Positions 1 through 64,000 of a DNA stretch of 64,000 bases are shown here, in pieces. The DNA comes from Mycobacterium sp. Z3061 (GTDB lineage Bacteria > Actinomycetota > Actinomycetes > Mycobacteriales > Mycobacteriaceae): contig NZ_CP134062.1 in NCBI RefSeq assembly GCF_031583025.1, positions 1,054,001 to 1,118,000 on the forward strand, written 5' to 3'. Numbering within the stretch: position 1 is the stretch's first letter; each line of letters opens with the position of its first letter. Made by a program: the position numbers and the translations under genes. The notes below the pieces were generated by a model, which saw nothing but the letters and a program-made list of their open reading frames with translations, was not told the origin of the DNA and did not search any database.

Positions 1-7
1 CCATAAT

Positions 8-40
8 CGACCCTCATCGGGTACGCTCCTGGGAGGGTCG
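8..40 (+). terminator. Hairpin, possible terminator of an upstream gene
   Basis: An 8-bp perfect inverted repeat (CGACCCTC at 8-15, GAGGGTCG at 33-40) with a 17-base loop lies just inside the window edge. No T-tract follows it. By synteny the gene to the left should be galE2, and this could be its terminator. The rest of 1-120 shows no gene I can support. Confidence 0.35.
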
Positions 41-120
41 TGCCATAGCGGTGGCGCAGCGCTGGGGTAGCCGAAATCCCATTCCGTGGGCGGGGTCGTA
101 GATAGATTTGGGTAAATAAC

Positions 121-1188
121 GTGGCGGGTGAAACCAGAGCGAATGTTATTCCACTGCACAGTAATCGAGGTCGCGTAGCGGCGCGCCGCCGTGCCGATCA
201 ACGCGCCGACGCCACGCGTCAGCACCCCTCGCTGCTTTCCGATCCGAGCGGTCGCGCATCGGCCGAAGAGATCGCTGCCGTCGTCCGGGAGATCGATGAA
301 CACCGGCGTGTGGCCGGAGGCTCAGCCACCGGCGAGGCGCCCCTCAACGACCTCGCGCAGCGCGTCGCCGCCGTGGCCGGGTTCTTCCGTCAACGTCTGA
401 CCGGTGATTACAGCGTCGATGAATTCGGATTCGACCCGCACTTCAACGACGCGATCGTCCGGCCTTTGCTGAGATTCTTCTTCAACTCCTGGTTCCGGGT
501 CGAAGTCAGCGGCATCGAGAACATCCCCAGCGAGGGCGCCGCGTTGGTGGTCGCCAATCATGCCGGAGTGCTGCCCTTCGACGGCCTGATGCTCTCGGTC
601 GCCGTGCATGACGAGCACCCGGCGGAGCGCGACCTGCGACTGCTGGCCGCCGACATGGTGTTCGACCTGCCGGTGATCTCGTCGACCGCGCGCAAAGCCG
701 GCCACACCATGGCCTGCACCACCGACGCACACCGGTTGCTGGCTTCTGGCGAACTCACGGCGGTGTTCCCGGAGGGCTACAAGGGCCTGGGGAAGCGCTT
801 CGAGGATCGCTACCGGTTGCAGCGGTTCGGCCGCGGTGGCTTCGTCTCGGCGGCGCTGCGCACCAAGGCTCCGATCGTGCCCTGCTCGATCATCGGCTCC
901 GAAGAGATCTACCCGATGCTGACCGACGTGAAGTTGCTGGCGCGACTGTTCGGCCTGCCGTACTTCCCGGTGACCCCGCTGTTCCCGCTGGCCGGACCCG
1001 CGGGCCTGGTGCCGCTGCCGTCCAAGTGGCGGATTGCGTTCGGCGAGCCGATTCATACGGCCGACTACGCGCCCAACGACGCCGAGGACCCGATGGTCAC
1101 CTTCGAGCTGACCGACCAGGTGCGCGAGACGATTCAGCAGACGCTGTACCGGTTGCTGGCCGGCCGGCGCAACATCTTCTTCGGCTAG
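121..1188 (+). CDS. Lysophospholipid acyltransferase family protein (Rv0502 type)
   Basis: Predicted membrane-associated glycerolipid acyltransferase of 355 residues that would transfer a fatty acyl group to a lysophospholipid or related acceptor. The acyltransferase block starts near residue 130: NHAGVLPFD (about 146-154) is the His/Asp catalytic motif with the wider spacing seen in the hemolysin-like branch, and FPEGYKG (near 220) is the acceptor-binding block. The first 70 residues are basic and probably disordered. The start is GTG. It is convergent with cmaA2 across a strong terminator, in the same order as M. tuberculosis Rv0502-Rv0503c. The substrate is not known. Confidence 0.85.
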   Translation: MAGETRANVIPLHSNRGRVAARRRADQRADATRQHPSLLSDPSGRASAEEIAAVVREIDEHRRVAGGSATGEAPLNDLAQRVAAVAGFFRQRLTGDYSVDEFGFDPHFNDAIVRPLLRFFFNSWFRVEVSGIENIPSEGAALVVANHAGVLPFDGLMLSVAVHDEHPAERDLRLLAADMVFDLPVISSTARKAGHTMACTTDAHRLLASGELTAVFPEGYKGLGKRFEDRYRLQRFGRGGFVSAALRTKAPIVPCSIIGSEEIYPMLTDVKLLARLFGLPYFPVTPLFPLAGPAGLVPLPSKWRIAFGEPIHTADYAPNDAEDPMVTFELTDQVRETIQQTLYRLLAGRRNIFFG

Positions 1189-1197
1189 GCCCAGCGA

Positions 1198-1230
1198 AAA
1201 GCCCCGATTTCTTTGGGAAATCGGGGCTTT
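1198..1230. terminator. Bidirectional intrinsic terminator
   Basis: A 14-bp perfect stem (AAAGCCCCGATTTC at 1198-1211 with its complement at 1217-1230) closes a 5-base loop. It has A-rich and T-rich ends, so it should stop transcription from both the acyltransferase on the left and cmaA2 on the right. Confidence 0.9.
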
Positions 1231-1255
1231 CGCGTCGTTTGCGTGGTGAACGGGG

Positions 1256-2167
1256 CTACTTGACCAGGGTGAACTGACAGACGTTGGTGTAGCCGTCGCG
1301 GAACAGGTCCGAGCAGCCGCGCAGGTACTTCATGAACGTCTCGTACTCCTGCTCGCCCTTGAGCTCGATCGCCTTCTCCTTGTTCGCTTCCAGGGCGTCG
1401 GCCCAGGTGTTCAAGGTGGGGACGTAGTTCTTGCCGATGAAGTGGTGGCGCTCGATCTTGAACCCGGCCTCGGTCGAGTAACGGTCGACCTGCTCGACCT
1501 GCGGCAACTTACCGCCGGGGTAGATCTCCCGCAGGATGAAGCTGATGAAGCGCAGCAGCGTCATCGTCGTCTTGAGCCCCATGGCCCTGCCCTCTTCGGC
1601 GGTGGGCACCACGATGGAGTGCAGCAGGAACCGGCCGTCGTCGGGCAGCAAGCTGTAGTACTTCTTGAAGAAGGTGGCGTACCGCTCGTAGCCGGCGTCG
1701 CCGGCCCCGTCGGCGAAGTGCTCGAACGCGCCCAGCGAGACGATGCGGTCGACGGGCTCGTCGAACAGCTCCCAGCCCTGCAGCCGGACCTCTTTGCGGC
1801 GTGGGCTGTCCATCTCGTCGAACTTCTGCTGGCAGTGGGCGAGCTGGTTCTCGCTGAGCGTCAGGCCGATGACGTTGACGTCGTAGTGCTCGACGGCGTG
1901 GCGCATGGTCGAACCCCAGCCACTGCCGATGTCGAGCAGCGTCATGCCGGGCTCGAGGTTCAGCTTGTCCAGCGCCAGCTTGCGCTTGGCGAACTGTGCC
2001 TCTTCGAGCGTCTTGGTCTGCGGCTCGTCGATGTTCGGGTTCTCATCGAAGTAGGCGCAGCTGTAGGTCATCGACGGGTCGAGCCACAGCTTGAAGAATT
2101 CGTTGGAACGGTCGTAGTGCGACTGCACCGCCTCGACCGGCGGCTGCAGCTGGGTGCCTTCTGTCAT
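1256..2167 (-). CDS. cmaA2: Cyclopropane mycolic acid synthase, CmaA2-like
   Basis: S-adenosylmethionine-dependent methyltransferase of 303 residues that adds a methylene bridge across a double bond in the meromycolate chain. The SAM site is [10 protein letters not shown] (about 77-86); most family members have Cys where the second Ser-type position here reads [12 protein letters not shown] and the C-terminal [14 protein letters not shown] block, with the Cys linked to the active site in CmaA1, are present. Full-length similarity as I recall it and the neighbours (Rv0502, Rv0504c, Rv0505c homologues) favour CmaA2 over PcaA or MmaA, but subtype should be settled by phylogeny. A leaderless promoter lies directly upstream. 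Confidence 0.88.
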
Positions 2168-2174
2168 TAATCCG

Positions 2175-2204
2175 ACGCTACCGGCCGCTATCCGATGGAT
2201 GCAA
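2175..2204 (-). promoter_or_regulatory. Candidate leaderless promoter of cmaA2
   Basis: Read on the minus strand, TTGCAT (2204-2199), an 18-base spacer and TAGCGT (2180-2175) stand 7 bases before the cmaA2 ATG. No Shine-Dalgarno sequence precedes that ATG. The promoter lies inside the 3' end of the preceding gene. Confidence 0.5.
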
Positions 2205-2691
2205 TTGCAGCCACCGTGGCCTCGGTGTCGGCGTCGTGCTGCGCCGCTTCGCCCAGCATGGTGACAACGCTGGTGATCACGGGCTTTCCTTCGCCGTCAG
2301 TCACTTCGCTGCGGATTTCGGCCAGGACGGTGCCGTGCGACTGGATCACCGAGTCCAGATACGTGTCGAAGTGCAACTCGTCACCGACCACGATCGGGCG
2401 GTGGAACTTGAATTTCTGGTCGCGGTGCATGACCCGGGCGATGTTGATCGGGATGCTGAACTTCGTGAAGATCTCCAACTGGACGCGTCGTCCGGCGATG
2501 GCCAGGAACGTCAGTGGGGCGGGCAGCGTGTCGTAGCCGGCCTCGGCGGCGACGGCTTCGTCGTGGTGGATCGGGTTTTCGTCTTTGACCGAAAGCGCGA
2601 ATTCGCGGATCTTTTCGCGTCCGACCACGAAGTGGTCTTCCTGCCGGTAGTGCTTACCGATGATTCCTTCGGCTCCCTGGGGAACTGTCAT
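2188..2691 (-). CDS. FAS1-like/MaoC N-terminal hot-dog dehydratase (Rv0504c, HadA-like)
   Basis: A 167-residue single hot-dog protein of the FAS1-like dehydratase domain family, related to HadA/HadC subunits that form (3R)-hydroxyacyl dehydratases with a HadB-type partner. [18 protein letters not shown] opens the fold, and [15 protein letters not shown] and the [11 protein letters not shown] block are typical of the non-catalytic HadA-type half. The ATG at 2691 gives the family's usual length (about 166 in M. tuberculosis). It follows serB1 by 44 bases and is probably co-transcribed with it. The acyl substrate is unknown; a role in lipid metabolism is an inference. Confidence 0.8.
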
Positions 2692-2735
2692 GACGCTGCT
2701 TTCCGATCGAAGAGTTAGCTCAGCGGCGCAGCCTA

Positions 2736-3629
2736 TCAGCGGGATTGGCGCCGGGACGCCAAAGCCGCCAGCGCGCCGCCCGCCGCTCCCAGCGCCAGTG
2801 CGGACGGCACGCCGATGCGAGCGGCCTTGCGCGCGGTGCGGAAGTCGCGGATCTCCCATCCCCGCTCGCGGGCCAGGCTGCGCAGGCGGGCGTCCGGGTT
2901 GATCGCGACCGCGGTGCCCACCAGCGACAGCATGGGCACGTCGTTGAAGCTGTCGGAATAGGCGGTGCAGCGCTTGAGGTTGAGGCCCTCCCGGATCGCC
3001 AGCGAGCGCACGGCGTGGGCCTTGCCGGTGCCGTGCAGGATGTCGCCGACCAGGCGGCCGGTGAAGATCCCGTCGACGGATTCGGCCACTGTGCCCAGCG
3101 CGCCGGTCAGGCCCAGCCGACGGGCGATGGTCGCCGCCAGCTCGTAGGGCGTGGCGGTGATCAACCACACCTGCTGGCCGGCGTCGAGGTGCATCTGGGT
3201 GAGTTCGCGGGTGCCGGGCCAGATCTTGTCGGCGATGATCTCGTCATAGATTTCGTCGCCCAGCCGAACCAGTTCGTCGACGGACCGGCCCTCGATGAAG
3301 GCCAGCGCCTTGCGCCGCCCGGCTGCGACGTCGTCGCTGTTCTCCTTGCCGAGAATCTGGAACTTGGCCTGCGCGTAAACGAATCCGAGTACATCCCGGT
3401 AGGTGAAGTAGTCCCGGGCAGCCAGCCCCCGGCCGAAATGCACGGCGGAGGAGCCCTGCACCAGCGTGTTGTCCACGTCGAAGAACGCGGCAGCGGTCAG
3501 GTCGACGGGCGGCTGCGGGCGCTCGCTTTCGGGCGTCGCGCGCAGATCGTCCAGCGCCCGTTCGGCACTGGCGTCGGCGGCCAGCGCCTCTAGGTCGACG
3601 CGACCGCTCACGGGTTCAGAGGAAGCCAT
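2736..3629 (-). CDS. serB1: HAD-IB family phosphatase (SerB1-like)
   Basis: A 297-residue HAD-superfamily hydrolase with motif [11 protein letters not shown] (nucleophile Asp near residue 50), motif [10 protein letters not shown], the Lys of GTGKAHA and motif [14 protein letters not shown] hydrophobic Ala/Gly-rich C-terminus may anchor it in the membrane. It is annotated as a phosphoserine phosphatase in M. tuberculosis, but the substrate of this branch is unproven and phospholipid-type phosphates are possible. The ATG at 3629 is preferred because GGGAGG stands 6 bases before it; a longer reading from 3653 lacks such a site. Confidence 0.8.
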
Positions 3630-3713
3630 GCCAAACCTCCCAAGTCGGTGCAAGCTGCCGAGCCGATACCAACCCTATCCGCCCGAGGCGGCGCGAATGC
3701 GACACTGGTGGCC

Positions 3714-3992
3714 ATGGTCACGTCCGCCCGCCGACCGCAGGTGCAGCTGCTGACGCGCGCCGGTTGCGCGATCTGTGACCGGATACACGCGCAACTGGCC
3801 GAATTGGCCGAAGAGCTCGACTTCGACCTCGTCAGCACTGACGTCGACGCCGCCGCGCAGTCCGGAAAACCTGAGCTGCGGGCCGAATTCGGCGATCGGC
3901 TGCCGGTGGTGCTGCTCGACGGCCGGGAGCACAGCTACTGGGAGGTCGACGAGCCGCGGTTGCGGGCCGACCTCGCCGTCCGGCGGCCGTGA
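3714..3992 (+). CDS. Glutaredoxin/thioredoxin-fold protein (Rv0508 type)
   Basis: A small (92-residue) thioredoxin-fold protein, DUF836-like, with the redox pair in GCAICDR and the cis-Pro segment RLPVVLLDG. It is a likely thiol-disulfide oxidoreductase. The ATG at 3714 has GACACT 7 bases upstream, suggesting a leaderless transcript. It is divergent from serB1 and 94 bases ahead of hemA. As I recall, the M. tuberculosis homologue continues to a tail FGSPPDKRLP; here this frame stops at 3992 and a near-identical tail is encoded in the +1 frame at 4003-4035. Confidence 0.72.
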   Translation: MVTSARRPQVQLLTRAGCAICDRIHAQLAELAEELDFDLVSTDVDAAAQSGKPELRAEFGDRLPVVLLDGREHSYWEVDEPRLRADLAVRRP

Positions 3993-4005
3993 GCGCTGGA
4001 TATTT

Positions 4006-4039
4006 GGTAGCCCACCTGACAACCGTCTACCGTAGGTAG
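4006..4039 (+). promoter_or_regulatory. hemA leader with alternative hairpins
   Basis: GGTAG (4006-4010), CTACC (4027-4031) and GGTAG (4035-4039) are mutually exclusive pairing partners: CTACC can pair with either copy. This lies 48 bases before the hemA start. It could be an operator or an alternating RNA structure; no antiterminator function is shown. Confidence 0.35.
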
Positions 4040-4086
4040 TAGTTCACTTTCCGACGCTGCAAGGGAGCGGGCCAGGTGATGCTGCC

Positions 4087-5457
4087 GTGAGCATCCTGCT
4101 CTTCGGGGTTTCGCACCGCAGTGCGCCGGTCTCCGTGCTGGAACAACTCAGTATCGACGAGTCCGATCAGATCAAGATCGTCGACTCCGTGCTGCAGTCG
4201 CCGCTGGTCAGCGAAGCCATGGTGCTGTCGACGTGCAACCGTGTCGAGGTCTACGCCGTCGTCGAGGCGTTCCACGGCGGCCTGTCGGTGATAGGGCAGG
4301 TGCTCGCCGAATATTCGGGTCTGCCGATGGGCGATCTGACCAAGCACGCCTACGTCCGCTACAGCGAGGCCGCCGTCGAGCACCTGTTCGCCGTGGCCAG
4401 CGGCCTGGATTCGGCGGTGGTCGGCGAACAGCAGGTGCTCGGGCAGGTCCGCCGTGCCTACGCCTCTGCCGAGGCCAACAGCGCGGTCGGCCGGGTGTTG
4501 CACGAGCTCGCGCAGCGCGCGCTCTCGGTGGGCAAGCGGGTGCACTCCGAAACCGCGATCGACGCCGCCGGCGCCTCGGTGGTCTCGGTGGCGCTCGACA
4601 TCGCCCAGCGCAAGCTGGGCTCGCTGGACGGCAAGACCGCCGTGGTGGTCGGCGCCGGGGCGATGGGCGCGCTTGCGGCGGCACACCTGACCCGGGCGGG
4701 TATCGGCCGTGTGCAGGTGTTGAACCGGTCGCTGGCCCGGGCCGCCCGGTTGGCGGACCGGATCGAGGCGTCGGGCATCCCGGCCCAGGCGCTGACCCTG
4801 GACCGGTTGGCTGACGCGCTGGCCGACGCCGACGTGGTGGTCAGCAGCACCGGCGCGGTCAGCCCGGTCGTGTCGCTGGCCGACGTCCATCACGCCCTGG
4901 TCAGCGCCCCGCGGGACGAGGCCGCGAAACCCCTGATCATCTGCGACCTCGGCATGCCGCGCGACGTCGACCCGGCGGTGGCCGGGCTGCCCGGTGTGCT
5001 GGTGGTCGACGTGGACAGGGTGCAGCACGAACCATCGGCGCACGCGGCGGCTGCCGACGTCGATGCGGCCCGTCACATCGTCGCCGCCGAAGTCGCCGCC
5101 TACCTGACCGGACAGCGGATGGCCGAGGTCACCCCGACCGTCACCGCGCTGCGTCAGCGCGCCGCCGACGTCGTCGAGGCGGAGCTGTTGCGCCTGGACA
5201 ACCGGCTGCCCGGCCTGGACTCCGCCGAGCGCGAAGAGGTGGCCCGCACGGTGCGACGAGTGGTCGACAAGCTGCTGCACGCCCCCACGGTGCGGATCAA
5301 GCAGCTGGCCAGTGCGCCGGGCGGCGACAGCTACGCCGAGGCGCTGCGCGAGCTTTTCGAGCTGGAACAGACCGCGATAAATTCCGTAGCCGCCGTGGCG
5401 GCTCCTGGCGAATTACAAGCCCTGGCAACGGAATTCGACAATCCTTCGGCCGAGTGA
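4087..5457 (+). CDS. hemA: Glutamyl-tRNA reductase
   Basis: First enzyme of the C5 route to haem: NADPH-dependent reduction of glutamyl-tRNA to glutamate-1-semialdehyde. It has 456 residues. GVSHRSAPV is at the N-terminus, the catalytic Cys is in [13 protein letters not shown] (near residue 50), the NADPH fold begins at [13 protein letters not shown], and the C-terminal dimerisation domain is intact. The start is GTG, with AGGTGA 9 bases upstream. It is the first gene of the hemA-hemC-hemD-hemB run, and hemC follows within 13 bases. It shares its product with HemL, encoded at 23.8 kb. Confidence 0.97.
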
Positions 5458-5470
5458 CCGATTGGCACAC

Positions 5471-6418
5471 GTGATCCGGATAGGCACTCGGGGCAGTCTG
5501 CTGGCCACCACTCAGGCCGCGACCGTCAGGGACGCGCTGATCGCCAACGGCCATCCCGCCGAGTTGGTGACGATCAGCACGGTGGGCGACCGGTCCTCGG
5601 CCCCGATCGAAGAACTCGGGGTGGGCGTCTTCACCACCGCGATCCGGGAGGCGATGGCCCAGGGCCGCGTCGACGCGGCTGTGCACTCGCACAAGGATTT
5701 GCCGACCGCGGTCGACCCCCGGTTCACCATTGCGGCCATACCGCGACGCAACGACCCCCGCGACGCGCTGGTCGCCCGCGACGGGTTGGTGCTCGGGGAG
5801 TTGCCGGCCGGTTCGCTGGTGGGAACCTCCTCGCCGCGGCGGGCCGCTCAGCTTAGAGCATTGGGTCTCGGTTTGGAAATCCGCCCCCTACGAGGCAACC
5901 TAGATACCAGGTTGAACAGGGTGAGCAGTGGTGATCTTGACGCCGTGGTGGTGGCCCGGGCCGGGTTGGCCCGACTGGGTCGGCTCGACGACGTCACCGA
6001 GACGCTAGAGCCGGTGCAGATGTTGCCAGCACCTGCTCAGGGCGCTCTCGCCGTCGAATGCCGGGCCGACGACAGTCGTCTGGCGGCGGTGTTGGCGGAA
6101 CTGGACGACGCCGACACACGTGCGGCGGTCACCGCGGAGCGTGCTCTGCTCGCCGAACTGGAGGCCGGCTGTTCGGCACCGGTGGGCGCGATCGCGGAAG
6201 TGGTCGAGTCCATCGATGAGGAGGGGCGGGTCTTCGAAGAGCTGTCGTTGCGCGGCTGCGTGGCGGCACTCGACGGATCCGACGTGATCCGCGCGTCCGG
6301 GATCGGCACCTCCGATCGGGCACGGGAGTTGGGCCTCTCGGTTGCCGCGGAGTTGTTCGAACTGGGCGCCGCAGAGTTGATATGGGGAGCGCGGGAAGAC
6401 CCCGTTCGAGGAAGTTGA
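5471..6418 (+). CDS. hemC: Porphobilinogen deaminase (hydroxymethylbilane synthase)
   Basis: Polymerises four porphobilinogens to hydroxymethylbilane. It has 315 residues from GTG 5471, which reproduces the [11 protein letters not shown] start of the family; a TTG 9 bases earlier is possible. [11 protein letters not shown] and LRGNLDTRL bind substrate, and the Cys of [12 protein letters not shown] carries the dipyrromethane cofactor. It lies 13 bases after hemA and 22 before hemD, so one transcript is likely. Confidence 0.96.
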
Positions 6419-6440
6419 AAGAGACTTGGGAGCGACAACG

Positions 6441-8105
6441 ATGACGCGAGGGCGTAAGCCGACACCGGGCCGGATCACGTTTGTGGGCTCCGGTCCAGGC
6501 GACCCCGGTCTACTGACCACCCGGGCTGCCACGGTGCTGGCGAATGCGGCGTTGGTGTTCACCGACCCCGACGTGCCCGAGGCGGTGCTGGCGCTGATCG
6601 GAAAGGATCTGCCGCCGGTCTCCGGTCCGGCGCCCGCTGAGTCCGCGCCGGCCAGCTCCGATACCGCTGCCGGCTCGTCGAGCCCGGAGACCGCTGCCGC
6701 GGTGATTTCGGAAGGCCCCGACGTCCGTCCCGCACTCGGCGATCCCGCCGAGGTCGCCAAAACGCTGACGGCAGAGGCCCGCTCGGGCGTCGACGTCGTG
6801 CGTCTGGTGGCCGGCGACCCGCTGTCGGTGGACGCGGTGATCACCGAGGTGAACGCCGTCGCCCGGGCGCACCTGCATGTCGAGATCGTGCCGGGCCTGG
6901 CCGCCAGTAGCGCGGTCCCGACCTACGCCGGGTTGCCGCTGGGTTCCTCGCACACCGTCGCCGACGTGCGCGGTGACGTCGACTGGGAGGCGCTCGCCGC
7001 CGCGCCGGGGCCGCTGATCCTGCAGGCCACGGCGTCACACCTGGCCGATGCCGCGCGCACCCTGATCGACCACGAGCTGTCCGACAGCACGCCCTGCGTG
7101 GTGACCGCTCAGGGCACCACCTGCCAGCAGCGTTCGGTGGAGACCACGCTGCAGGGCCTGACCGACCCCGCCGTCCTGGGCGGCGGAACCGACCCGGCCG
7201 GTCCGTTGACCGGTCCGCTGGTTGTCACCATCGGCAAGACGGTCGCCAGCCGGGCGAAGCTGAACTGGTGGGAGAGCCGGGCGCTGTACGGTTGGACCGT
7301 CCTGGTGCCGCGCACCAAAGACCAGGCCGGTGAGATGAGCGAGCGGCTGACGTCGTACGGCGCGCTGCCGATCGAGGTGCCGACCATCGCCGTCGAGCCG
7401 CCGCGCAGCCCCGCGCAGATGGAACGCGCGGTCAAGGGGTTGGTGGACGGCCGGTTCCAGTGGGTGGTGTTCACCTCCACGAACGCGGTGCGCGCGGTGT
7501 GGGAGAAGTTCGGCGAATTCGGTCTGGACGCCCGTGCGTTCTCCGGGGTGAAGATCGCCTGCGTCGGCGAGGCAACGGCAGACCGCGTCCGGGCCTTCGG
7601 GATCAGCCCCGAGCTGGTGCCGTCCGGCGAGCAGTCGTCGATGGGCCTGCTGGACGAATTCCCGCCCTACGACAGCATTTTCGACCCGGTGAACCGGGTA
7701 CTGCTGCCGCGCGCGGACATCGCCACCGAGACGCTGGCCGAGGGCCTGCGTGAGCGTGGCTGGGAGATCGAAGACGTCACCGCTTACCGGACCGTGCGGG
7801 CCGCTCCGCCGCCGGCGTCCACCCGGGAGATGATCAAGACGGGTGGCTTCGACGCGGTGTGCTTCACCTCCAGCTCCACTGTGCGCAACCTGGTCGGCAT
7901 CGCCGGCAAGCCGCACGCCCGGACCATCATCGCCTGCATCGGGCCCAAGACCGCGGAGACCGCAGCGGAATTCGGCTTGCGGGTGGATGTCCAGCCGGAG
8001 ACCGCCGCGGTGGGTCCGCTGGTCGACGCGCTGGCCGAACACGCCGCCCGGTTGCGCGCCGAAGGCGCGTTGCCGCCGCCGCGCAAGAAGAGCCGCCGGC
8101 GATGA
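6441..8105 (+). CDS. hemD: Uroporphyrinogen-III synthase fused to a tetrapyrrole-methylase-like domain
   Basis: A 554-residue fusion typical of actinobacteria. Residues about 10-270 form a tetrapyrrole (SUMT/CysG-type) methylase fold opening with FVGSGPGDPGLLT, interrupted by a low-complexity Ala/Ser/Pro linker. Residues about 285-540 form the uroporphyrinogen-III synthase domain (VLVPRTKDQAGEMS, FTSTNAVRAVWE, FTSSSTVRNLVG), which closes the tetrapyrrole ring. Whether the first half is an active methylase is unclear. ATG 6441 is chosen with GGGAGC upstream; an in-frame TTG lies at 6426. The basic tail RKKSRRR is intact. Confidence 0.94.
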   Translation: MTRGRKPTPGRITFVGSGPGDPGLLTTRAATVLANAALVFTDPDVPEAVLALIGKDLPPVSGPAPAESAPASSDTAAGSSSPETAAAVISEGPDVRPALGDPAEVAKTLTAEARSGVDVVRLVAGDPLSVDAVITEVNAVARAHLHVEIVPGLAASSAVPTYAGLPLGSSHTVADVRGDVDWEALAAAPGPLILQATASHLADAARTLIDHELSDSTPCVVTAQGTTCQQRSVETTLQGLTDPAVLGGGTDPAGPLTGPLVVTIGKTVASRAKLNWWESRALYGWTVLVPRTKDQAGEMSERLTSYGALPIEVPTIAVEPPRSPAQMERAVKGLVDGRFQWVVFTSTNAVRAVWEKFGEFGLDARAFSGVKIACVGEATADRVRAFGISPELVPSGEQSSMGLLDEFPPYDSIFDPVNRVLLPRADIATETLAEGLRERGWEIEDVTAYRTVRAAPPPASTREMIKTGGFDAVCFTSSSTVRNLVGIAGKPHARTIIACIGPKTAETAAEFGLRVDVQPETAAVGPLVDALAEHAARLRAEGALPPPRKKSRRR

Positions 8106-8117
8106 CTCACCGCGCAT

Positions 8118-8174
8118 TGACTCCGCGTCAGTGGCGCGAACGTGCGAGTAACCTCCGCCCTCGACGCAGAGTCA
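8118..8174 (+). repeat. Imperfect inverted repeat in the hemB leader
   Basis: TGACTCCGCGTC (8118-8129) faces GACGCAGAGTCA (8163-8174), 11 of 12 bases complementary, around a 33-base loop. The element fills the hemD-hemB gap and ends 10 bases before the hemB ATG. The right arm (GACGCAGAGTC) recurs at 55783-55793 upstream of menD, so it may be part of a dispersed repeat. Confidence 0.4.
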
Positions 8175-8184
8175 CCGGACAGGA

Positions 8185-9156
8185 ATGAGGCAGCGGCCAC
8201 GCCGGCTCCGCTCCACCCCGGCCCTGCGCCGGCTGGTGGCCCAAACATCCTTGGAACCAAGGCATTTGGTGCTGCCGATGTTCGTTGCTGACGGTATCGA
8301 CGAACCCAGGGCCATCGGCTCAATGCCGGGCGTGGTGCAACACACCCGCGATTCGTTGCGCAGCGCGGCCGCCGACGCGGTCACCGCCGGTGTCGGTGGA
8401 CTGATGATCTTCGGTGTACCGCGGGAGCAGGACAAGGATCCGGCCGGCTCGGCCGGCACTGATCCCGACGGCATCCTCAACGTGGCTTTGCGCGATCTCT
8501 CAAAGGATCTCGGCGACGCCACGGTGCTCATGGCCGACACCTGCCTGGACGAGTTCACCGACCACGGGCACTGCGGAGTGGTCGACGAGCGGGGCCGGGT
8601 CGACAATGACGCCACCCTGGCTCGCTACGTGGATCTTGCTGTCGCGCAAGCGGAGTCGGGCGCGCACGTGGTGGGTCCCAGCGGCATGATGGATGGCCAG
8701 GTGGGTGCGATCCGCGACGGTTTGGACGCGGCGGGTCATTCCGACGTCGCCATTCTCGCCTATGCCGCCAAGTTCGCTTCGGCGTTCTACGGTCCGTTCC
8801 GCGAAGCGGTGGCCTCCAGCCTGGCCGGTGACCGGCGCACCTATCAGCAGGAGCCGGGCAACGCCCGCGAGGCGTTACGCGAGGTTCGGCTGGATCTCGA
8901 CGAAGGCGCCGACATCGTGATGGTCAAGCCCGCACTGGGGTATCTGGACATACTGGCGGCCGCAGCCGACATCTCCTCGGTTCCGGTGGCGGCCTATCAA
9001 GTTTCGGGCGAGTACGCGATGATTTGTGCGGCGGCGGCCAACAATTGGCTCGACGAACGTGCCGCGGCATTGGAGTCGTTGACCAGTATCCGGCGTGCGG
9101 GGGCGGATTTCGTGCTGACTTACTGGGCCGCCGACGCGGCGGGGTGGCTTGCGTGA
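8185..9156 (+). CDS. hemB: Delta-aminolevulinic acid dehydratase (porphobilinogen synthase)
   Basis: Condenses two 5-aminolevulinates to porphobilinogen. It has 323 residues. The two Schiff-base lysines are in ILAYAAKFASAFYG and DIVMVKPALGYLD. The metal region reads CLDEFTDHGHCG, where zinc enzymes have a second Cys two residues after the first; the Asp here marks the magnesium-dependent type. It is the last haem gene of the operon, 79 bases after hemD, and overlaps a possible GTG start of the next gene. Confidence 0.96.
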   Translation: MRQRPRRLRSTPALRRLVAQTSLEPRHLVLPMFVADGIDEPRAIGSMPGVVQHTRDSLRSAAADAVTAGVGGLMIFGVPREQDKDPAGSAGTDPDGILNVALRDLSKDLGDATVLMADTCLDEFTDHGHCGVVDERGRVDNDATLARYVDLAVAQAESGAHVVGPSGMMDGQVGAIRDGLDAAGHSDVAILAYAAKFASAFYGPFREAVASSLAGDRRTYQQEPGNAREALREVRLDLDEGADIVMVKPALGYLDILAAAADISSVPVAAYQVSGEYAMICAAAANNWLDERAAALESLTSIRRAGADFVLTYWAADAAGWLA

Positions 9157-9167
9157 CGGAGGCGCAC

Positions 9168-9734
9168 ATGGGATCTGCAGACAAAGACCAGCCCGCGGAC
9201 AAGCGACTGTTCTACGAATCCGGCGCCAGTTGGTACTGGGTGCTGGCAGGCCCGCTGTCCGCCGTGTCGCTGATCTACATCCAGCACGTCAACCATGTTC
9301 CGATTTCGTTCCTGGTGCCGTCGGTATTCCTGGTCCTGGTGTCCGCGTTCGTGGCGTTGCAGGTCAAGGCGGCGCGGATTCACACCTCGGTCGAGCTGAC
9401 AGAAGACGCGCTGCGTCAAGGCACCGAGACCATCCTGGTGCGCGAGATCGTGAAGGTGTTCCCCGAGGCCGAGAACTCGGTGAAGTCCGACAAGCCGCTC
9501 GCCAGGTGGCAGTCAGCGCGCGCGCTCGGGGAACTCATCGGCGTCCCGCGCGGGCGCTACGGGATCGGCCTGAAGCTGACCGGCGGGCGCACCGCGCAGG
9601 CCTGGGCGCGCCGTCACCGCCACTTGCGCGACGCCCTGACCCCGTTGGTGGAGCGCCGGATGGGCCCGTATGTCGCCGAGGTCGCCGACGAGATGGACGC
9701 GTACGGCGACGACGACAATGAGTCGATCCTGTGA
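9168..9734 (+). CDS. Conserved membrane protein (Rv0513 type)
   Basis: A 188-residue protein with two adjacent membrane segments (about residues 22-40 and 46-65) and a soluble, basic then acidic C-terminal domain ending in a DEMDAYGDDDNE-type tail. I do not recognise a catalytic motif. ATG 9168 is preferred because CGGAGG stands 5 bases upstream; GTG 9153, overlapping the hemB stop as GTGA, is the alternative. It lies immediately downstream of hemB in the order seen in M. tuberculosis, but a link to haem is not shown. Confidence 0.78.
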   Translation: MGSADKDQPADKRLFYESGASWYWVLAGPLSAVSLIYIQHVNHVPISFLVPSVFLVLVSAFVALQVKAARIHTSVELTEDALRQGTETILVREIVKVFPEAENSVKSDKPLARWQSARALGELIGVPRGRYGIGLKLTGGRTAQAWARRHRHLRDALTPLVERRMGPYVAEVADEMDAYGDDDNESIL

Positions 9735-9973
9735 GTGCCCGCGCTGTCGTGGAGTTGGCGCTGGCCGCCGCCGCATTGGTGGCCGCGGGGCTCAGTTGGT
9801 TGCAGACTCGCTCGACCATCGCGGTCGCGCCGGTGGTCGATGGACAGCCACCCACCATGTCGGTGGTCTACGACCCGCAGCAGCTGGTGCTGACGCTGTT
9901 GTTGGCGACGGCCGCCGGAATTTTCGCCGTACTCGGCGTGATCAGGCTCAGGCGGGCTAAGCAGATTTCTTGA
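9731..9973 (+). CDS. Small two-helix membrane protein (Rv0514 type)
   Basis: An 80-residue protein with two hydrophobic helices (about 4-22 and 48-68) separated by a short polar loop, and a basic C-terminus RLRRAKQIS. Its GTG start overlaps the previous stop (GTGA), so translation is probably coupled to the Rv0513-type gene. Its 3' end overlaps that of oprA on the other strand by 17 bases. Function unknown. Confidence 0.75.
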   Translation: MSARAVVELALAAAALVAAGLSWLQTRSTIAVAPVVDGQPPTMSVVYDPQQLVLTLLLATAAGIFAVLGVIRLRRAKQIS

Positions 9974-10394
9974 CCAGCGGCAGAACCAACTGGCGGCGCC
10001 AGTTGATTCCGTCGGCGAGGTAGCGCAGCGCCTCGTGAACCGAACGTGTCACCGGGAACAGGGCCTCGGCGGGATCACTGCTGTCGCCCAGCAGCGCGTT
10101 GACGACCGGGTTGGCGACGATCATCCACTCCACGCCGGCGGCGCGGCATTCCTCGTCGAGCACGCAGAACAGCGCGATTCCGGCAGACGAGAAGTGGGTG
10201 ACCGCACTCAGGTCGAGCACCACGGGATTGTCGCGCAGGACGAAACGCCGCACGTGCTCGCCAACCTGGTCGACGTTGAAGGCGTCGATCTCGCCACGGA
10301 TGGTCACCACGGTGGCCAGGTGCCGGCAGTGGGCCCGAATCTGGGCGCCGTTACAGTCGGCGGTGCTTGAAACGCTCGTGATCGCGGTAGTCAT
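9957..10394 (-). CDS. oprA: STAS-domain anti-anti-sigma factor, OprA-like
   Basis: A 145-residue SpoIIAA-like STAS protein. The phosphorylatable Ser lies in LDLSAVTHFSSAG, and TIRGEIDAFNVDQ marks the first strands. It matches M. tuberculosis Rv0516c (OprA), which as I recall is phosphorylated by PknD on Thr2 and acts in osmotic signalling on the SigF pathway; Thr2 is present here (MTTAITSV). ATG 10394 is used; a TTG just upstream is possible. The gene is relevant to the SigF-type promoters at 17.4-19.7 kb. Confidence 0.85.
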   Translation of the reverse strand: MTTAITSVSSTADCNGAQIRAHCRHLATVVTIRGEIDAFNVDQVGEHVRRFVLRDNPVVLDLSAVTHFSSAGIALFCVLDEECRAAGVEWMIVANPVVNALLGDSSDPAEALFPVTRSVHEALRYLADGINWRRQLVLPLVKKSA

Positions 10395-10619
10395 CAAAGA
10401 GCCCCATTTCCCCTGGCGAGCCGACTAGTGGGTCGACCAAACCCTGCACTCTAAGGTGCCCGCTAAACCTAAGGGGACTGGTAGCCGCGACTAACTCTTT
10501 GCTAAGAAGCTCCACGTCGACCGTCCCGGCGGTGTCGCTGTTAGGCTGCCGGTTGCTAGTCGGGGGGCAGGTTGACGCGACAAAGAGCAGACAGCAAGAG
10601 TCCAGGCGGAAAGAACCTC

Positions 10620-11864
10620 GTGCGCAGCGTAGAGATGAAGGCCGAGATCCGCGGGGAGATCAAGGCCCTGACCGGGCTGCGCATCATCGCGGCGCTGTGG
10701 GTGGTGCTGTTCCACTTCCGGCCGATGCTGACCGATGTGTCGCCCGAGTTCCGGGAGAACCTGGCCCCGGTGCTCAATTGCGGCGCCCAGGGTGTCGACC
10801 TGTTCTTCATCCTCAGCGGGTTCGTGCTGACCTGGAACTACCTCGACCGCATGGGCGGGGAATGGTCGACGCGCGCCACCGTGCACTTCCTGTGGCTACG
10901 GCTGGCCAGGGTGTGGCCGGTGTACCTGCTGACCATGCACCTGGCCGCGTTGATCGTCATCCTCAGCCTGCACGTCGGGCACGTGCCGTTACCTGAGGTC
11001 AGGGACCTCACCGCGATCAGCTACGTGCGCCAGGTCCTGCTGGTCCAGCTGTGGTTCGAACCGTTCTTCGACAACACCAGCTGGGACGGGCCGGCCTGGT
11101 CGATCAGCGCGGAATGGCTGGCCTATCTGCTGTTCGGCCTCATCGTGCTGGTCATTCTGCGGTTGGAGCGCACCACCCGGGCGCGCAGCCTGATGGTGCT
11201 GGCCTTTGCGGCCTGCCTACCGCCGGTGGTGTTGCTGTTGGCCAGCGGCTACTTCTATACGCCGTGGAGCTGGCTGCCGCGCATCGTCACCCAGTTCATC
11301 GCCGGCGCGCTGGCTTGCGCCGCGGTCCGCAGGTTGCGGCTGAGCACCCGCGCGCGGCACATCGCCGGATACCTCTCGCTGCTGCTCGTCGTCGCGATGG
11401 TCGGCATCCTCTACTGGTTCGACGCGCACCCGATCAGCGGCGTCGTGGACAGCGGCGGAGTGGTGGACGTGCTGTTCGTGCCACTGGTGATCACGCTGGC
11501 GATCGGCCTGGGCAGCCTGCCGTGGGTGCTCTCGACGCGGCTGATGGTCTACGGCGGAGAGATCTCATTCTGCCTGTACATGGTTCATGAGCTGGTGCAC
11601 ACGACCTGGGGATGGGCGGTGCTGCAGTTCGAGCTCACGCCGCAGGACAACCCGTGGAAGTGGAATGTCATCGGGCTCATCCTGATCGCACTGCTGATCT
11701 CCAGCCTCATGTACCACTTCGTCGAAGAGCCGGCCCGCCGGTGGATGCGCAGGATGATCGGCGCCAGAGCCGCGCCGGCGGGCACCCAGCCCGATGACTC
11801 ACCCATCACCAAACGGCATCCGATCGACGGTGCGCTGTCCGAGGTTTCCTCGCGGGCGGTGTGA
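10620..11864 (+). CDS. Acyltransferase 3 family membrane protein (Rv0517 type)
   Basis: A polytopic protein of about 414 residues from the OafA/YrhL acyltransferase 3 family, which O-acylates cell-surface glycans or lipids. It begins IKALTGLRIIAALWVVLFHFRPM, where the His is the conserved catalytic residue, and GAQGVDLFFILSGFVLTW is the second signature. About ten membrane helices follow and it ends FVEEPARRW. The start is uncertain: GTG 10620 (GGCGGAAAG upstream), ATG 10635 and TTG 10572 are in frame. It is followed within 100 bases by a secreted SGNH hydrolase, which suggests a joint acyl transfer or removal role. Confidence 0.83.
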   Translation: MRSVEMKAEIRGEIKALTGLRIIAALWVVLFHFRPMLTDVSPEFRENLAPVLNCGAQGVDLFFILSGFVLTWNYLDRMGGEWSTRATVHFLWLRLARVWPVYLLTMHLAALIVILSLHVGHVPLPEVRDLTAISYVRQVLLVQLWFEPFFDNTSWDGPAWSISAEWLAYLLFGLIVLVILRLERTTRARSLMVLAFAACLPPVVLLLASGYFYTPWSWLPRIVTQFIAGALACAAVRRLRLSTRARHIAGYLSLLLVVAMVGILYWFDAHPISGVVDSGGVVDVLFVPLVITLAIGLGSLPWVLSTRLMVYGGEISFCLYMVHELVHTTWGWAVLQFELTPQDNPWKWNVIGLILIALLISSLMYHFVEEPARRWMRRMIGARAAPAGTQPDDSPITKRHPIDGALSEVSSRAV

Positions 11865-11961
11865 GGTGGGCGCCCCGAAACGCCGGGGCCACAAGCGAGT
11901 TGACGATGGTTCGGTTGGGTCCCTCGTAGGATTTCAGATAGGTCCGTTCCAGGAGGTCGCA

Positions 11962-12657
11962 GTGACTCGGCTGGCCACCTTCGCCATCAGCATCGTCGTG
12001 CTGGTGGCTGTGGCTTCTTCCGGCCTTGTCGACTCCGCGCAGGCGCGGCCGTTCCGGGCCCTGACACTGGACCTGCGGCTCAAACCCATCGCCGTGATCG
12101 GTGATTCGTACACCACCGGTACCAACGAAGGCGGGCTGGGAGCCAATTCGTGGACCGCCCGGACCTGGCGGTCGCTCACCGTACCCGGCCTGCGTATCGC
12201 CAGTGAGGTGGCCGCCGAGGGGAGAGCCGGATATGGGGCGATCGGCGACCACGGCAGCATCTTCCAGGACCTGACAGCCAAGGTGGTGAAACCCGAAGAC
12301 GTACTGGTGGTGTTCTTCGGTTCCCGCAACGACCAGGACGTCGACCCGGTACTGCTCGCCCAGCGTGTCCACGCCACGTTCACTCTGGCCCGCCGGCTTG
12401 CGCCGTCGGCGCGGTTCCTGGTGGTCGGCCCGCCGTGGCCGACGGCAGATGTGCCGCTGCCGGTGCTGGTGATTCGGGATGTACTGGCCGGAGCCGCGTG
12501 GGCCGCGGGAGCGGATTTCGTCGACCCGATCGGGGACCGCTGGTTCGTGGACCGGCCGGACCTGATCGGATCCGACGGAGTGCACCCGAACGACGCGGGG
12601 CACGAGTACATGGCGGAGAAGATGGTGCCACTGATTCGCTGGCAACTGTCCCGGTAA
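11962..12657 (+). CDS. Secreted SGNH/GDSL-type hydrolase (Rv0518 type)
   Basis: A 231-residue exported protein: a signal peptide (residues 1-28, AVASSGLVDSAQA) followed by an SGNH fold. Block I is IAVIGDSYTTG, block III FFGSRNDQ and block V SDGVHPNDAGH, giving the Ser-Asp-His set of an esterase or acetyl-transfer enzyme. GTG 11962 has AGGAGG 5 bases upstream, which settles the start. It is probably co-transcribed with the preceding acyltransferase; the two could add and remove acyl groups on an envelope polymer. Confidence 0.85.
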   Translation: MTRLATFAISIVVLVAVASSGLVDSAQARPFRALTLDLRLKPIAVIGDSYTTGTNEGGLGANSWTARTWRSLTVPGLRIASEVAAEGRAGYGAIGDHGSIFQDLTAKVVKPEDVLVVFFGSRNDQDVDPVLLAQRVHATFTLARRLAPSARFLVVGPPWPTADVPLPVLVIRDVLAGAAWAAGADFVDPIGDRWFVDRPDLIGSDGVHPNDAGHEYMAEKMVPLIRWQLSR

Positions 12658-12717
12658 GTCGAGGTGAGACGAGTGAACCCTCGCCACCGGGACGTATTGA
12701 GTTGCGCCGCCGCAGCT

Positions 12718-12834
12718 TCAGTCTTCTGCGTGCCTCTCGTAATCCCAACGTTCAAGGCGCGCTTGCAATTGCAATAGACCAAGCCCGGCGACCGGCGCGG
12801 CTGCTGAGAGCAGGACCACCAGCATCGGACTCAT
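12718..12834 (-). CDS. 38-residue single-helix membrane microprotein
   Basis: A small open frame in an otherwise empty gap. It starts ATG with GGAGG 7 bases upstream. The product is a hydrophobic helix (residues 3-22, MLVVLLSAAAPVAGLGLLQ) followed by an amphipathic charged tail, LQARLERWDYERHAED. That layout, with a short charged C-terminus, is typical of bitopic microproteins. I think similar short proteins occur in other mycobacteria but cannot confirm this. It is transcribed away from the SGNH hydrolase and lies downstream of the 15.0-12.9 kb acyltransferase gene on the same strand. Confidence 0.65.
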   Translation of the reverse strand: MSPMLVVLLSAAAPVAGLGLLQLQARLERWDYERHAED

Positions 12835-12914
12835 TTCAAAACCTCCAAAACCCTTCTATTGGTATCACGTTCGCGGTCATCGCATGGTTCATTCGCTGAT
12901 AATCCGCCGTCGTG

Positions 12915-15038
12915 TCATTCATTTGTTATGGCTTGATCGGCCAATGCGCCGATGACGGGCGCCAGGAGTTGTGCGTACTCGGTGGTCACGTGGTTGTCGT
13001 CGCGAAACACCAGGGTGTTTCCGACGACCAACGGGCAGCGCTGCGGGCTGCAGAACAGGTCGGTCAGGTCGGCATAGGAGCCGCCGGCCGCGGTGGTCAC
13101 CCGCTGTTCGGCAGCGATGCCGTCGCCGTTGGCCGCCACCGACCGCGCCGGTGCGCAGGCGCCGGCGTCGTCCAGGTGCGCCGACAGGCACGTCGGAGCC
13201 GAGCCCTGCGGGTCGGCCACCGGACCGAGCACCAGAACCCGCGAGCCCATGCCGCGCAGCTGGGCCACCACCGTGGCCAGCGCGTCGATCCACGCGGGGT
13301 CATACGAGGCGAAGCTGAAGTCGGCGTGATAGCGCCGGCTCATGCTCAGCACCACCAGTCGCGGTCGTTCGGCCGCAAGCCGGCTCACGATCTCTGCGCG
13401 CCATTGCTCGCATTCGGTGTATTTGCGGCCCAGGTACGGGCTGACGATCGGGATGTCCAGGAACGGGCAGGTGACCTTGGCCATGGTCTCCAGCCGCCAG
13501 TGCCGCTGCTCGGCGATCTGCTGTAGGGCCGGATCCCACATCGCCGCGTGCGAGTCGCCGATCAGCGCGACGGTGGTGGGTGGGTTCGCGTCGCCTTTCA
13601 CCGAAGCGCATTCGCTCTGACCGACATCGCGCCAGGATCGCATGCAGCCGTTGACGAACACCGCCGCCTTGTCGGCCGGCGCAGCCGCCAGGGACGGATT
13701 CAGGTTGGACGGCACGGCCCGCTGTCCGGCCGCCGCGACCAGCATCTCCCGCGCCTGGGTGAACGCCTGCCGGACCGCCGCTTCCTGCGGACTGAGCTGC
13801 GGGTCGGGTGCGGGCGGCAGCGCGACGATTCTGGCCTGCGGGGCGGCCGACCCGTGCCCCACCGGGGCCGGCACCGCCGTCAGCAGAACCGCGCACGCGC
13901 ATGCGGCGACGGCGCTGGCGGCGCCGGCGACGGCCAGACTCGCCTTCGCCGAACGGCGTAACCCCGCGGCGAAGCGGCCGGGATTCTCGACGGCGTGCAT
14001 CGTGATGACGGCCAGGCCGGCGGACACCGTCGTCGCCGCGAGCCGCCCCGGCAACCCGCCGGGATCGCCCAGCATTGGTGGCAGGAGCAGCAGGACCGGC
14101 CAGTGCCACAGGTACCACGAGTAGGAGACCCGCCCGATCGCCCGCATCGCCGGCGGGCAGAGCACCCGCCCGACGCCCATGCCGCCGGTGACGCAACCCG
14201 CGCCGATCACCAGGGCGGTGCCCAGCACCGGGAGCAGCGCCGAGGTGCCGGGGTAGGGGGTGTGGGGGCCCAGTTGGGTACAGGTCAGCAGGATCAGCGT
14301 CAGGCCGCCCCACCCCGCCACTGTCGCGGGAAGCAGGGGCAGTCGCTTCCACTGGTTGATCGTCAGGGCCACCAGACCGCCGGCGGCCAGTTCCCAGGCC
14401 CGGGTGGGCAGTGAGAAGAAGGCCCAGGGTGGCGAGGTGTGGGTCCAGATCACCGCCGCCGCCAGTGACGCCGCGCCGACGAGTGTCACGACCACCAGGT
14501 GCGGCGTGTTCCGCGGTGAGTCGGCGCGGGCGATACGCCGGGCCAGATACGCCGTGGCGATGATCAGGGCCGGCCACACCAGGTAGAACTGTTCCTCCAC
14601 ACCGAGAGACCAATAGTGCTGGAAAGGCGACGGGGGGAGGTCGGAGATCATGTAGTCGGTGTTCTGTACGGCGAACCGGTAGTTGCCGACGTAGAGCATG
14701 CTGGCGATGCCGTCGATGAACACCCGCCGGGCCTGCAACGGCGGCAGCACCGCCGCCGCGACAACAGCCGTGACGACCCCGACGGTCGCGGCTGCCGGCA
14801 GCAGGCGGCGCGCGCGGGCGGCGTAGAAACGGCCCAGCGCAACGGTTTCGGTGGCCTGCACCTCACGCCAAAGCAGCCCGGTGATCAGGAACCCGGAGAT
14901 GACGAAGAAGACGTCCACACCGATGTAGCCGCCGGCGATACCGGGAATGCCGGCATGGTAGAGAACGACGGCGACGACCGCGACGGCGCGCAGCCCCTCG
15001 ATGTCCGGACGGAACGGGGCGCGGTCCTGCTGACTCAC
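12915..15038 (-). CDS. Acyltransferase 3 - SGNH fusion membrane protein
   Basis: A 707-residue O-acyltransferase. Residues about 9-370 form the acyltransferase 3 domain (FRPDIEGLRAVAVVAVVLYH, VDVFFVISGFLITGLLW, with ten or eleven helices). A low-complexity linker leads to an extracytoplasmic SGNH domain at about 430-707 (VALIGDSHAAMWD, and DDNHVTTEY near the end). Such fusions O-acetylate peptidoglycan, lipopolysaccharide or arabinogalactan-type polymers. The GTG start lies 3 bases after the stop of the Tat-signal esterase gene, so the two form an operon. Confidence 0.88.
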   Translation of the reverse strand: MSQQDRAPFRPDIEGLRAVAVVAVVLYHAGIPGIAGGYIGVDVFFVISGFLITGLLWREVQATETVALGRFYAARARRLLPAAATVGVVTAVVAAAVLPPLQARRVFIDGIASMLYVGNYRFAVQNTDYMISDLPPSPFQHYWSLGVEEQFYLVWPALIIATAYLARRIARADSPRNTPHLVVVTLVGAASLAAAVIWTHTSPPWAFFSLPTRAWELAAGGLVALTINQWKRLPLLPATVAGWGGLTLILLTCTQLGPHTPYPGTSALLPVLGTALVIGAGCVTGGMGVGRVLCPPAMRAIGRVSYSWYLWHWPVLLLLPPMLGDPGGLPGRLAATTVSAGLAVITMHAVENPGRFAAGLRRSAKASLAVAGAASAVAACACAVLLTAVPAPVGHGSAAPQARIVALPPAPDPQLSPQEAAVRQAFTQAREMLVAAAGQRAVPSNLNPSLAAAPADKAAVFVNGCMRSWRDVGQSECASVKGDANPPTTVALIGDSHAAMWDPALQQIAEQRHWRLETMAKVTCPFLDIPIVSPYLGRKYTECEQWRAEIVSRLAAERPRLVVLSMSRRYHADFSFASYDPAWIDALATVVAQLRGMGSRVLVLGPVADPQGSAPTCLSAHLDDAGACAPARSVAANGDGIAAEQRVTTAAGGSYADLTDLFCSPQRCPLVVGNTLVFRDDNHVTTEYAQLLAPVIGALADQAITNE

Positions 15039-15041
15039 GGG

Positions 15042-15911
15042 TTAGGTCGCCATCCAGGCGAGTTCACCGGGCAACTGCGCACGCCAGTAGTCGACGTCGT
15101 GCCCGCCGGGCGAGAACGTGCCGGCCGGCTTCTTCTTCAGTTGGCTGACGAATTGGCTGGATGCGAAGAAGAACCGGTCGCCGATCCCGCAGTCGACCCG
15201 GATGGGAATGGAGTTCAGCACCGGTAGGCCGAACACGGTGTTGCGGTTCCAGTCGTCGATGCTGTCGAAGGCCCCGGGCGCGCTGCCGATATAGGACATG
15301 TACAGGGCCGGACTGATCGCGCAGATGCCCGCGGTACGGGCCGGCCCCAGCCGGGCGCCCAGCAGCAGCGCGCCGTAGCCGCCCATCGACCAGCCCAGGA
15401 ATCCCACGCGTGAGGTGTCCATGCCCATCGACGCCAGCATCGGCAACAGCTCCTCGAGCACCATGGTGCCGGAGTCCTCGCCATTGGCCCGCCGGTGCCA
15501 GTAGCTGTTCGGACCGCCGTCCACGCCCACCACGGCGAACGGCGGTTTGCCCTCGCTGACCAGTTGCGCGAGCGCGTCCTCCACGCCGCAGTCCAGCATC
15601 ATGTTCGCGTCGCCGTCCTTGCCGTGCAGCGCGATGACCGGTCGCAGCATCTTGGTCTGGCCGGGCGGCATGGCGATGACCCAGTTGGTCTTGATGCCGC
15701 CCCGGGCCGCCGAGACGAAAGAGCCGGTGAGTTTGGTGGGCAGCGTCTTGCCCGCGGTCGGCGGGTCGAACGGGGCGGGCGCCGAGGGCGCCGCCAGAGT
15801 GGTGAGTGGGTCGAGCAGGGCGCTCAGCGCCCAGACGCCGGCCGCACCGGCACTGGCGCCGGCACCCATGCGCAGCACCGAGCGGCGGGTCAGGTCGGCC
15901 ACGATCGTCAA
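15042..15911 (-). CDS. Exported serine esterase (Rv0519c type)
   Basis: A 289-residue alpha/beta hydrolase of the esterase D/antigen 85-like group. The N-terminus has a twin-arginine signal (TRRSVLRM then an Ala-rich helix), so export by Tat is likely. The nucleophile elbow is GWSMGGYGA, and the His is probably in SPGGHDVDYW. The apparent start is TTG 15911; a GTG nine bases inside is possible. The stop is 3 bases before the next gene, an O-acyltransferase. Confidence 0.82.
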   Translation of the reverse strand: MTIVADLTRRSVLRMGAGASAGAAGVWALSALLDPLTTLAAPSAPAPFDPPTAGKTLPTKLTGSFVSAARGGIKTNWVIAMPPGQTKMLRPVIALHGKDGDANMMLDCGVEDALAQLVSEGKPPFAVVGVDGGPNSYWHRRANGEDSGTMVLEELLPMLASMGMDTSRVGFLGWSMGGYGALLLGARLGPARTAGICAISPALYMSYIGSAPGAFDSIDDWNRNTVFGLPVLNSIPIRVDCGIGDRFFFASSQFVSQLKKKPAGTFSPGGHDVDYWRAQLPGELAWMAT

Positions 15912-15945
15912 TAATGCCGCGCTGAAGGCGGTTTGACGCCCGTGC

Positions 15946-15981
15946 CACGCCGTATCGCAAGGGACTCGTAACGACGGCGTG
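15946..15981. promoter_or_regulatory. Inverted repeat between divergent esterase and permease genes
   Basis: CACGCCGT (15946-15953) and ACGGCGTG (15974-15981) form an 8-bp perfect inverted repeat with a 20-base spacer, centred in the 98-base divergent gap. It could be a repressor site. No match to a named operator. Confidence 0.3.
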
Positions 15982-16009
15982 ATACACGCTGAACTGCTAG
16001 CGTCCGGTG

Positions 16010-17407
16010 ATGCGGGACGACCGGGACGACCGGGAACACGAAAAAGCCACGCTGAAGCAAGGACTTTCGCAACGCCAGCTCAGCATGATCGCCATCGGCG
16101 GGGTGATCGGCGCCGGACTGTTCGTCGGCTCGGGCGTGGTGATCAAAGAAACCGGTCCGGCCGCATTCCTGACCTACGCGATCTGCGGTCTGCTGATCGT
16201 CCTGGTGATGCGGATGCTGGGTGAGATGGCGGCGGCGAATCCGTCGACCGGGTCGTTCGCCGACTATGCCGCGACCGCGCTGGGTGGTTGGGCCGGATTC
16301 TCCGTCGGCTGGTTGTACTGGTACTTCTGGGTCATCGTCGTCGGGTTTGAGGCGGTCGCAGGCGGCAAGGTGCTGAACTACTGGTTCCCGGCGCCGCTGT
16401 GGCTGTCCGCGTTGTGCCTGATGCTGCTGATGACGGCCACCAACCTGTTCTCGGTGTCATCGTTCGGAGAGTTCGAATTCTGGTTCGCCGGAATCAAAGT
16501 GGCGACAATCGTGATCTTCCTGGGGGTGGGTGCGGCATTCGTTTTCGGTCTACTGCCCGGCCGTCACCTGGATTTCTCCAACCTGACCTCACATGGCGGC
16601 TTTTTTCCCAAGGGAGTGGCGGCGGTATTCGCCGCCATCGTGGTGGTGATTTTTTCCATGGTGGGGGCCGAAGTCGTCACCATTGCCGCAGCGGAGAGCC
16701 GCGATCCCGCACGTGCGATCGCCAAAGCGACGAGGTCGGTGGTCGCCCGCATCGTCATCTTCTTCGTCGGGTCGGTCCTGCTGTTGGTGGTCATCATGCC
16801 GTGGAACTCAGTGGAACTCGGTGCCTCCCCGTACGTGGCGGCCCTGCGGCACATGGGCCTGCCCGGCGCAGACCAGATCATGAACGCGGTGGTGCTCACC
16901 GCGGTGCTGTCGTGTCTGAACTCGGGCCTTTACACCGCATCTCGGATGCTGTTCGTGCTGGCCGGGCGCCATGAGGCACCTGAGCGACTGGTCAGACTCA
17001 GCAGTCGCGGTGTGCCGGCGACCGCGATCGTATGTTCTTCGCTGGTGGGCTTTCTCTGTGTGCTGATGGCCTGGCTGTCGCCTAATACCGTTTTTCTGTT
17101 CCTGCTCAACTCTTCCGGCGCCGTGATCCTGTTCGTCTACCTGCTCATCGCGGTATCGCAGATCATCTTGCGGCGGAGGACATCCGCGGAGCAGCTACGG
17201 GTCAAGATGTGGCTGTTCCCAGTGCTTTCGATCCTGACAGCGGCGGGAATCGTTGCGGTTCTTGTGCAGATGGGCTTCGACCGGGCCACCCGAAGCCAGT
17301 TGTCGCTGAGTCTGCTGTCCTGGGTAGTGGTGGTCGCGGTGTACTTCCTCACGCCTTACTTCCGTCGTAACAGACTGTTGCGCAGTCGAATTGGTGAGCA
17401 GGGCTGA
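16010..17407 (+). CDS. Amino acid permease, APC family (GabP/Rv0522 type)
   Basis: A 465-residue polytopic transporter of the amino acid-polyamine-organocation family, AAT branch (the GABA, aromatic and proline permease group). The signature is SMIAIGGVIGAGLFVGSG in the first helix, followed by the conserved GPAAFLTYAICGLL and RMLGEMA. Twelve helices are expected. It takes the place of gabP in the M. tuberculosis order, but substrate cannot be read from sequence. The ATG at 16010 follows a GTG at 16007. A Mn-catalase gene with its own promoter follows. Confidence 0.85.
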   Translation: MRDDRDDREHEKATLKQGLSQRQLSMIAIGGVIGAGLFVGSGVVIKETGPAAFLTYAICGLLIVLVMRMLGEMAAANPSTGSFADYAATALGGWAGFSVGWLYWYFWVIVVGFEAVAGGKVLNYWFPAPLWLSALCLMLLMTATNLFSVSSFGEFEFWFAGIKVATIVIFLGVGAAFVFGLLPGRHLDFSNLTSHGGFFPKGVAAVFAAIVVVIFSMVGAEVVTIAAAESRDPARAIAKATRSVVARIVIFFVGSVLLLVVIMPWNSVELGASPYVAALRHMGLPGADQIMNAVVLTAVLSCLNSGLYTASRMLFVLAGRHEAPERLVRLSSRGVPATAIVCSSLVGFLCVLMAWLSPNTVFLFLLNSSGAVILFVYLLIAVSQIILRRRTSAEQLRVKMWLFPVLSILTAAGIVAVLVQMGFDRATRSQLSLSLLSWVVVVAVYFLTPYFRRNRLLRSRIGEQG

Positions 17408-17415
17408 AGTAAGCA

Positions 17416-17440
17416 GTTTGGACCACTGTGGCGCGGGTAA
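17416..17440 (+). promoter_or_regulatory. Candidate SigF promoter of the Mn-catalase gene
   Basis: GTTT (17416-17419), 15 bases, GGGTAA (17435-17440). This fits the mycobacterial SigF form GTTT-N15-17-GGGTA. The expected transcript would have a leader of about 40 bases. Confidence 0.65.
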
Positions 17441-17487
17441 CCGGCCAGATCGGGCCCAGACACATACGCAACAGCCCTGGGAGAAAT

Positions 17488-18381
17488 ATGTTCATTCACA
17501 ATAAGGACCTGCAGTTCGAGGTGCGTGTCAGCCAACCGGACCCTCGGTTCGCCTCGCTGTTGATGGAGCAGTTCGGAGGGGCCAACGGCGAACTGACCGC
17601 CGCGCTGCAGTACTTCATTCAAGCCTTCGTGCTGCGAGAGAAGAACCCCAAAATGTATGACCTCTTCATGGATATCGCCACGGAGGAACTGAGTCACCTG
17701 GAAATGGTCGGGTCGATGATCACCATGCTGCTGGACGGTTTGAACGACGATCTCAAGCTGGCCAACGACCGCTGCGACTGGATGCCGTTGGTGGCCAGCC
17801 GGGATGGTCGTGAGCAGGCCATCCACCAGGTTGCCGTCAATCCGATGTTCCTGGTGCTCAGCGGTGGCGGGCCGGATGCCAAGGATTCCGCGGGCAACAA
17901 CTGGACCGGGGCGTTCATCGACGCCAACGGCGACCCCACGGTCGACCTCCGTAACAACCTGGCCGCCGAGTCGCGCGCCAAGGTCGTCTACGAGTACCTG
18001 AAGCAGTTCACCGACGACCCTGGTGTCCAGGAAACACTGACGTTCCTGATGACTCGGGAGGTCGCGCACTACCAGCAGTTCACCGCCGCCCTCAACGACC
18101 TTCCGGTGAACTTCCCGCCCGGCACTCTGGCCGGCGACGAACGGTTCCAGAACGTGGCCTTCAACATGTCCAACGGCAAAGGCTCGGTGCGTGGCCCGTG
18201 GAATCAGGGACAGGGTCCGTGGCCGCAGGGCACCGAATGGCAGTACGTGGCGGAGCCGACCACGGAATGGCTGGGCAGCACCCTTCGGCAGAACACCGGT
18301 GCAGCCACCAATCCTGAAGGCTCGCCCGCTGTTCCGAGCGACAAGCCCTTCACACACGAACAGCGGACGCCGACCACCTGA
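17488..18381 (+). CDS. Manganese (non-haem) catalase
   Basis: A 297-residue dimanganese catalase that splits hydrogen peroxide without haem. The four-helix ligands are visible: Glu in GANGELTAALQY, EELSHLE (Glu and His), Glu in LAAESRAKVVYE, and REVAHYQQF. ATG 17488 has GGGAGA 5 bases upstream. The Gly/Trp/Pro-rich C-terminal region is typical of the family. It is not at this position in M. tuberculosis. A SigF-type promoter precedes it, and it converges on the hemerythrin gene over a shared terminator. Confidence 0.95.
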   Translation: MFIHNKDLQFEVRVSQPDPRFASLLMEQFGGANGELTAALQYFIQAFVLREKNPKMYDLFMDIATEELSHLEMVGSMITMLLDGLNDDLKLANDRCDWMPLVASRDGREQAIHQVAVNPMFLVLSGGGPDAKDSAGNNWTGAFIDANGDPTVDLRNNLAAESRAKVVYEYLKQFTDDPGVQETLTFLMTREVAHYQQFTAALNDLPVNFPPGTLAGDERFQNVAFNMSNGKGSVRGPWNQGQGPWPQGTEWQYVAEPTTEWLGSTLRQNTGAATNPEGSPAVPSDKPFTHEQRTPTT

Positions 18382-18395
18382 CCCGTTGACGGACG

Positions 18396-18431
18396 GAAAA
18401 GCCTGGCGTCCGCGGGGGCGCCAGGCTTTTC
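18396..18431. terminator. Bidirectional intrinsic terminator
   Basis: A 13-bp perfect stem (GAAAAGCCTGGCG at 18396-18408 with its complement at 18419-18431) with a 10-base loop. It has A and T runs at the outer ends and sits between the convergent Mn-catalase and hemerythrin genes. Confidence 0.9.
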
Positions 18432-18442
18432 GGTGCTGCGGC

Positions 18443-19027
18443 TCAGTGCATCTGAGGATCCGGTGGGTTGTCGGCCGCGCGGCCGCTGACCGCGTCACGG
18501 ACGTGGTCAAGCACGGCGGCGCCCACGCCCATCGTCTTCTGCGTCAACGAATCGGATGGTGTGTTCGGATGCGGACGGGTCGCCGCAACCTTTTTCGCGG
18601 TCTCCAGCTTTGAGCCGAGCTGCTCGAGTTCCTGCTGATCGACGGCCGCGGAGAAACGCGGCCACACCACATCCTGCTCGAACATGATGTGCTCGCGGCC
18701 GGCCTGGACGAACTCCCTGAGGGCCTCGTGGTAGTCCGGATCGCCCGGCGCGCCGTCTTCCAGGCGCTGCAGGAGCTTTTTACCGGCCTCTTCCTGCGCG
18801 ATCGCCTGGTCGGCCAACTCGTCGCCGCCTTGCACGGCGCGGCGTACCGCCGGCCAGAAGAACTGCTCCTCGACCGCCTCGTGCTGGGACTCGGAGATGA
18901 TCAGGTTATTCACCATCGTCTCAAGGCCACTCAGCTGCGCGCCGTCGGATTCGGGTGCCCCGTCGAGTACTTCCAGCATGCCCAGCACGCTCTTGTGGTC
19001 TTGGCGGAGAAATGTCAATGCGTCCAT
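18443..19027 (-). CDS. Hemerythrin/HHE-domain protein
   Basis: A 194-residue cytosolic protein with a four-helix hemerythrin-like domain over residues 1-140. The iron-ligand candidates are DHKSVLGML, SESQHEAVEEQFFWP and REHIMFEQDVVWP. Mycobacterial relatives bind a di-iron centre and affect responses to peroxide or nitric oxide. The C-terminal tail is Lys/Thr/Pro-rich. ATG 19027 has GAAAGG 7 bases upstream. A SigF-type promoter lies 35-59 bases upstream. Confidence 0.9.
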   Translation of the reverse strand: MDALTFLRQDHKSVLGMLEVLDGAPESDGAQLSGLETMVNNLIISESQHEAVEEQFFWPAVRRAVQGGDELADQAIAQEEAGKKLLQRLEDGAPGDPDYHEALREFVQAGREHIMFEQDVVWPRFSAAVDQQELEQLGSKLETAKKVAATRPHPNTPSDSLTQKTMGVGAAVLDHVRDAVSGRAADNPPDPQMH

Positions 19028-19061
19028 ATGATTGCCTTTCGTGTGGAGCAATCAGCTGCGG

Positions 19062-19086
19062 GTACCCGCGTCGGCTCCGGCGAAAC
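19062..19086 (-). promoter_or_regulatory. Candidate SigF promoter of the hemerythrin gene
   Basis: On the minus strand: GTTT (19086-19083), 15 bases, GGGTAC (19067-19062). Spacing is identical to the Mn-catalase element. The leader would be about 30 bases. Confidence 0.65.
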
Positions 19087-19145
19087 GATGCGGCGGTGGA
19101 AAGCCAAGGGGTGCAGAGCGATTCGACCCAAGTTGCGGAAAAGTG

Positions 19146-19186
19146 GAACGCCCCCACCAGCGCGGCGCGCGCTGACGGGGGCGTTC
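19146..19186 (-). terminator. Terminator of the WGxxGxxG gene
   Basis: A 10-bp perfect outer stem (GAACGCCCCC at 19146-19155, complement at 19177-19186) encloses a second inverted repeat (CAGCGCG and CGCGCTG). It begins 10 bases after the stop of the small secreted protein and upstream of the hemerythrin promoter, so it separates the two transcripts. Confidence 0.75.
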
Positions 19187-19196
19187 AACCACGGCG

Positions 19197-19466
19197 TTAC
19201 ACCGGGGGTCGGGGGGTGGCGGCCGGTTGGATGGCGGCGTCGGTGTTGTTGCGACGCTTCAGCCCGGCCAGTCCGGCCAGACCCAGGAGGCCGGCGAGAC
19301 CCCACAGACCGGTGTTGTCACTCTCATGAGTGTTGTTGTCGGTGTCGGCCAGTGTGCTGGTCGTCGACGACGGCGCCGGGGCGTGTTCGACGGACGCGTT
19401 GGCTACGCCAGCCCCACCGAGGGCGAGTGCGGCGGTTGTGCAGCAGACTGCAAGTGTTTTACGCAT
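19197..19466 (-). CDS. Small exported protein with WGxxGxxG-type C-terminal helix
   Basis: An 89-residue precursor. It has a signal peptide (MRKTLAVCCTTAALALGG, cleavage near ANASVEHA), a short Ser/Thr/Asp/Asn-rich spacer, then the membrane segment GLWGLAGLLGLAGLAGLKRR, and a Pro-rich tail. The Trp-Gly repeat followed by Arg/Lys resembles WGxxGxxG-CTERM surface-retention segments, so the mature protein may be a tethered peptide. AAAGGAGT 6 bases before ATG 19466 fixes the start. It has its own SigF-type promoter about 110 bases upstream. Function unknown. Confidence 0.82.
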   Translation of the reverse strand: MRKTLAVCCTTAALALGGAGVANASVEHAPAPSSTTSTLADTDNNTHESDNTGLWGLAGLLGLAGLAGLKRRNNTDAAIQPAATPRPPV

Positions 19467-19573
19467 GGGGTACTCCTTTCGGCCGCGAACGGCCGGAAAC
19501 GGATTCGAACCAGGTTGATCTAGTTCGTCGGACGACGACGCGAAGCGATTGACTCCGGCGCCGCGCTCCACTG

Positions 19574-19598
19574 GTACCCGGGCATTCATGCCTAAAAC
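19574..19598 (-). promoter_or_regulatory. Candidate SigF promoter of the WGxxGxxG gene
   Basis: On the minus strand: GTTT (19598-19595), 15 bases, GGGTAC (19579-19574). The leader to ATG 19466 would be about 100 bases, longer than for its neighbours. Confidence 0.6.
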
Positions 19599-19691
19599 AT
19601 CGGCGACGCAAAATCGGCGGACAGCGAAAAATAATGCCGCGCTGCGAAATAACGTTCTTCTGGCTAACTCAGCGATGGCGATCCGCCCACC

Positions 19692-19716
19692 GTTTCGTTC
19701 CAGGGTGTCTGGGTAC
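19692..19716 (+). promoter_or_regulatory. Candidate SigF promoter of the FAD-Rieske gene
   Basis: GTTT (19692-19695), 15 bases, GGGTAC (19711-19716). The -10 ends 10 bases before ATG 19727, so the transcript would be leaderless or nearly so. With the element at 19574-19598 it forms a divergent pair. Confidence 0.65.
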
Positions 19717-19726
19717 TTCGTATGCC

Positions 19727-21262
19727 ATGGTGTCACTGTGGTTGGACGACCGGGGCGCAACGCCGTGGGCAGGCAGAACCTCCGGGACCGCCGAGGGATC
19801 TGCCGACGTGGTCGTGGTCGGAGCCGGTATCACCGGCTTGGTAACAGCTGTGCTGCTCGCACGCGCGGGTAAGGACGTGCTGGTTCTGGAGGCCCGTACG
19901 GTGGGGGCCGGAGCCAGCGGCAACACGACCGCGAAGCTCAGCCTGCTGCAGAGCACCCACCTGAGCAAAATCCTTGCGCGGCATGGCCGAAGCACCGCTC
20001 GGGCCTACGTCGAGGGCAACCGGGAGGGGATGGAGTGGGTGTTGCACCATTGCGACACTCACGGAATCGACGTGCAGCGGGAAGATGCGTACACCTACGC
20101 GCAATCGGCGCGGGGAGTGCCGTCGGCGCGCGCGGAGTGGTTGGCGTGCGGTGCCGTCGGGCTTCCGGTCACCTGGGACGACCGTGCCGACGTTCCGTTC
20201 TCGTTCCATGGCGGGGTGCGACTGCCCGATCAGGCGCAGTTCGATCCGGTCCCATTTTTGGACAGCCTGGTCGTCGAGCTGCTGGACCGCGGCGGCAGGC
20301 TGGTCGAGGGCGCGCGGGTCCGCAAAGTTGCCGGCAACGGTGACGGCCTGCGGCTGCACGTCCATAGCGGTAGCGAAGAGCAGACAGACGAGGGCACCGA
20401 AGCAGACACCGAGGTGTTCGCGCGGCAACTGGTGCTCGCGACGGGCATCCCGATTCTCGATCGCGGTGGGTATTTCGCCAGGCTGAAGCCCAGCCGCTCC
20501 TATTGCATGGCCTACCGGGTGCCCGGCCCGATCACGCGGGCGATGATGATCTCCACCGACTCGCCGACCCGTTCCGTCCGCTACGCCCCGACCGACGAAG
20601 GCGAACTGCTGATCGTCGGCGGCGCAGGTCATACGGTGGGTCGCAAGAAGAGTCCGTCGATTGCGCTGGCCGAACTCGACGAGTGGACGCGCAAGCACTT
20701 TCCCGGCGCCGAGCAGACGCACTACTGGTCGGCGCAGGACTACGCCCCCATCGATCAATTGCCGTATGTGGGCCCGATCCTTCCCAACAATGAAAAAATC
20801 TTTGTGGCAACGGGTTTCAACAAGTGGGGGATGACCAATGGCCCAGCCGCCGCGCTGGCGCTGTCCAGCCGCATCCTGGGTGGCCGGATGGACTGGGCCG
20901 GCGCGTTCGCGAGTTGGAGTCCGCACGAATTGTCCGGGGTGACAACGGCACTGACGGCCAACATGGAGGTCGGCTTCAACCTGGCCCGCGGCTGGGTCAC
21001 TCCGGCTACCCGACTCGGGCGCCGTGACCCCAAGCCGGACGAGGGCGGTGTGGTCAGCGGGCCGCCGTGGGATCTGCAGGCGCGATGCGTCGTCGACGGA
21101 GTCGAGCACGTGGTGTCGCCCGTGTGCACCCACCTGGGCGGAATCGTGAACTGGAACGACGCGGACAAGGCGTGGGAGTGCCCGCTGCATGCGTCGCGGT
21201 TCGCGCCGGACGGGACGCTGCTGGAGGGTCCCGCCACCACGGACCTGACCCGGTCTAAGTGA
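19727..21262 (+). CDS. FAD-dependent (DAO-type) oxidoreductase with C-terminal Rieske domain
   Basis: A 511-residue fusion. Residues about 30-400 form a D-amino-acid-oxidase-like FAD domain: dinucleotide motif VVVVGAGITGLVTAVLLARAG, second FAD contact GAGASGNTTAK, and C-terminal GFNKWGMTNGPAAA. The last 60 residues hold a Rieske [2Fe-2S] site: CTHLGG and CPLHASRF supply two Cys and two His. It would pass electrons between FAD and the cluster; donor and acceptor are unknown. ATG 19727 lies 10 bases after the SigF-type -10. Related two-domain proteins occur in bacilli and actinobacteria, but no role is established that I know of. Confidence 0.88.
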   Translation: MVSLWLDDRGATPWAGRTSGTAEGSADVVVVGAGITGLVTAVLLARAGKDVLVLEARTVGAGASGNTTAKLSLLQSTHLSKILARHGRSTARAYVEGNREGMEWVLHHCDTHGIDVQREDAYTYAQSARGVPSARAEWLACGAVGLPVTWDDRADVPFSFHGGVRLPDQAQFDPVPFLDSLVVELLDRGGRLVEGARVRKVAGNGDGLRLHVHSGSEEQTDEGTEADTEVFARQLVLATGIPILDRGGYFARLKPSRSYCMAYRVPGPITRAMMISTDSPTRSVRYAPTDEGELLIVGGAGHTVGRKKSPSIALAELDEWTRKHFPGAEQTHYWSAQDYAPIDQLPYVGPILPNNEKIFVATGFNKWGMTNGPAAALALSSRILGGRMDWAGAFASWSPHELSGVTTALTANMEVGFNLARGWVTPATRLGRRDPKPDEGGVVSGPPWDLQARCVVDGVEHVVSPVCTHLGGIVNWNDADKAWECPLHASRFAPDGTLLEGPATTDLTRSK

Positions 21263-21282
21263 CCTGGGTACGCCCCGGTCAC
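21259..21282. terminator. Hairpin between convergent genes
   Basis: GTGACC (21259-21264) pairs with GGTCAC (21277-21282), with GGG/CCC stacked inside after a mismatch and a 4-5 base loop. It overlaps the stop codon of the FAD-Rieske gene and lies ahead of the panE-like 3' end. There is no U-tract. Confidence 0.45.
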
Positions 21283-21308
21283 CGGGGGACAGCCGATTCT
21301 GTAGGTCG

Positions 21309-22232
21309 CTACGTTGTACTCCAACGCTTTTCGATAGCCTTGACCAATGCGGTGAGGGTGGCGTTGACCGGTGCGTCGACACCCACGCGGGCTCCCTGGC
21401 GCGGTACGGCGCCGTTGATGACGTCGATCTCGCTGACTCGGCGCGCTTCGTGATCCAGTAGGGCCGACGGCTTCGCGTCCGGCATCCCGGCGCCGAAGGC
21501 ACGCACGTGTTCGACGGGATCGGGGACATTGATGTTGATGTCCGATGCGAAGGCCACCCGCCATGCTTCCCTGGCCGCCGCGCGGCTGACCGGGCCCATC
21601 TCCGGGTCGTCCATCACCTCGCCGACCGTCATCCCGGTCAGTGCGCACGGTGCGCTGTAGGCGACGTTGCAGATCAGTTTCTCCCACTGCATGGCGGCGA
21701 TGTCGGTCACCGCCGCGGCGTCGAAACCGGCATCCGCCCACACCCGGGCGATCGACTCGACGGTCGACTGCGGCAGCGCCGAATAGGCGCCGAAACGCAT
21801 GGCGCGCATGGCATTGTGATGGACATGGCCGGGCGCCACCCGGGCTGCGCCGAACCCGCTGGCGATGCCGACGGCGAGCCGACCGTCGCCGACGATGCCG
21901 GCGACGGTCTCCGCGGAGCCGAGGCCGTTCTGGATGCTCAGCACCGGGGTGTTTTCGCCCAGCATCGGAAGTGCCTGCTGCGCAGCGGTTGTCACGTCAG
22001 CCGCCTTGACGGCCAGCACGATCAGGTCCATGGTCTCGTCCGGTGCGATGGTGCTCGCCCGCAGTTGCGCCGTCTGGTCGTAGCCCGGCCCGGTGACCCG
22101 CAGTCCGTGTCGCGCGATCTGGTCGACACCGGCTTGGTGCCGGTCGACGACCAGCACGTCGTTGCCCGCACCGGCCAGCTTCGCGGCGTAGATGGAACCC
22201 ATTGCACCGCAACCGATTATCGCAACCTTCAT
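21309..22232 (-). CDS. 2-dehydropantoate 2-reductase family protein (PanE/ApbA)
   Basis: A 307-residue NAD(P)H-dependent ketopantoate-reductase-like enzyme. The Rossmann motif is MKVAIIGCGAMGSIYAAKLA, the substrate-side Lys lies in AMQWEKLICNVAYSA, and SIQNGLG is conserved. It starts 9 bases after the stop of the tartrate-dehydratase-like gene, so one operon is likely. In that setting it may reduce a 2-keto acid other than ketopantoate; true PanE cannot be assumed from sequence. Confidence 0.83.
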   Translation of the reverse strand: MKVAIIGCGAMGSIYAAKLAGAGNDVLVVDRHQAGVDQIARHGLRVTGPGYDQTAQLRASTIAPDETMDLIVLAVKAADVTTAAQQALPMLGENTPVLSIQNGLGSAETVAGIVGDGRLAVGIASGFGAARVAPGHVHHNAMRAMRFGAYSALPQSTVESIARVWADAGFDAAAVTDIAAMQWEKLICNVAYSAPCALTGMTVGEVMDDPEMGPVSRAAAREAWRVAFASDININVPDPVEHVRAFGAGMPDAKPSALLDHEARRVSEIDVINGAVPRQGARVGVDAPVNATLTALVKAIEKRWSTT

Positions 22233-22241
22233 GCTGTGCTC

Positions 22242-23399
22242 CTAAGCCGTCAACTCGACGATCGCCTCGGCCAGGCCACTCTTGCGCTCCAGCCCGAAGC
22301 CCGGTGCGTCCGTCGGCGCGATCCTGCCGCCGAGCAGTGCGCAGCCGTCGGAGTAGCCCCCGAACGGCTGGAAGACGCCGGGGTAGGACTCACACCCGCC
22401 CAGGCCCAGCCCGGCGGCGATGTGCAGGTTGATCAGATGTCCGCCGTGCGGATAGGCGAACCGGCGGTCGAAGCCGTGCGACTCGAGCACCTCGAGCATC
22501 CTGGCGTATTCACCGAGCCCGTAACTCAGCCCGGCATCCATCTGGAAGATGTCGCGGTCCGCGCGCATGCCGCCGTACCGGACCAGGTTGACGACATCGG
22601 GCACCGAGAACAGGTTCTCCCCGGTGGCGATCGGACCGTCGTAGCGCCGGGCGACAGCGTCGTTCAATGCAAAGTCCAGCGGATCGCCCGGTTCCTCGTA
22701 CCAGCGCAGCCGATAGGCCGCCAGGGCCTCGGCCCACTCGACGGCCGCAGATCGGTCGAACCTGCCGTTGGCGTCCACCGCGACACGGGCGCCGTCGCCG
22801 ACCACGTCGATGACTGCCTCCACCCGGGCCAGATCCTCCGGCATCGGCGCCCCGCCGATCTTCATCTTCACTGCCGCATAGCCGAGGTCGAGGTAGGACC
22901 GCATCTCATCGCGCAGCGTGTCCAGGCCGGCTCCCGGGTAGTAGTACCCGCCGGCGGCGTACACGGGGACCGACGCCAGTGGCTCGCGCCCGAACCGGCG
23001 CGCGATGGTCGCGCAGGCGGGCTCGTCGTCGAGTTTGGCGTTCAGATCCCAGCACGCCAGTTCCAGGGCGGCGGCCGCGGCGGCCCGGTCGCCGTGCCCG
23101 CCCGGCTTCTCGTCCCGTAGGGCGCAGGCCAGCACGGCCGCCGGGTCGAGCCGTCCCGAGTCGTCCAGCAGGGTGTCCGGGGCCGCGGCGAGCACCCGCG
23201 GAATCATCCGGTCCCGCAGGATCCCGCTCTGGGCGAACCGGCCGATCGAATCGAAGGCGATCCCGGCTACGCGTCTCCCGTTGTGGACGCCGATCAGCGC
23301 CACCAGCGACACGGTGTGCCCGGAGAAATTCACCAGCGCGTTCGCCGGAGTCCCGCGGAGTGCGACCGCACGCTCCCGAATCTCGGTGAGATGCGTCAC
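22242..23399 (-). CDS. Enolase-superfamily sugar-acid dehydratase, D-tartrate dehydratase-like
   Basis: A 385-residue mandelate racemase/muconate lactonising enzyme family protein. The general base region is AAVKMKIGGAP, metal ligands are in VAVDANGRFD, YEEPGDPLD and ATGENLFS, and the catalytic His is probably in AYPHGGHLINLHIAAG. As I recall them, these blocks match D-tartrate dehydratase of Bradyrhizobium closely, so conversion of D-tartrate or a similar sugar diacid to a 2-keto acid is the best guess. The GTG start overlaps the stop of the F420-type reductase gene (GTGA). It is not in the M. tuberculosis order. Confidence 0.75.
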   Translation of the reverse strand: MTHLTEIRERAVALRGTPANALVNFSGHTVSLVALIGVHNGRRVAGIAFDSIGRFAQSGILRDRMIPRVLAAAPDTLLDDSGRLDPAAVLACALRDEKPGGHGDRAAAAAALELACWDLNAKLDDEPACATIARRFGREPLASVPVYAAGGYYYPGAGLDTLRDEMRSYLDLGYAAVKMKIGGAPMPEDLARVEAVIDVVGDGARVAVDANGRFDRSAAVEWAEALAAYRLRWYEEPGDPLDFALNDAVARRYDGPIATGENLFSVPDVVNLVRYGGMRADRDIFQMDAGLSYGLGEYARMLEVLESHGFDRRFAYPHGGHLINLHIAAGLGLGGCESYPGVFQPFGGYSDGCALLGGRIAPTDAPGFGLERKSGLAEAIVELTA

Positions 23400-23788
23400 T
23401 CGCTTCGAGTGAGCAACACGGCTTCCTCGAACGGAAGCCTGGCGAATACCCGCGGGGCGCTGCGCACGTGCGGCGCCGCCTCGGCCTTGCTGACGACCCG
23501 CGGGTCGGTGACGCCGACCGTCTTGCCGTGGCGACGCAACCGGCCGCCGCCGGCGGCCTTGATGTTCTTGAGCCAGTCGCGGTTCGGGCCGTAGGTCAAC
23601 AGGATCGCGTACCCGGGCCTGCCGTCGATCTCGGCGTTGAACACAACCAACGGGGTGCGATAGGCGGTGCCGGAGCGGCGGCCGACATGTTCGAGAATGC
23701 CGTGCAGGGGGATCCGGCCGGCCCACATCCGCTGGATGGGGTTGGTGACACGCCGGTTGAACCGGGCCAGTCCTTGGGGAAGTTGCAT
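23396..23788 (-). CDS. Nitroreductase/deazaflavin (F420)-dependent family protein (Rv0523c type)
   Basis: A 130-residue split-barrel protein of the nitroreductase family deazaflavin-dependent group (Ddn-like). Typical blocks are ILEHVGRRSGTAYRTPLVVF, TYGPNRDWLKNIKAAGGG and RLPFEEAVLL. It would bind F420 and reduce an unknown substrate. ATG 23788 follows a possible -10 (TAAGAG, 7 bases upstream). It is divergent from hemL and leads an operon with the dehydratase and PanE-like genes. Confidence 0.8.
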   Translation of the reverse strand: MQLPQGLARFNRRVTNPIQRMWAGRIPLHGILEHVGRRSGTAYRTPLVVFNAEIDGRPGYAILLTYGPNRDWLKNIKAAGGGRLRRHGKTVGVTDPRVVSKAEAAPHVRSAPRVFARLPFEEAVLLTRSE

Positions 23789-23846
23789 GACGTAACTCTT
23801 ACACCCTGTAGTTGAACCTGTCGGCGCGGCTGGGACACTGGTCGGC

Positions 23847-25166
23847 ATGGGGATCGACCAGGCAACCGCGCAGGTGCGCGCCTCGGCGCAGCTGTTCTCC
23901 GACGCGTGCGCGGTGATACCCGGCGGGGTGAACTCGCCGGTGCGGGCGTTCACCGCGGTGGGCGGAACTCCGCGGTTCATCACCGAGGCCCACGGCTGCC
24001 GGCTCACCGATGCCGACGGCAACACCTACGTCGACCTGGTCTGCTCCTGGGGCCCGATGATCCTGGGCCACGCACACCCGGCCGTCGTCGACGCCGTCAG
24101 CAAGGCCGCCGCCCACGGACTGTCATTCGGGGCCCCGACGCCCGCCGAGACCGAGCTGGCCACCGAGATCATCGGCCGGGTCGCTCCCGTCGAGCGGATC
24201 CGGCTGGTGAACTCCGGCACCGAAGCCACCATGAGCGCTATCCGGCTGGCGCGCGGCTTCACCGGCCGGCCCAAGATCGTCAAGTTCTCGGGGTGCTACC
24301 ACGGGCACGCGGACGCGCTGCTGGCCGATGCGGGTTCGGGGGTGGCCACCCTGGGGCTGCCGTCCTCGCCGGGGGTCACCGGAGCGGCCGCGGCAGACAC
24401 GATCGTGTTGCCCTACAACGACATCGACGCCGTCCGGGAGGTCTTCGCCCAATTCGGTGACCAGATCGCCGCGGTGATAACCGAGGCCAGCCCCGGCAAC
24501 ATGGGCGTCGTCCCGCCGGCGCCGGGTTACAACGCGGGGCTGCGGGCGGTCACCAGCGAACACGGCGCGCTGCTGATCTCCGACGAAGTCATGACCGGCT
24601 TCCGGGTGAGCCGAAGTGGTTGGTACGGAATCGATCCCGTGGCCGCAGATCTCTTCACCTTCGGCAAGGTGATGAGTGGCGGCCTGCCCGCGGCGGCGTT
24701 CGGCGGCCGGGTCGAGGTGATGGAGCGGCTCGCCCCGCTCGGGCCGGTGTATCAGGCCGGCACGCTGTCGGGGAACCCGGTGGCGATGGCGGCCGGGCTG
24801 GCCACCCTGCGCGCGGCGGACGACTCGGTGTACGCGGCCCTGGATGCCAACGCCGACCGGCTGGCCGCGCTGTTGACGGATGCCCTGACGAATGCCGCTG
24901 TGCCACACGTCATTCAGCGAGCGGGCAATATGCTCTCCGTGTTCTTCACCGACGCGCCGGTGACCGACTTCGCCGCCGCGCGGGCCACCCAGACCTGGCG
25001 TTATGCCCCGTTCTTTCATGCCCTGCTCGACGCTGGCGTCTACCCGCCGTGCAGTGCCTTCGAAGCGTGGTTCGTCTCGGCCGCGCTCGACGACAGCGCC
25101 TTCGAGCGGATCGCCGACGCGCTACCCGCCGCAGCCGCAGCCGCGGCACAGGAGGAAAAACCCTGA
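23847..25166 (+). CDS. hemL: Glutamate-1-semialdehyde 2,1-aminomutase
   Basis: PLP enzyme that turns the HemA product into 5-aminolevulinate. It has 439 residues, with [11 protein letters not shown] at the start, [40 protein letters not shown] and the PLP lysine in [21 protein letters not shown] 23847 has GACACT 7 bases upstream and no Shine-Dalgarno sequence, so it may be leaderless. The next gene starts inside its stop (TGATG). Confidence 0.96.
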
Positions 25167-25774
25167 TGGCCGAACAGACCCGGGTCCACGTGATACGGCA
25201 CGGCGAGGTGCACAACCCCAGCGGCATCCTCTACGGCCGGCTGCCCGGTTTCCGCCTGTCGGACAATGGCGCCGCGCAGGCCGCCGCGGTCGCGGACTTT
25301 CTGGCAGACCGCGACATCGTGGCTGTGGTCGCCTCGCCGCTGCAGCGGGCGCAGGAGACCGCCGCACCCATCGCCGCCCGTCACAACTTGCCGGTGGACA
25401 CCGATCCCGACCTGATCGAGTCGGCCAATTTCTTCGAAGGCCGCAAGGTGGGCCCGGGCGACGGCGCCTGGCGCGACCCGCGGGTGTGGTGGCAACTGCG
25501 CAATCCCTTCACCCCGTCCTGGGGCGAGCCGTACAGCGAGATCGCGGCCCGGATGGCGGCGGCGGCGGACAAGGCGCGGGCGCGCGCCGCAGGCCACGAG
25601 GTGGTCTGCGTCAGTCACCAGCTGCCGGTCTGGACGCTGCGCATGCACGTGACCGGCCGTCGGCTCTGGCACGACCCGCGGCGGCGCGAGTGCGGCCTGG
25701 CGTCGGTGACATCGCTGGTCTATGACGGCGACCGGCTGGTCGACGTCGAATACGCGGAACCGGCGGCCGGATGA
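25166..25774 (+). CDS. Histidine phosphatase superfamily protein (Rv0525 type)
   Basis: A 202-residue phosphoglycerate-mutase-like phosphatase. The phosphoacceptor His is in VIRHGEVHNP, the second Arg in SPLQRAQETA, and the second His in VCVSHQLPVW. The substrate is unknown. The ATG overlaps the hemL stop and AGGAGG lies upstream inside hemL. Its own stop overlaps the next gene (ATGA), tying it to the haem and cytochrome maturation transcript. Confidence 0.86.
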   Translation: MAEQTRVHVIRHGEVHNPSGILYGRLPGFRLSDNGAAQAAAVADFLADRDIVAVVASPLQRAQETAAPIAARHNLPVDTDPDLIESANFFEGRKVGPGDGAWRDPRVWWQLRNPFTPSWGEPYSEIAARMAAAADKARARAAGHEVVCVSHQLPVWTLRMHVTGRRLWHDPRRRECGLASVTSLVYDGDRLVDVEYAEPAAG

Positions 25775-26391
25775 AGGTTGGGCGCTGGTTCATCGCGGCG
25801 GCGGTGGTGGCGGGGCTGCTCACGGGCTGCTCCGGACGTGACGCGGTCGCGCAGGGCGGCACCTTCGAGTTCGTCTCTCCCGGCGGCAAGACCGACATCC
25901 TCTACGACCCGCCGCAAAGCCGCGGCCGCCCCGGCCCGCTGTCCGGGCCCAGCCTGACCGACCCGGCGCGGACCCTGTCGCTGAACGACTTTCCCGGGCA
26001 GGTCGTGGTCATCAACGTGTGGGGCCAGTGGTGCGGCCCGTGCCGGGCCGAAATCGGGCAGCTGCAGCGGGTGTATGACGCGACCCGCGATTCCGGCGTC
26101 TCGTTCCTCGGGATCGACGTCCGGGACAACAGTCGCGAGGCGGCCCAGGATTTCGTCAACGACCGGCACGTCACGTTTCCGTCGATCTACGACCCGCCGA
26201 TGCGCACCCTGATCGCCTTCGGCGGCAAGTATCCGACCACCGTCATTCCGTCGACGCTGGTGCTGGACCGCCAGCACCGGGTGGCCGCGGTGTTCCTGCG
26301 TGAACTGCTCGCCGAGGATCTGCAGCCGGTGGTCCAGCGAATCGCCGCGGAGAGTGCCGGCGGGCCCTCGGCGAGTTCGGGACCGCAGTGA
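25771..26391 (+). CDS. Thioredoxin-fold lipoprotein of cytochrome c maturation (ResA/CcsX-like, Rv0526)
   Basis: A 206-residue lipoprotein: lipobox LLTGC near residue 20, then an extracytoplasmic TlpA/ResA-type thioredoxin domain with active site WGQWCGPCRAE and cis-Pro in YPTTVIPSTLV. It should reduce apocytochrome c haem-binding cysteines outside the membrane, taking electrons from the CcdA protein encoded next (GTGA overlap). It belongs to the system II maturation operon. Confidence 0.9.
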   Translation: MKVGRWFIAAAVVAGLLTGCSGRDAVAQGGTFEFVSPGGKTDILYDPPQSRGRPGPLSGPSLTDPARTLSLNDFPGQVVVINVWGQWCGPCRAEIGQLQRVYDATRDSGVSFLGIDVRDNSREAAQDFVNDRHVTFPSIYDPPMRTLIAFGGKYPTTVIPSTLVLDRQHRVAAVFLRELLAEDLQPVVQRIAAESAGGPSASSGPQ

Positions 26392-27164
26392 CCGGTTTCG
26401 CCCACATCGCCTCCGCCGGGCCGCTGGTGGTGGCACTCGGTGCCTGCCTGCTGGCAGGGCTGGTGTCGTTCGCGTCGCCGTGCGTGGTGCCGCTGGTGCC
26501 GGGTTACCTCTCGTACCTGGCCGCGGTCGTGGGGGTGGACGACGACAGTCCGGGCACCGTCAAGGCGCCGCCGGCCGCGCGCTGGCGGGTCGCCGGGTCG
26601 GCGGCGCTGTTCGTCGCCGGCTTCACCATGGTGTTCGTGCTGGGCACCGTGGTCGTGCTCGGCATGACGACCGCGTTGATCACCAATCAGATGCTGCTGC
26701 AGCGCGTCGGCGGGGTGTTGACGATCGTCATGGGACTGGTGTTCGTCGGGCTGATCCCGGCGCTGCAGCGCCAGGCCCGGTTCAGCCCACGGCAGCTGAC
26801 CTCGGTTGCGGGAGCGCCCCTGTTGGGTGCGGTGTTCGCGCTGGGCTGGACGCCGTGCCTGGGGCCGACGCTGACCGGGGTGATCACCGTGGCCTCGGCG
26901 ACCGACGGCGCGAACGTGGCCCGCGGGATAGCGCTGGTGATCGCGTACTGCCTGGGGCTGGGTATCCCGTTCGTGTTGCTGGCGTTCGGCTCGGCCAGCG
27001 CGATGGCCGGCCTGGGCTGGCTGCGCCGCCACGCCCGGGCGATCCAGGTGTTCGGCGGTGTGCTGTTGATCGCGGTCGGCACGGCGCTGGTCACCGGGGT
27101 GTGGAACGACTTCGTGTCGTGGCTGCGCGACGCCTTCGTCTCCGATGTCAGGCTGCCGATCTGA
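26388..27164 (+). CDS. ccdA: Cytochrome c biogenesis thiol-disulfide transporter CcdA
   Basis: A 258-residue membrane protein with six helices of the DsbD/CcdA family. The two redox cysteines lie in SFASPCVVPLVPGYLSY and LGWTPCLGPTL. It moves reducing equivalents across the membrane to the thioredoxin-like lipoprotein encoded upstream. The GTG start overlaps the preceding stop, and the stop overlaps the resB ATG. Confidence 0.93.
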   Translation: MTGFAHIASAGPLVVALGACLLAGLVSFASPCVVPLVPGYLSYLAAVVGVDDDSPGTVKAPPAARWRVAGSAALFVAGFTMVFVLGTVVVLGMTTALITNQMLLQRVGGVLTIVMGLVFVGLIPALQRQARFSPRQLTSVAGAPLLGAVFALGWTPCLGPTLTGVITVASATDGANVARGIALVIAYCLGLGIPFVLLAFGSASAMAGLGWLRRHARAIQVFGGVLLIAVGTALVTGVWNDFVSWLRDAFVSDVRLPI

Positions 27165-28789
27165 TGGCGCGTCTGTTCGCGCCCAGGGCGCTCGCGGGGA
27201 GGGTGCGCAACACCTGGCGGTCGTTGACGTCCATGGGCACCGCTTTGGTCCTGCTTTTCCTGCTCGCCCTCGGCGCGATTCCCGGAGCGCTGTTGCCGCA
27301 GCGCAGCCTCAACGCCGGCAAGGTCGAGGAGTACCTGCACACCCACCCGATGATCGGGCCGTGGCTCAACGAGCTGCAGGCCTTCGACGTCTTTTCCAGC
27401 TTCTGGTTCACCGCCATCTACGTGCTGCTGTTCGTGTCGCTGGTCGGCTGCCTGACCCCGCGGATCTTCGAACACGCCCGTAGCTTGCGGGCCCACCCGG
27501 TGGCCGCGCCGCGCAACCTGTCCAGGCTGCCCAAGCACGCCGAAGCCCGAGCGTTCGGTGATCCCGAGACCCTGGCCACGACCGTCACCGACCGGCTGCG
27601 GGGCTGGCGCACCAGCGTCAGGCGCAGCGGCGCAACCGTCGAGGTCTCCGGCGAGAAGGGGTACCTGCGCGAGTTCGGCAACCTGGTCTTCCACTTCTCG
27701 TTGCTCGGTCTGCTGGTCGCCGTCGCCGCCGGCAAGCTGTTCGGCTACGAGGGCAACGTGATCGTCATCGCCGACGGCGGCCCGGGATTCTGTTCGGCGT
27801 CGCCGGCGGCATTCGACTCGTTCCGCGCCGGCAACACCGTCGACGGCACCTCGTTGCACCCGATCTGCCTGCGGGTCAACAACTTCCAGGCCAACTACCT
27901 CCCGTCCGGGCAGGCCACCTCGTTCGCCGCCGACATCGCATACCAGGCCGGGGACGACCTGACGTCGAACACCTGGCGGCCCTACCGGCTCGAGGTCAAC
28001 CACCCGCTGCGCATCGGCGGCGACCGGGTCTACCTGCAGGGGCACGGTTACGCGCCCACCTTCACCGTGACGTTCCCCAACGGCCAGACCCGCACATCGA
28101 CGGTGCAGTGGCGACCCGACAACCCGCAGACCCTGCTGTCCTCCGGCGTGGCGCGCATCGATCCGCCGGCCGGCAGCTACCCCACCGCCGAGGAGCGCCG
28201 GCAACACGAGATCGCCATCCAGGGACTGCTGGCGCCCACCGAACAGTTGGACGGCACGCTGCTGTCGTCGCGGTTCCCGGCGCTCAACGACCCGGCGGTG
28301 GCCATCGACATCTACCGGGGCGACACCGGCCTGGACACCGGACGGCCCCAGTCGCTGTTCAACCTGGACCCTCGCCTGATCGAACAGGGCCGGTTGACCA
28401 AGGAGAAGCGGGTCAATCTGCGCGTCGGTGACCAGGTGCGGATCGACCAGGGCCCCGCGGCCGGCACGACGGTCCGCTTCGACGGCGCCGTGCCGTTCGT
28501 CAACCTGCAGGTCTCGCACGACCCCGGACAGATCTGGGTACTGGTGTTCGCCATCTCGATGATGGCCGGGCTGTTGGTGTCGCTGCTGGTGCGCCGGCGC
28601 CGGGTGTGGGTTCGCCTGACGCCGGTCACCGGCACACCAGATACGGTTGACGTCGAATTGGGCGGTCTGGCGCGCACCGACAACTCCGGATGGGGCGACG
28701 AGTTCGAGCGGCTGACCGAGCGGTTGGTGGCCGGGTTCGGCGAAGTCCCAGCTGCCGAGCGAGCCGAAACGAAAGTGGACGTCACATGA
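27164..28789 (+). CDS. resB: Cytochrome c biogenesis protein ResB (Ccs1)
   Basis: A 541-residue membrane protein: two helices near the N-terminus (LTSMGTALVLLFLLALGAIPG with the following LLPQ motif), a third near residue 180 (FHFSLLGLLVAVAAGKLFGYEG), a large extracytoplasmic domain and a last helix near residue 465. With CcsB it forms the system II haem delivery and ligation complex. ATG 27164 overlaps the ccdA stop. The last bases overlap ccsB (ATGA). Confidence 0.93.
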   Translation: MARLFAPRALAGRVRNTWRSLTSMGTALVLLFLLALGAIPGALLPQRSLNAGKVEEYLHTHPMIGPWLNELQAFDVFSSFWFTAIYVLLFVSLVGCLTPRIFEHARSLRAHPVAAPRNLSRLPKHAEARAFGDPETLATTVTDRLRGWRTSVRRSGATVEVSGEKGYLREFGNLVFHFSLLGLLVAVAAGKLFGYEGNVIVIADGGPGFCSASPAAFDSFRAGNTVDGTSLHPICLRVNNFQANYLPSGQATSFAADIAYQAGDDLTSNTWRPYRLEVNHPLRIGGDRVYLQGHGYAPTFTVTFPNGQTRTSTVQWRPDNPQTLLSSGVARIDPPAGSYPTAEERRQHEIAIQGLLAPTEQLDGTLLSSRFPALNDPAVAIDIYRGDTGLDTGRPQSLFNLDPRLIEQGRLTKEKRVNLRVGDQVRIDQGPAAGTTVRFDGAVPFVNLQVSHDPGQIWVLVFAISMMAGLLVSLLVRRRRVWVRLTPVTGTPDTVDVELGGLARTDNSGWGDEFERLTERLVAGFGEVPAAERAETKVDVT

Positions 28790-29760
28790 ACACCCAGCAC
28801 ATCAACATCGGTCTGGCCCGCTACTCCGACTGGGCGTTCACGTCGGCCGTGGTGGCACTGGTCGTGGCGCTGCTGCTGCTGGCCTACGAACTCGCCTACG
28901 TCCGCGCCCGCAAGCTGGAACCGGTGGCCGTGGCCGCCGGGACGGTGACCACCGACAGCGCCGCGCCCGGGATCGTGGCGGAGACGCCGGGCCGGCCGCT
29001 GGACGAACGTGTCGGTCGGGCCGGCCTGGCGGTGCTCTACCTCGGCATGGGACTGCTGTTCGCCTGCATCGTGCTGCGTGGGCTGGCCACCATGCGGGTG
29101 CCCTGGGGCAACATGTACGAGTTCATCAACCTGACCTGCATGTCCGGATTGATCGCCGGCGCGGTCGTGCTGCGCCGCCCGCAGTACCGGCCGTTGTGGG
29201 TGTTCCTGCTGCTGCCGATCCTGATCCTGCTGACTGTCTCCGGGCGCTGGCTCTACGCCAACGCCGCACCGGTGATGCCCGCTCTGCAGTCCTACTGGCT
29301 GCCGATCCACGTGTCGGTGGTCAGTCTCGGCTCGGGCGTGTTCATGGTCGCCGGCATCGCGAGCATCCTGTTCCTGCTGCGCACGTCGCGGTTCGGCGAG
29401 CCGGACGCCCAAGGCCGGCTACCGCGGCTTGTGCAGCGGTTCCCGGACGCCCAGACGCTGGACCGGATCGCCTACCGCACCACCATCTTCGCCTTCCCGG
29501 TGTTCGGATTCGGCGTCATCTTCGGGGCGATCTGGGCGGAGGAAGCGTGGGGCCGCTACTGGGGCTGGGACCCCAAGGAAACGGTGTCCTTCATCGCATG
29601 GGTGGTGTACGCCGCGTACCTCCACGCCAGGTCAACGGCCGGTTGGCGGGACCGCAAGGCCGCCTGGATCAACGTCGTGGGATTCGTCGCCATGGTCTTC
29701 AACCTGTTCTTCGTTAACCTGGTGACGGTCGGCCTGCACTCCTACGCGGGCGTCGGCTGA
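28786..29760 (+). CDS. ccsB: Cytochrome c synthase subunit CcsB/CcsA
   Basis: A 324-residue membrane protein of the haem handling family. The WWD haem-binding loop reads WGRYWGWDPKETVSF, and conserved histidines sit in the helices at PIHVSVVSLGSGVF and near the end (LVTVGLHSYAGVG). Working with ResB, it exports haem and attaches it to CxxCH motifs of c-type cytochromes. This is the last gene of the operon that starts at hemL. Confidence 0.94.
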   Translation: MNTQHINIGLARYSDWAFTSAVVALVVALLLLAYELAYVRARKLEPVAVAAGTVTTDSAAPGIVAETPGRPLDERVGRAGLAVLYLGMGLLFACIVLRGLATMRVPWGNMYEFINLTCMSGLIAGAVVLRRPQYRPLWVFLLLPILILLTVSGRWLYANAAPVMPALQSYWLPIHVSVVSLGSGVFMVAGIASILFLLRTSRFGEPDAQGRLPRLVQRFPDAQTLDRIAYRTTIFAFPVFGFGVIFGAIWAEEAWGRYWGWDPKETVSFIAWVVYAAYLHARSTAGWRDRKAAWINVVGFVAMVFNLFFVNLVTVGLHSYAGVG

Positions 29761-29795
29761 CCCAGGGCCAGACAGGCGAGAGAGGGGGAGTGGGA

Positions 29796-31133
29796 GTGTC
29801 AGAGCATCCGACGCCGGGCGCGGGGGCGCCGCGGGTTCACCCGGGCAATGAAGAGAGCGCGGGCAGCCCCAACGTCAGTCCGGATCAGCCGACCGCAGAG
29901 TTCAAACCGGCCGCCGACCCCGTCGGCGAGGCACCGACCCGGGCGTTCAGCGGGTTCCGTACCGAACGGCGCAGCGCCGCCCCCGAGCCGGGCCCGGCGC
30001 CGTACCAGACCGCCGAGCTCGAGCGTCCGCAGTGGGACGCCGGCCCGACGACGGGGCCGGTCACCGGTGTCACGCGGGTGGACCCGACGGCCTACGGCGC
30101 TTATTACCCCGGCCCGCCGGAGAACGCCCAGAACGCCGGTACCCAGGAGGAGCGGCCCCAGTTCCGCCCGGAACCGCTACCGCATGCCCCCTACCCCGAA
30201 CTGTCCACGACAGTCCTGCTGCGACCGGTCAAGCCGCCGCCATCGGAGGGCTGGCGTCGCGCGCTCTACGTCATGTCGGGCCAGCTGATCAATCTCGGCG
30301 AGGGTCCCCGCGCCACCCGGCACAACAACCTGGTCGCCCAGATCAACCGGCCGCTGCGCGGCTGCTACCGCATCGCGGTGCTGTCGTTGAAGGGCGGCGT
30401 CGGCAAGACGACCATCACCGCGTCCCTGGGGTCCACCTTCGCGTCCGTGCGTGGCGACCGGGTGGTCGCGGTGGATGCCAACCCGGACCGCGGGACCCTG
30501 AGCCAGAAGGTTCCGCTGGAGACCCCGGCGACCGTGCGCCATCTGCTGCGCGACGCCGACAGCATTGACCGGTACAGCGACGTTCGCAGCTACACGTCGC
30601 AGAACGCGGACGGCCTGGAAATCCTGGCCTCCGAGAGTGACCCGGCCGTATCGGAGGCCTTCAACGGCGACGACTACACCAAGGCGATCGACATCCTCGA
30701 GCGGTTCTACGGTCTGGTGCTCACCGACTGCGGCACCGGCCTGCTCCATTCGACGATGTCGGCGGTCCTGGCGAAGTCCGATGTGCTGATCGTGGTCGCC
30801 TCGGGCTCCATCGACGGCGCCCGCAGTGCCTCGGCGACGCTGGACTGGCTGGAGGCCCACGGCTACGAGGACCTGGTGCGCAACTCCGTCGCGGTGATCA
30901 ACGCGGTGCGGTCCCGTTCCGGCAAGGTCGACATGGACAAAGTGATCGACCACTTCGCGCGGCGATGCCGCGCGGTGCGGGTGGTGCCCTTCGACCCCCA
31001 CCTCGAGGAAGGCGCCGAAATCAGCCTGGACCGGTTGAAGCGGGATACCCGCGAGGCCGTCGCGGAGCTGGCTGCGGTGGTCGCCGACGGATTCCCCGCC
31101 GACCAGCGGCGGTCCAACCCGAACTTCGTCTAG
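29796..31133 (+). CDS. MinD/ParA-like ATPase with long disordered N-terminus (Rv0530 type)
   Basis: A 445-residue protein. Residues 1-130 are Pro/Glu/Arg-rich and probably disordered. The ATPase domain starts near 170, with deviant Walker A LKGGVGKTT (about 196-204), VVAVDANPDRGTL and the switch region VLTDCGTGL. The layout resembles EspI-like ATPases linked to type VII secretion, but no ESX genes lie nearby. GTG 29796 is chosen with AGGGGG 7 bases upstream; GTG 29790 is too close. A small gene on the other strand overlaps its last four bases. Confidence 0.82.
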   Translation: MSEHPTPGAGAPRVHPGNEESAGSPNVSPDQPTAEFKPAADPVGEAPTRAFSGFRTERRSAAPEPGPAPYQTAELERPQWDAGPTTGPVTGVTRVDPTAYGAYYPGPPENAQNAGTQEERPQFRPEPLPHAPYPELSTTVLLRPVKPPPSEGWRRALYVMSGQLINLGEGPRATRHNNLVAQINRPLRGCYRIAVLSLKGGVGKTTITASLGSTFASVRGDRVVAVDANPDRGTLSQKVPLETPATVRHLLRDADSIDRYSDVRSYTSQNADGLEILASESDPAVSEAFNGDDYTKAIDILERFYGLVLTDCGTGLLHSTMSAVLAKSDVLIVVASGSIDGARSASATLDWLEAHGYEDLVRNSVAVINAVRSRSGKVDMDKVIDHFARRCRAVRVVPFDPHLEEGAEISLDRLKRDTREAVAELAAVVADGFPADQRRSNPNFV

Positions 31134-31285
31134 CGCGGCTTGTTATCGCCCAATCGTCGCAAGAACTCCGGATCGTCGTCGGGCCCGATGACGCGGGTCT
31201 TCGGCGGGCTGGTCTGCGACCGCGCCGCGCGCCAGCCGAGATAGATCAACGTCCCCAGAACAAGGACGACGAGCAGGTAAAGCAC
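31130..31285 (-). CDS. 51-residue single-helix membrane protein (Rv0530A type)
   Basis: The start is GTG with AAGGAGG 7 bases upstream. The product has one N-terminal helix, LYLLVVLVLGTLIYLGW, then a basic stretch and a soluble tail with PDDDPEFLRRLGDNKPR. The stop codon overlaps the stop of the MinD-like gene on the other strand by four bases (shared CTAG). Position and size match the small gene annotated as Rv0530A in M. tuberculosis, as I recall. Function unknown. Confidence 0.75.
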   Translation of the reverse strand: MLYLLVVLVLGTLIYLGWRAARSQTSPPKTRVIGPDDDPEFLRRLGDNKPR

Positions 31286-31319
31286 TCGACACCTCCTTTG
31301 GGCAAATATACCCGCGCCG

Positions 31320-31325
31320 TAGGCT
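31320..31325 (+). promoter_or_regulatory. -10 element of a leaderless promoter
   Basis: TAGGCT stands 6 bases before GTG 31332, and no Shine-Dalgarno sequence is present, so transcription should start at the GTG. Confidence 0.5.
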
Positions 31326-31331
31326 CAGGCT

Positions 31332-31673
31332 GTGCCAGAAGCGCCTAACGACAACACCGGTGACCGTTCCGCCGCCGGCCGCGGCGTCGTCGCAGTCCTG
31401 CTGTACGTGGCGGCCCGACTGCTGCTGTTCGTGGTTGTCACCGCCGGAATCTACGGGCTCGCGCGCCTGCTCGGCGTGGCTGACTTCCCGCTGTTCGTGG
31501 CCGCCCTCGGCGGCCTGATCATCTCCATGCCGCTGGGCATGTGGGTCTTCAGCCCGCTGCGGCGGCACGCGACCGCGACGCTCGCGGCGGCCGGTGAGCG
31601 CCGGCGCCGGGAACGGGAGCAGTTGCAGGCCCGGCTGCGCGGCGAGACCGTTGCTTCCGACGGGGACGATTAG
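31332..31673 (+). CDS. DUF4229 family membrane protein (Rv0531 type)
   Basis: A 113-residue protein with two helices (VVAVLLYVAARLLLFVVVTAG and FPLFVAALGGLIISMPLGM), then an Arg/Glu-rich coiled-coil-like tail. The FPLxxAALxGLxISMPLGxW segment is the mark of DUF4229. Function unknown. It converges on fabH with 3 bases between stops. Confidence 0.82.
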   Translation: MPEAPNDNTGDRSAAGRGVVAVLLYVAARLLLFVVVTAGIYGLARLLGVADFPLFVAALGGLIISMPLGMWVFSPLRRHATATLAAAGERRRREREQLQARLRGETVASDGDD

Positions 31674-31676
31674 CGA

Positions 31677-32690
31677 TCAGTCGCTGTGCAGCGGCATCCG
31701 GACGACCTGCGCGGCGTACGTCAGGCCCGCGCCGTAGCCGATCAGCAGGGCCAGGTCGCCCGGTTTGGCCGCCCCGGTGTCCATGAGTTCGGCGATGGCG
31801 AGCGGGATGGAGGCCGCCGAGGTGTTGCCGGCATGCTCGATGTCGTTGGCGACGACGGTGTCCGGCCGCAACTGCAGGTTCTTCACCAGCAGGTCGTTGA
31901 TCCGGGTGTTGGCCTGGTGCGGCACGAAGACGTCGATCTGATCGGGTCCCACGCCGGCAGCCTCCAGTGCCCGACGGCCGACATCGCCCATTTTGAAGGC
32001 CGCCCAACGGAATACCGCAGGGCCTTCCAAACGCACGAACGGGCGCGGGCCACTGGGGTTCTGCGCGAACGTGATCCAGTCGATGTCCTGCCGGATCGCG
32101 CTGGACTGCTCGCCGTCGCTGCCGGCGATCGTCGGCCCCACGCCCTGAAACGGTGTCTCGCCGACCACCACCGCGGCGGCGCCGTCGGCGAAGATGAAAC
32201 AGTTGCCGCGGTCGTACATGTCGATCGTGGGGGACAGTTTCTCGGTGCCGACCACCAGCATCCTCCGGGCGCCACCGCCCCGGATCAGGTTGGTCGCCGT
32301 GCTCAGCGCGTAGCCGAACCCCGCGCACCCGGCCGAGATGTCAAAGCCGAGAACATCTTTGGCGCCGAGTGCCGCCGCGACCATCGGGGCGGCCGGCGGG
32401 GTCTGCAGGAAGTGGGTGTTGGTGGTGACGATCACGCCGTCGATGTCGGACGCCGACAGCGAGGCGTTCTTCAGGGCGCGCCGGCAGGCCTCGGCCGCCA
32501 TCGAAGCGGCGGACTCGTCATCGGCGGCGAACCGGCGCGTCTTGATACCGGTGCGTGAGTAGATCCATTCGTCCGACGAGTCGATGTTCTGGCATATCTC
32601 GTCGTTGGTGACGACGCGCTCGGGACGGTATGCCCCGACACTGAGCAGGCCGACGTTGGTGGGGCCACTGACCGTGGCGATCTCCGTCAT
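31677..32690 (-). CDS. fabH: Beta-ketoacyl-ACP synthase III
   Basis: A 337-residue KAS III that condenses an acyl-CoA with malonyl-AcpM and so links FAS-I products to the FAS-II mycolate system in mycobacteria. The triad is visible: Cys in [13 protein letters not shown], His in [11 protein letters not shown], Asn in [15 protein letters not shown] lies about 9 bases before ATG 32690. It has the length and position of M. tuberculosis FabH (Rv0533c). Confidence 0.95.
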
Positions 32691-32750
32691 TTACCGCGTC
32701 CTTCCCGCCGCCGCCGCACCTTCCCTTATGCCGCCGGGGCGTGATCGACT

Positions 32751-33629
32751 CTAGGCGTGCCCGCTGTACGCCAGCGCGGCGGCCACGGCAACCGACCACA
32801 CCACCATGGCCAGGCCGGTGTCACGCAGCACCGGGATCAACTCGCGGCCGCCGCGGCCGGACCGGACCGGGCGGTCGGCGCGCAGGGCCAGCGGCGCGGC
32901 CACCAGACCCGCAGCGCACCACGGGGTGGCAAGCATCAGCACCAGCGTCAGCAGACCAGGGACGACCAGCAGCGAGTGGTAGAGCACGCGGGTGCGGCGG
33001 TCGCCCAGGCGCACCGCCAGGGTGATCTTGCCGGACTGGGTGTCGGTCGGGATGTCCCGAAGGTTGTTGGCGACCAGCACCGAGGACGACAACGCCCCGA
33101 TGCCCACCGCCAGCACCAGTCCCACCCAGTCGACCCGCAGGGCCTGCGTGTACTGCGTGCCCAGCACCGCGATCAGGCCGAAGAATACGAACACCGCGAC
33201 CTCGCCCAGCCCCGAATAGCCGTACGGCCGCGACCCTCCGGTGTAGAGCCAGGCACCCAGCACCGAGACAGCGCCCACCGCGATCAACCACGGTGCGCTG
33301 ACCAGCGCCAGCGCCAGCCCGGCCACGCAGCCGACGAACAGGCTCACCAGCGCCGCGGTCAGCACCGCCCGCGGGGCCGCGAGCCGCGAACCAACCAACC
33401 GCACCGGGCCGGCCCGCTCGTCGTCGGTGCCGCGGATGCCGTCGGAGTAGTCGTTGGCGTAGTTGACGCCGACGATGAACGATAGCGCCACGGCCAGCGC
33501 CAACAGCGCCTTCCACCACACCGCGCCGTGCAGCCATGCCGCGGCGCCGGTGCCCGCGATCACGGGGGCTACCGCGTTCGGCAGCGTGCGCGGGCGCGCT
33601 CCGGAGATCCACTGGGCAAAACTGGCCAC
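32751..33629 (-). CDS. menA: 1,4-dihydroxy-2-naphthoate polyprenyltransferase
   Basis: A UbiA-family membrane prenyltransferase of 292 residues that joins the polyprenyl chain to dihydroxynaphthoate in menaquinone synthesis. The first Asp-rich motif is [16 protein letters not shown], the second [17 protein letters not shown] 33629 reproduces the ASFAQW start of the family; a GTG 3 bases earlier is possible. It is divergent from mtnP with very little space between starts. Other menaquinone genes lie at 42-43, 48-49 and 54-64 kb. Confidence 0.95.
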
Positions 33630-33644
33630 CACCGCATCCTGCCC

Positions 33645-33656
33645 TATGCATAAGAT
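33645..33656. promoter_or_regulatory. Compact divergent promoter of menA and mtnP
   Basis: TAAGAT (33651-33656) stands 7 bases before GTG 33664 and fits a leaderless mtnP transcript. It is fused to the palindrome TATGCATA (33645-33652), which reads the same towards menA, whose GTG lies 15 bases away. Confidence 0.45.
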
Positions 33657-33663
33657 TGCGCGG

Positions 33664-34440
33664 GTGCTCGGAGTGATTGGCGGTACCGGCTTCTATACGT
33701 TCTTCGATTCAGACACCCGAACCGTCCATCCGGACACCCCCTGGGGTGAACCCAGTGCACCGATCACGATCGGCGCCGTCGGCGGGCATGAGGTCGCCTT
33801 TCTGCCGCGCCACGGCGCCAAGCACGAGTACTCGGCGCACACCGTCCCGTACCGGGCGAACATGTGGGCGCTGCGCGCGCTGGGCGTGCGGCGGGTGTTC
33901 GCGCCCTGTGCGGTCGGCAGCCTGAATCCCCGGATCGAGCGGGGCGCGGTGGTGGTGCCCGACCAACTCGTCGACCGCACCAGCGGCCGGGCGGACACCT
34001 ATTTCGACACCGGCGGGGTGCACACCGGCTTCGCCGACCCGTACTGTCCGACGCTGCGCACCGCGGTCACCGACCTGCCCGACGTGGTCGACGGCGGCAC
34101 CATGGTGGTGATTCAGGGTCCCCGCTTCTCCACCCGGGCGGAGAGTCAGTGGTTCGCCGCCGCCGGGTTCAGCCTGGTCAACATGACCGGATATCCGGAG
34201 GCTATCCTCGCCCGCGAACTCGAATTATGTTATGCAGCAATAGCTTTGATCACCGATGTGGATGCCGGGGTGGCGGTTGGTGAAGGTGTGAAGGGCGTCG
34301 ATGTGTTCGCTGAGTTCGGGCAGAACATCGAGATGTTCAAGAAACTGGTGCGCGCCGCGATCGGTAGCGTCGCGGCCGAGCGCACCTGCACACACTGCCT
34401 GCAGCATGCCGGGGTGCCGTTGCCTTTCGAGCTGCCATGA
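33664..34440 (+). CDS. mtnP: S-methyl-5'-thioadenosine phosphorylase
   Basis: A 258-residue purine nucleoside phosphorylase family enzyme of methionine salvage. It begins [14 protein letters not shown]; the phosphate and ribose sites are [21 protein letters not shown] and [13 protein letters not shown], and NMTGYPEA holds the base-binding region. GTG 33664 is chosen because of the -10 in front of it and because the M. tuberculosis protein has Met at this point; ATG 33646 is an alternative with six more residues. The next gene overlaps its stop (ATGA). Confidence 0.92.
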
Positions 34441-35468
34441 GGGTGCTGCTGACCGGAGCGGCCGGATTCATCGGATCGCGGGTGGACGCTGCGCTGCGGG
34501 CCGCCGGTCATGAGGTGGTGGGCGCCGATGTGTTGCTGCCCGCCGCGCACGGTCCGGATGCCGTACTACCGGAGGGTTGTCATCGGGTCGACGTCCGCGA
34601 TCCCGACGCCTTGGCCCCGCTATTGGCCGGGGTGGACCTGGTGTGTCACCAGGCCGCGATGGTGGGCGCCGGGGTGAACGCCGCCGATGCGCCCGAGTAC
34701 GGCGGCCACAACGATTACGGCACCACGGTGTTGCTGGCTCAGATGTACGCCGCCGGAGTGTCGCGGCTGGTGCTGGCGTCGTCGATGGTGGTCTACGGGC
34801 AGGGCCGCTATGAGTGCGGTGAGCACGGACTGGTCGACCCGCAGCCACGGCGACGCAGCGACCTGGAAGCCGGAAACTTCGAGCACCGCTGCCCACGCTG
34901 CGGTGAACCGGTCGGCTGGCGGTTGGTGGACGAGGACGCCGCGCTGCGCCCCCGCAGCCTCTACGCGGCCAGCAAGACCGCGCAGGAGCACTACGCGCTG
35001 GCGTGGGCGGAGGCCACCGGCGGTTCGGTGGTCGCGCTGCGCTACCACAACGTGTACGGGCCGGGCATGCCGCGCGACACGCCCTATTCCGGGGTGGCGG
35101 CCATCTTCCGGTCGGCACTGGAAAAGGGTGAACCGCCGCGGGTCTTCGAAGACGGTGGGCAGATGCGTGACTTCGTGCACGTCGACGACATCGCCGCCGC
35201 CAACCTCGCCGCGATGGACACGGATCCGGGCGGGTTCACCGCGGCCAATGTCTGCTCCGGGCGCCCCATCGCGATCCGGGAGGTGGCCGACGCGCTGTGT
35301 CGCGCGCGGGGTGGTGACCTCTCGCCGGTCGTCACCGGGCAGTACCGCAGCGGGGACGTGCGACACATCGTCGCCGATCCCGCCCGAGCGGCCGAGATCC
35401 TGGGTTTCCGGGCGGCGGTGGAACCGATGGAGGGGTTGGGCGAGTTCGCGTTCGCTCCGTTGCGGTAG
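34437..35468 (+). CDS. NAD-dependent epimerase/dehydratase with Cys-rich insert (GalE3 type, Rv0536)
   Basis: A 343-residue extended short-chain dehydrogenase. The NAD motif is GAAGFIGSRVD, the catalytic pair YAASKTAQEHY. An insert at about residues 125-162 carries CGEH and CPRCGEPVGW, a possible zinc knuckle not found in classic GalE. Related inserts are, as I recall, seen in dTDP-rhamnose 4-epimerase-like proteins, so the nucleotide-sugar substrate is open. It is translationally coupled to mtnP and convergent with the next membrane protein, 5 bases apart. Confidence 0.8.
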   Translation: MRVLLTGAAGFIGSRVDAALRAAGHEVVGADVLLPAAHGPDAVLPEGCHRVDVRDPDALAPLLAGVDLVCHQAAMVGAGVNAADAPEYGGHNDYGTTVLLAQMYAAGVSRLVLASSMVVYGQGRYECGEHGLVDPQPRRRSDLEAGNFEHRCPRCGEPVGWRLVDEDAALRPRSLYAASKTAQEHYALAWAEATGGSVVALRYHNVYGPGMPRDTPYSGVAAIFRSALEKGEPPRVFEDGGQMRDFVHVDDIAAANLAAMDTDPGGFTAANVCSGRPIAIREVADALCRARGGDLSPVVTGQYRSGDVRHIVADPARAAEILGFRAAVEPMEGLGEFAFAPLR

Positions 35469-35473
35469 CCGGC

Positions 35474-37135
35474 TTATTGACGGTTGTTCGGCGGCCGGAA
35501 GATCTTCGGTCGCACCGGCCCGGTGGTTTCGCTGGACCGGAAGATCCGCGGCGCGGGCCCCGGCGCGGACAGCACCGTGGTGGGAGCATCGTGCTCGGTC
35601 GGGGCGGCCCCGAACCGCGTGGTCCTGGCCTCCGACGGAGGCGGGGGTGCGCCGGGGCGGGTGGGGATCGGCACCGGGGGGCGGGTCCTGGCGACCGGAC
35701 GCTGGGCCGGCCGGCGCCGGCGCCGCGGCTTGCGGATCTGTGCCGCGACGATGACGGCCGCGAGGATGAACAGGGCCAGACCACACAGCGTCACGTCGAA
35801 GGTGCTGGTGATCTGCTGCGCCAGATTGTTGCCGTAGACCGGGCTGACGGACCCTCCCTGCTCGAAGCGTGGGGCCAGCACGACGCCCAGGATCACCCGG
35901 GAAACCGTCAGCGTGACCACCAGCCCGCTCAACGCCGTGATCAACCGCGACCGCAGTGCCCCGGACGCCAGCCTGACGCGCAGCCACAGTGCGAGCGCCG
36001 CGGTCATCACGTCGAAGGTTGCCAGCGTCAGCGAGTTGTACGGGAAGGTGGGGTAGTTGAGCAGCACCGCGACCAGCAGATCCGTGATCCGCATCAGCGC
36101 CGAACCGAAGCACCAGACGACGATCAACGTCAGGCCCTTGCGGATCGCGTTGCGCCACACCTCCCGGTCCCGGTACACCTCAGGCCGGCTGAACAGGGTC
36201 AGCGGCACGAACAGGGCTGCTGCCGCGGTCCAGGCCAGATACCCCTCGTAGCCCACGCCTGCCGTCGAGGTGTTCTGTGCGATGCCGTGGAACGCGTCGA
36301 TCTCGCGGCCGGCCGGCAGGGCCCACACCAGCATCCCGGCGAGCAGCGACGAGACGCCCAGGGCGAAGATGGCGAACCGGGACGCCGGGGTGTTGCGCAG
36401 GATCCAGCGGGAGGCCACCAGCACTGCCGTCAGTGCCACCACGCCGTACACCACCGCGCTGAGAATGACCGTGGTGTTGCGGGTGCCGAACGCCTCCGAG
36501 CCGCCCGCGTTCTGCAGTGCGTAGCGCACCCGCCAGCACAGGTTGAATCCAGCGCTGAGCGACGCACCGAACATCGAGATGTAGCCGAGGAGCCGCGCGC
36601 CGCGCAGCCACCTCTCGTAGTGCTGTTCTTCGAGGTGGGGGCGGATCAACGCCGGTTGCGCGGCCAGCAGTGCGCCCGCGGCGCCCAGCCACCCGCCCGG
36701 CCCGACGCCACCCGGTACCTCCGTGGTGCCGCCCTGCAGGATCGACTCAGCCACGTCGTAGAGGACGAAACCCGCGATGAGCACCAGGTACGGGATGTTG
36801 AGGATGAGCCGCAGCCGCGCGCTCGAACCTCCATCGGATCGTCCGCGCGCTACCAGGATCGAGACCAGCGACAGCAGGGTCGCCAGGACCAGCAGCCCCC
36901 ACCACACCAGGCTGCTGTGCGGGATTCCCAGACCGAAGTAGAGATTCCAGGGGAACACCAACGCCAGCAGAAGCAGGACGACGGCGGCGATGTCGCGGAG
37001 CGAGTTGCGCCGCTGCGCAGTGGAGCCGGGAGGCTGTGGACCCGGGCCGGCCCGGCCCGCACCCGCCGGGCCGGGAGGTGCCTGTCGCGCGCCCACGATC
37101 GGGCCCGTCGGCGTGTCGTCGGTGTTCAGGCTCAC
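35474..37135 (-). CDS. Large polytopic membrane protein (Rv0537c type)
   Basis: A 553-residue integral membrane protein with a disordered Pro/Gly-rich N-terminus (about 50 residues), roughly ten to twelve helices between 55 and 460, and a disordered Arg/Pro C-terminus ending KIFRPPNNRQ. I recognise no enzymatic motif. GTG 37135 is preferred: GGGGGG stands 4 bases upstream, and the longer frame back to 37306 has no site. It is divergent from the Rv0538-type gene across a 323-base gap. Confidence 0.75.
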   Translation of the reverse strand: MSLNTDDTPTGPIVGARQAPPGPAGAGRAGPGPQPPGSTAQRRNSLRDIAAVVLLLLALVFPWNLYFGLGIPHSSLVWWGLLVLATLLSLVSILVARGRSDGGSSARLRLILNIPYLVLIAGFVLYDVAESILQGGTTEVPGGVGPGGWLGAAGALLAAQPALIRPHLEEQHYERWLRGARLLGYISMFGASLSAGFNLCWRVRYALQNAGGSEAFGTRNTTVILSAVVYGVVALTAVLVASRWILRNTPASRFAIFALGVSSLLAGMLVWALPAGREIDAFHGIAQNTSTAGVGYEGYLAWTAAAALFVPLTLFSRPEVYRDREVWRNAIRKGLTLIVVWCFGSALMRITDLLVAVLLNYPTFPYNSLTLATFDVMTAALALWLRVRLASGALRSRLITALSGLVVTLTVSRVILGVVLAPRFEQGGSVSPVYGNNLAQQITSTFDVTLCGLALFILAAVIVAAQIRKPRRRRRPAQRPVARTRPPVPIPTRPGAPPPPSEARTTRFGAAPTEHDAPTTVLSAPGPAPRIFRSSETTGPVRPKIFRPPNNRQ

Positions 37136-37458
37136 GATGCCCCCCAGGGATCGAGGTCGGGTGCTGGCGGGGCAGGTTCGGTAGTGTCGCAAGGGAACCC
37201 CCTGCCCGGCCCGCTGCGTTGTTCCCTTGCGAACATATTCTCCATTCGGATGTGGGGCAGTGGCTGTGAACAGGTTATGAACGTGAACGGGATCGTTGGT
37301 GAGCATCCCTAGGGGGTGGGAATCCGATTACGCTGCGCTCATGGGGCTTGCCTCCAAGCTTTCTCCAAGCCCGAATAACGAATATTGCCGACGGTACAAA
37401 GTGTAGTGATGCCGGGACTTAGCTGGTTCTGGGGTAGCCAGCCGAAGGGGAGCCGTAA
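37136..37458. other. Divergent intergenic region of 323 bases
   Basis: No convincing gene. It holds a 12-bp perfect inverted repeat (37187-37198 and 37221-37232) and a 7-bp hairpin GGGCTTG/CAAGCCC (37344-37350, 37366-37372). A possible -10 for the right-hand gene, TACAAA or AAGTGT, lies near 37395-37405. A 21-codon open frame at 37342 has no ribosome site and I do not call it. Confidence 0.5.
37187..37232. promoter_or_regulatory. 12-bp perfect inverted repeat
   Basis: TCGCAAGGGAAC (37187-37198) and GTTCCCTTGCGA (37221-37232) with a 22-base spacer, about 50 bases upstream of the Rv0537c-type start. It could be an operator or a leader hairpin. Confidence 0.4.
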
Positions 37459-39570
37459 ATGGATGTCGTGTTGGGGGTGGCCGTCACCGGCCAGGTCGCA
37501 CGCCTGGCTCTGGTTGAGGCGGCCGCTCGCGGTAACCAGGTGCTCGACCAGTCCACGGTCGAGCTGTCGCGTGACCCTGTCACGGACCTGACCGAAACCG
37601 TGGTCGGCACCAACCGGCTGCTGGCCGACGAAGGCCACCGGCTGGTGGCCACCCGCCTGGTCTGGTCGGACCAGTACCTGGCCGACCAACTGCGGCAGGC
37701 GTTGGACTATGCCCGCGTGCCCAACGTGCAGGTGGTTTCGGAGTCGAAGGCGGCCGGGGCGCTGCTGGGCCCCGGCCGGGGCGCCGCGGCAGTCCTGCTG
37801 ATCGGCGACCAGACAGCGAGCCTGGCCGTGTCGGGAGATCCGGATGCGCCGCCGACCATCATGGCGTCGACACCGGTGGAGAACGATCCGGGTGCGACGT
37901 TCGACACGTTGATGGCCCAGATTCCCGGGCAGGTCGGCAGCCCCGACGACGTGCTGGTCGTGGGCAGCTCGCCCGAGCAGACCGCGATGTTCGCCGACCA
38001 CTTGCAGTCCGCTTCGACCATGGGCGTGCAGATCCCGCCGGACGCCACCTTCGCGCTGGCGCAGGGGGCGGCGGCCGACGCGACGATGGCCGCCCCGGTG
38101 ATCCCTGCCGACGGGCCGGCGGGCGTTGCCGGTTCGTCTCTCGATGCCCCGATGGGGCACCAGGGATTCGCGGGCGGTGGTCCCGGGGGCGCTCCCACGT
38201 CGTCGCCGGATGCGTCGGGTCTGTCGACCGGTGGGCCCGGTGGCGCTCCCACGTCGTCGCCGGATGCGTCGGGTCTGTCGACCGGTGGTCCCGGTGGCGC
38301 TCCCACATCGTCCCCGGACGCCTCGGGATGGGCCGCGACGATGGCGCAACCGTCGCTGTCTGGCGGCGGTCCCACTGCGTCCCCGGATGCACCGGGGTTG
38401 TCGGCCGGTGGGCCCGGCGGTGGCCCCACTTCGTCGCCGGACGCATCGGGAATGGGTGCGACGATGGCGCATCAGGGTTTTGCCGGCGACGCGACGATGG
38501 CCGCCCCGACCGCCTCCCCGGACGCCACCATGGCGGCGCAGGTTCCGGGCGATGCGACCGCGTACGTGTCCTCGCCCGACGCGGGGCAACCCGGCGGCGG
38601 GGATGAACAACTGGCTTATTCGCAGGCCAGCGAGTACGACATCCTCCCGGTCGACACCGACGGCTTCGGCGATTACGGCGATGAGTACGACGAGTTCGAC
38701 GACGGGTTCGACGAGGACGACCCCGAAGCGGCCGGCGGGAAACCGCACAATCTCAGGCGACTGCTGATCAGCAACGCGGTAATGGGGTTTGCGGTACTCG
38801 GGTTCGCCTCGCTGGCCGTCGCGGTGGCCGTCACCGTCCGCCCGACCGCCTCCACACTGCCCGTCGAAGGACACCAGAACGCGCAGCCGGGCAAGTTCAT
38901 GCCGCTGCTGCCGACCGAGCAGCAAGCACCGGTGCCCCCGCCGCCGCCCGAGTTGCCCACCGCAGGTTTCCAGGGCGGCAGCATCCCCGCGGTGCAGAAC
39001 ATCCCGCGCCAGGCGCCCGCCGCTCCCGCACCCGTCCCTGAGCCCGTCGCTCCGGTCCCCGTTCCGGCGCCCGTGCCGGTACCGATCTTCATTCCGCCGT
39101 ACCCGGGCTGGCAGCCCGGCATGCCGACCTGGCCGATCGTGACGCCGCCGACGACGCCGCCGACGACGGAGTACACCACTCCGCCGACCACGCCACCCAC
39201 GACGCCGCCGACGACCCCACCCACGACGCCGCCGACGACGCCACCCACGACGCCGCCGACGACTGCGGCCGTGACTACTCCACCCACGACGTACGCGCCA
39301 CAGCCGACTACCGCTGCTCCCGCGCCTACTACCTATGCGCCGCAGCCCACCACCGTGGCGCCCAAGCCGACCCAGGCGCCGCAACCCACGCAGGCCCCGC
39401 AGCCGACGTATGCGCCGCAGCCCACGCAGGCGCCGCAGCCCAGGACTCAGGCACCGCAAACCCAGGCGCCGCAGACCGTGGCCCCGAAGCCACCGACTCA
39501 GCAGGCGCCCAAGCCGCCGTCCGGCGGCAGCGGCGGCAGTGGCGGCAGTGGCGGCAGCGGTCCCCGGTGA
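37459..39570 (+). CDS. Bitopic membrane protein with Thr/Pro-rich exterior (Rv0538 type)
   Basis: A 703-residue protein. Residues 1-190 look like an actin/ASKHA-like fold (MDVVLGVAVTGQVARLALVE, VLLIGDQTASLAV), probably the mycobacterial DUF7159 type. A Gly/Pro/Ser-rich repeat region and an acidic stretch (about 395-425) follow, then one helix at about 434-460, and a 240-residue Pro/Thr/Gln-rich exterior tail ending in GGS repeats. The tail could span the cell wall. ATG 37459 has GGGGAG 6 bases upstream. Function unknown. Confidence 0.82.
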   Translation: MDVVLGVAVTGQVARLALVEAAARGNQVLDQSTVELSRDPVTDLTETVVGTNRLLADEGHRLVATRLVWSDQYLADQLRQALDYARVPNVQVVSESKAAGALLGPGRGAAAVLLIGDQTASLAVSGDPDAPPTIMASTPVENDPGATFDTLMAQIPGQVGSPDDVLVVGSSPEQTAMFADHLQSASTMGVQIPPDATFALAQGAAADATMAAPVIPADGPAGVAGSSLDAPMGHQGFAGGGPGGAPTSSPDASGLSTGGPGGAPTSSPDASGLSTGGPGGAPTSSPDASGWAATMAQPSLSGGGPTASPDAPGLSAGGPGGGPTSSPDASGMGATMAHQGFAGDATMAAPTASPDATMAAQVPGDATAYVSSPDAGQPGGGDEQLAYSQASEYDILPVDTDGFGDYGDEYDEFDDGFDEDDPEAAGGKPHNLRRLLISNAVMGFAVLGFASLAVAVAVTVRPTASTLPVEGHQNAQPGKFMPLLPTEQQAPVPPPPPELPTAGFQGGSIPAVQNIPRQAPAAPAPVPEPVAPVPVPAPVPVPIFIPPYPGWQPGMPTWPIVTPPTTPPTTEYTTPPTTPPTTPPTTPPTTPPTTPPTTPPTTAAVTTPPTTYAPQPTTAAPAPTTYAPQPTTVAPKPTQAPQPTQAPQPTYAPQPTQAPQPRTQAPQTQAPQTVAPKPPTQQAPKPPSGGSGGSGGSGGSGPR
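38179..38332 (+). repeat. 54-bp coding tandem repeat, three copies
   Basis: Three consecutive units encoding GGPGGAPTSSPDASGLST, starting near 38179, 38233 and 38287, with only a few base changes between them. Related diverged units (PTASPDAPGLSAGG, PTSSPDASGMGA) continue to about 38455. Copy number is likely to vary between strains. Confidence 0.85.
39142..39265 (+). repeat. TPPTTPP coding microsatellite
   Basis: About 124 bases of alternating ACGCCGCCGACG and ACGCCACCCACG blocks encode a run of Thr-Pro-Pro repeats in the exterior tail of the Rv0538-type protein. It is followed by QAPQPT repeats (to about 39480) and GGS repeats (39520-39560). Confidence 0.8.
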
Positions 39571-39597
39571 GTTGATTCGGCGGCGTCAGGGTTCCCC

Positions 39598-40248
39598 ATG
39601 TCTGAGGTGACCGTCGTTCTGCCCTGCCTGAACGAAGAAGAGTCCTTGCCTGCGGTGCTGGCCGCCATCCCGGCCGGTTACCAGGCGCTCGTAGTGGACA
39701 ACAACAGCACCGACGGGACCGCCGCGGTGGCCACCCGCCATGGTGCCCGGGTGGTCGCCGAGTCGAGGGCCGGATACGGCGCAGCGGTGCACGCGGGTGT
39801 GGTCGCGGCCACCACGCCGATCGTCGCGGTGATCGACGCCGACGGATCGATGGACCCCGGCGACCTGCCCAGACTGGTCGCCGAACTGGATCGCGGCGCC
39901 GACATGGTGACCGGGCGGCGGCGCCCGGTGGCCGGCCTGCACTGGCCGTGGGTCGCCCGGGTGGGCACCGTGGTGATGAGTTGGCGGCTGCGGACCCGCC
40001 ACCGGCTACCGGTGCACGACATCGCGCCCATGCGGGTGGCCCGGCGCCAGGCGCTGCTGGATCTGGGCGTCGAGGACCGGCGATCGGGCTACCCGCTGGA
40101 ACTGCTGGTTCGCGCGGCGGCCGCCGGCTGGCGGGTCGTCGAACTCGATGTCAGCTACGGCCCCCGGACGGGCGGCAAGTCCAAGGTCAGTGGGTCGCTG
40201 CGGGGCAGCGTCACCGCGATTCTGGACTTCTGGAAGGTGATCTCGTGA
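39598..40248 (+). CDS. Family 2 glycosyltransferase (Rv0539 type)
   Basis: A 216-residue GT2 enzyme resembling dolichyl/polyprenyl-phosphate sugar synthases: VVLPCLNEEESLP, VVDNNSTDGTAAVA, and the metal/donor site VIDADGSMDPGDL. There is no membrane helix. The next gene overlaps its stop (GTGA), so both act in one pathway, perhaps glycan or lipid-linked sugar synthesis. Donor and acceptor unknown. Confidence 0.85.
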   Translation: MSEVTVVLPCLNEEESLPAVLAAIPAGYQALVVDNNSTDGTAAVATRHGARVVAESRAGYGAAVHAGVVAATTPIVAVIDADGSMDPGDLPRLVAELDRGADMVTGRRRPVAGLHWPWVARVGTVVMSWRLRTRHRLPVHDIAPMRVARRQALLDLGVEDRRSGYPLELLVRAAAAGWRVVELDVSYGPRTGGKSKVSGSLRGSVTAILDFWKVIS

Positions 40249-40913
40249 CTCTGCCGGTCACGGTGCTGGTGGTCGCCAAAGCGCCCGAGCCTGGGCTGGC
40301 CAAGACCCGGCTGGCGGCGACGGTCGGAAACCGCGTCGCCGCCGAGATAGCCGCCGCCGCGCTGCTCGACACGCTCGACGCGGTGGCCGCGGCCCCGGTG
40401 GCCGCGCGAGTGGTCGCCCTGACCGGCAATCTGGACAATGCCGCCGGGACAGCTGAGCTCCGGGAACGGCTCGGCGCGTTCACCGTCGTCGAACAGCGCG
40501 GCGACGATTTCGCCGACCGCCTGGTCAACGCCCACGCCGACGCGGCGAACGCGGGCTACCCGGTGCTGCAGATCGGGATGGACACGCCGCAAGTCAGCGC
40601 CGAGTTGCTGACCGGGTGCGCGCGCCGGTTGCTGGAAGCTCCGGCCGTGCTCGGAATGGCGCAGGACGGTGGCTGGTGGGTGCTCGGGGTGCGCAGTCCG
40701 GACGCCGCCCAGTGCCTTCGCGGCGTCCCGATGTCGCAGTCCGACACCGGCAATCTCACGCGTAAAGCGCTGCAGGACAACGGTATTGAGGTGGCTCTGG
40801 TGCAGGAGCTGGCCGATATCGACGTCATCGGCGACGTAGCAGGGGTGCGTCAGGTGTGCGGACGCACCAGTCGCTTCGCTCGCGCCACCGAAGGCGTCGC
40901 TACCAGTTCGTGA
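40245..40913 (+). CDS. DUF2064 (TIGR04282-type) GT-A fold protein (Rv0540)
   Basis: A 222-residue nucleotide-sugar-transferase-like protein: VLVVAKAPEPGLAKTRLA at the N-terminus, IGMDTPQVSAELL as the metal-site equivalent, and AQDGGWWVLGVRSPD. Start GTG overlaps the GT2 stop. Similar proteins are usually next to GT2 genes, as here. The 3' end overlaps that of the opposing membrane protein gene by 14 bases. Confidence 0.85.
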   Translation: MTLPVTVLVVAKAPEPGLAKTRLAATVGNRVAAEIAAAALLDTLDAVAAAPVAARVVALTGNLDNAAGTAELRERLGAFTVVEQRGDDFADRLVNAHADAANAGYPVLQIGMDTPQVSAELLTGCARRLLEAPAVLGMAQDGGWWVLGVRSPDAAQCLRGVPMSQSDTGNLTRKALQDNGIEVALVQELADIDVIGDVAGVRQVCGRTSRFARATEGVATSS

Positions 40914-42252
40914 AGATCACGCTGTTCAACAGCAGCGCCCCGGCGGCGTTGACCGCCAGCCACGCCCGGTGCGAGCGCACCGGAAGCAGCGCCGGCGCCG
41001 CCGTCAGCCAGACGGTGAACGGCAGCCAGATCCGCTCGGTCTCGGCCTTGCTCAGCATGCTCAGGTCGGCGCAGACGATGGCGGCCAGCACGGCCAGCAA
41101 CAGCAGGTGCAGGCCGCTGCGGCGACGGATCGCGGCCAGGTCGAAGACCCGGCTGACGCCCGCCACCGAGCCGAACCCGATCGAGCACACCACGCACGCC
41201 AGGTTGGCCCAACTCCAGTACTGGAACGGCCGGTCCTTGGCGATGCCCTGCCAATAGCGTTGCTGCACCAGGTTATAGCCGTCGAACCAGTAGAAACCCG
41301 CAACCGCGAACGTCGCCGCCACCGCCACCGCTGCCAGCACCGCCGGCCCGAGCGCCCGCAACGCGGCCCGCCAGTCGGCGGCTGAAACGAGCACCGCCAG
41401 CGCCGGCAACCCGATCAGCACCAGGCCGTAACTGAGGAAGACCCCCCAGCCGAGCACCAGCCCCGCGGCGGCACCGGCCAGGGCCGGAACCCGGACACCG
41501 CCGTGCACCGCCAGCGCCAGCAGCGCAATACCCCAGGCCGCCACACCGGCGAAGTACCCGTCGGCCGATACCGCGACCCAGATCGCCGTGGGGGCCACCA
41601 CGACGAACGGGGCCGCGCGGCGTGCCATCCGGTCGCCGGCCAGGGCGCGGACGGCGACGAGTACGGCGGCGGCCGCGCTGGAACCGACCAGGAGGCACCA
41701 CAGCCCGGCCCAGGCGCCGCCGTGCAGGCCGATGCGGTCCAGCCACACGAACGTCAGCAGCGCGCCAGGGGGATGGCCGGAGACGTGTGTGGTCCACGAA
41801 TGCGGCTGAAAGTCGACGATCCGGCTCGCGAAGGTGCGCAGCGTCGCGGGGATGTCGGTGATGCCGGGCACTTCCCACAGGTATTCGTCCCGGGTGGTCA
41901 GGCGACCTGCGAAGCCGCGCTGCCAGCCGTCGATCAGCGCCAGCGACAACGCCCATGCGGCCGAAGTCGCCCAGCTGCCGAACAGCAGCGTTCGCCAGGA
42001 AAGTCGTTGCGCCACAACGGGACCCCACAACACCACGGCAGCCGCGATGACAATCGCCGCCGCGGTTCCCCAACTGAAGTGGATATCCCAGTAGCCGAAT
42101 ATCGGAGCGGCGCCGGCGCGCATCGCGAACCGCTCCAACCCGATATCCGAGCGCGGCTTGACGCCGACGTTCATCCGTGGCAGCACGAACGCCGCAGCCA
42201 CCAGTACGGCCGCGGACACCACTGCGAGGGTTTCCCGGCGCGCGATCTTCAC
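40900..42252 (-). CDS. Polytopic membrane protein, possibly GT-C glycosyltransferase-like (Rv0541c)
   Basis: A 450-residue protein with about ten to twelve helices. The soluble loop after helix 3 contains EYLWEVPGITDIP and the conserved-looking THVSGHPPGALLTF, in the place of the first exterior loop of GT-C polyprenyl-phosphate-sugar transferases. No clear DD/DE catalytic pair, so this is a suggestion only. GTG 42252 has TAGGCT 6 bases upstream (leaderless). Confidence 0.72.
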   Translation of the reverse strand: MKIARRETLAVVSAAVLVAAAFVLPRMNVGVKPRSDIGLERFAMRAGAAPIFGYWDIHFSWGTAAAIVIAAAVVLWGPVVAQRLSWRTLLFGSWATSAAWALSLALIDGWQRGFAGRLTTRDEYLWEVPGITDIPATLRTFASRIVDFQPHSWTTHVSGHPPGALLTFVWLDRIGLHGGAWAGLWCLLVGSSAAAAVLVAVRALAGDRMARRAAPFVVVAPTAIWVAVSADGYFAGVAAWGIALLALAVHGGVRVPALAGAAAGLVLGWGVFLSYGLVLIGLPALAVLVSAADWRAALRALGPAVLAAVAVAATFAVAGFYWFDGYNLVQQRYWQGIAKDRPFQYWSWANLACVVCSIGFGSVAGVSRVFDLAAIRRRSGLHLLLLAVLAAIVCADLSMLSKAETERIWLPFTVWLTAAPALLPVRSHRAWLAVNAAGALLLNSVIFTNW

Positions 42253-42255
42253 ACC

Positions 42256-42291
42256 AGCAGCCTATTGAAAGAAAGCAGCCTATTGACTAAA
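42256..42291 (-). repeat. 18-bp tandem duplication at the menE/Rv0541c junction
   Basis: Two copies of an 18-base unit (42256-42273 and 42274-42291; first 13 bases identical). Each carries, on the minus strand, CAATAGGCTGCT, so both the menE stop codon and the TAGGCT -10 candidate are duplicated. The copy at 42264-42259 is 6 bases before the GTG of the Rv0541c-type gene. Confidence 0.6.
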
Positions 42292-43371
42292 GCGTTGCGC
42301 CAACGCCCGGCGGTCGACCTTCCCGATGCCCCGGCGCGGCAGCTCGGAGACCACATGCAACTCCCGCGGTGCGGCAGTGGCGTCCAGGGTGCGCGCGACG
42401 TGGGACCGCAGTTCCTGCACGGTCGGCGCTGCGGATCCGGCCTGCAGCACAATTGCGGCGACCACCCGCTGGCCCAGCCGGGCGTCGTCAACTCCGAAAA
42501 CCGCGCAGTCCGCCACGGCGGGATGGGTGAAGAGGGCCGCCTCGACCGGACCCGGCAACACGGTCAATCCGCCGGTGCTGATCGCGTCGTCGATCCGGCC
42601 CAGCACCGTCAGGACACCCGAATCATCCACGGAGCCAAGGTCATCGGTGAGAAACCAACCGTCTTCGAACGGATTCGGATCGACCGGGTTGCGGTAGCCT
42701 CTGGCCAGCGTGGCGCCACCCAGCGCGATCCGGCCGTCATCGTGCACCCGCAGTTTCACCCCGTCCAGCGGGATACCGTCGTAGACGCAGCCGCCGGCGG
42801 TCTCGCTCATTCCGTAGGTGCGGACCACCGAGACACCGGCAGCGGCCGCGGCATCGAGCACCGGTCGTGGCGCGGGCCCGCCGCCGAGCAGGATGGCGTC
42901 CAGCTCGGCCAGCGCGGCCGTGGCGGCAGGATCGGCCAGCGCCTTGGCCAGCTGGGCGGCGACCAGTGAGGTATAACGCCGCCCAGAGCCCAAACGCGCT
43001 ATGGCGCCGGGCAATTCAGTAACGTCGAAGCCGGTCGAGACATCGAGTTCGACCGGTTCCGATCCCGCCAGCAGGCTGCGGATCAGCACCTGCAGACCGG
43101 CGATGTGATACGGCGGTATGGCCAGCAGCCAGCGTCCGGGTCCGCCGAGGTGCCGGTAGGTCGCCGAAGCGCTCGCCCGCAGGGCCGCGGCGGTCAGCAG
43201 CGCACCCTTGGGAGCGCCGGTGGTTCCCGACGTCGTCACCACCAGGGCGACGTCCTCGTCGATCTCTTCCCCGACGCGCAAGCCGCGAACCGTGGAATCC
43301 AGGGCGTGCTCGGGGCCGACGACCAGCGCGGAATCATTGCCGTCGAGCACCCGCCGCAACGCGGGTAGCAA
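42280..43371 (-). CDS. menE: o-Succinylbenzoate-CoA ligase
   Basis: ANL-superfamily ligase that activates o-succinylbenzoate with CoA for MenB. It has 363 residues, short for the fold as in other mycobacteria. ATP loop VTTSGTTGAPKGALL, YGMSETAGG, LTDDLG, and the C-terminal lysine in RRGIGKVDRRAL. No ATG or GTG lies near the start; TTG 43371 is the first usable codon, and the frame is open back to the stop of the DUF3349 gene, so the exact start is uncertain. Confidence 0.9.
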   Translation of the reverse strand: MLPALRRVLDGNDSALVVGPEHALDSTVRGLRVGEEIDEDVALVVTTSGTTGAPKGALLTAAALRASASATYRHLGGPGRWLLAIPPYHIAGLQVLIRSLLAGSEPVELDVSTGFDVTELPGAIARLGSGRRYTSLVAAQLAKALADPAATAALAELDAILLGGGPAPRPVLDAAAAAGVSVVRTYGMSETAGGCVYDGIPLDGVKLRVHDDGRIALGGATLARGYRNPVDPNPFEDGWFLTDDLGSVDDSGVLTVLGRIDDAISTGGLTVLPGPVEAALFTHPAVADCAVFGVDDARLGQRVVAAIVLQAGSAAPTVQELRSHVARTLDATAAPRELHVVSELPRRGIGKVDRRALAQRFSQ

Positions 43372-43418
43372 CTGCCGGGTCGCCGAACCCGGTGCGACAC
43401 CCAGTGCCCGCAGGACGG

Positions 43419-43727
43419 CTATGCGTGGTCTCCGTTGTCGCGCACGTCATCCAGGGGCCAACCCTGGGCGGCCAATCGCTTACGGACGCGCTCGACGTCG
43501 TCGGGCGACGGCAGTTCGTCGGTGAGTTGGGTTATCGCGACGCCGATGTCGATCTTGTCGATGTTGAGTTCGCCGCGCTGCATCAATTCGTTGGCCACCG
43601 TGACGATCTCGTCGTTGGTCAGGCGGCGGGCCAGCAACGCCAGCACGGCGAAGGAATCCGTCGGCGGAATGCCGTCCGGATACCCCGCGCGCAGCCACGA
43701 GACGATCGAACTGAGAAAACGGTTCAT
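43419..43727 (-). CDS. DUF3349 protein (Rv0543c type)
   Basis: A 102-residue helical protein (AGYPDGIPPTDSFAVLALLARRLT, VGVAITQ-type ITQLTDELP). The family's structure is known from M. tuberculosis Rv0543c, but its role is not. It lies 48 bases upstream of the apparent menE start. TAAGTT is 9 bases before ATG 43727. Confidence 0.85.
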   Translation of the reverse strand: MNRFLSSIVSWLRAGYPDGIPPTDSFAVLALLARRLTNDEIVTVANELMQRGELNIDKIDIGVAITQLTDELPSPDDVERVRKRLAAQGWPLDDVRDNGDHA

Positions 43728-43786
43728 TGTGCGATCAACTTACCCCCCTGACCATCGCCGAAACGCGGTTGACGAGGAACTTCGCG

Positions 43787-44074
43787 TTACGGTTTGGCGC
43801 CCAGGAACGGGTAGTGAGTGTGGTGGGCGATGAAGTCCCTGGCGATGTAGAGCACGCCCAGAACGACCACCACCAGAACCACCGCGTAGATCAGCCAGGC
43901 GATGGCGGTCAGCATCGGGCGGTGCCGTCCTTCGGTACCGCCCGCGTTGAGGGTGCCCCCGCCGGCGGCCTGCAACCGCACGCCCAGGGCGAATAATCCG
44001 GGCAGGGCCGCGCCCGCCAGCAGGCTGAAAAGCAGGATCTTCAACGTGGCTGCGTAGTTGAACCAGCCGTTCAT
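43787..44074 (-). CDS. Small membrane protein (Rv0544c type)
   Basis: A 95-residue protein with two helices (LKILLFSLLAGAALPGLFALG and LTAIAWLIYAVVLVVVVLGVL) and a loop rich in Gly and Asn. Its ATG overlaps the pitA stop (ATGA), so it is coupled to the phosphate transporter, perhaps as an accessory subunit. No known domain that I recognise. Confidence 0.8.
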   Translation of the reverse strand: MNGWFNYAATLKILLFSLLAGAALPGLFALGVRLQAAGGGTLNAGGTEGRHRPMLTAIAWLIYAVVLVVVVLGVLYIARDFIAHHTHYPFLGAKP

Positions 44075-45333
44075 GAGGCGTTCCGAGCGGGGATCTGGCC
44101 GTCGGAGCCGTACTGACGTGCCGGCGGTGTCGGCGGACTCGGCGGCATCGGACTGGACGGCGGTGGGGGCGGCGACAGTTCGTGCTCGTCCCCGCCGTCC
44201 AACCCGGCCGTCAGGTGGCCCTCCCAGTCGGCGTTGACGTTCTTGTGGTCGACCTTCACCCGGCGCGACCGCAGGTAGATGGTGGCCGCGACCGCGACCA
44301 GCATCGCGAAGCCGACGATCGCACCGGGGTACCCGCCGATGAGGTGCACGATCCAGTAGGTGACCGCACCGACCAAACCTGACAGCGGCAGCGTCACCAG
44401 CCACGCGGTCGCCATCCGGCCGGCCACTCCCCAGCGGACCTCGGCGCCCGGCTTTCCCACGCCGCTGCCCAGCACCGAGCCGGTGCAGACCTGCGTGGTG
44501 GACAGCGCGTAGCCGAAGTGGGCCGACAGCAGAATGACTGCGGCCGAGGAGGATTCGGCGGCCATGCCCTGCGGGGACTTGATCTCGACCAGTCCCTTGC
44601 CCAGGGTGCGGATGATGCGCCAGCCGCCCAGGTAGGTACCGCCGGCCATGGCCAGCGCGCAGCACACGATGACCCACAGCGGCGGCATGGAGGCCGTCTT
44701 GCTGACCGACCCGTAGGACATCAGGGCCAGGAAGATCACGCCCATCGTCTTTTGCGCATCGTTGGTGCCGTGGGCCAGCGAGACCAGAGACGCCGACCCG
44801 ATCTGCCCGCGCCGGAAACCCGCCTCGGTGCGCTCGTCCGAGGTGCCGCGGGTGATCCGGTAGACCAGCCAGGTGGCTGCCGCGCCAACGACGATCGCCA
44901 GCAGCGCGGCGATCACGGCAGGGATGAGGACCTTGGAGATCACGCCTTTCCAGATCACCCCGTGTCCGCCGACGGCAGCGATGGTGGCACCTACGATGCC
45001 ACCGATCAGTGCGTGCGAGGAGCTCGAGGGAATCCCGAGCAACCAGGTGAGCAAATTCCAGACGATGCCGCCCACCAGGCCGGCGAACACCAATTCCAGG
45101 GTCACCAGGTTGGCGTCGATCAACCCCTTGGCGATGGTTGCCGCCACCGCCGTGGACAGGAATGCGCCGATCAGGTTGAGCACCGCCGAGAGCGCGACCG
45201 CAACCTTCGGCGCCAGCGCGCCACTGGCGATGGAGGTCGCCATGGCGTTACCGGTGTCGTGGAAGCCGTTGGTGAAGTCGAATGCGAGTGCGGTGATCAC
45301 GACGATGATCAAGAGGAACAGCTGAATGTTCAC
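44071..45333 (-). CDS. pitA: Low-affinity inorganic phosphate transporter (PiT family)
   Basis: A 420-residue proton-phosphate symporter. Duplicated signatures are visible: DFTNGFHDTGNAMATSIASGAL in the N-terminal half and SLAHGTNDAQKTMGVIFLAL in the C-terminal half, with a Pro-rich cytosolic tail (SPPPPPSSPMPPSPP). GTG start. It leads a transcript with the small membrane protein gene. M. tuberculosis Rv0545c is the counterpart. Confidence 0.93.
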   Translation of the reverse strand: MNIQLFLLIIVVITALAFDFTNGFHDTGNAMATSIASGALAPKVAVALSAVLNLIGAFLSTAVAATIAKGLIDANLVTLELVFAGLVGGIVWNLLTWLLGIPSSSSHALIGGIVGATIAAVGGHGVIWKGVISKVLIPAVIAALLAIVVGAAATWLVYRITRGTSDERTEAGFRRGQIGSASLVSLAHGTNDAQKTMGVIFLALMSYGSVSKTASMPPLWVIVCCALAMAGGTYLGGWRIIRTLGKGLVEIKSPQGMAAESSSAAVILLSAHFGYALSTTQVCTGSVLGSGVGKPGAEVRWGVAGRMATAWLVTLPLSGLVGAVTYWIVHLIGGYPGAIVGFAMLVAVAATIYLRSRRVKVDHKNVNADWEGHLTAGLDGGDEHELSPPPPPSSPMPPSPPTPPARQYGSDGQIPARNAS

Positions 45334-45451
45334 AGGCCCTGATTCTTGTGGTCGGAGTAACCCTTGTCGAACGGATGACTAGGGGAAATGCAGGAATATC
45401 GCGAGTCGTCGCCAGATGTTACCTAGCAGTTCATCTTCGGTTCGTCCCTGC

Positions 45452-45838
45452 TCACTGCCGGGTATCGGTGCGCAGCGGATGACCTTGCGGGACCTGGATG
45501 AAAATCAGGGTGACGCCGTCGGGGTCGGTCACGTGCATCTCGTGCAGACCCCACGGTTCCTGGCGGGCCTCACGGGCGATTTTCACGTCCCGGCCGCGCA
45601 GCTCGTCCTGGGTTGCGTACAGGTCGCGCACCTGCAGCCACAGCGCGCCGGGAAAGGGTCCCCGGGAATGGTCCGGCTCGTCGTAGCCGGTCAGTTCCAG
45701 CAACGACTGGCCGGCGAAAAACACTGTGCCCGCGCCGTACTCGCGGGCGATTGCCAGACCGATCTCGTCACGGTAGAAGGCCAGCGAGCGTTGATAGTCC
45801 GCCGGTCGGAGCAGCATCCGGCTGGCCAGGATCTCCAT
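45452..45838 (-). CDS. VOC/glyoxalase family protein (Rv0546c type)
   Basis: A 128-residue vicinal-oxygen-chelate fold with two beta-alpha-beta-beta-beta units (LRPADYQRSLAFYRDEIGLAI; WGLHEMHVTDPDGVTLIFIQ). Metal ligand candidates are His in the second unit and the Glu in LLELTGYDEPD. Reaction unknown. It is downstream of the mycothiol-type enzyme gene, 10 bases after its stop. Confidence 0.85.
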   Translation of the reverse strand: MEILASRMLLRPADYQRSLAFYRDEIGLAIAREYGAGTVFFAGQSLLELTGYDEPDHSRGPFPGALWLQVRDLYATQDELRGRDVKIAREARQEPWGLHEMHVTDPDGVTLIFIQVPQGHPLRTDTRQ

Positions 45839-45848
45839 GTGTTCGTGT

Positions 45849-46469
45849 CTAGCACCGGTTGCGCAGGGTCGCCACGCCGGGGCCGCTGAGATCGTCGCAG
45901 GCCGCGGCCCGGCCGGTCATTGCCAGCAGCAGCGACAGCAAGGGGCCTTCGACAGCTTCGCCCTGCCCGTGTTGCCAGTCGTCGTCGATGGCGCGCAGCG
46001 ACAGACCGGCGATCCGCTTCTTGGCGCCGCTGAGCATGTTGGAACCTTTGTAGAAGTCGATCACCTGGCGGACCGCTTCGGTCGGGTAGGTATGCGCGAT
46101 GCCCAGCGGGCGCCGGATGTCGGCGCCGTGGATGATGATCTCGCCCAGCCAGGAGACCTTGGGACCGGGCGGGGCGGAGGTCGAGTGCACCCGGCCGCGG
46201 AAGTCGGCGAGCGTAGCCGCCGGATCGGGTCCGTGGTGCTCATCGAGCTGCCCTTTGGAGAACTTGGCGAAGCTGAAACCCGCCTTGGCCATGCCGGCGA
46301 AGAACTTCGCCGGGGTCATCGACGCGGTGGCCGACAGGTGGGCGACGACGTCACGGACCGTCCACTTGGCGCACAGGGAGGGCGCGTCCCATTGCGCGGG
46401 GGTCAGGACGGCCAGGTCGTCGGCCAGGGCGCCGCGCTCGGCGGCGATGGTGGTCCAGATGTCGGTCAT
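45849..46469 (-). CDS. Mycothiol-dependent maleylpyruvate isomerase/DinB-like protein
   Basis: A 206-residue four-helix protein of the TIGR03083 group. LCAKWTVRDVVAHLSA provides the first metal His, and LGEIIIHGADIRRPLG the Glu and second His. Members use mycothiol or lack a known substrate. It lies between the SDR (15 bases) and glyoxalase genes, probably in one operon on the minus strand. Confidence 0.83.
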   Translation of the reverse strand: MTDIWTTIAAERGALADDLAVLTPAQWDAPSLCAKWTVRDVVAHLSATASMTPAKFFAGMAKAGFSFAKFSKGQLDEHHGPDPAATLADFRGRVHSTSAPPGPKVSWLGEIIIHGADIRRPLGIAHTYPTEAVRQVIDFYKGSNMLSGAKKRIAGLSLRAIDDDWQHGQGEAVEGPLLSLLLAMTGRAAACDDLSGPGVATLRNRC

Positions 46470-46484
46470 GGCACCCTCCTCGGC

Positions 46485-47366
46485 TCAGCCTTGGTGGTTG
46501 TTGCGGGCCTGCATCAGGGTGTTGACCCAGCGGGGGCCGACGGTGTTGAGCGCCTTGGCGGCGATGGCCATCCGCGGCGCAATCTGTACCGGCCGGGTAC
46601 GGGCCGCGGTGATCATCCATTCGCCCGCCTCTTCGGAGGTCAGCGCAGGCATTCCGTCGTAGGCCTTGGTCGGAGCGATCATGGGGGTGGCCACCAGCGG
46701 GTAGTAGAGGGCGGTGGAGTGCACGCCCCTGGGGCCCCACTCCGTTTCAGCGATCCGGGTGACCGAGGTCAACGCGGCCTTGGATGCGTTGTAGACCGAG
46801 AACAGCGGAGCGGCCTCGTTGAGCACACCCCAGGTGGAGACGTTGATGATGTGGCCGTCGCCGCGCTCGATCATGCCGGGCGCGAGCCCGCGCATCAGGC
46901 GCAGCGGCGCGTAGTAGTTGAGCACCATGGTGCGTTCGACGTCGTGCCAGCGTTCCAGCGATTCGGCCAGTGGCCGGCGGATGGACCGGCCGGCATTGTT
47001 GATCAGGATGTCGATGCCGCCGATGCGCTGTTCGACGTCGGCGACCAGGGCGTCGATGGCGTCCATATCGGAGCAGTCGCAGGGGATGGACATCGCCGTT
47101 CCACCCGCGGTGGTGATCCGGTGGGCCAGTTCGTCCAGCAGGTCCCGACGCCTGGCGACGACGACGACGGTGGCGCCGCGCTCGGCGAACTGTTCGGCCG
47201 CTGCCTCCCCGATGCCCGACGAGGCGCCGGTGAGCAGGACGCGCTTGCCCCGCAGGTCGATGGGTTTGATCGCCGGCCGATTGAGCAGCACCTGCGGCGT
47301 CACTGGCGGGCGCATGCTGGCCAGCACGAACTGATCGGTCAACCGGCGCAGCGGACTCTTGCTCAC
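46485..47366 (-). CDS. Short-chain dehydrogenase/reductase (Rv0547c type)
   Basis: A 293-residue classical SDR. The cofactor motif is LLTGASSGIGEAAAEQ, NNAGRSIRRP marks strand 4, and the catalytic Tyr-Lys is in SVYNASKAALTS. An N-terminal extension of 35 residues precedes the fold. GTG start. First gene of the SDR-mycothiol enzyme-glyoxalase run. Substrate unknown, perhaps a lipid carbonyl. Confidence 0.88.
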   Translation of the reverse strand: MSKSPLRRLTDQFVLASMRPPVTPQVLLNRPAIKPIDLRGKRVLLTGASSGIGEAAAEQFAERGATVVVVARRRDLLDELAHRITTAGGTAMSIPCDCSDMDAIDALVADVEQRIGGIDILINNAGRSIRRPLAESLERWHDVERTMVLNYYAPLRLMRGLAPGMIERGDGHIINVSTWGVLNEAAPLFSVYNASKAALTSVTRIAETEWGPRGVHSTALYYPLVATPMIAPTKAYDGMPALTSEEAGEWMITAARTRPVQIAPRMAIAAKALNTVGPRWVNTLMQARNNHQG

Positions 47367-47442
47367 GGCGCGAGTCTAGGGCGGGTGTCTTTCGGCACAG
47401 CGGATGGCTACCGCCCCCCGACATCCGGTGCGCGAGAAGGTG

Positions 47443-48417
47443 TCAGCCGACTCCGAGCGCACGCCCGACGGTGGTGTTCCACGATTCCTGCATCTCCGAC
47501 TCGAACAGGCCCCACGTATGGGAGCCCTCGGGCCGGACGACGTAGGTGATGGGCAGCCCGCCTGCCGCCGCCGCGTCGGCGAATGCCTTGGTGTTGGACG
47601 CGACGATGCCCTCGATGAGTCCACCGGCGAAGTTGTTGCCGAAACCGTCCGGCAGGCGGTCGACCGCGCCCTGCCCGCCGCCGGACGCGGCGGCGTAGAC
47701 GGCGACTCCTCGCAGCTTACCGATGTTCTTCGACGGGTCATGAGCCACCCACAGCGGTCCGCCGAGCGGCCCCCACATCGCCTCGGCACTGGCACCGCCA
47801 CCCGAAAGGGTCAGCGCGACTTGCTGAGGGCTGTCTGACGGTGCAGGGAGCCCGCTGTACGAGGCGACGGCCTGGAAAACGCCGGGCGCCTGCACGGCGT
47901 AGTCGATCGCCGTTCCCCCGGTGCTGGACAGTCCGCCGACGGCGTTTCGGCCGTTGGTGTGGTACATCGAGTTGATCAGCGGCGGGAGCTCCCGCGTCAT
48001 GTAGGTCTGGTACTGCTTGCCCGGATCGCCGACCCAATCGGTCCACCAGCTGAACTGTCCGCCGAGCGGCGAGACGACGTTGACGTTCTTGTTGGCGAAG
48101 AAGCCCGGGATGTCGGTCATCCCGAACCAGCTCTTGGCTCCTGGTCCGAAGCTCGCGCCGGGATCGAGGTTGTCGCCGCCATCGATGCCAGGCAGCAGAT
48201 AGAACGTCGGCGCCCCGGCTTGAGGCGCGACAAAGACGTCGTTGACGATGACCTTGTCCATCGCGGGGGAGTACACAGACACCTTGTCCCAGCGGTCGGT
48301 GACGTGCTGTACGTCGGTTATGTGTGCGCCCTGCGCCGGGTCCGCCACGGCATGCGGAATGGCCAGATACGAGGTCAGCGACAACAGGAAAGCGAGTGTC
48401 ACTCGCGCTCGGCTCAT
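47443..48417 (-). CDS. Secreted antigen 85/mycolyltransferase-family esterase
   Basis: A 324-residue exported alpha/beta hydrolase with signal peptide MSRARVTLAFLLSLTSYLA ending near ADPAQG. It has the antigen-85 layout: LLPGIDGGDN, FSWWTDWVG, and a His in PEGSHTWGLFESEMQESW. The nucleophile elbow reads GLSSTGG instead of the usual GLSMxx. It may be a mycolyltransferase or a plain esterase. ATG 48417 sits inside a palindrome; an in-frame ATG at 48453 lacks a signal-peptide-like start. Confidence 0.83.
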   Translation of the reverse strand: MSRARVTLAFLLSLTSYLAIPHAVADPAQGAHITDVQHVTDRWDKVSVYSPAMDKVIVNDVFVAPQAGAPTFYLLPGIDGGDNLDPGASFGPGAKSWFGMTDIPGFFANKNVNVVSPLGGQFSWWTDWVGDPGKQYQTYMTRELPPLINSMYHTNGRNAVGGLSSTGGTAIDYAVQAPGVFQAVASYSGLPAPSDSPQQVALTLSGGGASAEAMWGPLGGPLWVAHDPSKNIGKLRGVAVYAAASGGGQGAVDRLPDGFGNNFAGGLIEGIVASNTKAFADAAAAGGLPITYVVRPEGSHTWGLFESEMQESWNTTVGRALGVG

Positions 48418-48435
48418 AATCACCGCGTGATTATG
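48415..48435. promoter_or_regulatory. Palindrome over the start of the antigen-85-like gene
   Basis: CATAATCAC (48415-48423), 3 bases, GTGATTATG (48427-48435): a 9-bp perfect inverted repeat. On the minus strand the left-hand copy supplies a CATAAT -10 and the other includes the ATG start. This is operator-like geometry. Confidence 0.5.
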
Positions 48436-48562
48436 GCCCGTAACCGGTCTCATGAAAAGCAGAATCGTTCAACCTGATGACGGCGTTGCCGGGGACCATT
48501 TCCCGCGCTTTTCGGCTTTCTGAGCTTCGTATTTTGGATTCAAAATGCGGCCGTGTTGAACT

Positions 48563-49465
48563 TCAGAAGTACCGCGGGAAAGGGCTCCAGTCCGGCGGCC
48601 GCTTCTCCAGGAACGCGTCGCGTCCCTCGACGGCCTCGTCGGTCATGTACGCCAACCGGGTGGCCTCCCCGGCGAACAACTGCTGACCCACCAGGCCGTC
48701 GTCGAGCAGGTTGAAGGCGAACTTCAGCATCCGTTGTGCCTGAGGCGATTTCGCGTTGATCTCCGCGGCCCACTGCACGGCCACCGCTTCCAGATCGGCG
48801 TGGTCGACGACCTCGTTGACCGCACCCATGTGGTGCATCTGCTCCGCGGTGTACGTGCGGCCCAGGAAGAAGATCTCGCGCGCGAACTTCTGGCCTACCT
48901 GGCGGGCCAGGTAGGCGCTGCCGTACCCGCCGTCGAAGCTGCCGACGTCGGCGTCGGTCTGCTTGAAGCGCGCGTGTTCGCGACTGGCCAGGGTGAGGTC
49001 GCAGACGACGTGCAGGCTGTGCCCGCCTCCGGCCGCCCATCCGTTGACCAGGCAGATCACCACCTTCGGCATGAACCGGATCAGCCGCTGCACCTCGAGG
49101 ATGTGCAGCCTGCCGGCGCGTGCGGCGTCCACGGTGTCCGCCGTTTCGCCGCTGGCGTACTGGTAGCCGCTACGCCCGCGGATGCGCTGGTCGCCGCCGG
49201 AACAGAACGCCCAGCCGCCGTCCTTGGGTGAGGGCCCGTTGCCGGTCAATAACACCACTCCCACGTCCGGCGACATCCGCGCGTGGTCGAGCACCCGGTA
49301 CAGCTCGTCGACGGTGTGCGGACGGAACGCGTTACGTACCTCAGGGCGGTTGAACGCCACCCGCACCGTCGCGTCGCTCACATGTCGGTGGTACGTGATG
49401 TCGGTCAGATCGTCGAAGCCGTCGACGGGTTGCCAATGAGTCTTGTCAAAGGGGTTGTCACTCAA
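48563..49465 (-). CDS. menB: 1,4-dihydroxy-2-naphthoyl-CoA synthase
   Basis: Crotonase-family enzyme (300 residues) that closes the naphthoate ring from o-succinylbenzoyl-CoA. Signatures: FNRPEVRNAFRPHTVDELY, SPKDGGWAFCSGGDQRIRG, NGWAAGGGHSLHVVCD, DADVGSFDGGYG and the KRPPDWSPFPRYF tail. TTG 49465 is the only start near the family's conserved SDNPFD segment; it overlaps the preceding stop (TTGA), supporting translational coupling. M. tuberculosis MenB is longer by about 14 residues at the N-terminus. Confidence 0.95.
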   Translation of the reverse strand: MSDNPFDKTHWQPVDGFDDLTDITYHRHVSDATVRVAFNRPEVRNAFRPHTVDELYRVLDHARMSPDVGVVLLTGNGPSPKDGGWAFCSGGDQRIRGRSGYQYASGETADTVDAARAGRLHILEVQRLIRFMPKVVICLVNGWAAGGGHSLHVVCDLTLASREHARFKQTDADVGSFDGGYGSAYLARQVGQKFAREIFFLGRTYTAEQMHHMGAVNEVVDHADLEAVAVQWAAEINAKSPQAQRMLKFAFNLLDDGLVGQQLFAGEATRLAYMTDEAVEGRDAFLEKRPPDWSPFPRYF

Positions 49466-50142
49466 GGCTCTTGGACTCCATCCTGGTCGATTGTGCGCTC
49501 GCCGCAACTGATCGTCTGGGCAGTCGTCACCGCGGGGTCCTGCGCGGACGTGGCCGTCAGGGTATCGGACGCGCCGGTAGCGGCCCGCAGCCCGTTCAGG
49601 TCGATCTCGGTGCGCCGCACGGTCCACTGACCGCCACTGCCCAGCGCCTGCAGTGCGACGAGATGACGTTCGCCTCCGGTCTCGCTACAGCCGACGCCGG
49701 TGCCGTTGCCCGCCAGGTTCTCCAGATCGAAGGCGAACGGTCTGCCGTAGTGGCTATCTACGACATTTTGCAACCGGCAGTCGGCGAAGGCGTACAGCGG
49801 CGCGCTGCGGCCCACGCTGGCAATCACCTGATGGCCGTCCTGGACCTCGATTGCCAAGGCGCGCAGTGGTATTGGGCTGGCCGACACAACCGGAACGTCG
49901 CTGTTCGCCCCGCTGGCGGTGGCGATGCCGACGGCGCGGGTCATGGCACCGTCCGGGCTCTGCCATTTGCCCACCCACAAGGTGTCGGGCAGGCCGTCCC
50001 CGTCGACGTCGCTGATCTGCCGGGTGGCGGCACCGGGTGGCACCGGGGCGCCGCCGGGCGGGCATCCTGCAGCAGCGGTCGCTCGCGGCACCGCCACCAG
50101 ACAAGCCGCAACCGCGACGGCGATAAGCAACCGCAGCATCAT
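49462..50142 (-). CDS. Secreted protein with FG-GAP-like calcium repeat
   Basis: A 226-residue exported protein: signal peptide MMLRLLIAVAVAACLVAVP to about ATAAA, then one DxDxDGxxD element (ISDVDGDGLPDTLWVG), two or more Cys and a beta-rich body. It resembles a single FG-GAP/VCBS blade unit rather than a full propeller. The start overlaps the stop of the Ddn-like gene (ATGA) and its stop overlaps the menB start. Function unknown. Confidence 0.75.
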   Translation of the reverse strand: MMLRLLIAVAVAACLVAVPRATAAAGCPPGGAPVPPGAATRQISDVDGDGLPDTLWVGKWQSPDGAMTRAVGIATASGANSDVPVVSASPIPLRALAIEVQDGHQVIASVGRSAPLYAFADCRLQNVVDSHYGRPFAFDLENLAGNGTGVGCSETGGERHLVALQALGSGGQWTVRRTEIDLNGLRAATGASDTLTATSAQDPAVTTAQTISCGERTIDQDGVQEP

Positions 50143-50597
50143 GCGCCGAAACGGAAAACCGCACAGCGCCCGGCGAGTGCTTCGAACTCTTCGGGGCGCC
50201 CGTCCTGGACGAGGCCAGAACGCTTCATGAAGCCGACACCGGTCGGCACTTCGGTGGGGAATGCCCGCAGGACCGGCCTGGCCTCCGTGGCCGAGAGTTC
50301 CACCATCCGGACACGATCGCTGTGACGGCCACGGGTCAGCGTGACTTCGCCCGCGGCCCTGACGTTCTTCACCCAGTCGGCACCCGGAAAGCCGGCCACC
50401 ACATACTGTTTGCCGTCCAGAGTCATCGGAGTGACCGGCGTCGAACGGGGCTTGCCGGACTTGCGGCCGGGCACCGTCAGTACGACCGGGCTTTCCCCGC
50501 CGAAGCTCATCCCCAGCTTCGACATCTGGATGAAGACCTTGTTGAGTGGCTTGAGCCACCAGGGCGGTTTCACCGACGGCTGACTGCGCTCACTCAT
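50139..50597 (-). CDS. Nitroreductase/deazaflavin (F420)-dependent family protein (Ddn-like)
   Basis: A 152-residue split-barrel F420-type protein: VVLTVPGRKSGKPRSTPVTPM, VVAGFPGADWVKNVRAAGEV and a C-terminal EALAGRCAVFRF. Ddn-type enzymes reduce quinones with F420H2. It is the first gene of a three-gene, stop-overlapping run ending with menB, so a menaquinone substrate is a reasonable guess. ATG 50597 chosen; the frame extends to 50615. Confidence 0.82.
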   Translation of the reverse strand: MSERSQPSVKPPWWLKPLNKVFIQMSKLGMSFGGESPVVLTVPGRKSGKPRSTPVTPMTLDGKQYVVAGFPGADWVKNVRAAGEVTLTRGRHSDRVRMVELSATEARPVLRAFPTEVPTGVGFMKRSGLVQDGRPEEFEALAGRCAVFRFGA

Positions 50598-50627
50598 GCC
50601 CGCCAGCGTAGCCACCGTGGCGTCGCC

Positions 50628-50684
50628 GAATGTGCGGCCAGCTTCACACTCGGCAGCGAACGTGCGGCCAGCTTCACGCTCGGC
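50628..50684. repeat. Two direct copies of a 27-base intergenic unit
   Basis: Unit at 50628-50654 and unit at 50658-50684 differ at two positions and share GTGCGGCCAGCTTCAC. They fill most of the 94-base gap between fadD8 and the Ddn-like gene. Possibly a dispersed mycobacterial repeat. Confidence 0.6.
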
Positions 50685-50691
50685 GCACCGA

Positions 50692-52293
50692 TCAGCCCAC
50701 CGCGCGGCCGGCGCCCTCCCAGAACTGCGCGCGCACGGCCTTCTTGTCGGGCTTGCCCAGCCCGGTCAACGGCAGCGCGTCGACGACGACCACCCGCTTG
50801 GGCGACTGCACCGAGCCCTTGCGCTCCTTGACCGCGGCCTGGATCTCGACCGTCATCGTCTCGATCGACGCTTCGTCGCGTGCCGCGTCGGCCCGCAGCA
50901 CCACCACCGCCGTGACGGCCTCACCCCACTTCTCGTCGGGAGTGCCGACCACACACGTCTGCGCGACAGCCGGGTGTTCGGCGATCACGTCCTCCACCTC
51001 CCGCGGGAAGACGTTGAAGCCACCGGTCACGATCATGTCCTTGACCCGGTCGACGATGAAGTAGAAGCCGTCCTCGTCCTCGCGGGCCATGTCCCCGGTG
51101 TGCAGCCAGCCGTCCTTGAAGGCCTCGGCCGTCGCCTCCGGCTTGTTCCAGTAACCAGCCGCCAAAAGTGGCCCGCTGACACAGATTTCGCCAGGCTCGC
51201 CCTGCGGTACCGGGTTGCCGTCCTCGCCCAGCAGCGCCACCCGGGCGAACAGCGTGGGGCGTCCGCACGACGTCAGCCGCTTCTCGTCGTGGTCGGCCTT
51301 GGCCAGGTAGGTGATCACCATCGGCGCCTCGGACTGGCCGTAGTACTGGGCGAAGATCGGGCCGAACCGGCGGATCGCCTCGGCCAGCCGCACCGGGTTG
51401 ATCGCCGAGGCGCCGTAGTAGACGGTCTCGAGTGAGGACAGGTCCCGGGTGTGCGAGTCGGGATGGTCCATCAGCGCATAAAGCATCGACGGCACCAGCA
51501 TGGTGGCCGTAATGCGTTGTTCCTCAATGACTCTCAACACCTCGGCCGGGTCGAACTTGGCCAGCACCACCATCTCGCCGCCCTTGACCACGGTGGGGGT
51601 GAAGAACGCCGCGCCGGCATGCGACAGCGGGGTGCACATCAGGAACCGCGGGTGCTCGGGCCACTCCCATTCCGCCAGCTGGATCTGGGTCATCGCGGCG
51701 ATATTGCCCGTCGTGCCGATGACGCCCTTGGGCTTGCCGGTGGTGCCACCGGTGTAGGCCATACCCCCTATGTTGTCCGGCGGCAGATCGGCGACCACCA
51801 GCGGCTTGGGCTCGAACTTGGCCGCCTCCGCGGACAGGTCGACCGCCACCCCCCGCAACGCTTCCGGCACCGGGCCGATGGTCAGGATCTGCTTGAGCGA
51901 GTCCACCTTCTCCAGCAACCCCAGCGCACGCTCGACGAACATCGGGTTGGGGTCGATGATCAGCGCGCTGGCGCCGGAGTCGTTGAGCACGTAGGCGTGG
52001 TCATCGAGGGAGCCGAGCGGGTGCAGGGCGGTGCGCCGGTACCCCTGGGTCTGGCTGGCGCCGAGAATCATCAGAACCTCGGGGCGATTCAGGGACAGCA
52101 GGCCGACCATGACACCGGAACCGGCGCCGAGCGCTTCGAACGCCTGGACGTACTGGCTGATCCGCTCCGCCAGCTGACCACCGGTCAGCGTGGTGTCGCC
52201 GAGGAAGAGCACCGGCCGGTTCTTGTGGCGCTTGAGTGCGCCCGCCAGCAGATGGCCGTTGTGGGTCGGGTTGCGCAACAAATCGACACTCAT
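50692..52293 (-). CDS. fadD8: Acyl-CoA/AMP-dependent ligase, FadD8-like
   Basis: A 533-residue ANL-superfamily ligase. ATP loop AYTGGTTGKPKGVIG, YYGQSEAPMV, adenylate contact GWLHTGDMAREDEDGF, and the C-terminal catalytic lysine region LPLTGLGKPDKKAV. It activates a fatty or related carboxylic acid to the AMP/CoA ester. Order and length match M. tuberculosis fadD8 (Rv0551c). TAGTCT lies 6 bases before ATG 52293, so the mRNA is probably leaderless. Confidence 0.88.
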   Translation of the reverse strand: MSVDLLRNPTHNGHLLAGALKRHKNRPVLFLGDTTLTGGQLAERISQYVQAFEALGAGSGVMVGLLSLNRPEVLMILGASQTQGYRRTALHPLGSLDDHAYVLNDSGASALIIDPNPMFVERALGLLEKVDSLKQILTIGPVPEALRGVAVDLSAEAAKFEPKPLVVADLPPDNIGGMAYTGGTTGKPKGVIGTTGNIAAMTQIQLAEWEWPEHPRFLMCTPLSHAGAAFFTPTVVKGGEMVVLAKFDPAEVLRVIEEQRITATMLVPSMLYALMDHPDSHTRDLSSLETVYYGASAINPVRLAEAIRRFGPIFAQYYGQSEAPMVITYLAKADHDEKRLTSCGRPTLFARVALLGEDGNPVPQGEPGEICVSGPLLAAGYWNKPEATAEAFKDGWLHTGDMAREDEDGFYFIVDRVKDMIVTGGFNVFPREVEDVIAEHPAVAQTCVVGTPDEKWGEAVTAVVVLRADAARDEASIETMTVEIQAAVKERKGSVQSPKRVVVVDALPLTGLGKPDKKAVRAQFWEGAGRAVG

Positions 52294-52299
52294 AACCTC

Positions 52300-52305
52300 A
52301 GACTA
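52300..52305 (-). promoter_or_regulatory. -10 of leaderless fadD8 promoter
   Basis: On the minus strand TAGTCT (52305-52300) then 6 bases, then ATG. There is no Shine-Dalgarno sequence. Confidence 0.5.
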
Positions 52306-52344
52306 GAACGTGTTGCAATTCGGCTTCGCCGCGCCCTTGATCAG

Positions 52345-52350
52345 TAGAGT
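52345..52350 (+). promoter_or_regulatory. -10 of leaderless amidohydrolase promoter
   Basis: TAGAGT (52345-52350) stands 8 bases before ATG 52359. It is divergent from the fadD8 element 40 bases away. Confidence 0.45.
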
Positions 52351-52358
52351 CTGCTCTC

Positions 52359-53963
52359 ATGAGTGCCGCAGATGTCGTCATCACCGGAACCGTTCTCACC
52401 GTCGACGAACGCCGCCCCACGGCCGAGGCGCTCGCCATCGCCGGCGGCCGGATCATCGCCGTCGGCGACCGCGCCGACGTCGCGCAGCACACCGGACCGG
52501 ACACCCGGACTATCGACCTCGGCGACGGCTGCGTCATGCCCGGGTTCATCGAGGCGCACGGTCACCCGCTGATGGAGGCGATCGCGCTCTCGGACCGGAT
52601 CGTCGACATCCGCCCGGTCACCATCCGCGACCCGGACGATGTGGTCGAGACGATCCGGCGGGAGGCCGCCCGTCGGGGGGCCGAAGGCGCCTACCTCAAC
52701 GGTTGGGACGCCCTGCTGCAACCCGGGCTGCCCGACCCGACGCTGAGCTGGCTGGATGACATCGCACCGGACGGCCCACTCGTCATCATCCACAACTCCG
52801 GGCACAAGGCGTACTTCAACTCCCGCGCCGCGGAGCTCAACGGCCTCACGCGGGACACGCCCGACCCGAAGGGCGCCAAGTACGGTCACGACGCGAACGG
52901 CGAACTCGACGGCACCGCCGAGGAGATCGGCGCCGTATTCCCGTTGCTGGGTGGCGCGATCCAGGCCGGCGCCTACCCGGACATGTTGCGCGCGGAGTGT
53001 GCCCGGCTCAACCGTGCCGGGCTGACCACCTGCTCCGAGATGGCCTTCGATCCCAAGTTCAAGCCGGTGGTCGAGCAGCTGCGCAACGACCTGACCGTAC
53101 GGCTACGCACCTACGAGGTCTCCAATGCGCAGATGTCCACGCAAGCCACCCCCGGTGAGGGCGACGACATGCTGCGCCAGGTCGGCATCAAGATCTGGGT
53201 CGACGGCTCGCCGTGGATCGGCAACATCGCGCTGTCGTTTCCGTACCTGGATACCGCCGCCACCCGCTCGGCCGGCATCACCCCGGGCTCCTGCGGCTGC
53301 GCCAACTACACCCGCGAGCAGCTGACCGAGATCGTGGACGCATATCTGCCACTGGGCTGGCAGATGGCCTGCCACGTGCAGGGCGATGCGGGCGTGGACA
53401 CCATCCTCGACGTCTATGAAGAGGCCTTGCGCAAGCACCCACGCGAAGACCATCGGCTGCGACTCGAGCATGTCGGCGCGATCCGGCCCGAGCAGCTGCA
53501 GCGCGCCGCCGCGCTCGGGGTCACCTGCAGCATCTTCGTCGACCAGATTCACTACTGGGGGGACGTCATCGTCGACGGGCTGTTCGGGGAGGAACGCGGT
53601 TCGCGCTGGATGCCGGCCGGCTCCGCGGTGGCCACCGGAATGCGGATCTCGCTGCACAATGACCCGCCTGTGACGCCCGAGGAGCCGTTGCGCAACATCA
53701 GTGTGGCCGCGACCCGGGTGGCTCCCAGCGGACGGGTGCTGGCACCGGAAGAGCGGCTCACGGTCGAGCAGGCGATTCGCGCGCAGACCATCGACGCCGC
53801 CTGGCAGCTGTTCGCCGACGACGTGACCGGCTCGCTGGAGGTCGGCAAGTACGCCGACCTCGTAGTGCTGTCGGCGGACCCCCGCACGGTGCCTCCCGAG
53901 CAGATCGCCGACCTCGAGGTTCGTGCCACCTTCCTGGCCGGTAGGCAGGTCTACGGGCAGTGA
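52359..53963 (+). CDS. Amidohydrolase family protein (YtcJ-like, Rv0552)
   Basis: A 534-residue metal-dependent hydrolase of the amidohydrolase 3 group. The first metal site is GFIEAHGHPLMEA; later ligands include IIHNSGHKAYFNS, MACHVQGDAGVD, LEHVGAIRP and SLHNDPPVTPEEP. N- and C-terminal beta-sandwich parts (ITGTVLTVDERRP; SLEVGKYADLVVLSAD) are complete. Substrate unknown. menC overlaps its stop (GTGA), so they share a transcript. Confidence 0.88.
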   Translation: MSAADVVITGTVLTVDERRPTAEALAIAGGRIIAVGDRADVAQHTGPDTRTIDLGDGCVMPGFIEAHGHPLMEAIALSDRIVDIRPVTIRDPDDVVETIRREAARRGAEGAYLNGWDALLQPGLPDPTLSWLDDIAPDGPLVIIHNSGHKAYFNSRAAELNGLTRDTPDPKGAKYGHDANGELDGTAEEIGAVFPLLGGAIQAGAYPDMLRAECARLNRAGLTTCSEMAFDPKFKPVVEQLRNDLTVRLRTYEVSNAQMSTQATPGEGDDMLRQVGIKIWVDGSPWIGNIALSFPYLDTAATRSAGITPGSCGCANYTREQLTEIVDAYLPLGWQMACHVQGDAGVDTILDVYEEALRKHPREDHRLRLEHVGAIRPEQLQRAAALGVTCSIFVDQIHYWGDVIVDGLFGEERGSRWMPAGSAVATGMRISLHNDPPVTPEEPLRNISVAATRVAPSGRVLAPEERLTVEQAIRAQTIDAAWQLFADDVTGSLEVGKYADLVVLSADPRTVPPEQIADLEVRATFLAGRQVYGQ

Positions 53964-54931
53964 TTCCCGCCCTGCAGGACCTGCTGGACCGCCTGCAGGT
54001 GGTGGCGCTGCCGATGCGGGTCCGGTTTCGTGGCATCACCACCCGCGAACTGGCATTGATCGAGGGCCCCGCCGGGTGGGGCGAATTCGGCGCCTTCGTC
54101 GAATACGGGCCGCCCGAGGCCGCGCACTGGCTGGCCTCGGCGATCGAGGCCGCCTACCGGCAACCCCCGCCGGCCAGACGCGACCGCATTCCCATCAACG
54201 CCACAGTGCCAGCCGTCAGGGCCGCCGAGGTGCCCGACGTGCTGGCCCGATTCCCCGGCGCCCGCACCGCCAAGGTGAAGGTCGCCGAGCCGGGACAGGG
54301 CCTGGCCGACGACGTCGACCGCGTCAACGCGGTCCGCGAGCTGGTGCAGACGGTCCGGGTCGACGCCAACGGCGGCTGGAGCGTGCCGGAGGCCGCCCGG
54401 GCCGTGTCGGCACTGACCGCCGACGGCCCGCTCGAATACGTCGAACAGCCCTGCGCCAGCGTCGCCGAGCTCGCCGAGTTGCGCCGCGAAGTGGACGTGC
54501 CCATCGCCGCCGACGAAAGCATCCGCAAGGCCGACGACCCGCTGGCGGTGGTCCGTGCCGGCGCCGCCGATGTTGCGGTGCTCAAAGTCGCTCCGCTGGG
54601 CGGCATTTCGGCGATGCTCCGGGTCGCCGCGCAGATCGACATCCCGATCGTGGTGTCCAGCGCATTGGACTCGGCCGTGGGGATCGGCCACGGCCTGGCC
54701 GCCGCTGCGGCCCTGCCGGAACTGCGGCATGCCTGCGGACTGGGCACCGGTCGGCTGTTCGTCGACGACGTCACCGATCCGGTCGCGCCCGTCGACGGAT
54801 TTCTTCCGGTCGGTCCGGTGACACCCGATCCCGCCCGGCTCCGAGCGTTGAGCGCGCCGGCGGATCGGCGACAGTGGTGGATCGACCGGGTCAAGGCCTG
54901 CTACCCGTTGCTTGTACCGTCGATCGGGTGA
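53960..54931 (+). CDS. menC: o-Succinylbenzoate synthase
   Basis: Enolase-superfamily enzyme (323 residues) that dehydrates SHCHC to o-succinylbenzoate. Catalytic lysines and metal ligands: RTAKVKVAEPG, TVRVDANGGWS, YVEQPCAS, IAADESIRK, VLKVAPLGG. The GTG start overlaps the amidohydrolase stop, and the next gene overlaps the menC stop (GTGA). menD follows closely downstream. Confidence 0.94.
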   Translation: MIPALQDLLDRLQVVALPMRVRFRGITTRELALIEGPAGWGEFGAFVEYGPPEAAHWLASAIEAAYRQPPPARRDRIPINATVPAVRAAEVPDVLARFPGARTAKVKVAEPGQGLADDVDRVNAVRELVQTVRVDANGGWSVPEAARAVSALTADGPLEYVEQPCASVAELAELRREVDVPIAADESIRKADDPLAVVRAGAADVAVLKVAPLGGISAMLRVAAQIDIPIVVSSALDSAVGIGHGLAAAAALPELRHACGLGTGRLFVDDVTDPVAPVDGFLPVGPVTPDPARLRALSAPADRRQWWIDRVKACYPLLVPSIG

Positions 54932-55716
54932 TCAACCTGGCTTTCGACGACAAGGGGACCGGTGAGCCGGTTGTCTTCATCTCCGGTCGCGGCGGTGCCG
55001 GACGCACCTGGCACCTGCACCAGGTCCCGGCGTTCCTGGCCGCCGGATATCGCTGTGTGACCTTCGACAATCGCGGGATCGGGGCCACCGAGAACGCCGA
55101 AGGCTTCACCACTGCGACCGTGGTCGCCGACACCGCGGCCCTGATCGAATCCCTGGGCGTCGGTCCGGTTCGGATCGTCGCGGTGTCGATGGGCTCCTAT
55201 ATCGCCCAGGAACTCATGGTGGTCCGGTCCGAACTGGTCAGCTCGGCGGTGTTGATGGCCACCCGTGGCCGGCTGGACCGCACCCGCCAGTTCTTCCATC
55301 AGGCCGAGGCCGACCTCGATGCGGCAGGCGTCGGCCTGCCCGCCACCTACGACGCGAAAACCCGCCTGGTGGAGAACTTTTCCCGCAAGACCCTGAACGA
55401 CGACGCGGCCATCGCCGACTGGATCGCCATGTTCAGCATGTGGCCGACCAAGCTCACTCCCGGCTATCGCTGCCAGCTCGATATCGCCCCGCAGACCAAC
55501 CGGTTACCCGCCTACCGCAACATCGCCGCCCCGGTGCTGGTGATCGGTTTCTCCGACGACGTGATCACCCCGCCCTATCTGGGCCGCGAGGTCGCCGATG
55601 CGCTGCCCAACGGCCGCTACCTGCAGGTCCCCGACACCGGGCACCTCGGGTTCCTGGAGCGGCCGGAGGCGGTCAATGCCGCGATGCTGAAGTTCTTCGG
55701 CGGGGCCAAGGCCTGA
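54928..55716 (+). CDS. bpoC: Alpha/beta hydrolase BpoC-like, MenH candidate
   Basis: A 262-residue alpha/beta hydrolase. Oxyanion segment FISGRGGAGRTWH, nucleophile VAVSMGSYIAQEL, Asp in VIGFSDDVITPP and His in DTGHLGFLERP. It is named as a non-haem peroxidase in M. tuberculosis (Rv0554), but its place between menC and menD, coupled to menC, suggests it could be the SHCHC synthase MenH. Function unproven. Confidence 0.87.
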   Translation: MINLAFDDKGTGEPVVFISGRGGAGRTWHLHQVPAFLAAGYRCVTFDNRGIGATENAEGFTTATVVADTAALIESLGVGPVRIVAVSMGSYIAQELMVVRSELVSSAVLMATRGRLDRTRQFFHQAEADLDAAGVGLPATYDAKTRLVENFSRKTLNDDAAIADWIAMFSMWPTKLTPGYRCQLDIAPQTNRLPAYRNIAAPVLVIGFSDDVITPPYLGREVADALPNGRYLQVPDTGHLGFLERPEAVNAAMLKFFGGAKA

Positions 55717-55825
55717 CCCGCCGCTTACGAAGGCCGTCGAGACTGTATCCAGCGCGCACCGCATCGGCGTGTCGCCGCCCTGGACGCAGAGTCGACACCG
55801 CGCAGGGCTGTGACACCCTGTAGAG

Positions 55826-57475
55826 GTGAACCCCTCGACGACCCAGGCGCGCGTCGTCGTCGACGAATTGATTCGCGGCGGCGTCCGCGACGTGGTGCTG
55901 TGTCCCGGCTCACGCAACGCGCCGCTGGCGTTCGCGCTGCAGGACGCCGACCGGGCGGGCCGGCTACGACTGCACGTCCGCATCGACGAACGGACCGCCG
56001 GTTATCTCGCCATCGGTCTGGCCATCGGGGCGAACGCACCGGTGTGCATCGCCATGACGTCGGGGACCGCGGTCGCCAACCTCGGGCCGGCCGTGGTCGA
56101 GGCCAACTACGCCCGGGTGCCGCTGATCGTGCTGTCCGCCAACCGGCCGTACGAACTGCTGGGCACCGGCGCCAACCAGACCATGGAGCAACTCGGCTAT
56201 TTCGGCTCGCAGGTGCGGGCCACCATCAGTCTCGGCCTGGCCGAGGATGCGGCCGAGCGGTTGCCCGCTCTCAATGCCACTTGGCGTTCGGCGACCTGCC
56301 GAGTGTTGGTGGCCGCCATGGGTTCTCGCACAGCGAACGCCGGGCCCGTGCACTTCGACATCCCGTTGCGCGAACCTCTGGTGCCCGATGCCGAGCACCT
56401 GAACGCGCCCGTGCCGGCCGGCCGTCCCGGTGGGAAGCCGTGGACCTACACCCCGCCGGTCACATTCGATCAACCGCTGGACATCGACCTCACGCCGGAC
56501 ACGGTCGTCATCGCCGGCCACGGCGCCGGCGCGCACCCCAACCTCGCGGCGTTGCCGACGGTCGCCGAGCCGACGGCGCCGCCGGCCGCCAACCCGCTGC
56601 ATCCGCTGGCGCTGCCGCTGTTGCGGCCTCAGCAGGTGATCATGCTGGGCCGCCCCACGCTGCACCGGCCGGTGTCGGCGCTGCTGGCCGACGCCGCAGT
56701 GCCGGTATTCGCGCTGACGACGGGACCCCGCTGGCCCGACGTGTCGGGCAACTCGCAGGCCACCGGCACCCGGGCGGTCACGTCCGGCACGCCCAACCCG
56801 GCCTGGCTGCGCCGCTGCGCCGAAGTCAATCAGCAGGCTGTCACCGCGGTGCGCACGCAGCTGGCCGAGCACCCGCTCACCACCGGCCTGCACGTCGCCG
56901 CCGCGGTCGCCGACGCGCTGCGACCCGGCGACCAGCTGGTATTGGGGGCGTCGAACCCGGTGCGCGACGCCGCCCTGGTCGGGCTGAACACCCAGGGCAT
57001 CCAGGTGCGCTCCAACCGCGGAGTCGCTGGAATCGACGGCACCGTGTCCACCATCATCGGGGCAGCGCTCGCGTTCGAGCGCGTCGGCAACACCGATGAC
57101 CCACCCCGCACCGTTGCCCTCATCGGCGACCTCACCTTCGTCCACGACAGTTCGGGGCTGCTGATCGGACCCACCGAACCGACCCCGCGGCAGCTGACCA
57201 TCGTGGTGTCCAATGACAACGGCGGCGGCATCTTCGAACTGCTCGAGCAAGGCGATCCGAGGTTCTCGGACGTGTCCGCACGGGTCTTCGGCACCCCGCA
57301 CGACGTCGATGTCGGCGCGCTGTGCCGCGCTTACCACGTGGAGAGCCGCCAGATCGAGGTCGACCAGTTGGCCGCTGCCCTCGACGAACCGGGCGCCGGC
57401 ATGCGGGTATTGGAGGTCAAGGCGGACCGGTCGTCGTTGCGGCGACTCCACGCAGCCATCAAGGCCGCTTTGTGA
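55826..57475 (+). CDS. menD: SEPHCHC synthase (MenD)
   Basis: Thiamine-diphosphate enzyme (549 residues) that adds 2-oxoglutarate to isochorismate, the first committed step of menaquinone synthesis. ThDP Glu region [32 protein letters not shown], and the diphosphate/Mg site [12 protein letters not shown] with [14 protein letters not shown] start. A gap of 109 bases separates it from bpoC. The next gene overlaps its stop (GTGA). Confidence 0.95.
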
Positions 57476-57981
57476 GAAGACTCGCCAGATCGCCGAAAGA
57501 CCTGCTGCGCATCCTGATTCACGGCAGCAGCGAGGAACTGCCGGACACCCGGGCCAGGAGGGTGGTGCGCTGGGCCCGGATAACCGTGCTGATCGTCATA
57601 CTTCTGGTCACCCTGCAGTCGGTGCTGTTGGTGGCCGGCGCGTGGCGCAATGACCTGGCGATCAAACGCAACATGGGGGTCGCGCAGGCCGAGGTGCTCA
57701 GTGCCGGGCCGCGGCGTTCCACCATCGAGTTCGTGACCCCGGATCGTGTCACGTACCGGCCGGAACTCGGCGTGCTCTACCCGTCGGAATTGGCCACCGG
57801 CATGCGGATCTATGTCGAGTACAACAAAAAGGACCCCAATCTGGTGCGGGTCCAGCATCGCAACGCCGGTCTGGCGATCATCCCGGCGGGCTCGATCGCG
57901 GTGGTGGCGTGGTTGATCGGTGCGGGGGCGTTGATCCTGTTGGCCGTGCTGGACAAGCGGCTGAATAAGGCCGATTCCTAG
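57472..57981 (+). CDS. DUF3592-type membrane protein (Rv0556)
   Basis: A 169-residue protein with two helices ([20 protein letters not shown] near 32-52 and [22 protein letters not shown] near the C-terminus) enclosing an extracytoplasmic domain with [20 protein letters not shown] and [15 protein letters not shown], typical of DUF3592. It starts GTG overlapping the menD stop. Function unknown. Confidence 0.83.
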
Positions 57982-58052
57982 CGCGAACAGATTTCGCGTC
58001 GCGTACTCCCGGCGGCAACCTGGTCGACAGCCGCTGCTGCCACTGTGGTGGC

Positions 58053-59195
58053 GTGCGCGTTGCAATCGTCGCCGAATCGTTCCTGCCGCAGGTCAACGGT
58101 GTAAGTAACTCGGTGGTGCGGGTTCTCGAGCATCTGCGCCGCACCGGTCACGAGGCCCTCGTCATCGCCCCGGACAACCCACCCGGTGCGGCCCGTGCCG
58201 ACCGCGTGCACGACGGTGTCCGCATCCACCGGACGCCGTCGCGGATGTTTCCCAAGGTGACCACGCTCCCGCTGGGCGTGCCCACCCCGCGAATCCTGCG
58301 GGTCCTGCGCGGATTCGACCCTGACGTGGTGCACCTGGCCTCGCCGGCGCTGCTCGGTTACGGCGGGCTGCTGGCCGCGCGACGGCTCGGCGTTCCCACC
58401 GTGGCCGTCTACCAGACCGACGTACCGGGCTTCGCGGCCAGCTACGGCATCCCGATGACGACCCGGGCCGCCTGGGCATGGTTCCGGCGCCTGCACAGTC
58501 GCGCCGACCGCACTCTGGCACCGTCCACGCCGACCATGGAAGTCCTTGCCGCTCAAGGTTTCCCACGTGTTCACCGCTGGGCGCGCGGCGTCGACCTGAT
58601 CCGGTTCGCGCCGTCTGCGCGCGACGAGACGCTGCGCCGGCGGTGGTCTCCCGACGGCCGGCCGGTCGTCGGGTTCGTCGGCCGACTCGCCCCGGAGAAG
58701 CACGTCGAACGGCTCGCGGCGCTCGCGGGTGCCGGCACCGTTCGGTTGGTCGTCGTGGGCGACGGCGTCGACCTTCCGAAACTGCAAAAGGCAATGCCCA
58801 CAGCGATATTCACGGGCGCGTTGTACGGTGACGAGCTCGCCGCGGCATACGCCAGCATGGACGTCTTCGTGCATCCCGGCGAACACGAGACGTTCTGTCA
58901 GGTCGTGCAGGAAGCGCTGGCGTCGGGGTTGCCGGTCATCGCCCCCGACGCCGGTGGCCCGCGCGACCTGGTGTCGCCGTGCCGCACCGGCCTGTTGCTG
59001 CCGGTGGCCGAGTTCGAGGCACGGCTGCCCGGGGCCGTCGAACACCTGCTGGCCGAGCGCCAGCGCTACTCGCAGGCCGCTCGGCGCAGCGTGCTCGGCC
59101 GCAGCTGGTCGGTCATCTGTGACGAACTACTCGGCCACTACGAGGCCGTGATGGCCCGTCCCGAACGGGCCCGGGCCACCCGGCGATACGCCTGA
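58053..59195 (+). CDS. mgtA: GDP-mannose-dependent alpha-mannosyltransferase (MgtA/PimB-like)
   Basis: A 380-residue family 4 glycosyltransferase. N-terminal [21 protein letters not shown], middle [12 protein letters not shown], and nucleotide-sugar site [30 protein letters not shown] with the EX7E pair. In corynebacteria and mycobacteria the enzyme mannosylates glucuronic-acid diacylglycerol (MgtA); it was first named PimB (Rv0557). GTG start, with CACTGT 6 bases upstream. It is convergent with the SDR gene, 5 bases apart. Confidence 0.9.
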
Positions 59196-59200
59196 ATGAC

Positions 59201-60025
59201 CTAGCCCTGAGCCAGCTCGGCCACCGGTTGCCACTGTTCCCAGGTGCGCAGCCGGTTTTCGTAGTCGGCCCTGGCTGTTGCCAGCGGGGAAGCGCCGAAG
59301 AAAACCCGTAGCGGCGGCTCGTCGGCATCCACCACTTTGAGCAGCGCCTCCGCCGACGCCGACGGGTCGCCCGGGGCCGCCCACCGCTGCTTGCGCCATT
59401 CGTCCTGCTTGGCATGCACTTCGGCGTAGTCCGGCAGACGCTCAGCCCGGCGTGACGACGATCCGGCCCAGTCGGTGTCGAACCCCCCGGGCTCGATCAG
59501 CGTGACGTGGACGCCGAACGGGGCGACCTCCTGGGCCAGTGCCTGCGAGAAACCCTCCAGTGCCCACTTGGAGGCGTGGTAGATCCCGACGTCGGGGAAC
59601 GCCGTGATGCCACCGATCGACGACACCTGAATGATGTGCCCGCTGCGCTGCGCCCGAAGGTAGGGCAATGCGGCCTGCGTGACCCACAGCGCGCCGAACA
59701 CGTTCGTTTCGATCTGGTCGCGTGCGTCCTGCTCCGAGATTTCCTCGATGAATCCGAACTGTCCGTAGCCGGCGTTGTTGACCACGATGTCCAGCCGCCC
59801 GAAGTGGTCGTGGGCCTGCTGGACGGCAGCGAAGTCCGCGTCCCGGTCGGTCACGTCCAACTGGATCGGCAGCAGCGCGTCACCGTATTCGCCGACCAGG
59901 TCGTCCAGCGATGCGGTGTCACGTGCCGTGGCGGCCACCTTGTCGCCACGTTTCAATGCGGCCGTTGCCCATTGGCGTCCGAAGCCGCGCGATGTCCCGG
60001 TGATAAACCAAACTTTTTCGCTCAC
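59201..60025 (-). CDS. Short-chain dehydrogenase/reductase
   Basis: A 274-residue classical [31 protein letters not shown], Ser in [11 protein letters not shown] and catalytic [13 protein letters not shown]. It is of the type annotated as oxidoreductases of unknown substrate. GTG 60025 is preferred (VSEKVWF); TTG 60037 is possible. I do not place it in the M. tuberculosis order between Rv0557 and Rv0558, so it may be an insertion here. Confidence 0.85.
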
Positions 60026-60077
60026 GCAGTCTTGCAACGCATCGACCGGCGACGAATTCCCGTATCCGGCGGCCGGG

Positions 60078-60083
60078 TAGCGT
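60078..60083 (+). promoter_or_regulatory. -10 of leaderless menG promoter
   Basis: TAGCGT then 7 bases then GTG 60091. The hexamer and spacing are the same as in front of cmaA2. Confidence 0.5.
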
Positions 60084-60090
60084 CTCAGGG

Positions 60091-60780
60091 GTGAGCCGCG
60101 CCGACCTTGACAAGGATCCCCGGGACGTCGCGTCGATGTTCGACGGGGTCGCCCGCCGATACGACATCACCAATACCGTGCTGTCGCTGGGCCAGGACCG
60201 GTTCTGGCGGCGCGCCACCCGGTCGGCGCTGAAAATCGGGCCCGGACAGAAGGTGCTGGATCTGGCCGCGGGCACCGCGGTGTCGACCGTGGAGTTGGCC
60301 AAGTCCGGGGCCTGGTGTGTGGCGGCCGACTTCTCGGTCGGCATGCTCTCCGCGGGCAGCTCCCGTGACGTACCCAAGGTCGCCGGCGACGCGACCCGGT
60401 TGCCGTTCGCCGACGAGGTGTTCGACGCGGTCACTATCAGCTTCGGATTGCGCAACGTGGCCGACTTCGCCGCCGGGCTGCGCGAAATGGCTCGGGTCAC
60501 GCGGCCCGGTGGCCGGCTGGTGGTGTGCGAATTCTCCACTCCCACAAGCCCGTTGTTCGCCACCGCGTACAAGGAGTACCTGATGCAGGCGCTGCCGCGG
60601 GTGGCGCGCGCGGTATCCAGTAACCCCGACGCCTACGTCTACCTGGCCGAGTCGATCAGGGCCTGGCCCGACCAGGAGGCGCTGGCGCAGGAGATCGCGG
60701 GAGCGGGATGGTCCGCGGTGCGGTGGCGCAATCTGAGCGGCGGGATCGTGGCGTTGCACGCGGCGTACAAGCCGCTCTGA
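60091..60780 (+). CDS. menG: Demethylmenaquinone methyltransferase
   Basis: UbiE-family SAM methyltransferase (229 residues) for the last methylation to menaquinone. [24 protein letters not shown] site [25 protein letters not shown] and [13 protein letters not shown], with the C-terminal [15 protein letters not shown]. The gene is called menH (Rv0558) in older M. tuberculosis annotation; menG is the systematic name. GTG start. Confidence 0.95.
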
Positions 60781-60801
60781 GAGCCCGCCGAGCCGGCGCC
60801 C

Positions 60802-61137
60802 TTAAGTGCCGGCGCGCTGCAAGAAGCCGACCTGCTCGGGGCAGTAGTGGTCGAGCGCCGCGCCGAGGAACTGGAACGCCTGCCCCTGGGTGGTGCCTCG
60901 CGGCAGATTGCGCTGCAGGAACGTGGCCGACTTGTACGGATCCCCGTCCACGCCCCGCTCGATGCGCTGGCAGCTGATCTTGCCCAGCCAGGCGTTGTAG
61001 TCCTGCGGGCCGTAGATGCCGTAGGTGTGCAGTTGCGAGTTGAACGGGGCGTCGTAGTCGTCGGCCTGGGCGGGTGCCGCCACTCCGATAGCGGCGACCG
61101 CCATGGCCGCGAAAGCACCCAGCCTAAATGCCTTCAT
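60802..61137 (-). CDS. Secreted DUF732 protein (Rv0559c type)
   Basis: A 111-residue exported protein: signal peptide MKAFRLGAFAAMAVAAIGV to APAQA, then a small helical DUF732 domain with two Cys (ISCQRIERG, DHYCPEQVG) likely joined as a disulfide. TATAGT lies 7 bases before ATG 61137. In M. tuberculosis the neighbours Rv0559c and Rv0560c are, as I recall, both strongly induced by salicylate. Confidence 0.88.
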   Translation of the reverse strand: MKAFRLGAFAAMAVAAIGVAAPAQADDYDAPFNSQLHTYGIYGPQDYNAWLGKISCQRIERGVDGDPYKSATFLQRNLPRGTTQGQAFQFLGAALDHYCPEQVGFLQRAGT

Positions 61138-61144
61138 TAGACGG

Positions 61145-61150
61145 ACTATA
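61145..61150 (-). promoter_or_regulatory. -10 of leaderless DUF732 gene promoter
   Basis: On the minus strand TATAGT (61150-61145), 7 bases, then ATG. It lies in the 24-base gap behind the methyltransferase gene, so the DUF732 gene may be transcribed both alone and with it. Confidence 0.5.
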
Positions 61151-61161
61151 CACCTGGGCGA

Positions 61162-61897
<736 letters not shown>

Positions 61898-61921
61898 CCA
61901 GAGGGGGTCACCACTGTGGCG

Positions 61922-61979
61922 CGAGCAGGCGCGAAATCGCACTGTGCGGCGCCAAGTCGTGCGATTTTGTGTCTGCTCG
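61922..61979. repeat. 21-bp inverted repeat element
   Basis: Arms 61922-61942 and 61959-61979 with a 16-base loop. Eighteen of 21 positions are Watson-Crick pairs, and the other three would be G-U pairs in the plus-strand RNA. It stands 16 bases after the menJ stop. It may serve as the menJ terminator or be a copy of a dispersed mycobacterial repeat. Confidence 0.65.
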
Positions 61980-61995
61980 GCACCCTTGGGTGACC

Positions 61996-63234
61996 TCAGG
62001 TGAACGGTGGGCGGCGGTCGATCAGGCGCGAAGCCCGCCCGCCGCCGCGCCACACCCGCGCCACCCAGTCGGCGTCCTCATCGGTGACCAGATTGGCCAT
62101 CACCCGCACCGCGATCCGCATCAACGTGGTGGACCGCATCGCGATCGGCCCGGTCGCCGGCAGGAATCGCTGGAAGGTCAGCAGCAGCGCCAGCCGGCGC
62201 GCGACCGAGAAGCCGCGGGCGTAGTGGTCGGTCAGCAGTGCCGGCCATAACTGGGAAAAGTCGGGCAGCTCCAGCATTTCGGCGGCCAGCCGGCCCGTCT
62301 CCAAGCCGTAGTCGATGCCCTCGCCGTTCAGCGGGTTGACGCACGCCGCGGCGTCGCCGATCAGCATCCAGTTCGGCCCGGCCACGCCCGACACCGCGCC
62401 ACCCATCGGCAGCAGCGCCGAGGCCACTGCCCGTGGCGGCCCCTCGAATCCCCACTCGTCGCGCCGCAGGTCGGTGTAGTAGGAGATCAGCGGTCGCAAC
62501 GCCAGATCGGCCGGCCGCCTGGTGGTCGACAACGCTCCCACGCCGATATTCACTTCGCCGTTGCCCAGCGGGAAGATCCAGCCATAGCCCGGTAGCACGG
62601 CGCCGTCGGGCGAGCGCAGTTCCAGATGCGACGTCAGCCAGGGGTCGTCACTGCGCGGCGTCGTCAGGTACCCGCGGGCAGCCACCCCGTACACCGTCTC
62701 CTGATGCCAGCGGCGGCCCAGCTTGCGGCCCAGCGACGACCGCGCGCCGTCGGCGACGATCAGCTGGTCACACGCCACCTCGGTACGGTCCGCCAACGTC
62801 ACCGAAGTCACCCGTCGTGACGAATCATGATGCACCTCAACCACTTTGGTGCCCAGTAACATGCGCGCCCCGGACTCTTCGGCAACCTTGCGGATCCGGT
62901 CGTCCAGTTCCAGGCGCGCCACCGCGCTGCTGTGCGGCGGGAATGACGGACCCGGCCACTGCACCTCCACCTCGCCGCCGAAGCCGCTCATGCGCAGGCC
63001 CTGGTGCCGGATGCGGCCGGACAGCCACTCGCCCAGCCCCAGCCGCTCGAGTTCGAGAATGGCCCGGGGTGTCAGCCCGTCGCCACACGCCTTGTCGCGG
63101 GGAAAACTGGCCGAATCGATGACCAGGACGTCCCGGCCCGCCCGGGCGGCCCAGGCGGCCGCCGCCGACCCGGCCGGTCCGGCACCGACCACCACCACCT
63201 GCGCGCGTAGGGCTCTGGGGACTTTGTTCTCCAC
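61996..63234 (-). CDS. menJ: Menaquinone beta-II reductase (geranylgeranyl reductase family)
   Basis: An FAD-dependent reductase of about 412 residues that saturates one double bond (beta-isoprene) of the menaquinone side chain. FAD motif VVVVGAGPAGSAAAAWAARAG, FPRDKACGDGLTPRAI, and LLIGDAAACVNPLNGEGIDYGLETG-type FAD loop (split as GDAAACVNPLNGEGIDYG). GTG 63234 is chosen: CATACT stands 7 bases upstream; GTG 63240 is the alternative. It is divergent from the prenyl synthase gene with overlapping -10s. Confidence 0.92.
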   Translation of the reverse strand: MENKVPRALRAQVVVVGAGPAGSAAAAWAARAGRDVLVIDSASFPRDKACGDGLTPRAILELERLGLGEWLSGRIRHQGLRMSGFGGEVEVQWPGPSFPPHSSAVARLELDDRIRKVAEESGARMLLGTKVVEVHHDSSRRVTSVTLADRTEVACDQLIVADGARSSLGRKLGRRWHQETVYGVAARGYLTTPRSDDPWLTSHLELRSPDGAVLPGYGWIFPLGNGEVNIGVGALSTTRRPADLALRPLISYYTDLRRDEWGFEGPPRAVASALLPMGGAVSGVAGPNWMLIGDAAACVNPLNGEGIDYGLETGRLAAEMLELPDFSQLWPALLTDHYARGFSVARRLALLLTFQRFLPATGPIAMRSTTLMRIAVRVMANLVTDEDADWVARVWRGGGRASRLIDRRPPFT

Positions 63235-63241
63235 GCCCACC

Positions 63242-63249
63242 AGTATGTT
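63242..63249. promoter_or_regulatory. Overlapping divergent -10 elements of menJ and the prenyl synthase gene
   Basis: Plus strand TATGTT (63244-63249) is 6 bases before ATG 63256. Minus strand CATACT (63247-63242) is 7 bases before GTG 63234. The two hexamers share four base pairs. Confidence 0.6.
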
Positions 63250-63255
63250 GGTCGA

Positions 63256-64000
63256 ATGAGAACTCCGGCGACGGTGGTGGCGGGCGTGGACTTCGGTGAC
63301 GCCGGGTTCGCCGCGACTGTGCGTGACGGTGTCGCCCGGGTCGAGCAGCTCATGGATGCCGAGCTGCGGGGGTCCGACGAGGTGATGACCGAGTCCCTGC
63401 TGCATCTGTTCCAGGCCGGCGGCAAGCGGTTCCGTCCGCTGTTCACGGTGTTGGCCGCCCAGACCGGGCCGGATCCGGACAACGCGGACGTGACGGTGGC
63501 CGGCGCCGTGGTGGAGCTCATCCACCTCGCGACGCTGTATCACGACGACGTGATGGACGAGGCCGAAGTTCGCCGCGGGGCTCCCAGTGCCAACGCGCGC
63601 TGGGGCAACAACGTCGCCATCCTGGCCGGGGACTATCTGTTGGCGACGGCGTCGCGCCTGGTGTCCCGGCTGGGGCCGGAAGCAGTGCGGATCGTCGCCG
63701 ACACGTTCGCCGAGCTGGTGACCGGGCAGATGCGAGAGACCCGAGGAACGCCCGACGGGGTGGACCGCATCGAGCAGTACCTGAGGGTGGTCCACGAGAA
63801 AACGGGCAGTCTGATCGGCGCCGCCGGCCGGTTCGGCGGCATGTTCTCGGGCGCCGACGACGATCAGATCGAACGGCTGAGCCGGCTGGGCGGCATCGTC
63901 GGCACCGCATTCCAGATCGCCGACGACATCATCGACATCGACAGCGAGTCCGACGAGTCGGGCAAGGTGCCCGGCACCGACCTTCGCGAAGGTGTGCGCA
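63256..64000 (+). CDS. grcC1: Polyprenyl diphosphate synthase (GrcC1-like), cut by the window end
   Basis: The first 248 codons of a trans-prenyltransferase that builds long-chain isoprenyl diphosphates, probably for the menaquinone tail. First Asp-rich motif LYHDDVMDEAEVRRG preceded by AGGKRFRPLF; second motif FQIADDIIDID. The frame is open to base 64000, so the C-terminus lies outside. It takes the place of M. tuberculosis Rv0562. Leaderless promoter in front. Confidence 0.92.
   Translation, partial: MRTPATVVAGVDFGDAGFAATVRDGVARVEQLMDAELRGSDEVMTESLLHLFQAGGKRFRPLFTVLAAQTGPDPDNADVTVAGAVVELIHLATLYHDDVMDEAEVRRGAPSANARWGNNVAILAGDYLLATASRLVSRLGPEAVRIVADTFAELVTGQMRETRGTPDGVDRIEQYLRVVHEKTGSLIGAAGRFGGMFSGADDDQIERLSRLGGIVGTAFQIADDIIDIDSESDESGKVPGTDLREGVR

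Follow-up and report, generated by a model that had tools for sequence, protein, structure and literature searches.

A local gathering of four genes with SigF-type promoter-like sites around a conserved catalase–hemerythrin pair in Mycobacterium sp. Z3061

SigF of Mycobacterium smegmatis is freed through partner switching when respiration is inhibited, when oxygen is short (hypoxia) or electron donors are limiting, and at high ionic strength or low pH (PMC10950880). In a sigF deletion mutant, MSMEG_6213, 6212, 6211 and 0670 were down in both growth phases (PMC4694148), and the promoter sequences of MSMEG_0670, 6212 and 6213 are given in PMC5445863. The SigF consensus is quoted as GTTT-N14..19-GGGTA (PMC4694148) and also as GGWWT-N16-17-GGGTAY (PMC7693655). 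The SigF dependence of the Mn-catalase and hemerythrin orthologues in M. smegmatis is already known, as is that of MSMEG_0670, the probable orthologue of a FAD-dependent oxidoreductase with a Rieske domain, hereafter FAD-Rieske (PMC4694148). The regulon to which the genes described here probably belong is mostly known already.

The window, a stretch of 64,000 nucleotides from the genome of Mycobacterium sp. Z3061, carries four neighbouring genes for a Mn-catalase, a hemerythrin-like protein, a WGxxGxxG family protein and FAD-Rieske (Table 1). An earlier note on this DNA had listed four GTTT-N15-GGGTA[AC] sites, and a motif search of the window found all of them with the position, orientation and 15-base spacing that it gave. 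Each site has the form of the SigF regulon, lies upstream in the right orientation and points toward its own gene, with ATG codons at 17488, 19027, 19466 and 19727. A fifth match, absent from that list, lies at 43740-43764 on the minus strand. The window total of five compares with a mean of 0.06 and a maximum of 1 in 100 dinucleotide-preserving shuffles, so the chance expectation of about 0.5 per window proposed earlier was an overestimate. Genome-wide, the pattern matches 15 times and its reversed form 6 times; if the 15 were placed uniformly, about 2e-7 stretches of 2.3 kb with four of them would be expected. With the wider pattern GTTT-N15/16-GGGWA, the corresponding expectation under uniform placement is about 4e-4; because this pattern has 90 genome matches against 45 for the reversed control, the motif is too common genome-wide to signify a promoter by itself.

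Table 1. Features of the four-gene block, in window positions.
Feature	Position	Strand	Basis
SigF-type promoter-like site of Mn-catalase, GTTT-N15-GGGTAA	17416..17440	+	motif match and conservation
Mn-catalase and hemerythrin segment, exactly missing in same-species genome G006	17483..19150		genome comparison
Mn-catalase, 297 aa	17488..18381	+	PF05067, 231.6 bits (cut-off 27)
Inverted repeat between the convergent Mn-catalase and hemerythrin genes, probably a bidirectional terminator	18393..18434		inverted-repeat search
Hemerythrin-like protein, 194 aa	18443..19027	-	PF01814, 63.6 bits (cut-off 25.3); alignment of 9
SigF-type promoter-like site of hemerythrin gene	19062..19086	-	motif match and conservation
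Inverted repeat 3' of WGxxGxxG gene, probably its terminator	19143..19189	-	inverted-repeat search
WGxxGxxG family protein, 89 aa	19197..19466	-	NF041742, 48.8 bits (cut-off 35); alignment of 6
SigF-type promoter-like site of WGxxGxxG gene	19574..19598	-	motif match
SigF-type promoter-like site of FAD-Rieske gene	19692..19716	+	motif match and conservation
FAD-Rieske (DAO-family FAD-dependent oxidoreductase, Rieske domain at the C terminus), 511 aa	19727..21262	+	PF01266, 155 bits; PF00355, 25.2 bits

Conservation was assessed by counting sites upstream of homologous genes (within 200 bp for Mn-catalase and WGxxGxxG) with strict or looser letters, and the reversed motif was used as a control. 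Of 80 named loci, 78 have a strict site before Mn-catalase, as do 59 of the 61 opposite-strand hemerythrin genes found at such loci. For FAD-Rieske, homologues of which occur in 103 of 148 genomes, the site is present in 91 of the 103 in strict and in 102 in loose form. Conservation is partial for the WGxxGxxG gene: the strict motif was seen at 24 of 40 loci elsewhere in the genus, while 16 had no strict and 12 no loose match. The reversed control gave strict counts of 1, 0, 0 and 0 and loose counts of 3, 2, 0 and 1 for Mn-catalase, hemerythrin, FAD-Rieske and WGxxGxxG, respectively. Judged by this conservation, the four promoter-like sites are real and old. Together with the sigF-mutant data from M. 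smegmatis (PMC4694148), it strongly supports the SigF-type control that the earlier note had suggested, and the reading of the sites as SigF promoters is well supported.

The genome itself encodes two SigF-type sigma factors that pass the TIGR02980 cut-off of 234.35 (312.9 and 272.2 bits), both with matching motifs upstream. The sites could accordingly be read by the second of these (genome positions 1743765-1744430), instead of or alongside SigF, and the gene for this factor is itself preceded by GTTT-N16-GGGTA, at about 7 nt from the start. However, among seven genomes (this one and six others) two such genes occur only in G000 and G108; a single SigF-type gene was found in G120, G101, G073, G009 and the same-species G006, where the promoters are likewise conserved. 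We consider a role for the second factor unlikely.

Mn-catalase adjoins hemerythrin in three different arrangements, which together account for 75 of the 80 named loci. By coordinates, the two genes are neighbours in 35 of the 38 genomes of the genus whose catalase match exceeds 500 bits. On this distribution, catalase and hemerythrin are an old pair. In the catalase, the positions of the Mn ligands (E35, ExxH and, farther on, an E and an H) align with those of 1jku; the score against the NCBIfam equivalog ManCatBAC (NF052557) was 178.9 bits, below the threshold of 350. H11, H49/E53 and H113/E117 of the hemerythrin are invariant in nine aligned sequences and are candidates for part of the ligand set, and a search for relatives of solved structure at E up to 1 returned none. 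By eye, the WGxxGxxG protein has a signal-peptide-like start and, toward the C terminus, a hydrophobic segment that precedes KRR; it scores 23 against the sorting-domain model NF038039, slightly below the cut-off of 24. The terminator-like stem behind its gene seems, by eye, to be preserved through paired changes. WGxxGxxG was not found as a name in the literature searched.

Both domain scores of FAD-Rieske exceed their cut-offs, and the protein combines the DAO domain with the Rieske motifs CTH and CPLH (C-x-H ... C-x2-H). The mechanical open reading frame begins farther upstream, at 19634; we set the start at 19727 because orthologues begin there and because the promoter-like site lies between the two positions. 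A predicted structure, made from five near-identical sequences, had a mean pLDDT of 37.4 and was unusable. In 100 of the 102 genomes with a loose site, the site lies 9-13 nt before the start codon, so that an mRNA starting roughly 6-8 nt downstream of the -10 box would be near-leaderless. Clades were defined from a midpoint-rooted FastTree of 102 FAD-Rieske proteins, and in two separate clades no more than 4 kb separate the gene from sigF (12 of 76 loci). Neither the conserved near-leaderless SigF-type promoter nor this proximity was found in the SigF literature searched; the Rieske entries in the passages of SigF papers that were checked, MSMEG_2718 and MSMEG_2268, are other genes. Furthermore, two Rhodococcus plasmids carry GTTT-N16-GGGCA at the same place before FAD-Rieske. 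These were two of four plasmid records examined from 342, and the motif was missing in the others, one from Rhodococcus, in which the start codon was not placeable, and one from Arthrobacter. The near-fixed promoter geometry across mycobacteria, the Rhodococcus sites and the proximity to sigF raise the idea that FAD-Rieske serves the SigF system as a conserved core partner and not simply as one target among others; a flavin and iron-sulfur protein would be suited to reporting or relieving the respiratory state that SigF responds to. This idea is speculative and, in our estimate, improbable.

Contiguity of all four genes is confined to the M. gordonae/asiaticum clade (4 of 148 genomes by coordinates; 4 of 80 named loci). 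This agrees with the lineage-specific grouping proposed earlier; rarity of the four genes together, which the earlier note had named as a refutation, applies to the quartet but not to the catalase–hemerythrin pair. One explanation of the grouping is a single functional pathway that would link peroxide removal with the flavin-Rieske enzyme and the peptide. A separate clade (G073, G101 and G086) also has catalase, hemerythrin and FAD-Rieske in a row, within 4 kb of sigF, and at 10 of 40 loci WGxxGxxG adjoins another hemerythrin paralogue; both observations favor such a link. Yet the quartet is confined to four genomes, and FAD-Rieske occurs in 103 of the 148 genomes against 38 with a catalase match above 500 bits. 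The same neighbourhoods also collect other genes with SigF motifs, such as a luciferase-like monooxygenase and, by eye, a cation-efflux-transporter-like protein, so that shared control suffices to explain the grouping. A common pathway is thus quite unlikely, and we found no support for a nitrosative stress role or for a peptide working with the peroxide enzymes, as the earlier note had it.

That note also raised the possibility that the block is mobile. Insertion or horizontal spread as a unit might be suspected, since catalase and hemerythrin are present in this genome and missing with sharp edges in the same-species G006 and in G047, and since plasmids carry distant homologues, with 286 Mn-catalase and 342 FAD-Rieske records, of which 284 and 341 are below 60% identity. 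However, G006 retains the catalase promoter and the leader up to the ribosome-binding region, which indicates a deletion scar and not an empty target. The left edges of the two gaps coincide and the right edges are, by eye, a few bases apart, which may fit one loss or two. No tRNA lies at 10-30 kb of the window, no long flanking repeat was found, and the GC of the block is only modestly reduced rather than foreign. At four-fold sites, catalase diverges from M. gordonae by 0.33 and hemerythrin by 0.34, in line with 0.26-0.34 for three upstream genes, and this lack of excess led us to reject a recent import of the pair. Both M. gordonae and M. asiaticum have the genes in this order next to the same upstream flank, and their clade is coherent in the FAD-Rieske tree. 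On tRNA, repeats, composition, divergence and gene order, a mobile cassette is therefore very unlikely, and the block is a local gathering.

Taken together, the four genes are very probably separately transcribed members of the SigF regulon that lie next to one another, each behind a GTTT-N15-GGGTA promoter of its own. Partner switching would free SigF, and SigF-RNA polymerase would start all four. The Mn-catalase is expected to remove H2O2 without heme, and the hemerythrin would act as a di-iron protein binding O2 or peroxide. FAD-Rieske, translated from its putative near-leaderless mRNA, may oxidise a small metabolite at FAD and pass the electrons singly to the Rieske cluster instead of to O2, so that no peroxide would be formed, while the WGxxGxxG peptide is predicted to be exported and membrane-anchored. 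The FAD-Rieske gene, and WGxxGxxG in most loci, keep SigF-type promoter-like sites wherever they are located, and both presumably joined the old catalase–hemerythrin unit in the M. gordonae/asiaticum clade.

The locus offers a sequence-level view of constancy and change in the SigF regulon: a gene and its promoter stay together as a unit while the neighbours change, and such units cluster with one another or close to sigF in at least two clades. FAD-Rieske, kept in so many mycobacterial genomes, is a candidate for studying SigF action under respiratory block.

Among the closest described systems is MSMEG_6213/6212/6211 (Mn-catalase, hemerythrin and a hypothetical protein; PMC4694148), in which catalase and hemerythrin are consecutively numbered, as they are neighbours in the window. 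MSMEG_6213 and 6212 each have GTTT-N15-GGGTA and are SigF-dependent (PMC4694148), matching the sites of the window pair; unlike them, the pair here is adjoined by the WGxxGxxG and FAD-Rieske genes. MSMEG_0670/0671 encode a FAD-dependent oxidoreductase and an S-(hydroxymethyl)glutathione dehydrogenase, and the SigF-dependent MSMEG_0670 has its promoter 9 nt from the start codon. We infer from this geometry and from the neighbouring alcohol dehydrogenase that MSMEG_0670 is the FAD-Rieske orthologue; a gene related to MSMEG_0671 lies near FAD-Rieske in 10 of 103 loci (30 of the 103 with 1.5 kb flanks only). The 32-base MSMEG_0670 promoter matched none of the 396 genus genomes searched, which places M. 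smegmatis itself outside this comparison. By its number, MSMEG_0670 stands away from the catalase, whereas FAD-Rieske of the window lies within the catalase block. Finally, the SigF island around sigF in M. smegmatis (about MSMEG_1758-1804; PMC4694148) has many SigF-driven genes side by side, as in the window. In G073, 17 of 45 genome motifs fall within 43 kb around sigF, including those of catalase and FAD-Rieske; the hemerythrin gene between these two has no motif in G073 but has one in G101 and G086. Unlike the SigF island, the window block is remote from SigF-type genes, the nearest one in the same genome being some 485 kb away.

Pfam or NCBIfam matches upheld all four gene identities that an earlier note had assigned to the block, which lies between an amino acid permease gene upstream and a PanE-like reductase gene downstream (Pfam/NCBIfam). 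The Mn-catalase scored above the Pfam cut-off and well below the ManCatBAC equivalog cut-off, and CTH and CPLH are present in the Rieske domain of the FAD-Rieske protein. An inverted repeat 3' of the WGxxGxxG gene was compared among the window, the genus genome G047, M. gordonae and M. asiaticum; by eye, its stem appears to be kept through paired changes.

Features of the window and SigF-type genes of the own genome
Feature	Position	Strand	Match
Mn-catalase	17488-18381	+	Pfam or NCBIfam
Hemerythrin-like	18443-19027	-	Pfam or NCBIfam
Inverted repeat	19143-19189
WGxxGxxG protein	19197-19466	-	Pfam or NCBIfam
FAD-Rieske oxidoreductase	19727-21262	+	Pfam or NCBIfam
DUF3349 gene, 102 aa	43419-43727	-
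Fifth site, GTTT-N15-GGGTAA	43740-43764	-
SigF-type gene L125	genome 1559721-1560392		TIGR02980
SigF-type gene L126	genome 1743765-1744430		TIGR02980

A motif scan of the window recovered the four GTTT-N15-GGGTA(A/C) sites exactly where the earlier note had placed them, with 0.06 matches expected per window (mean of 100 shuffles). In the own genome, a single contig of 6.79 Mb, there are 15 matches versus 6 with the reversed-pattern control, and 4 of the 15 lie inside 2.3 kb, where uniform placement predicts about 2 × 10−7 such windows. A wider motif scan of window positions 12-26 kb gave the four block sites and nothing further. Because the fifth window site is 12 nt upstream of the ATG of the DUF3349 gene, it looks like a near-leaderless SigF-type promoter, so that all five window sites have promoter-like placement.

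A named set of catalase loci comprised the best 80 of 142 relatives in a scan with the catalase, Rhodococcus and Nocardia included. In these best 80 of 142, 78 catalase genes had GTTT-N15/16-GGGTA (strict motif) in the 200 bp upstream, compared with 1 for the reversed pattern and a mean of 0.08 for block-shuffled controls. The hemerythrin gene adjoined the catalase in 75 of the 80. It was an opposite-strand neighbour in 61 loci (58 downstream, 3 upstream) and a downstream same-strand neighbour in 14, and 59 of the 61 opposite-strand hemerythrin genes had a strict motif of their own. Around the same best 80 of 142 loci there were 236 matches of the N15/16, GGGWA motif versus 4 reversed; about 100 remained in 0.99 Mb after removal of the clustered catalase and hemerythrin genes, compared with 90 in the 6.79 Mb of the own genome, where the reversed control yields half as many, although this richness is a description and not a test because the loci are related to each other. 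In L101, L108, L114 and similar catalase loci, other genes near the catalase, one of them for a luciferase-like monooxygenase, are likewise preceded by SigF-type motifs, often with 10-11 nt to the start codon.

A long FAD-Rieske match was found in 103 of 148 genus genomes (manual count), the gene being broken or split in five (G136, G030, G024, G096, G076). Of the 103, 91 have the strict motif no more than 60 bp from the start and 102 a looser form (shuffled means, 0.02 and 0.42), L186 being the single locus without even the loose motif within that distance. The end of the GGGTA-type box was 9-13 nt from the start codon in 100 of the 102. Plasmid homologues carried GTTT-N16-GGGCA at the equivalent position in 2 of 4 fetched, both from Rhodococcus at about 50% identity; in these (L246, L247) the homologue lies near TspO and DUF4383 genes. 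The FAD-Rieske gene is the most interesting part of the block.

Site conservation across relatives strongly supports the SigF-type reading for catalase, hemerythrin and FAD-Rieske. For WGxxGxxG it held in part: among the matches listed (40 loci fetched, of 43 outside the M. gordonae/asiaticum group), the strict motif was present within 200 bp in 24 of 40 and absent in 16, and the looser form was present in 28. In ten loci (L208, L209, L211, L214, L215, L219-L221, L223, L224) WGxxGxxG adjoins a hemerythrin paralogue unlike the window's, again with SigF-type motifs.

The own genome has two SigF-type genes above the TIGR02980 cut-off; a search of six other genomes found two in G108 alone, and one in the same-species G006. 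GTTT-N16-GGGTA sites lie upstream of the first gene, at about 0.7-0.8 and 1.7-1.8 kb, and the second carries a SigF-type motif about 7 nt ahead of its start. sigF lay within about 4 kb of FAD-Rieske in 12 of the 76 loci that this count covered, those with long flanks (L156, L157, L161-L164, L170, L191-L193, L196, L201); 30 further FAD-Rieske loci have only 1.5 kb flanks. In the tree the 12 come from two separate clades, with 7/7 members of one and 5/7 of the other. sigF occurred in none of the 80 catalase loci (best 80 of 142) and in none of the 40 WGxxGxxG loci (among the matches listed). In G073, 17 of 45 genome motifs lie within 43 kb around sigF versus 0.44 expected.

By coordinates, all four genes lie side by side in 4 of 148 genus genomes (the own genome G000, G120, G108, G007) and in 4 of the 80 named loci (best 80 of 142), in agreement with the lineage-specific alternative of the earlier note. 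The four named loci belong to M. gordonae and to three strains of M. asiaticum; two further M. asiaticum loci stop short of the third gene. Catalase, hemerythrin and FAD-Rieske are contiguous without WGxxGxxG in G073, G101 and G086 (catalase match in two pieces) of another clade. The FAD-Rieske tree recovers both groups as clades: M. gordonae/asiaticum with 6 members (support 1.0) and this trio with 3 (support 0.977).

G006 matches the window at about 97% to either side of a gap: 17483-19150 is exactly missing, and the catalase promoter and leader are retained. A similar segment is missing from G047, whose promoter reads GTGT instead of GTTT. Four-fold-site divergence from M. gordonae was 0.33 for catalase and 0.34 for hemerythrin, 0.26-0.34 for three upstream genes, and 0.42, 0.49 and 0.58 for the downstream reductase, FAD-Rieske and WGxxGxxG. 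Our reading of the sequences is that the pair was probably inherited along with its upstream surroundings and then lost in relatives, and that the genes on its other side either evolve faster or were exchanged. Less probably, the pair was regained from a lineage whose distance is similar to that of M. gordonae. The exact absence with the promoter kept, and the pair's divergence matching that of the upstream genes, speak against the earlier suggestion of a mobile cassette. Overall, the block is real and SigF-type, a lineage-specific grouping with loss in relatives, and is very probably not mobile.

The SigF regulon here is largely known already. In published work, M. smegmatis sigF deletion gave log2 changes (exponential/stationary) of -4.18/-5.96 for MSMEG_6213, -5.43/-3.87 for MSMEG_6212, -4.39/-4.12 for MSMEG_6211 and -2.06/-3.17 for MSMEG_0670 (PMC4694148); promoter sequences are published for MSMEG_0670, 6212 and 6213 (PMC5445863), and a SigF promoter consensus is given (PMC7693655). 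Other studies describe induction of the SigF regulon via RsfSR upon respiration inhibition (PMC10950880), and leaderless transcripts as common in M. smegmatis, together with a SigF -10 motif in 56 hypoxia-induced promoters (PMC6448022). MsmHr, a different hemerythrin-like protein, is described as inhibiting the SigF-dependent peroxide response (PMC4295536).
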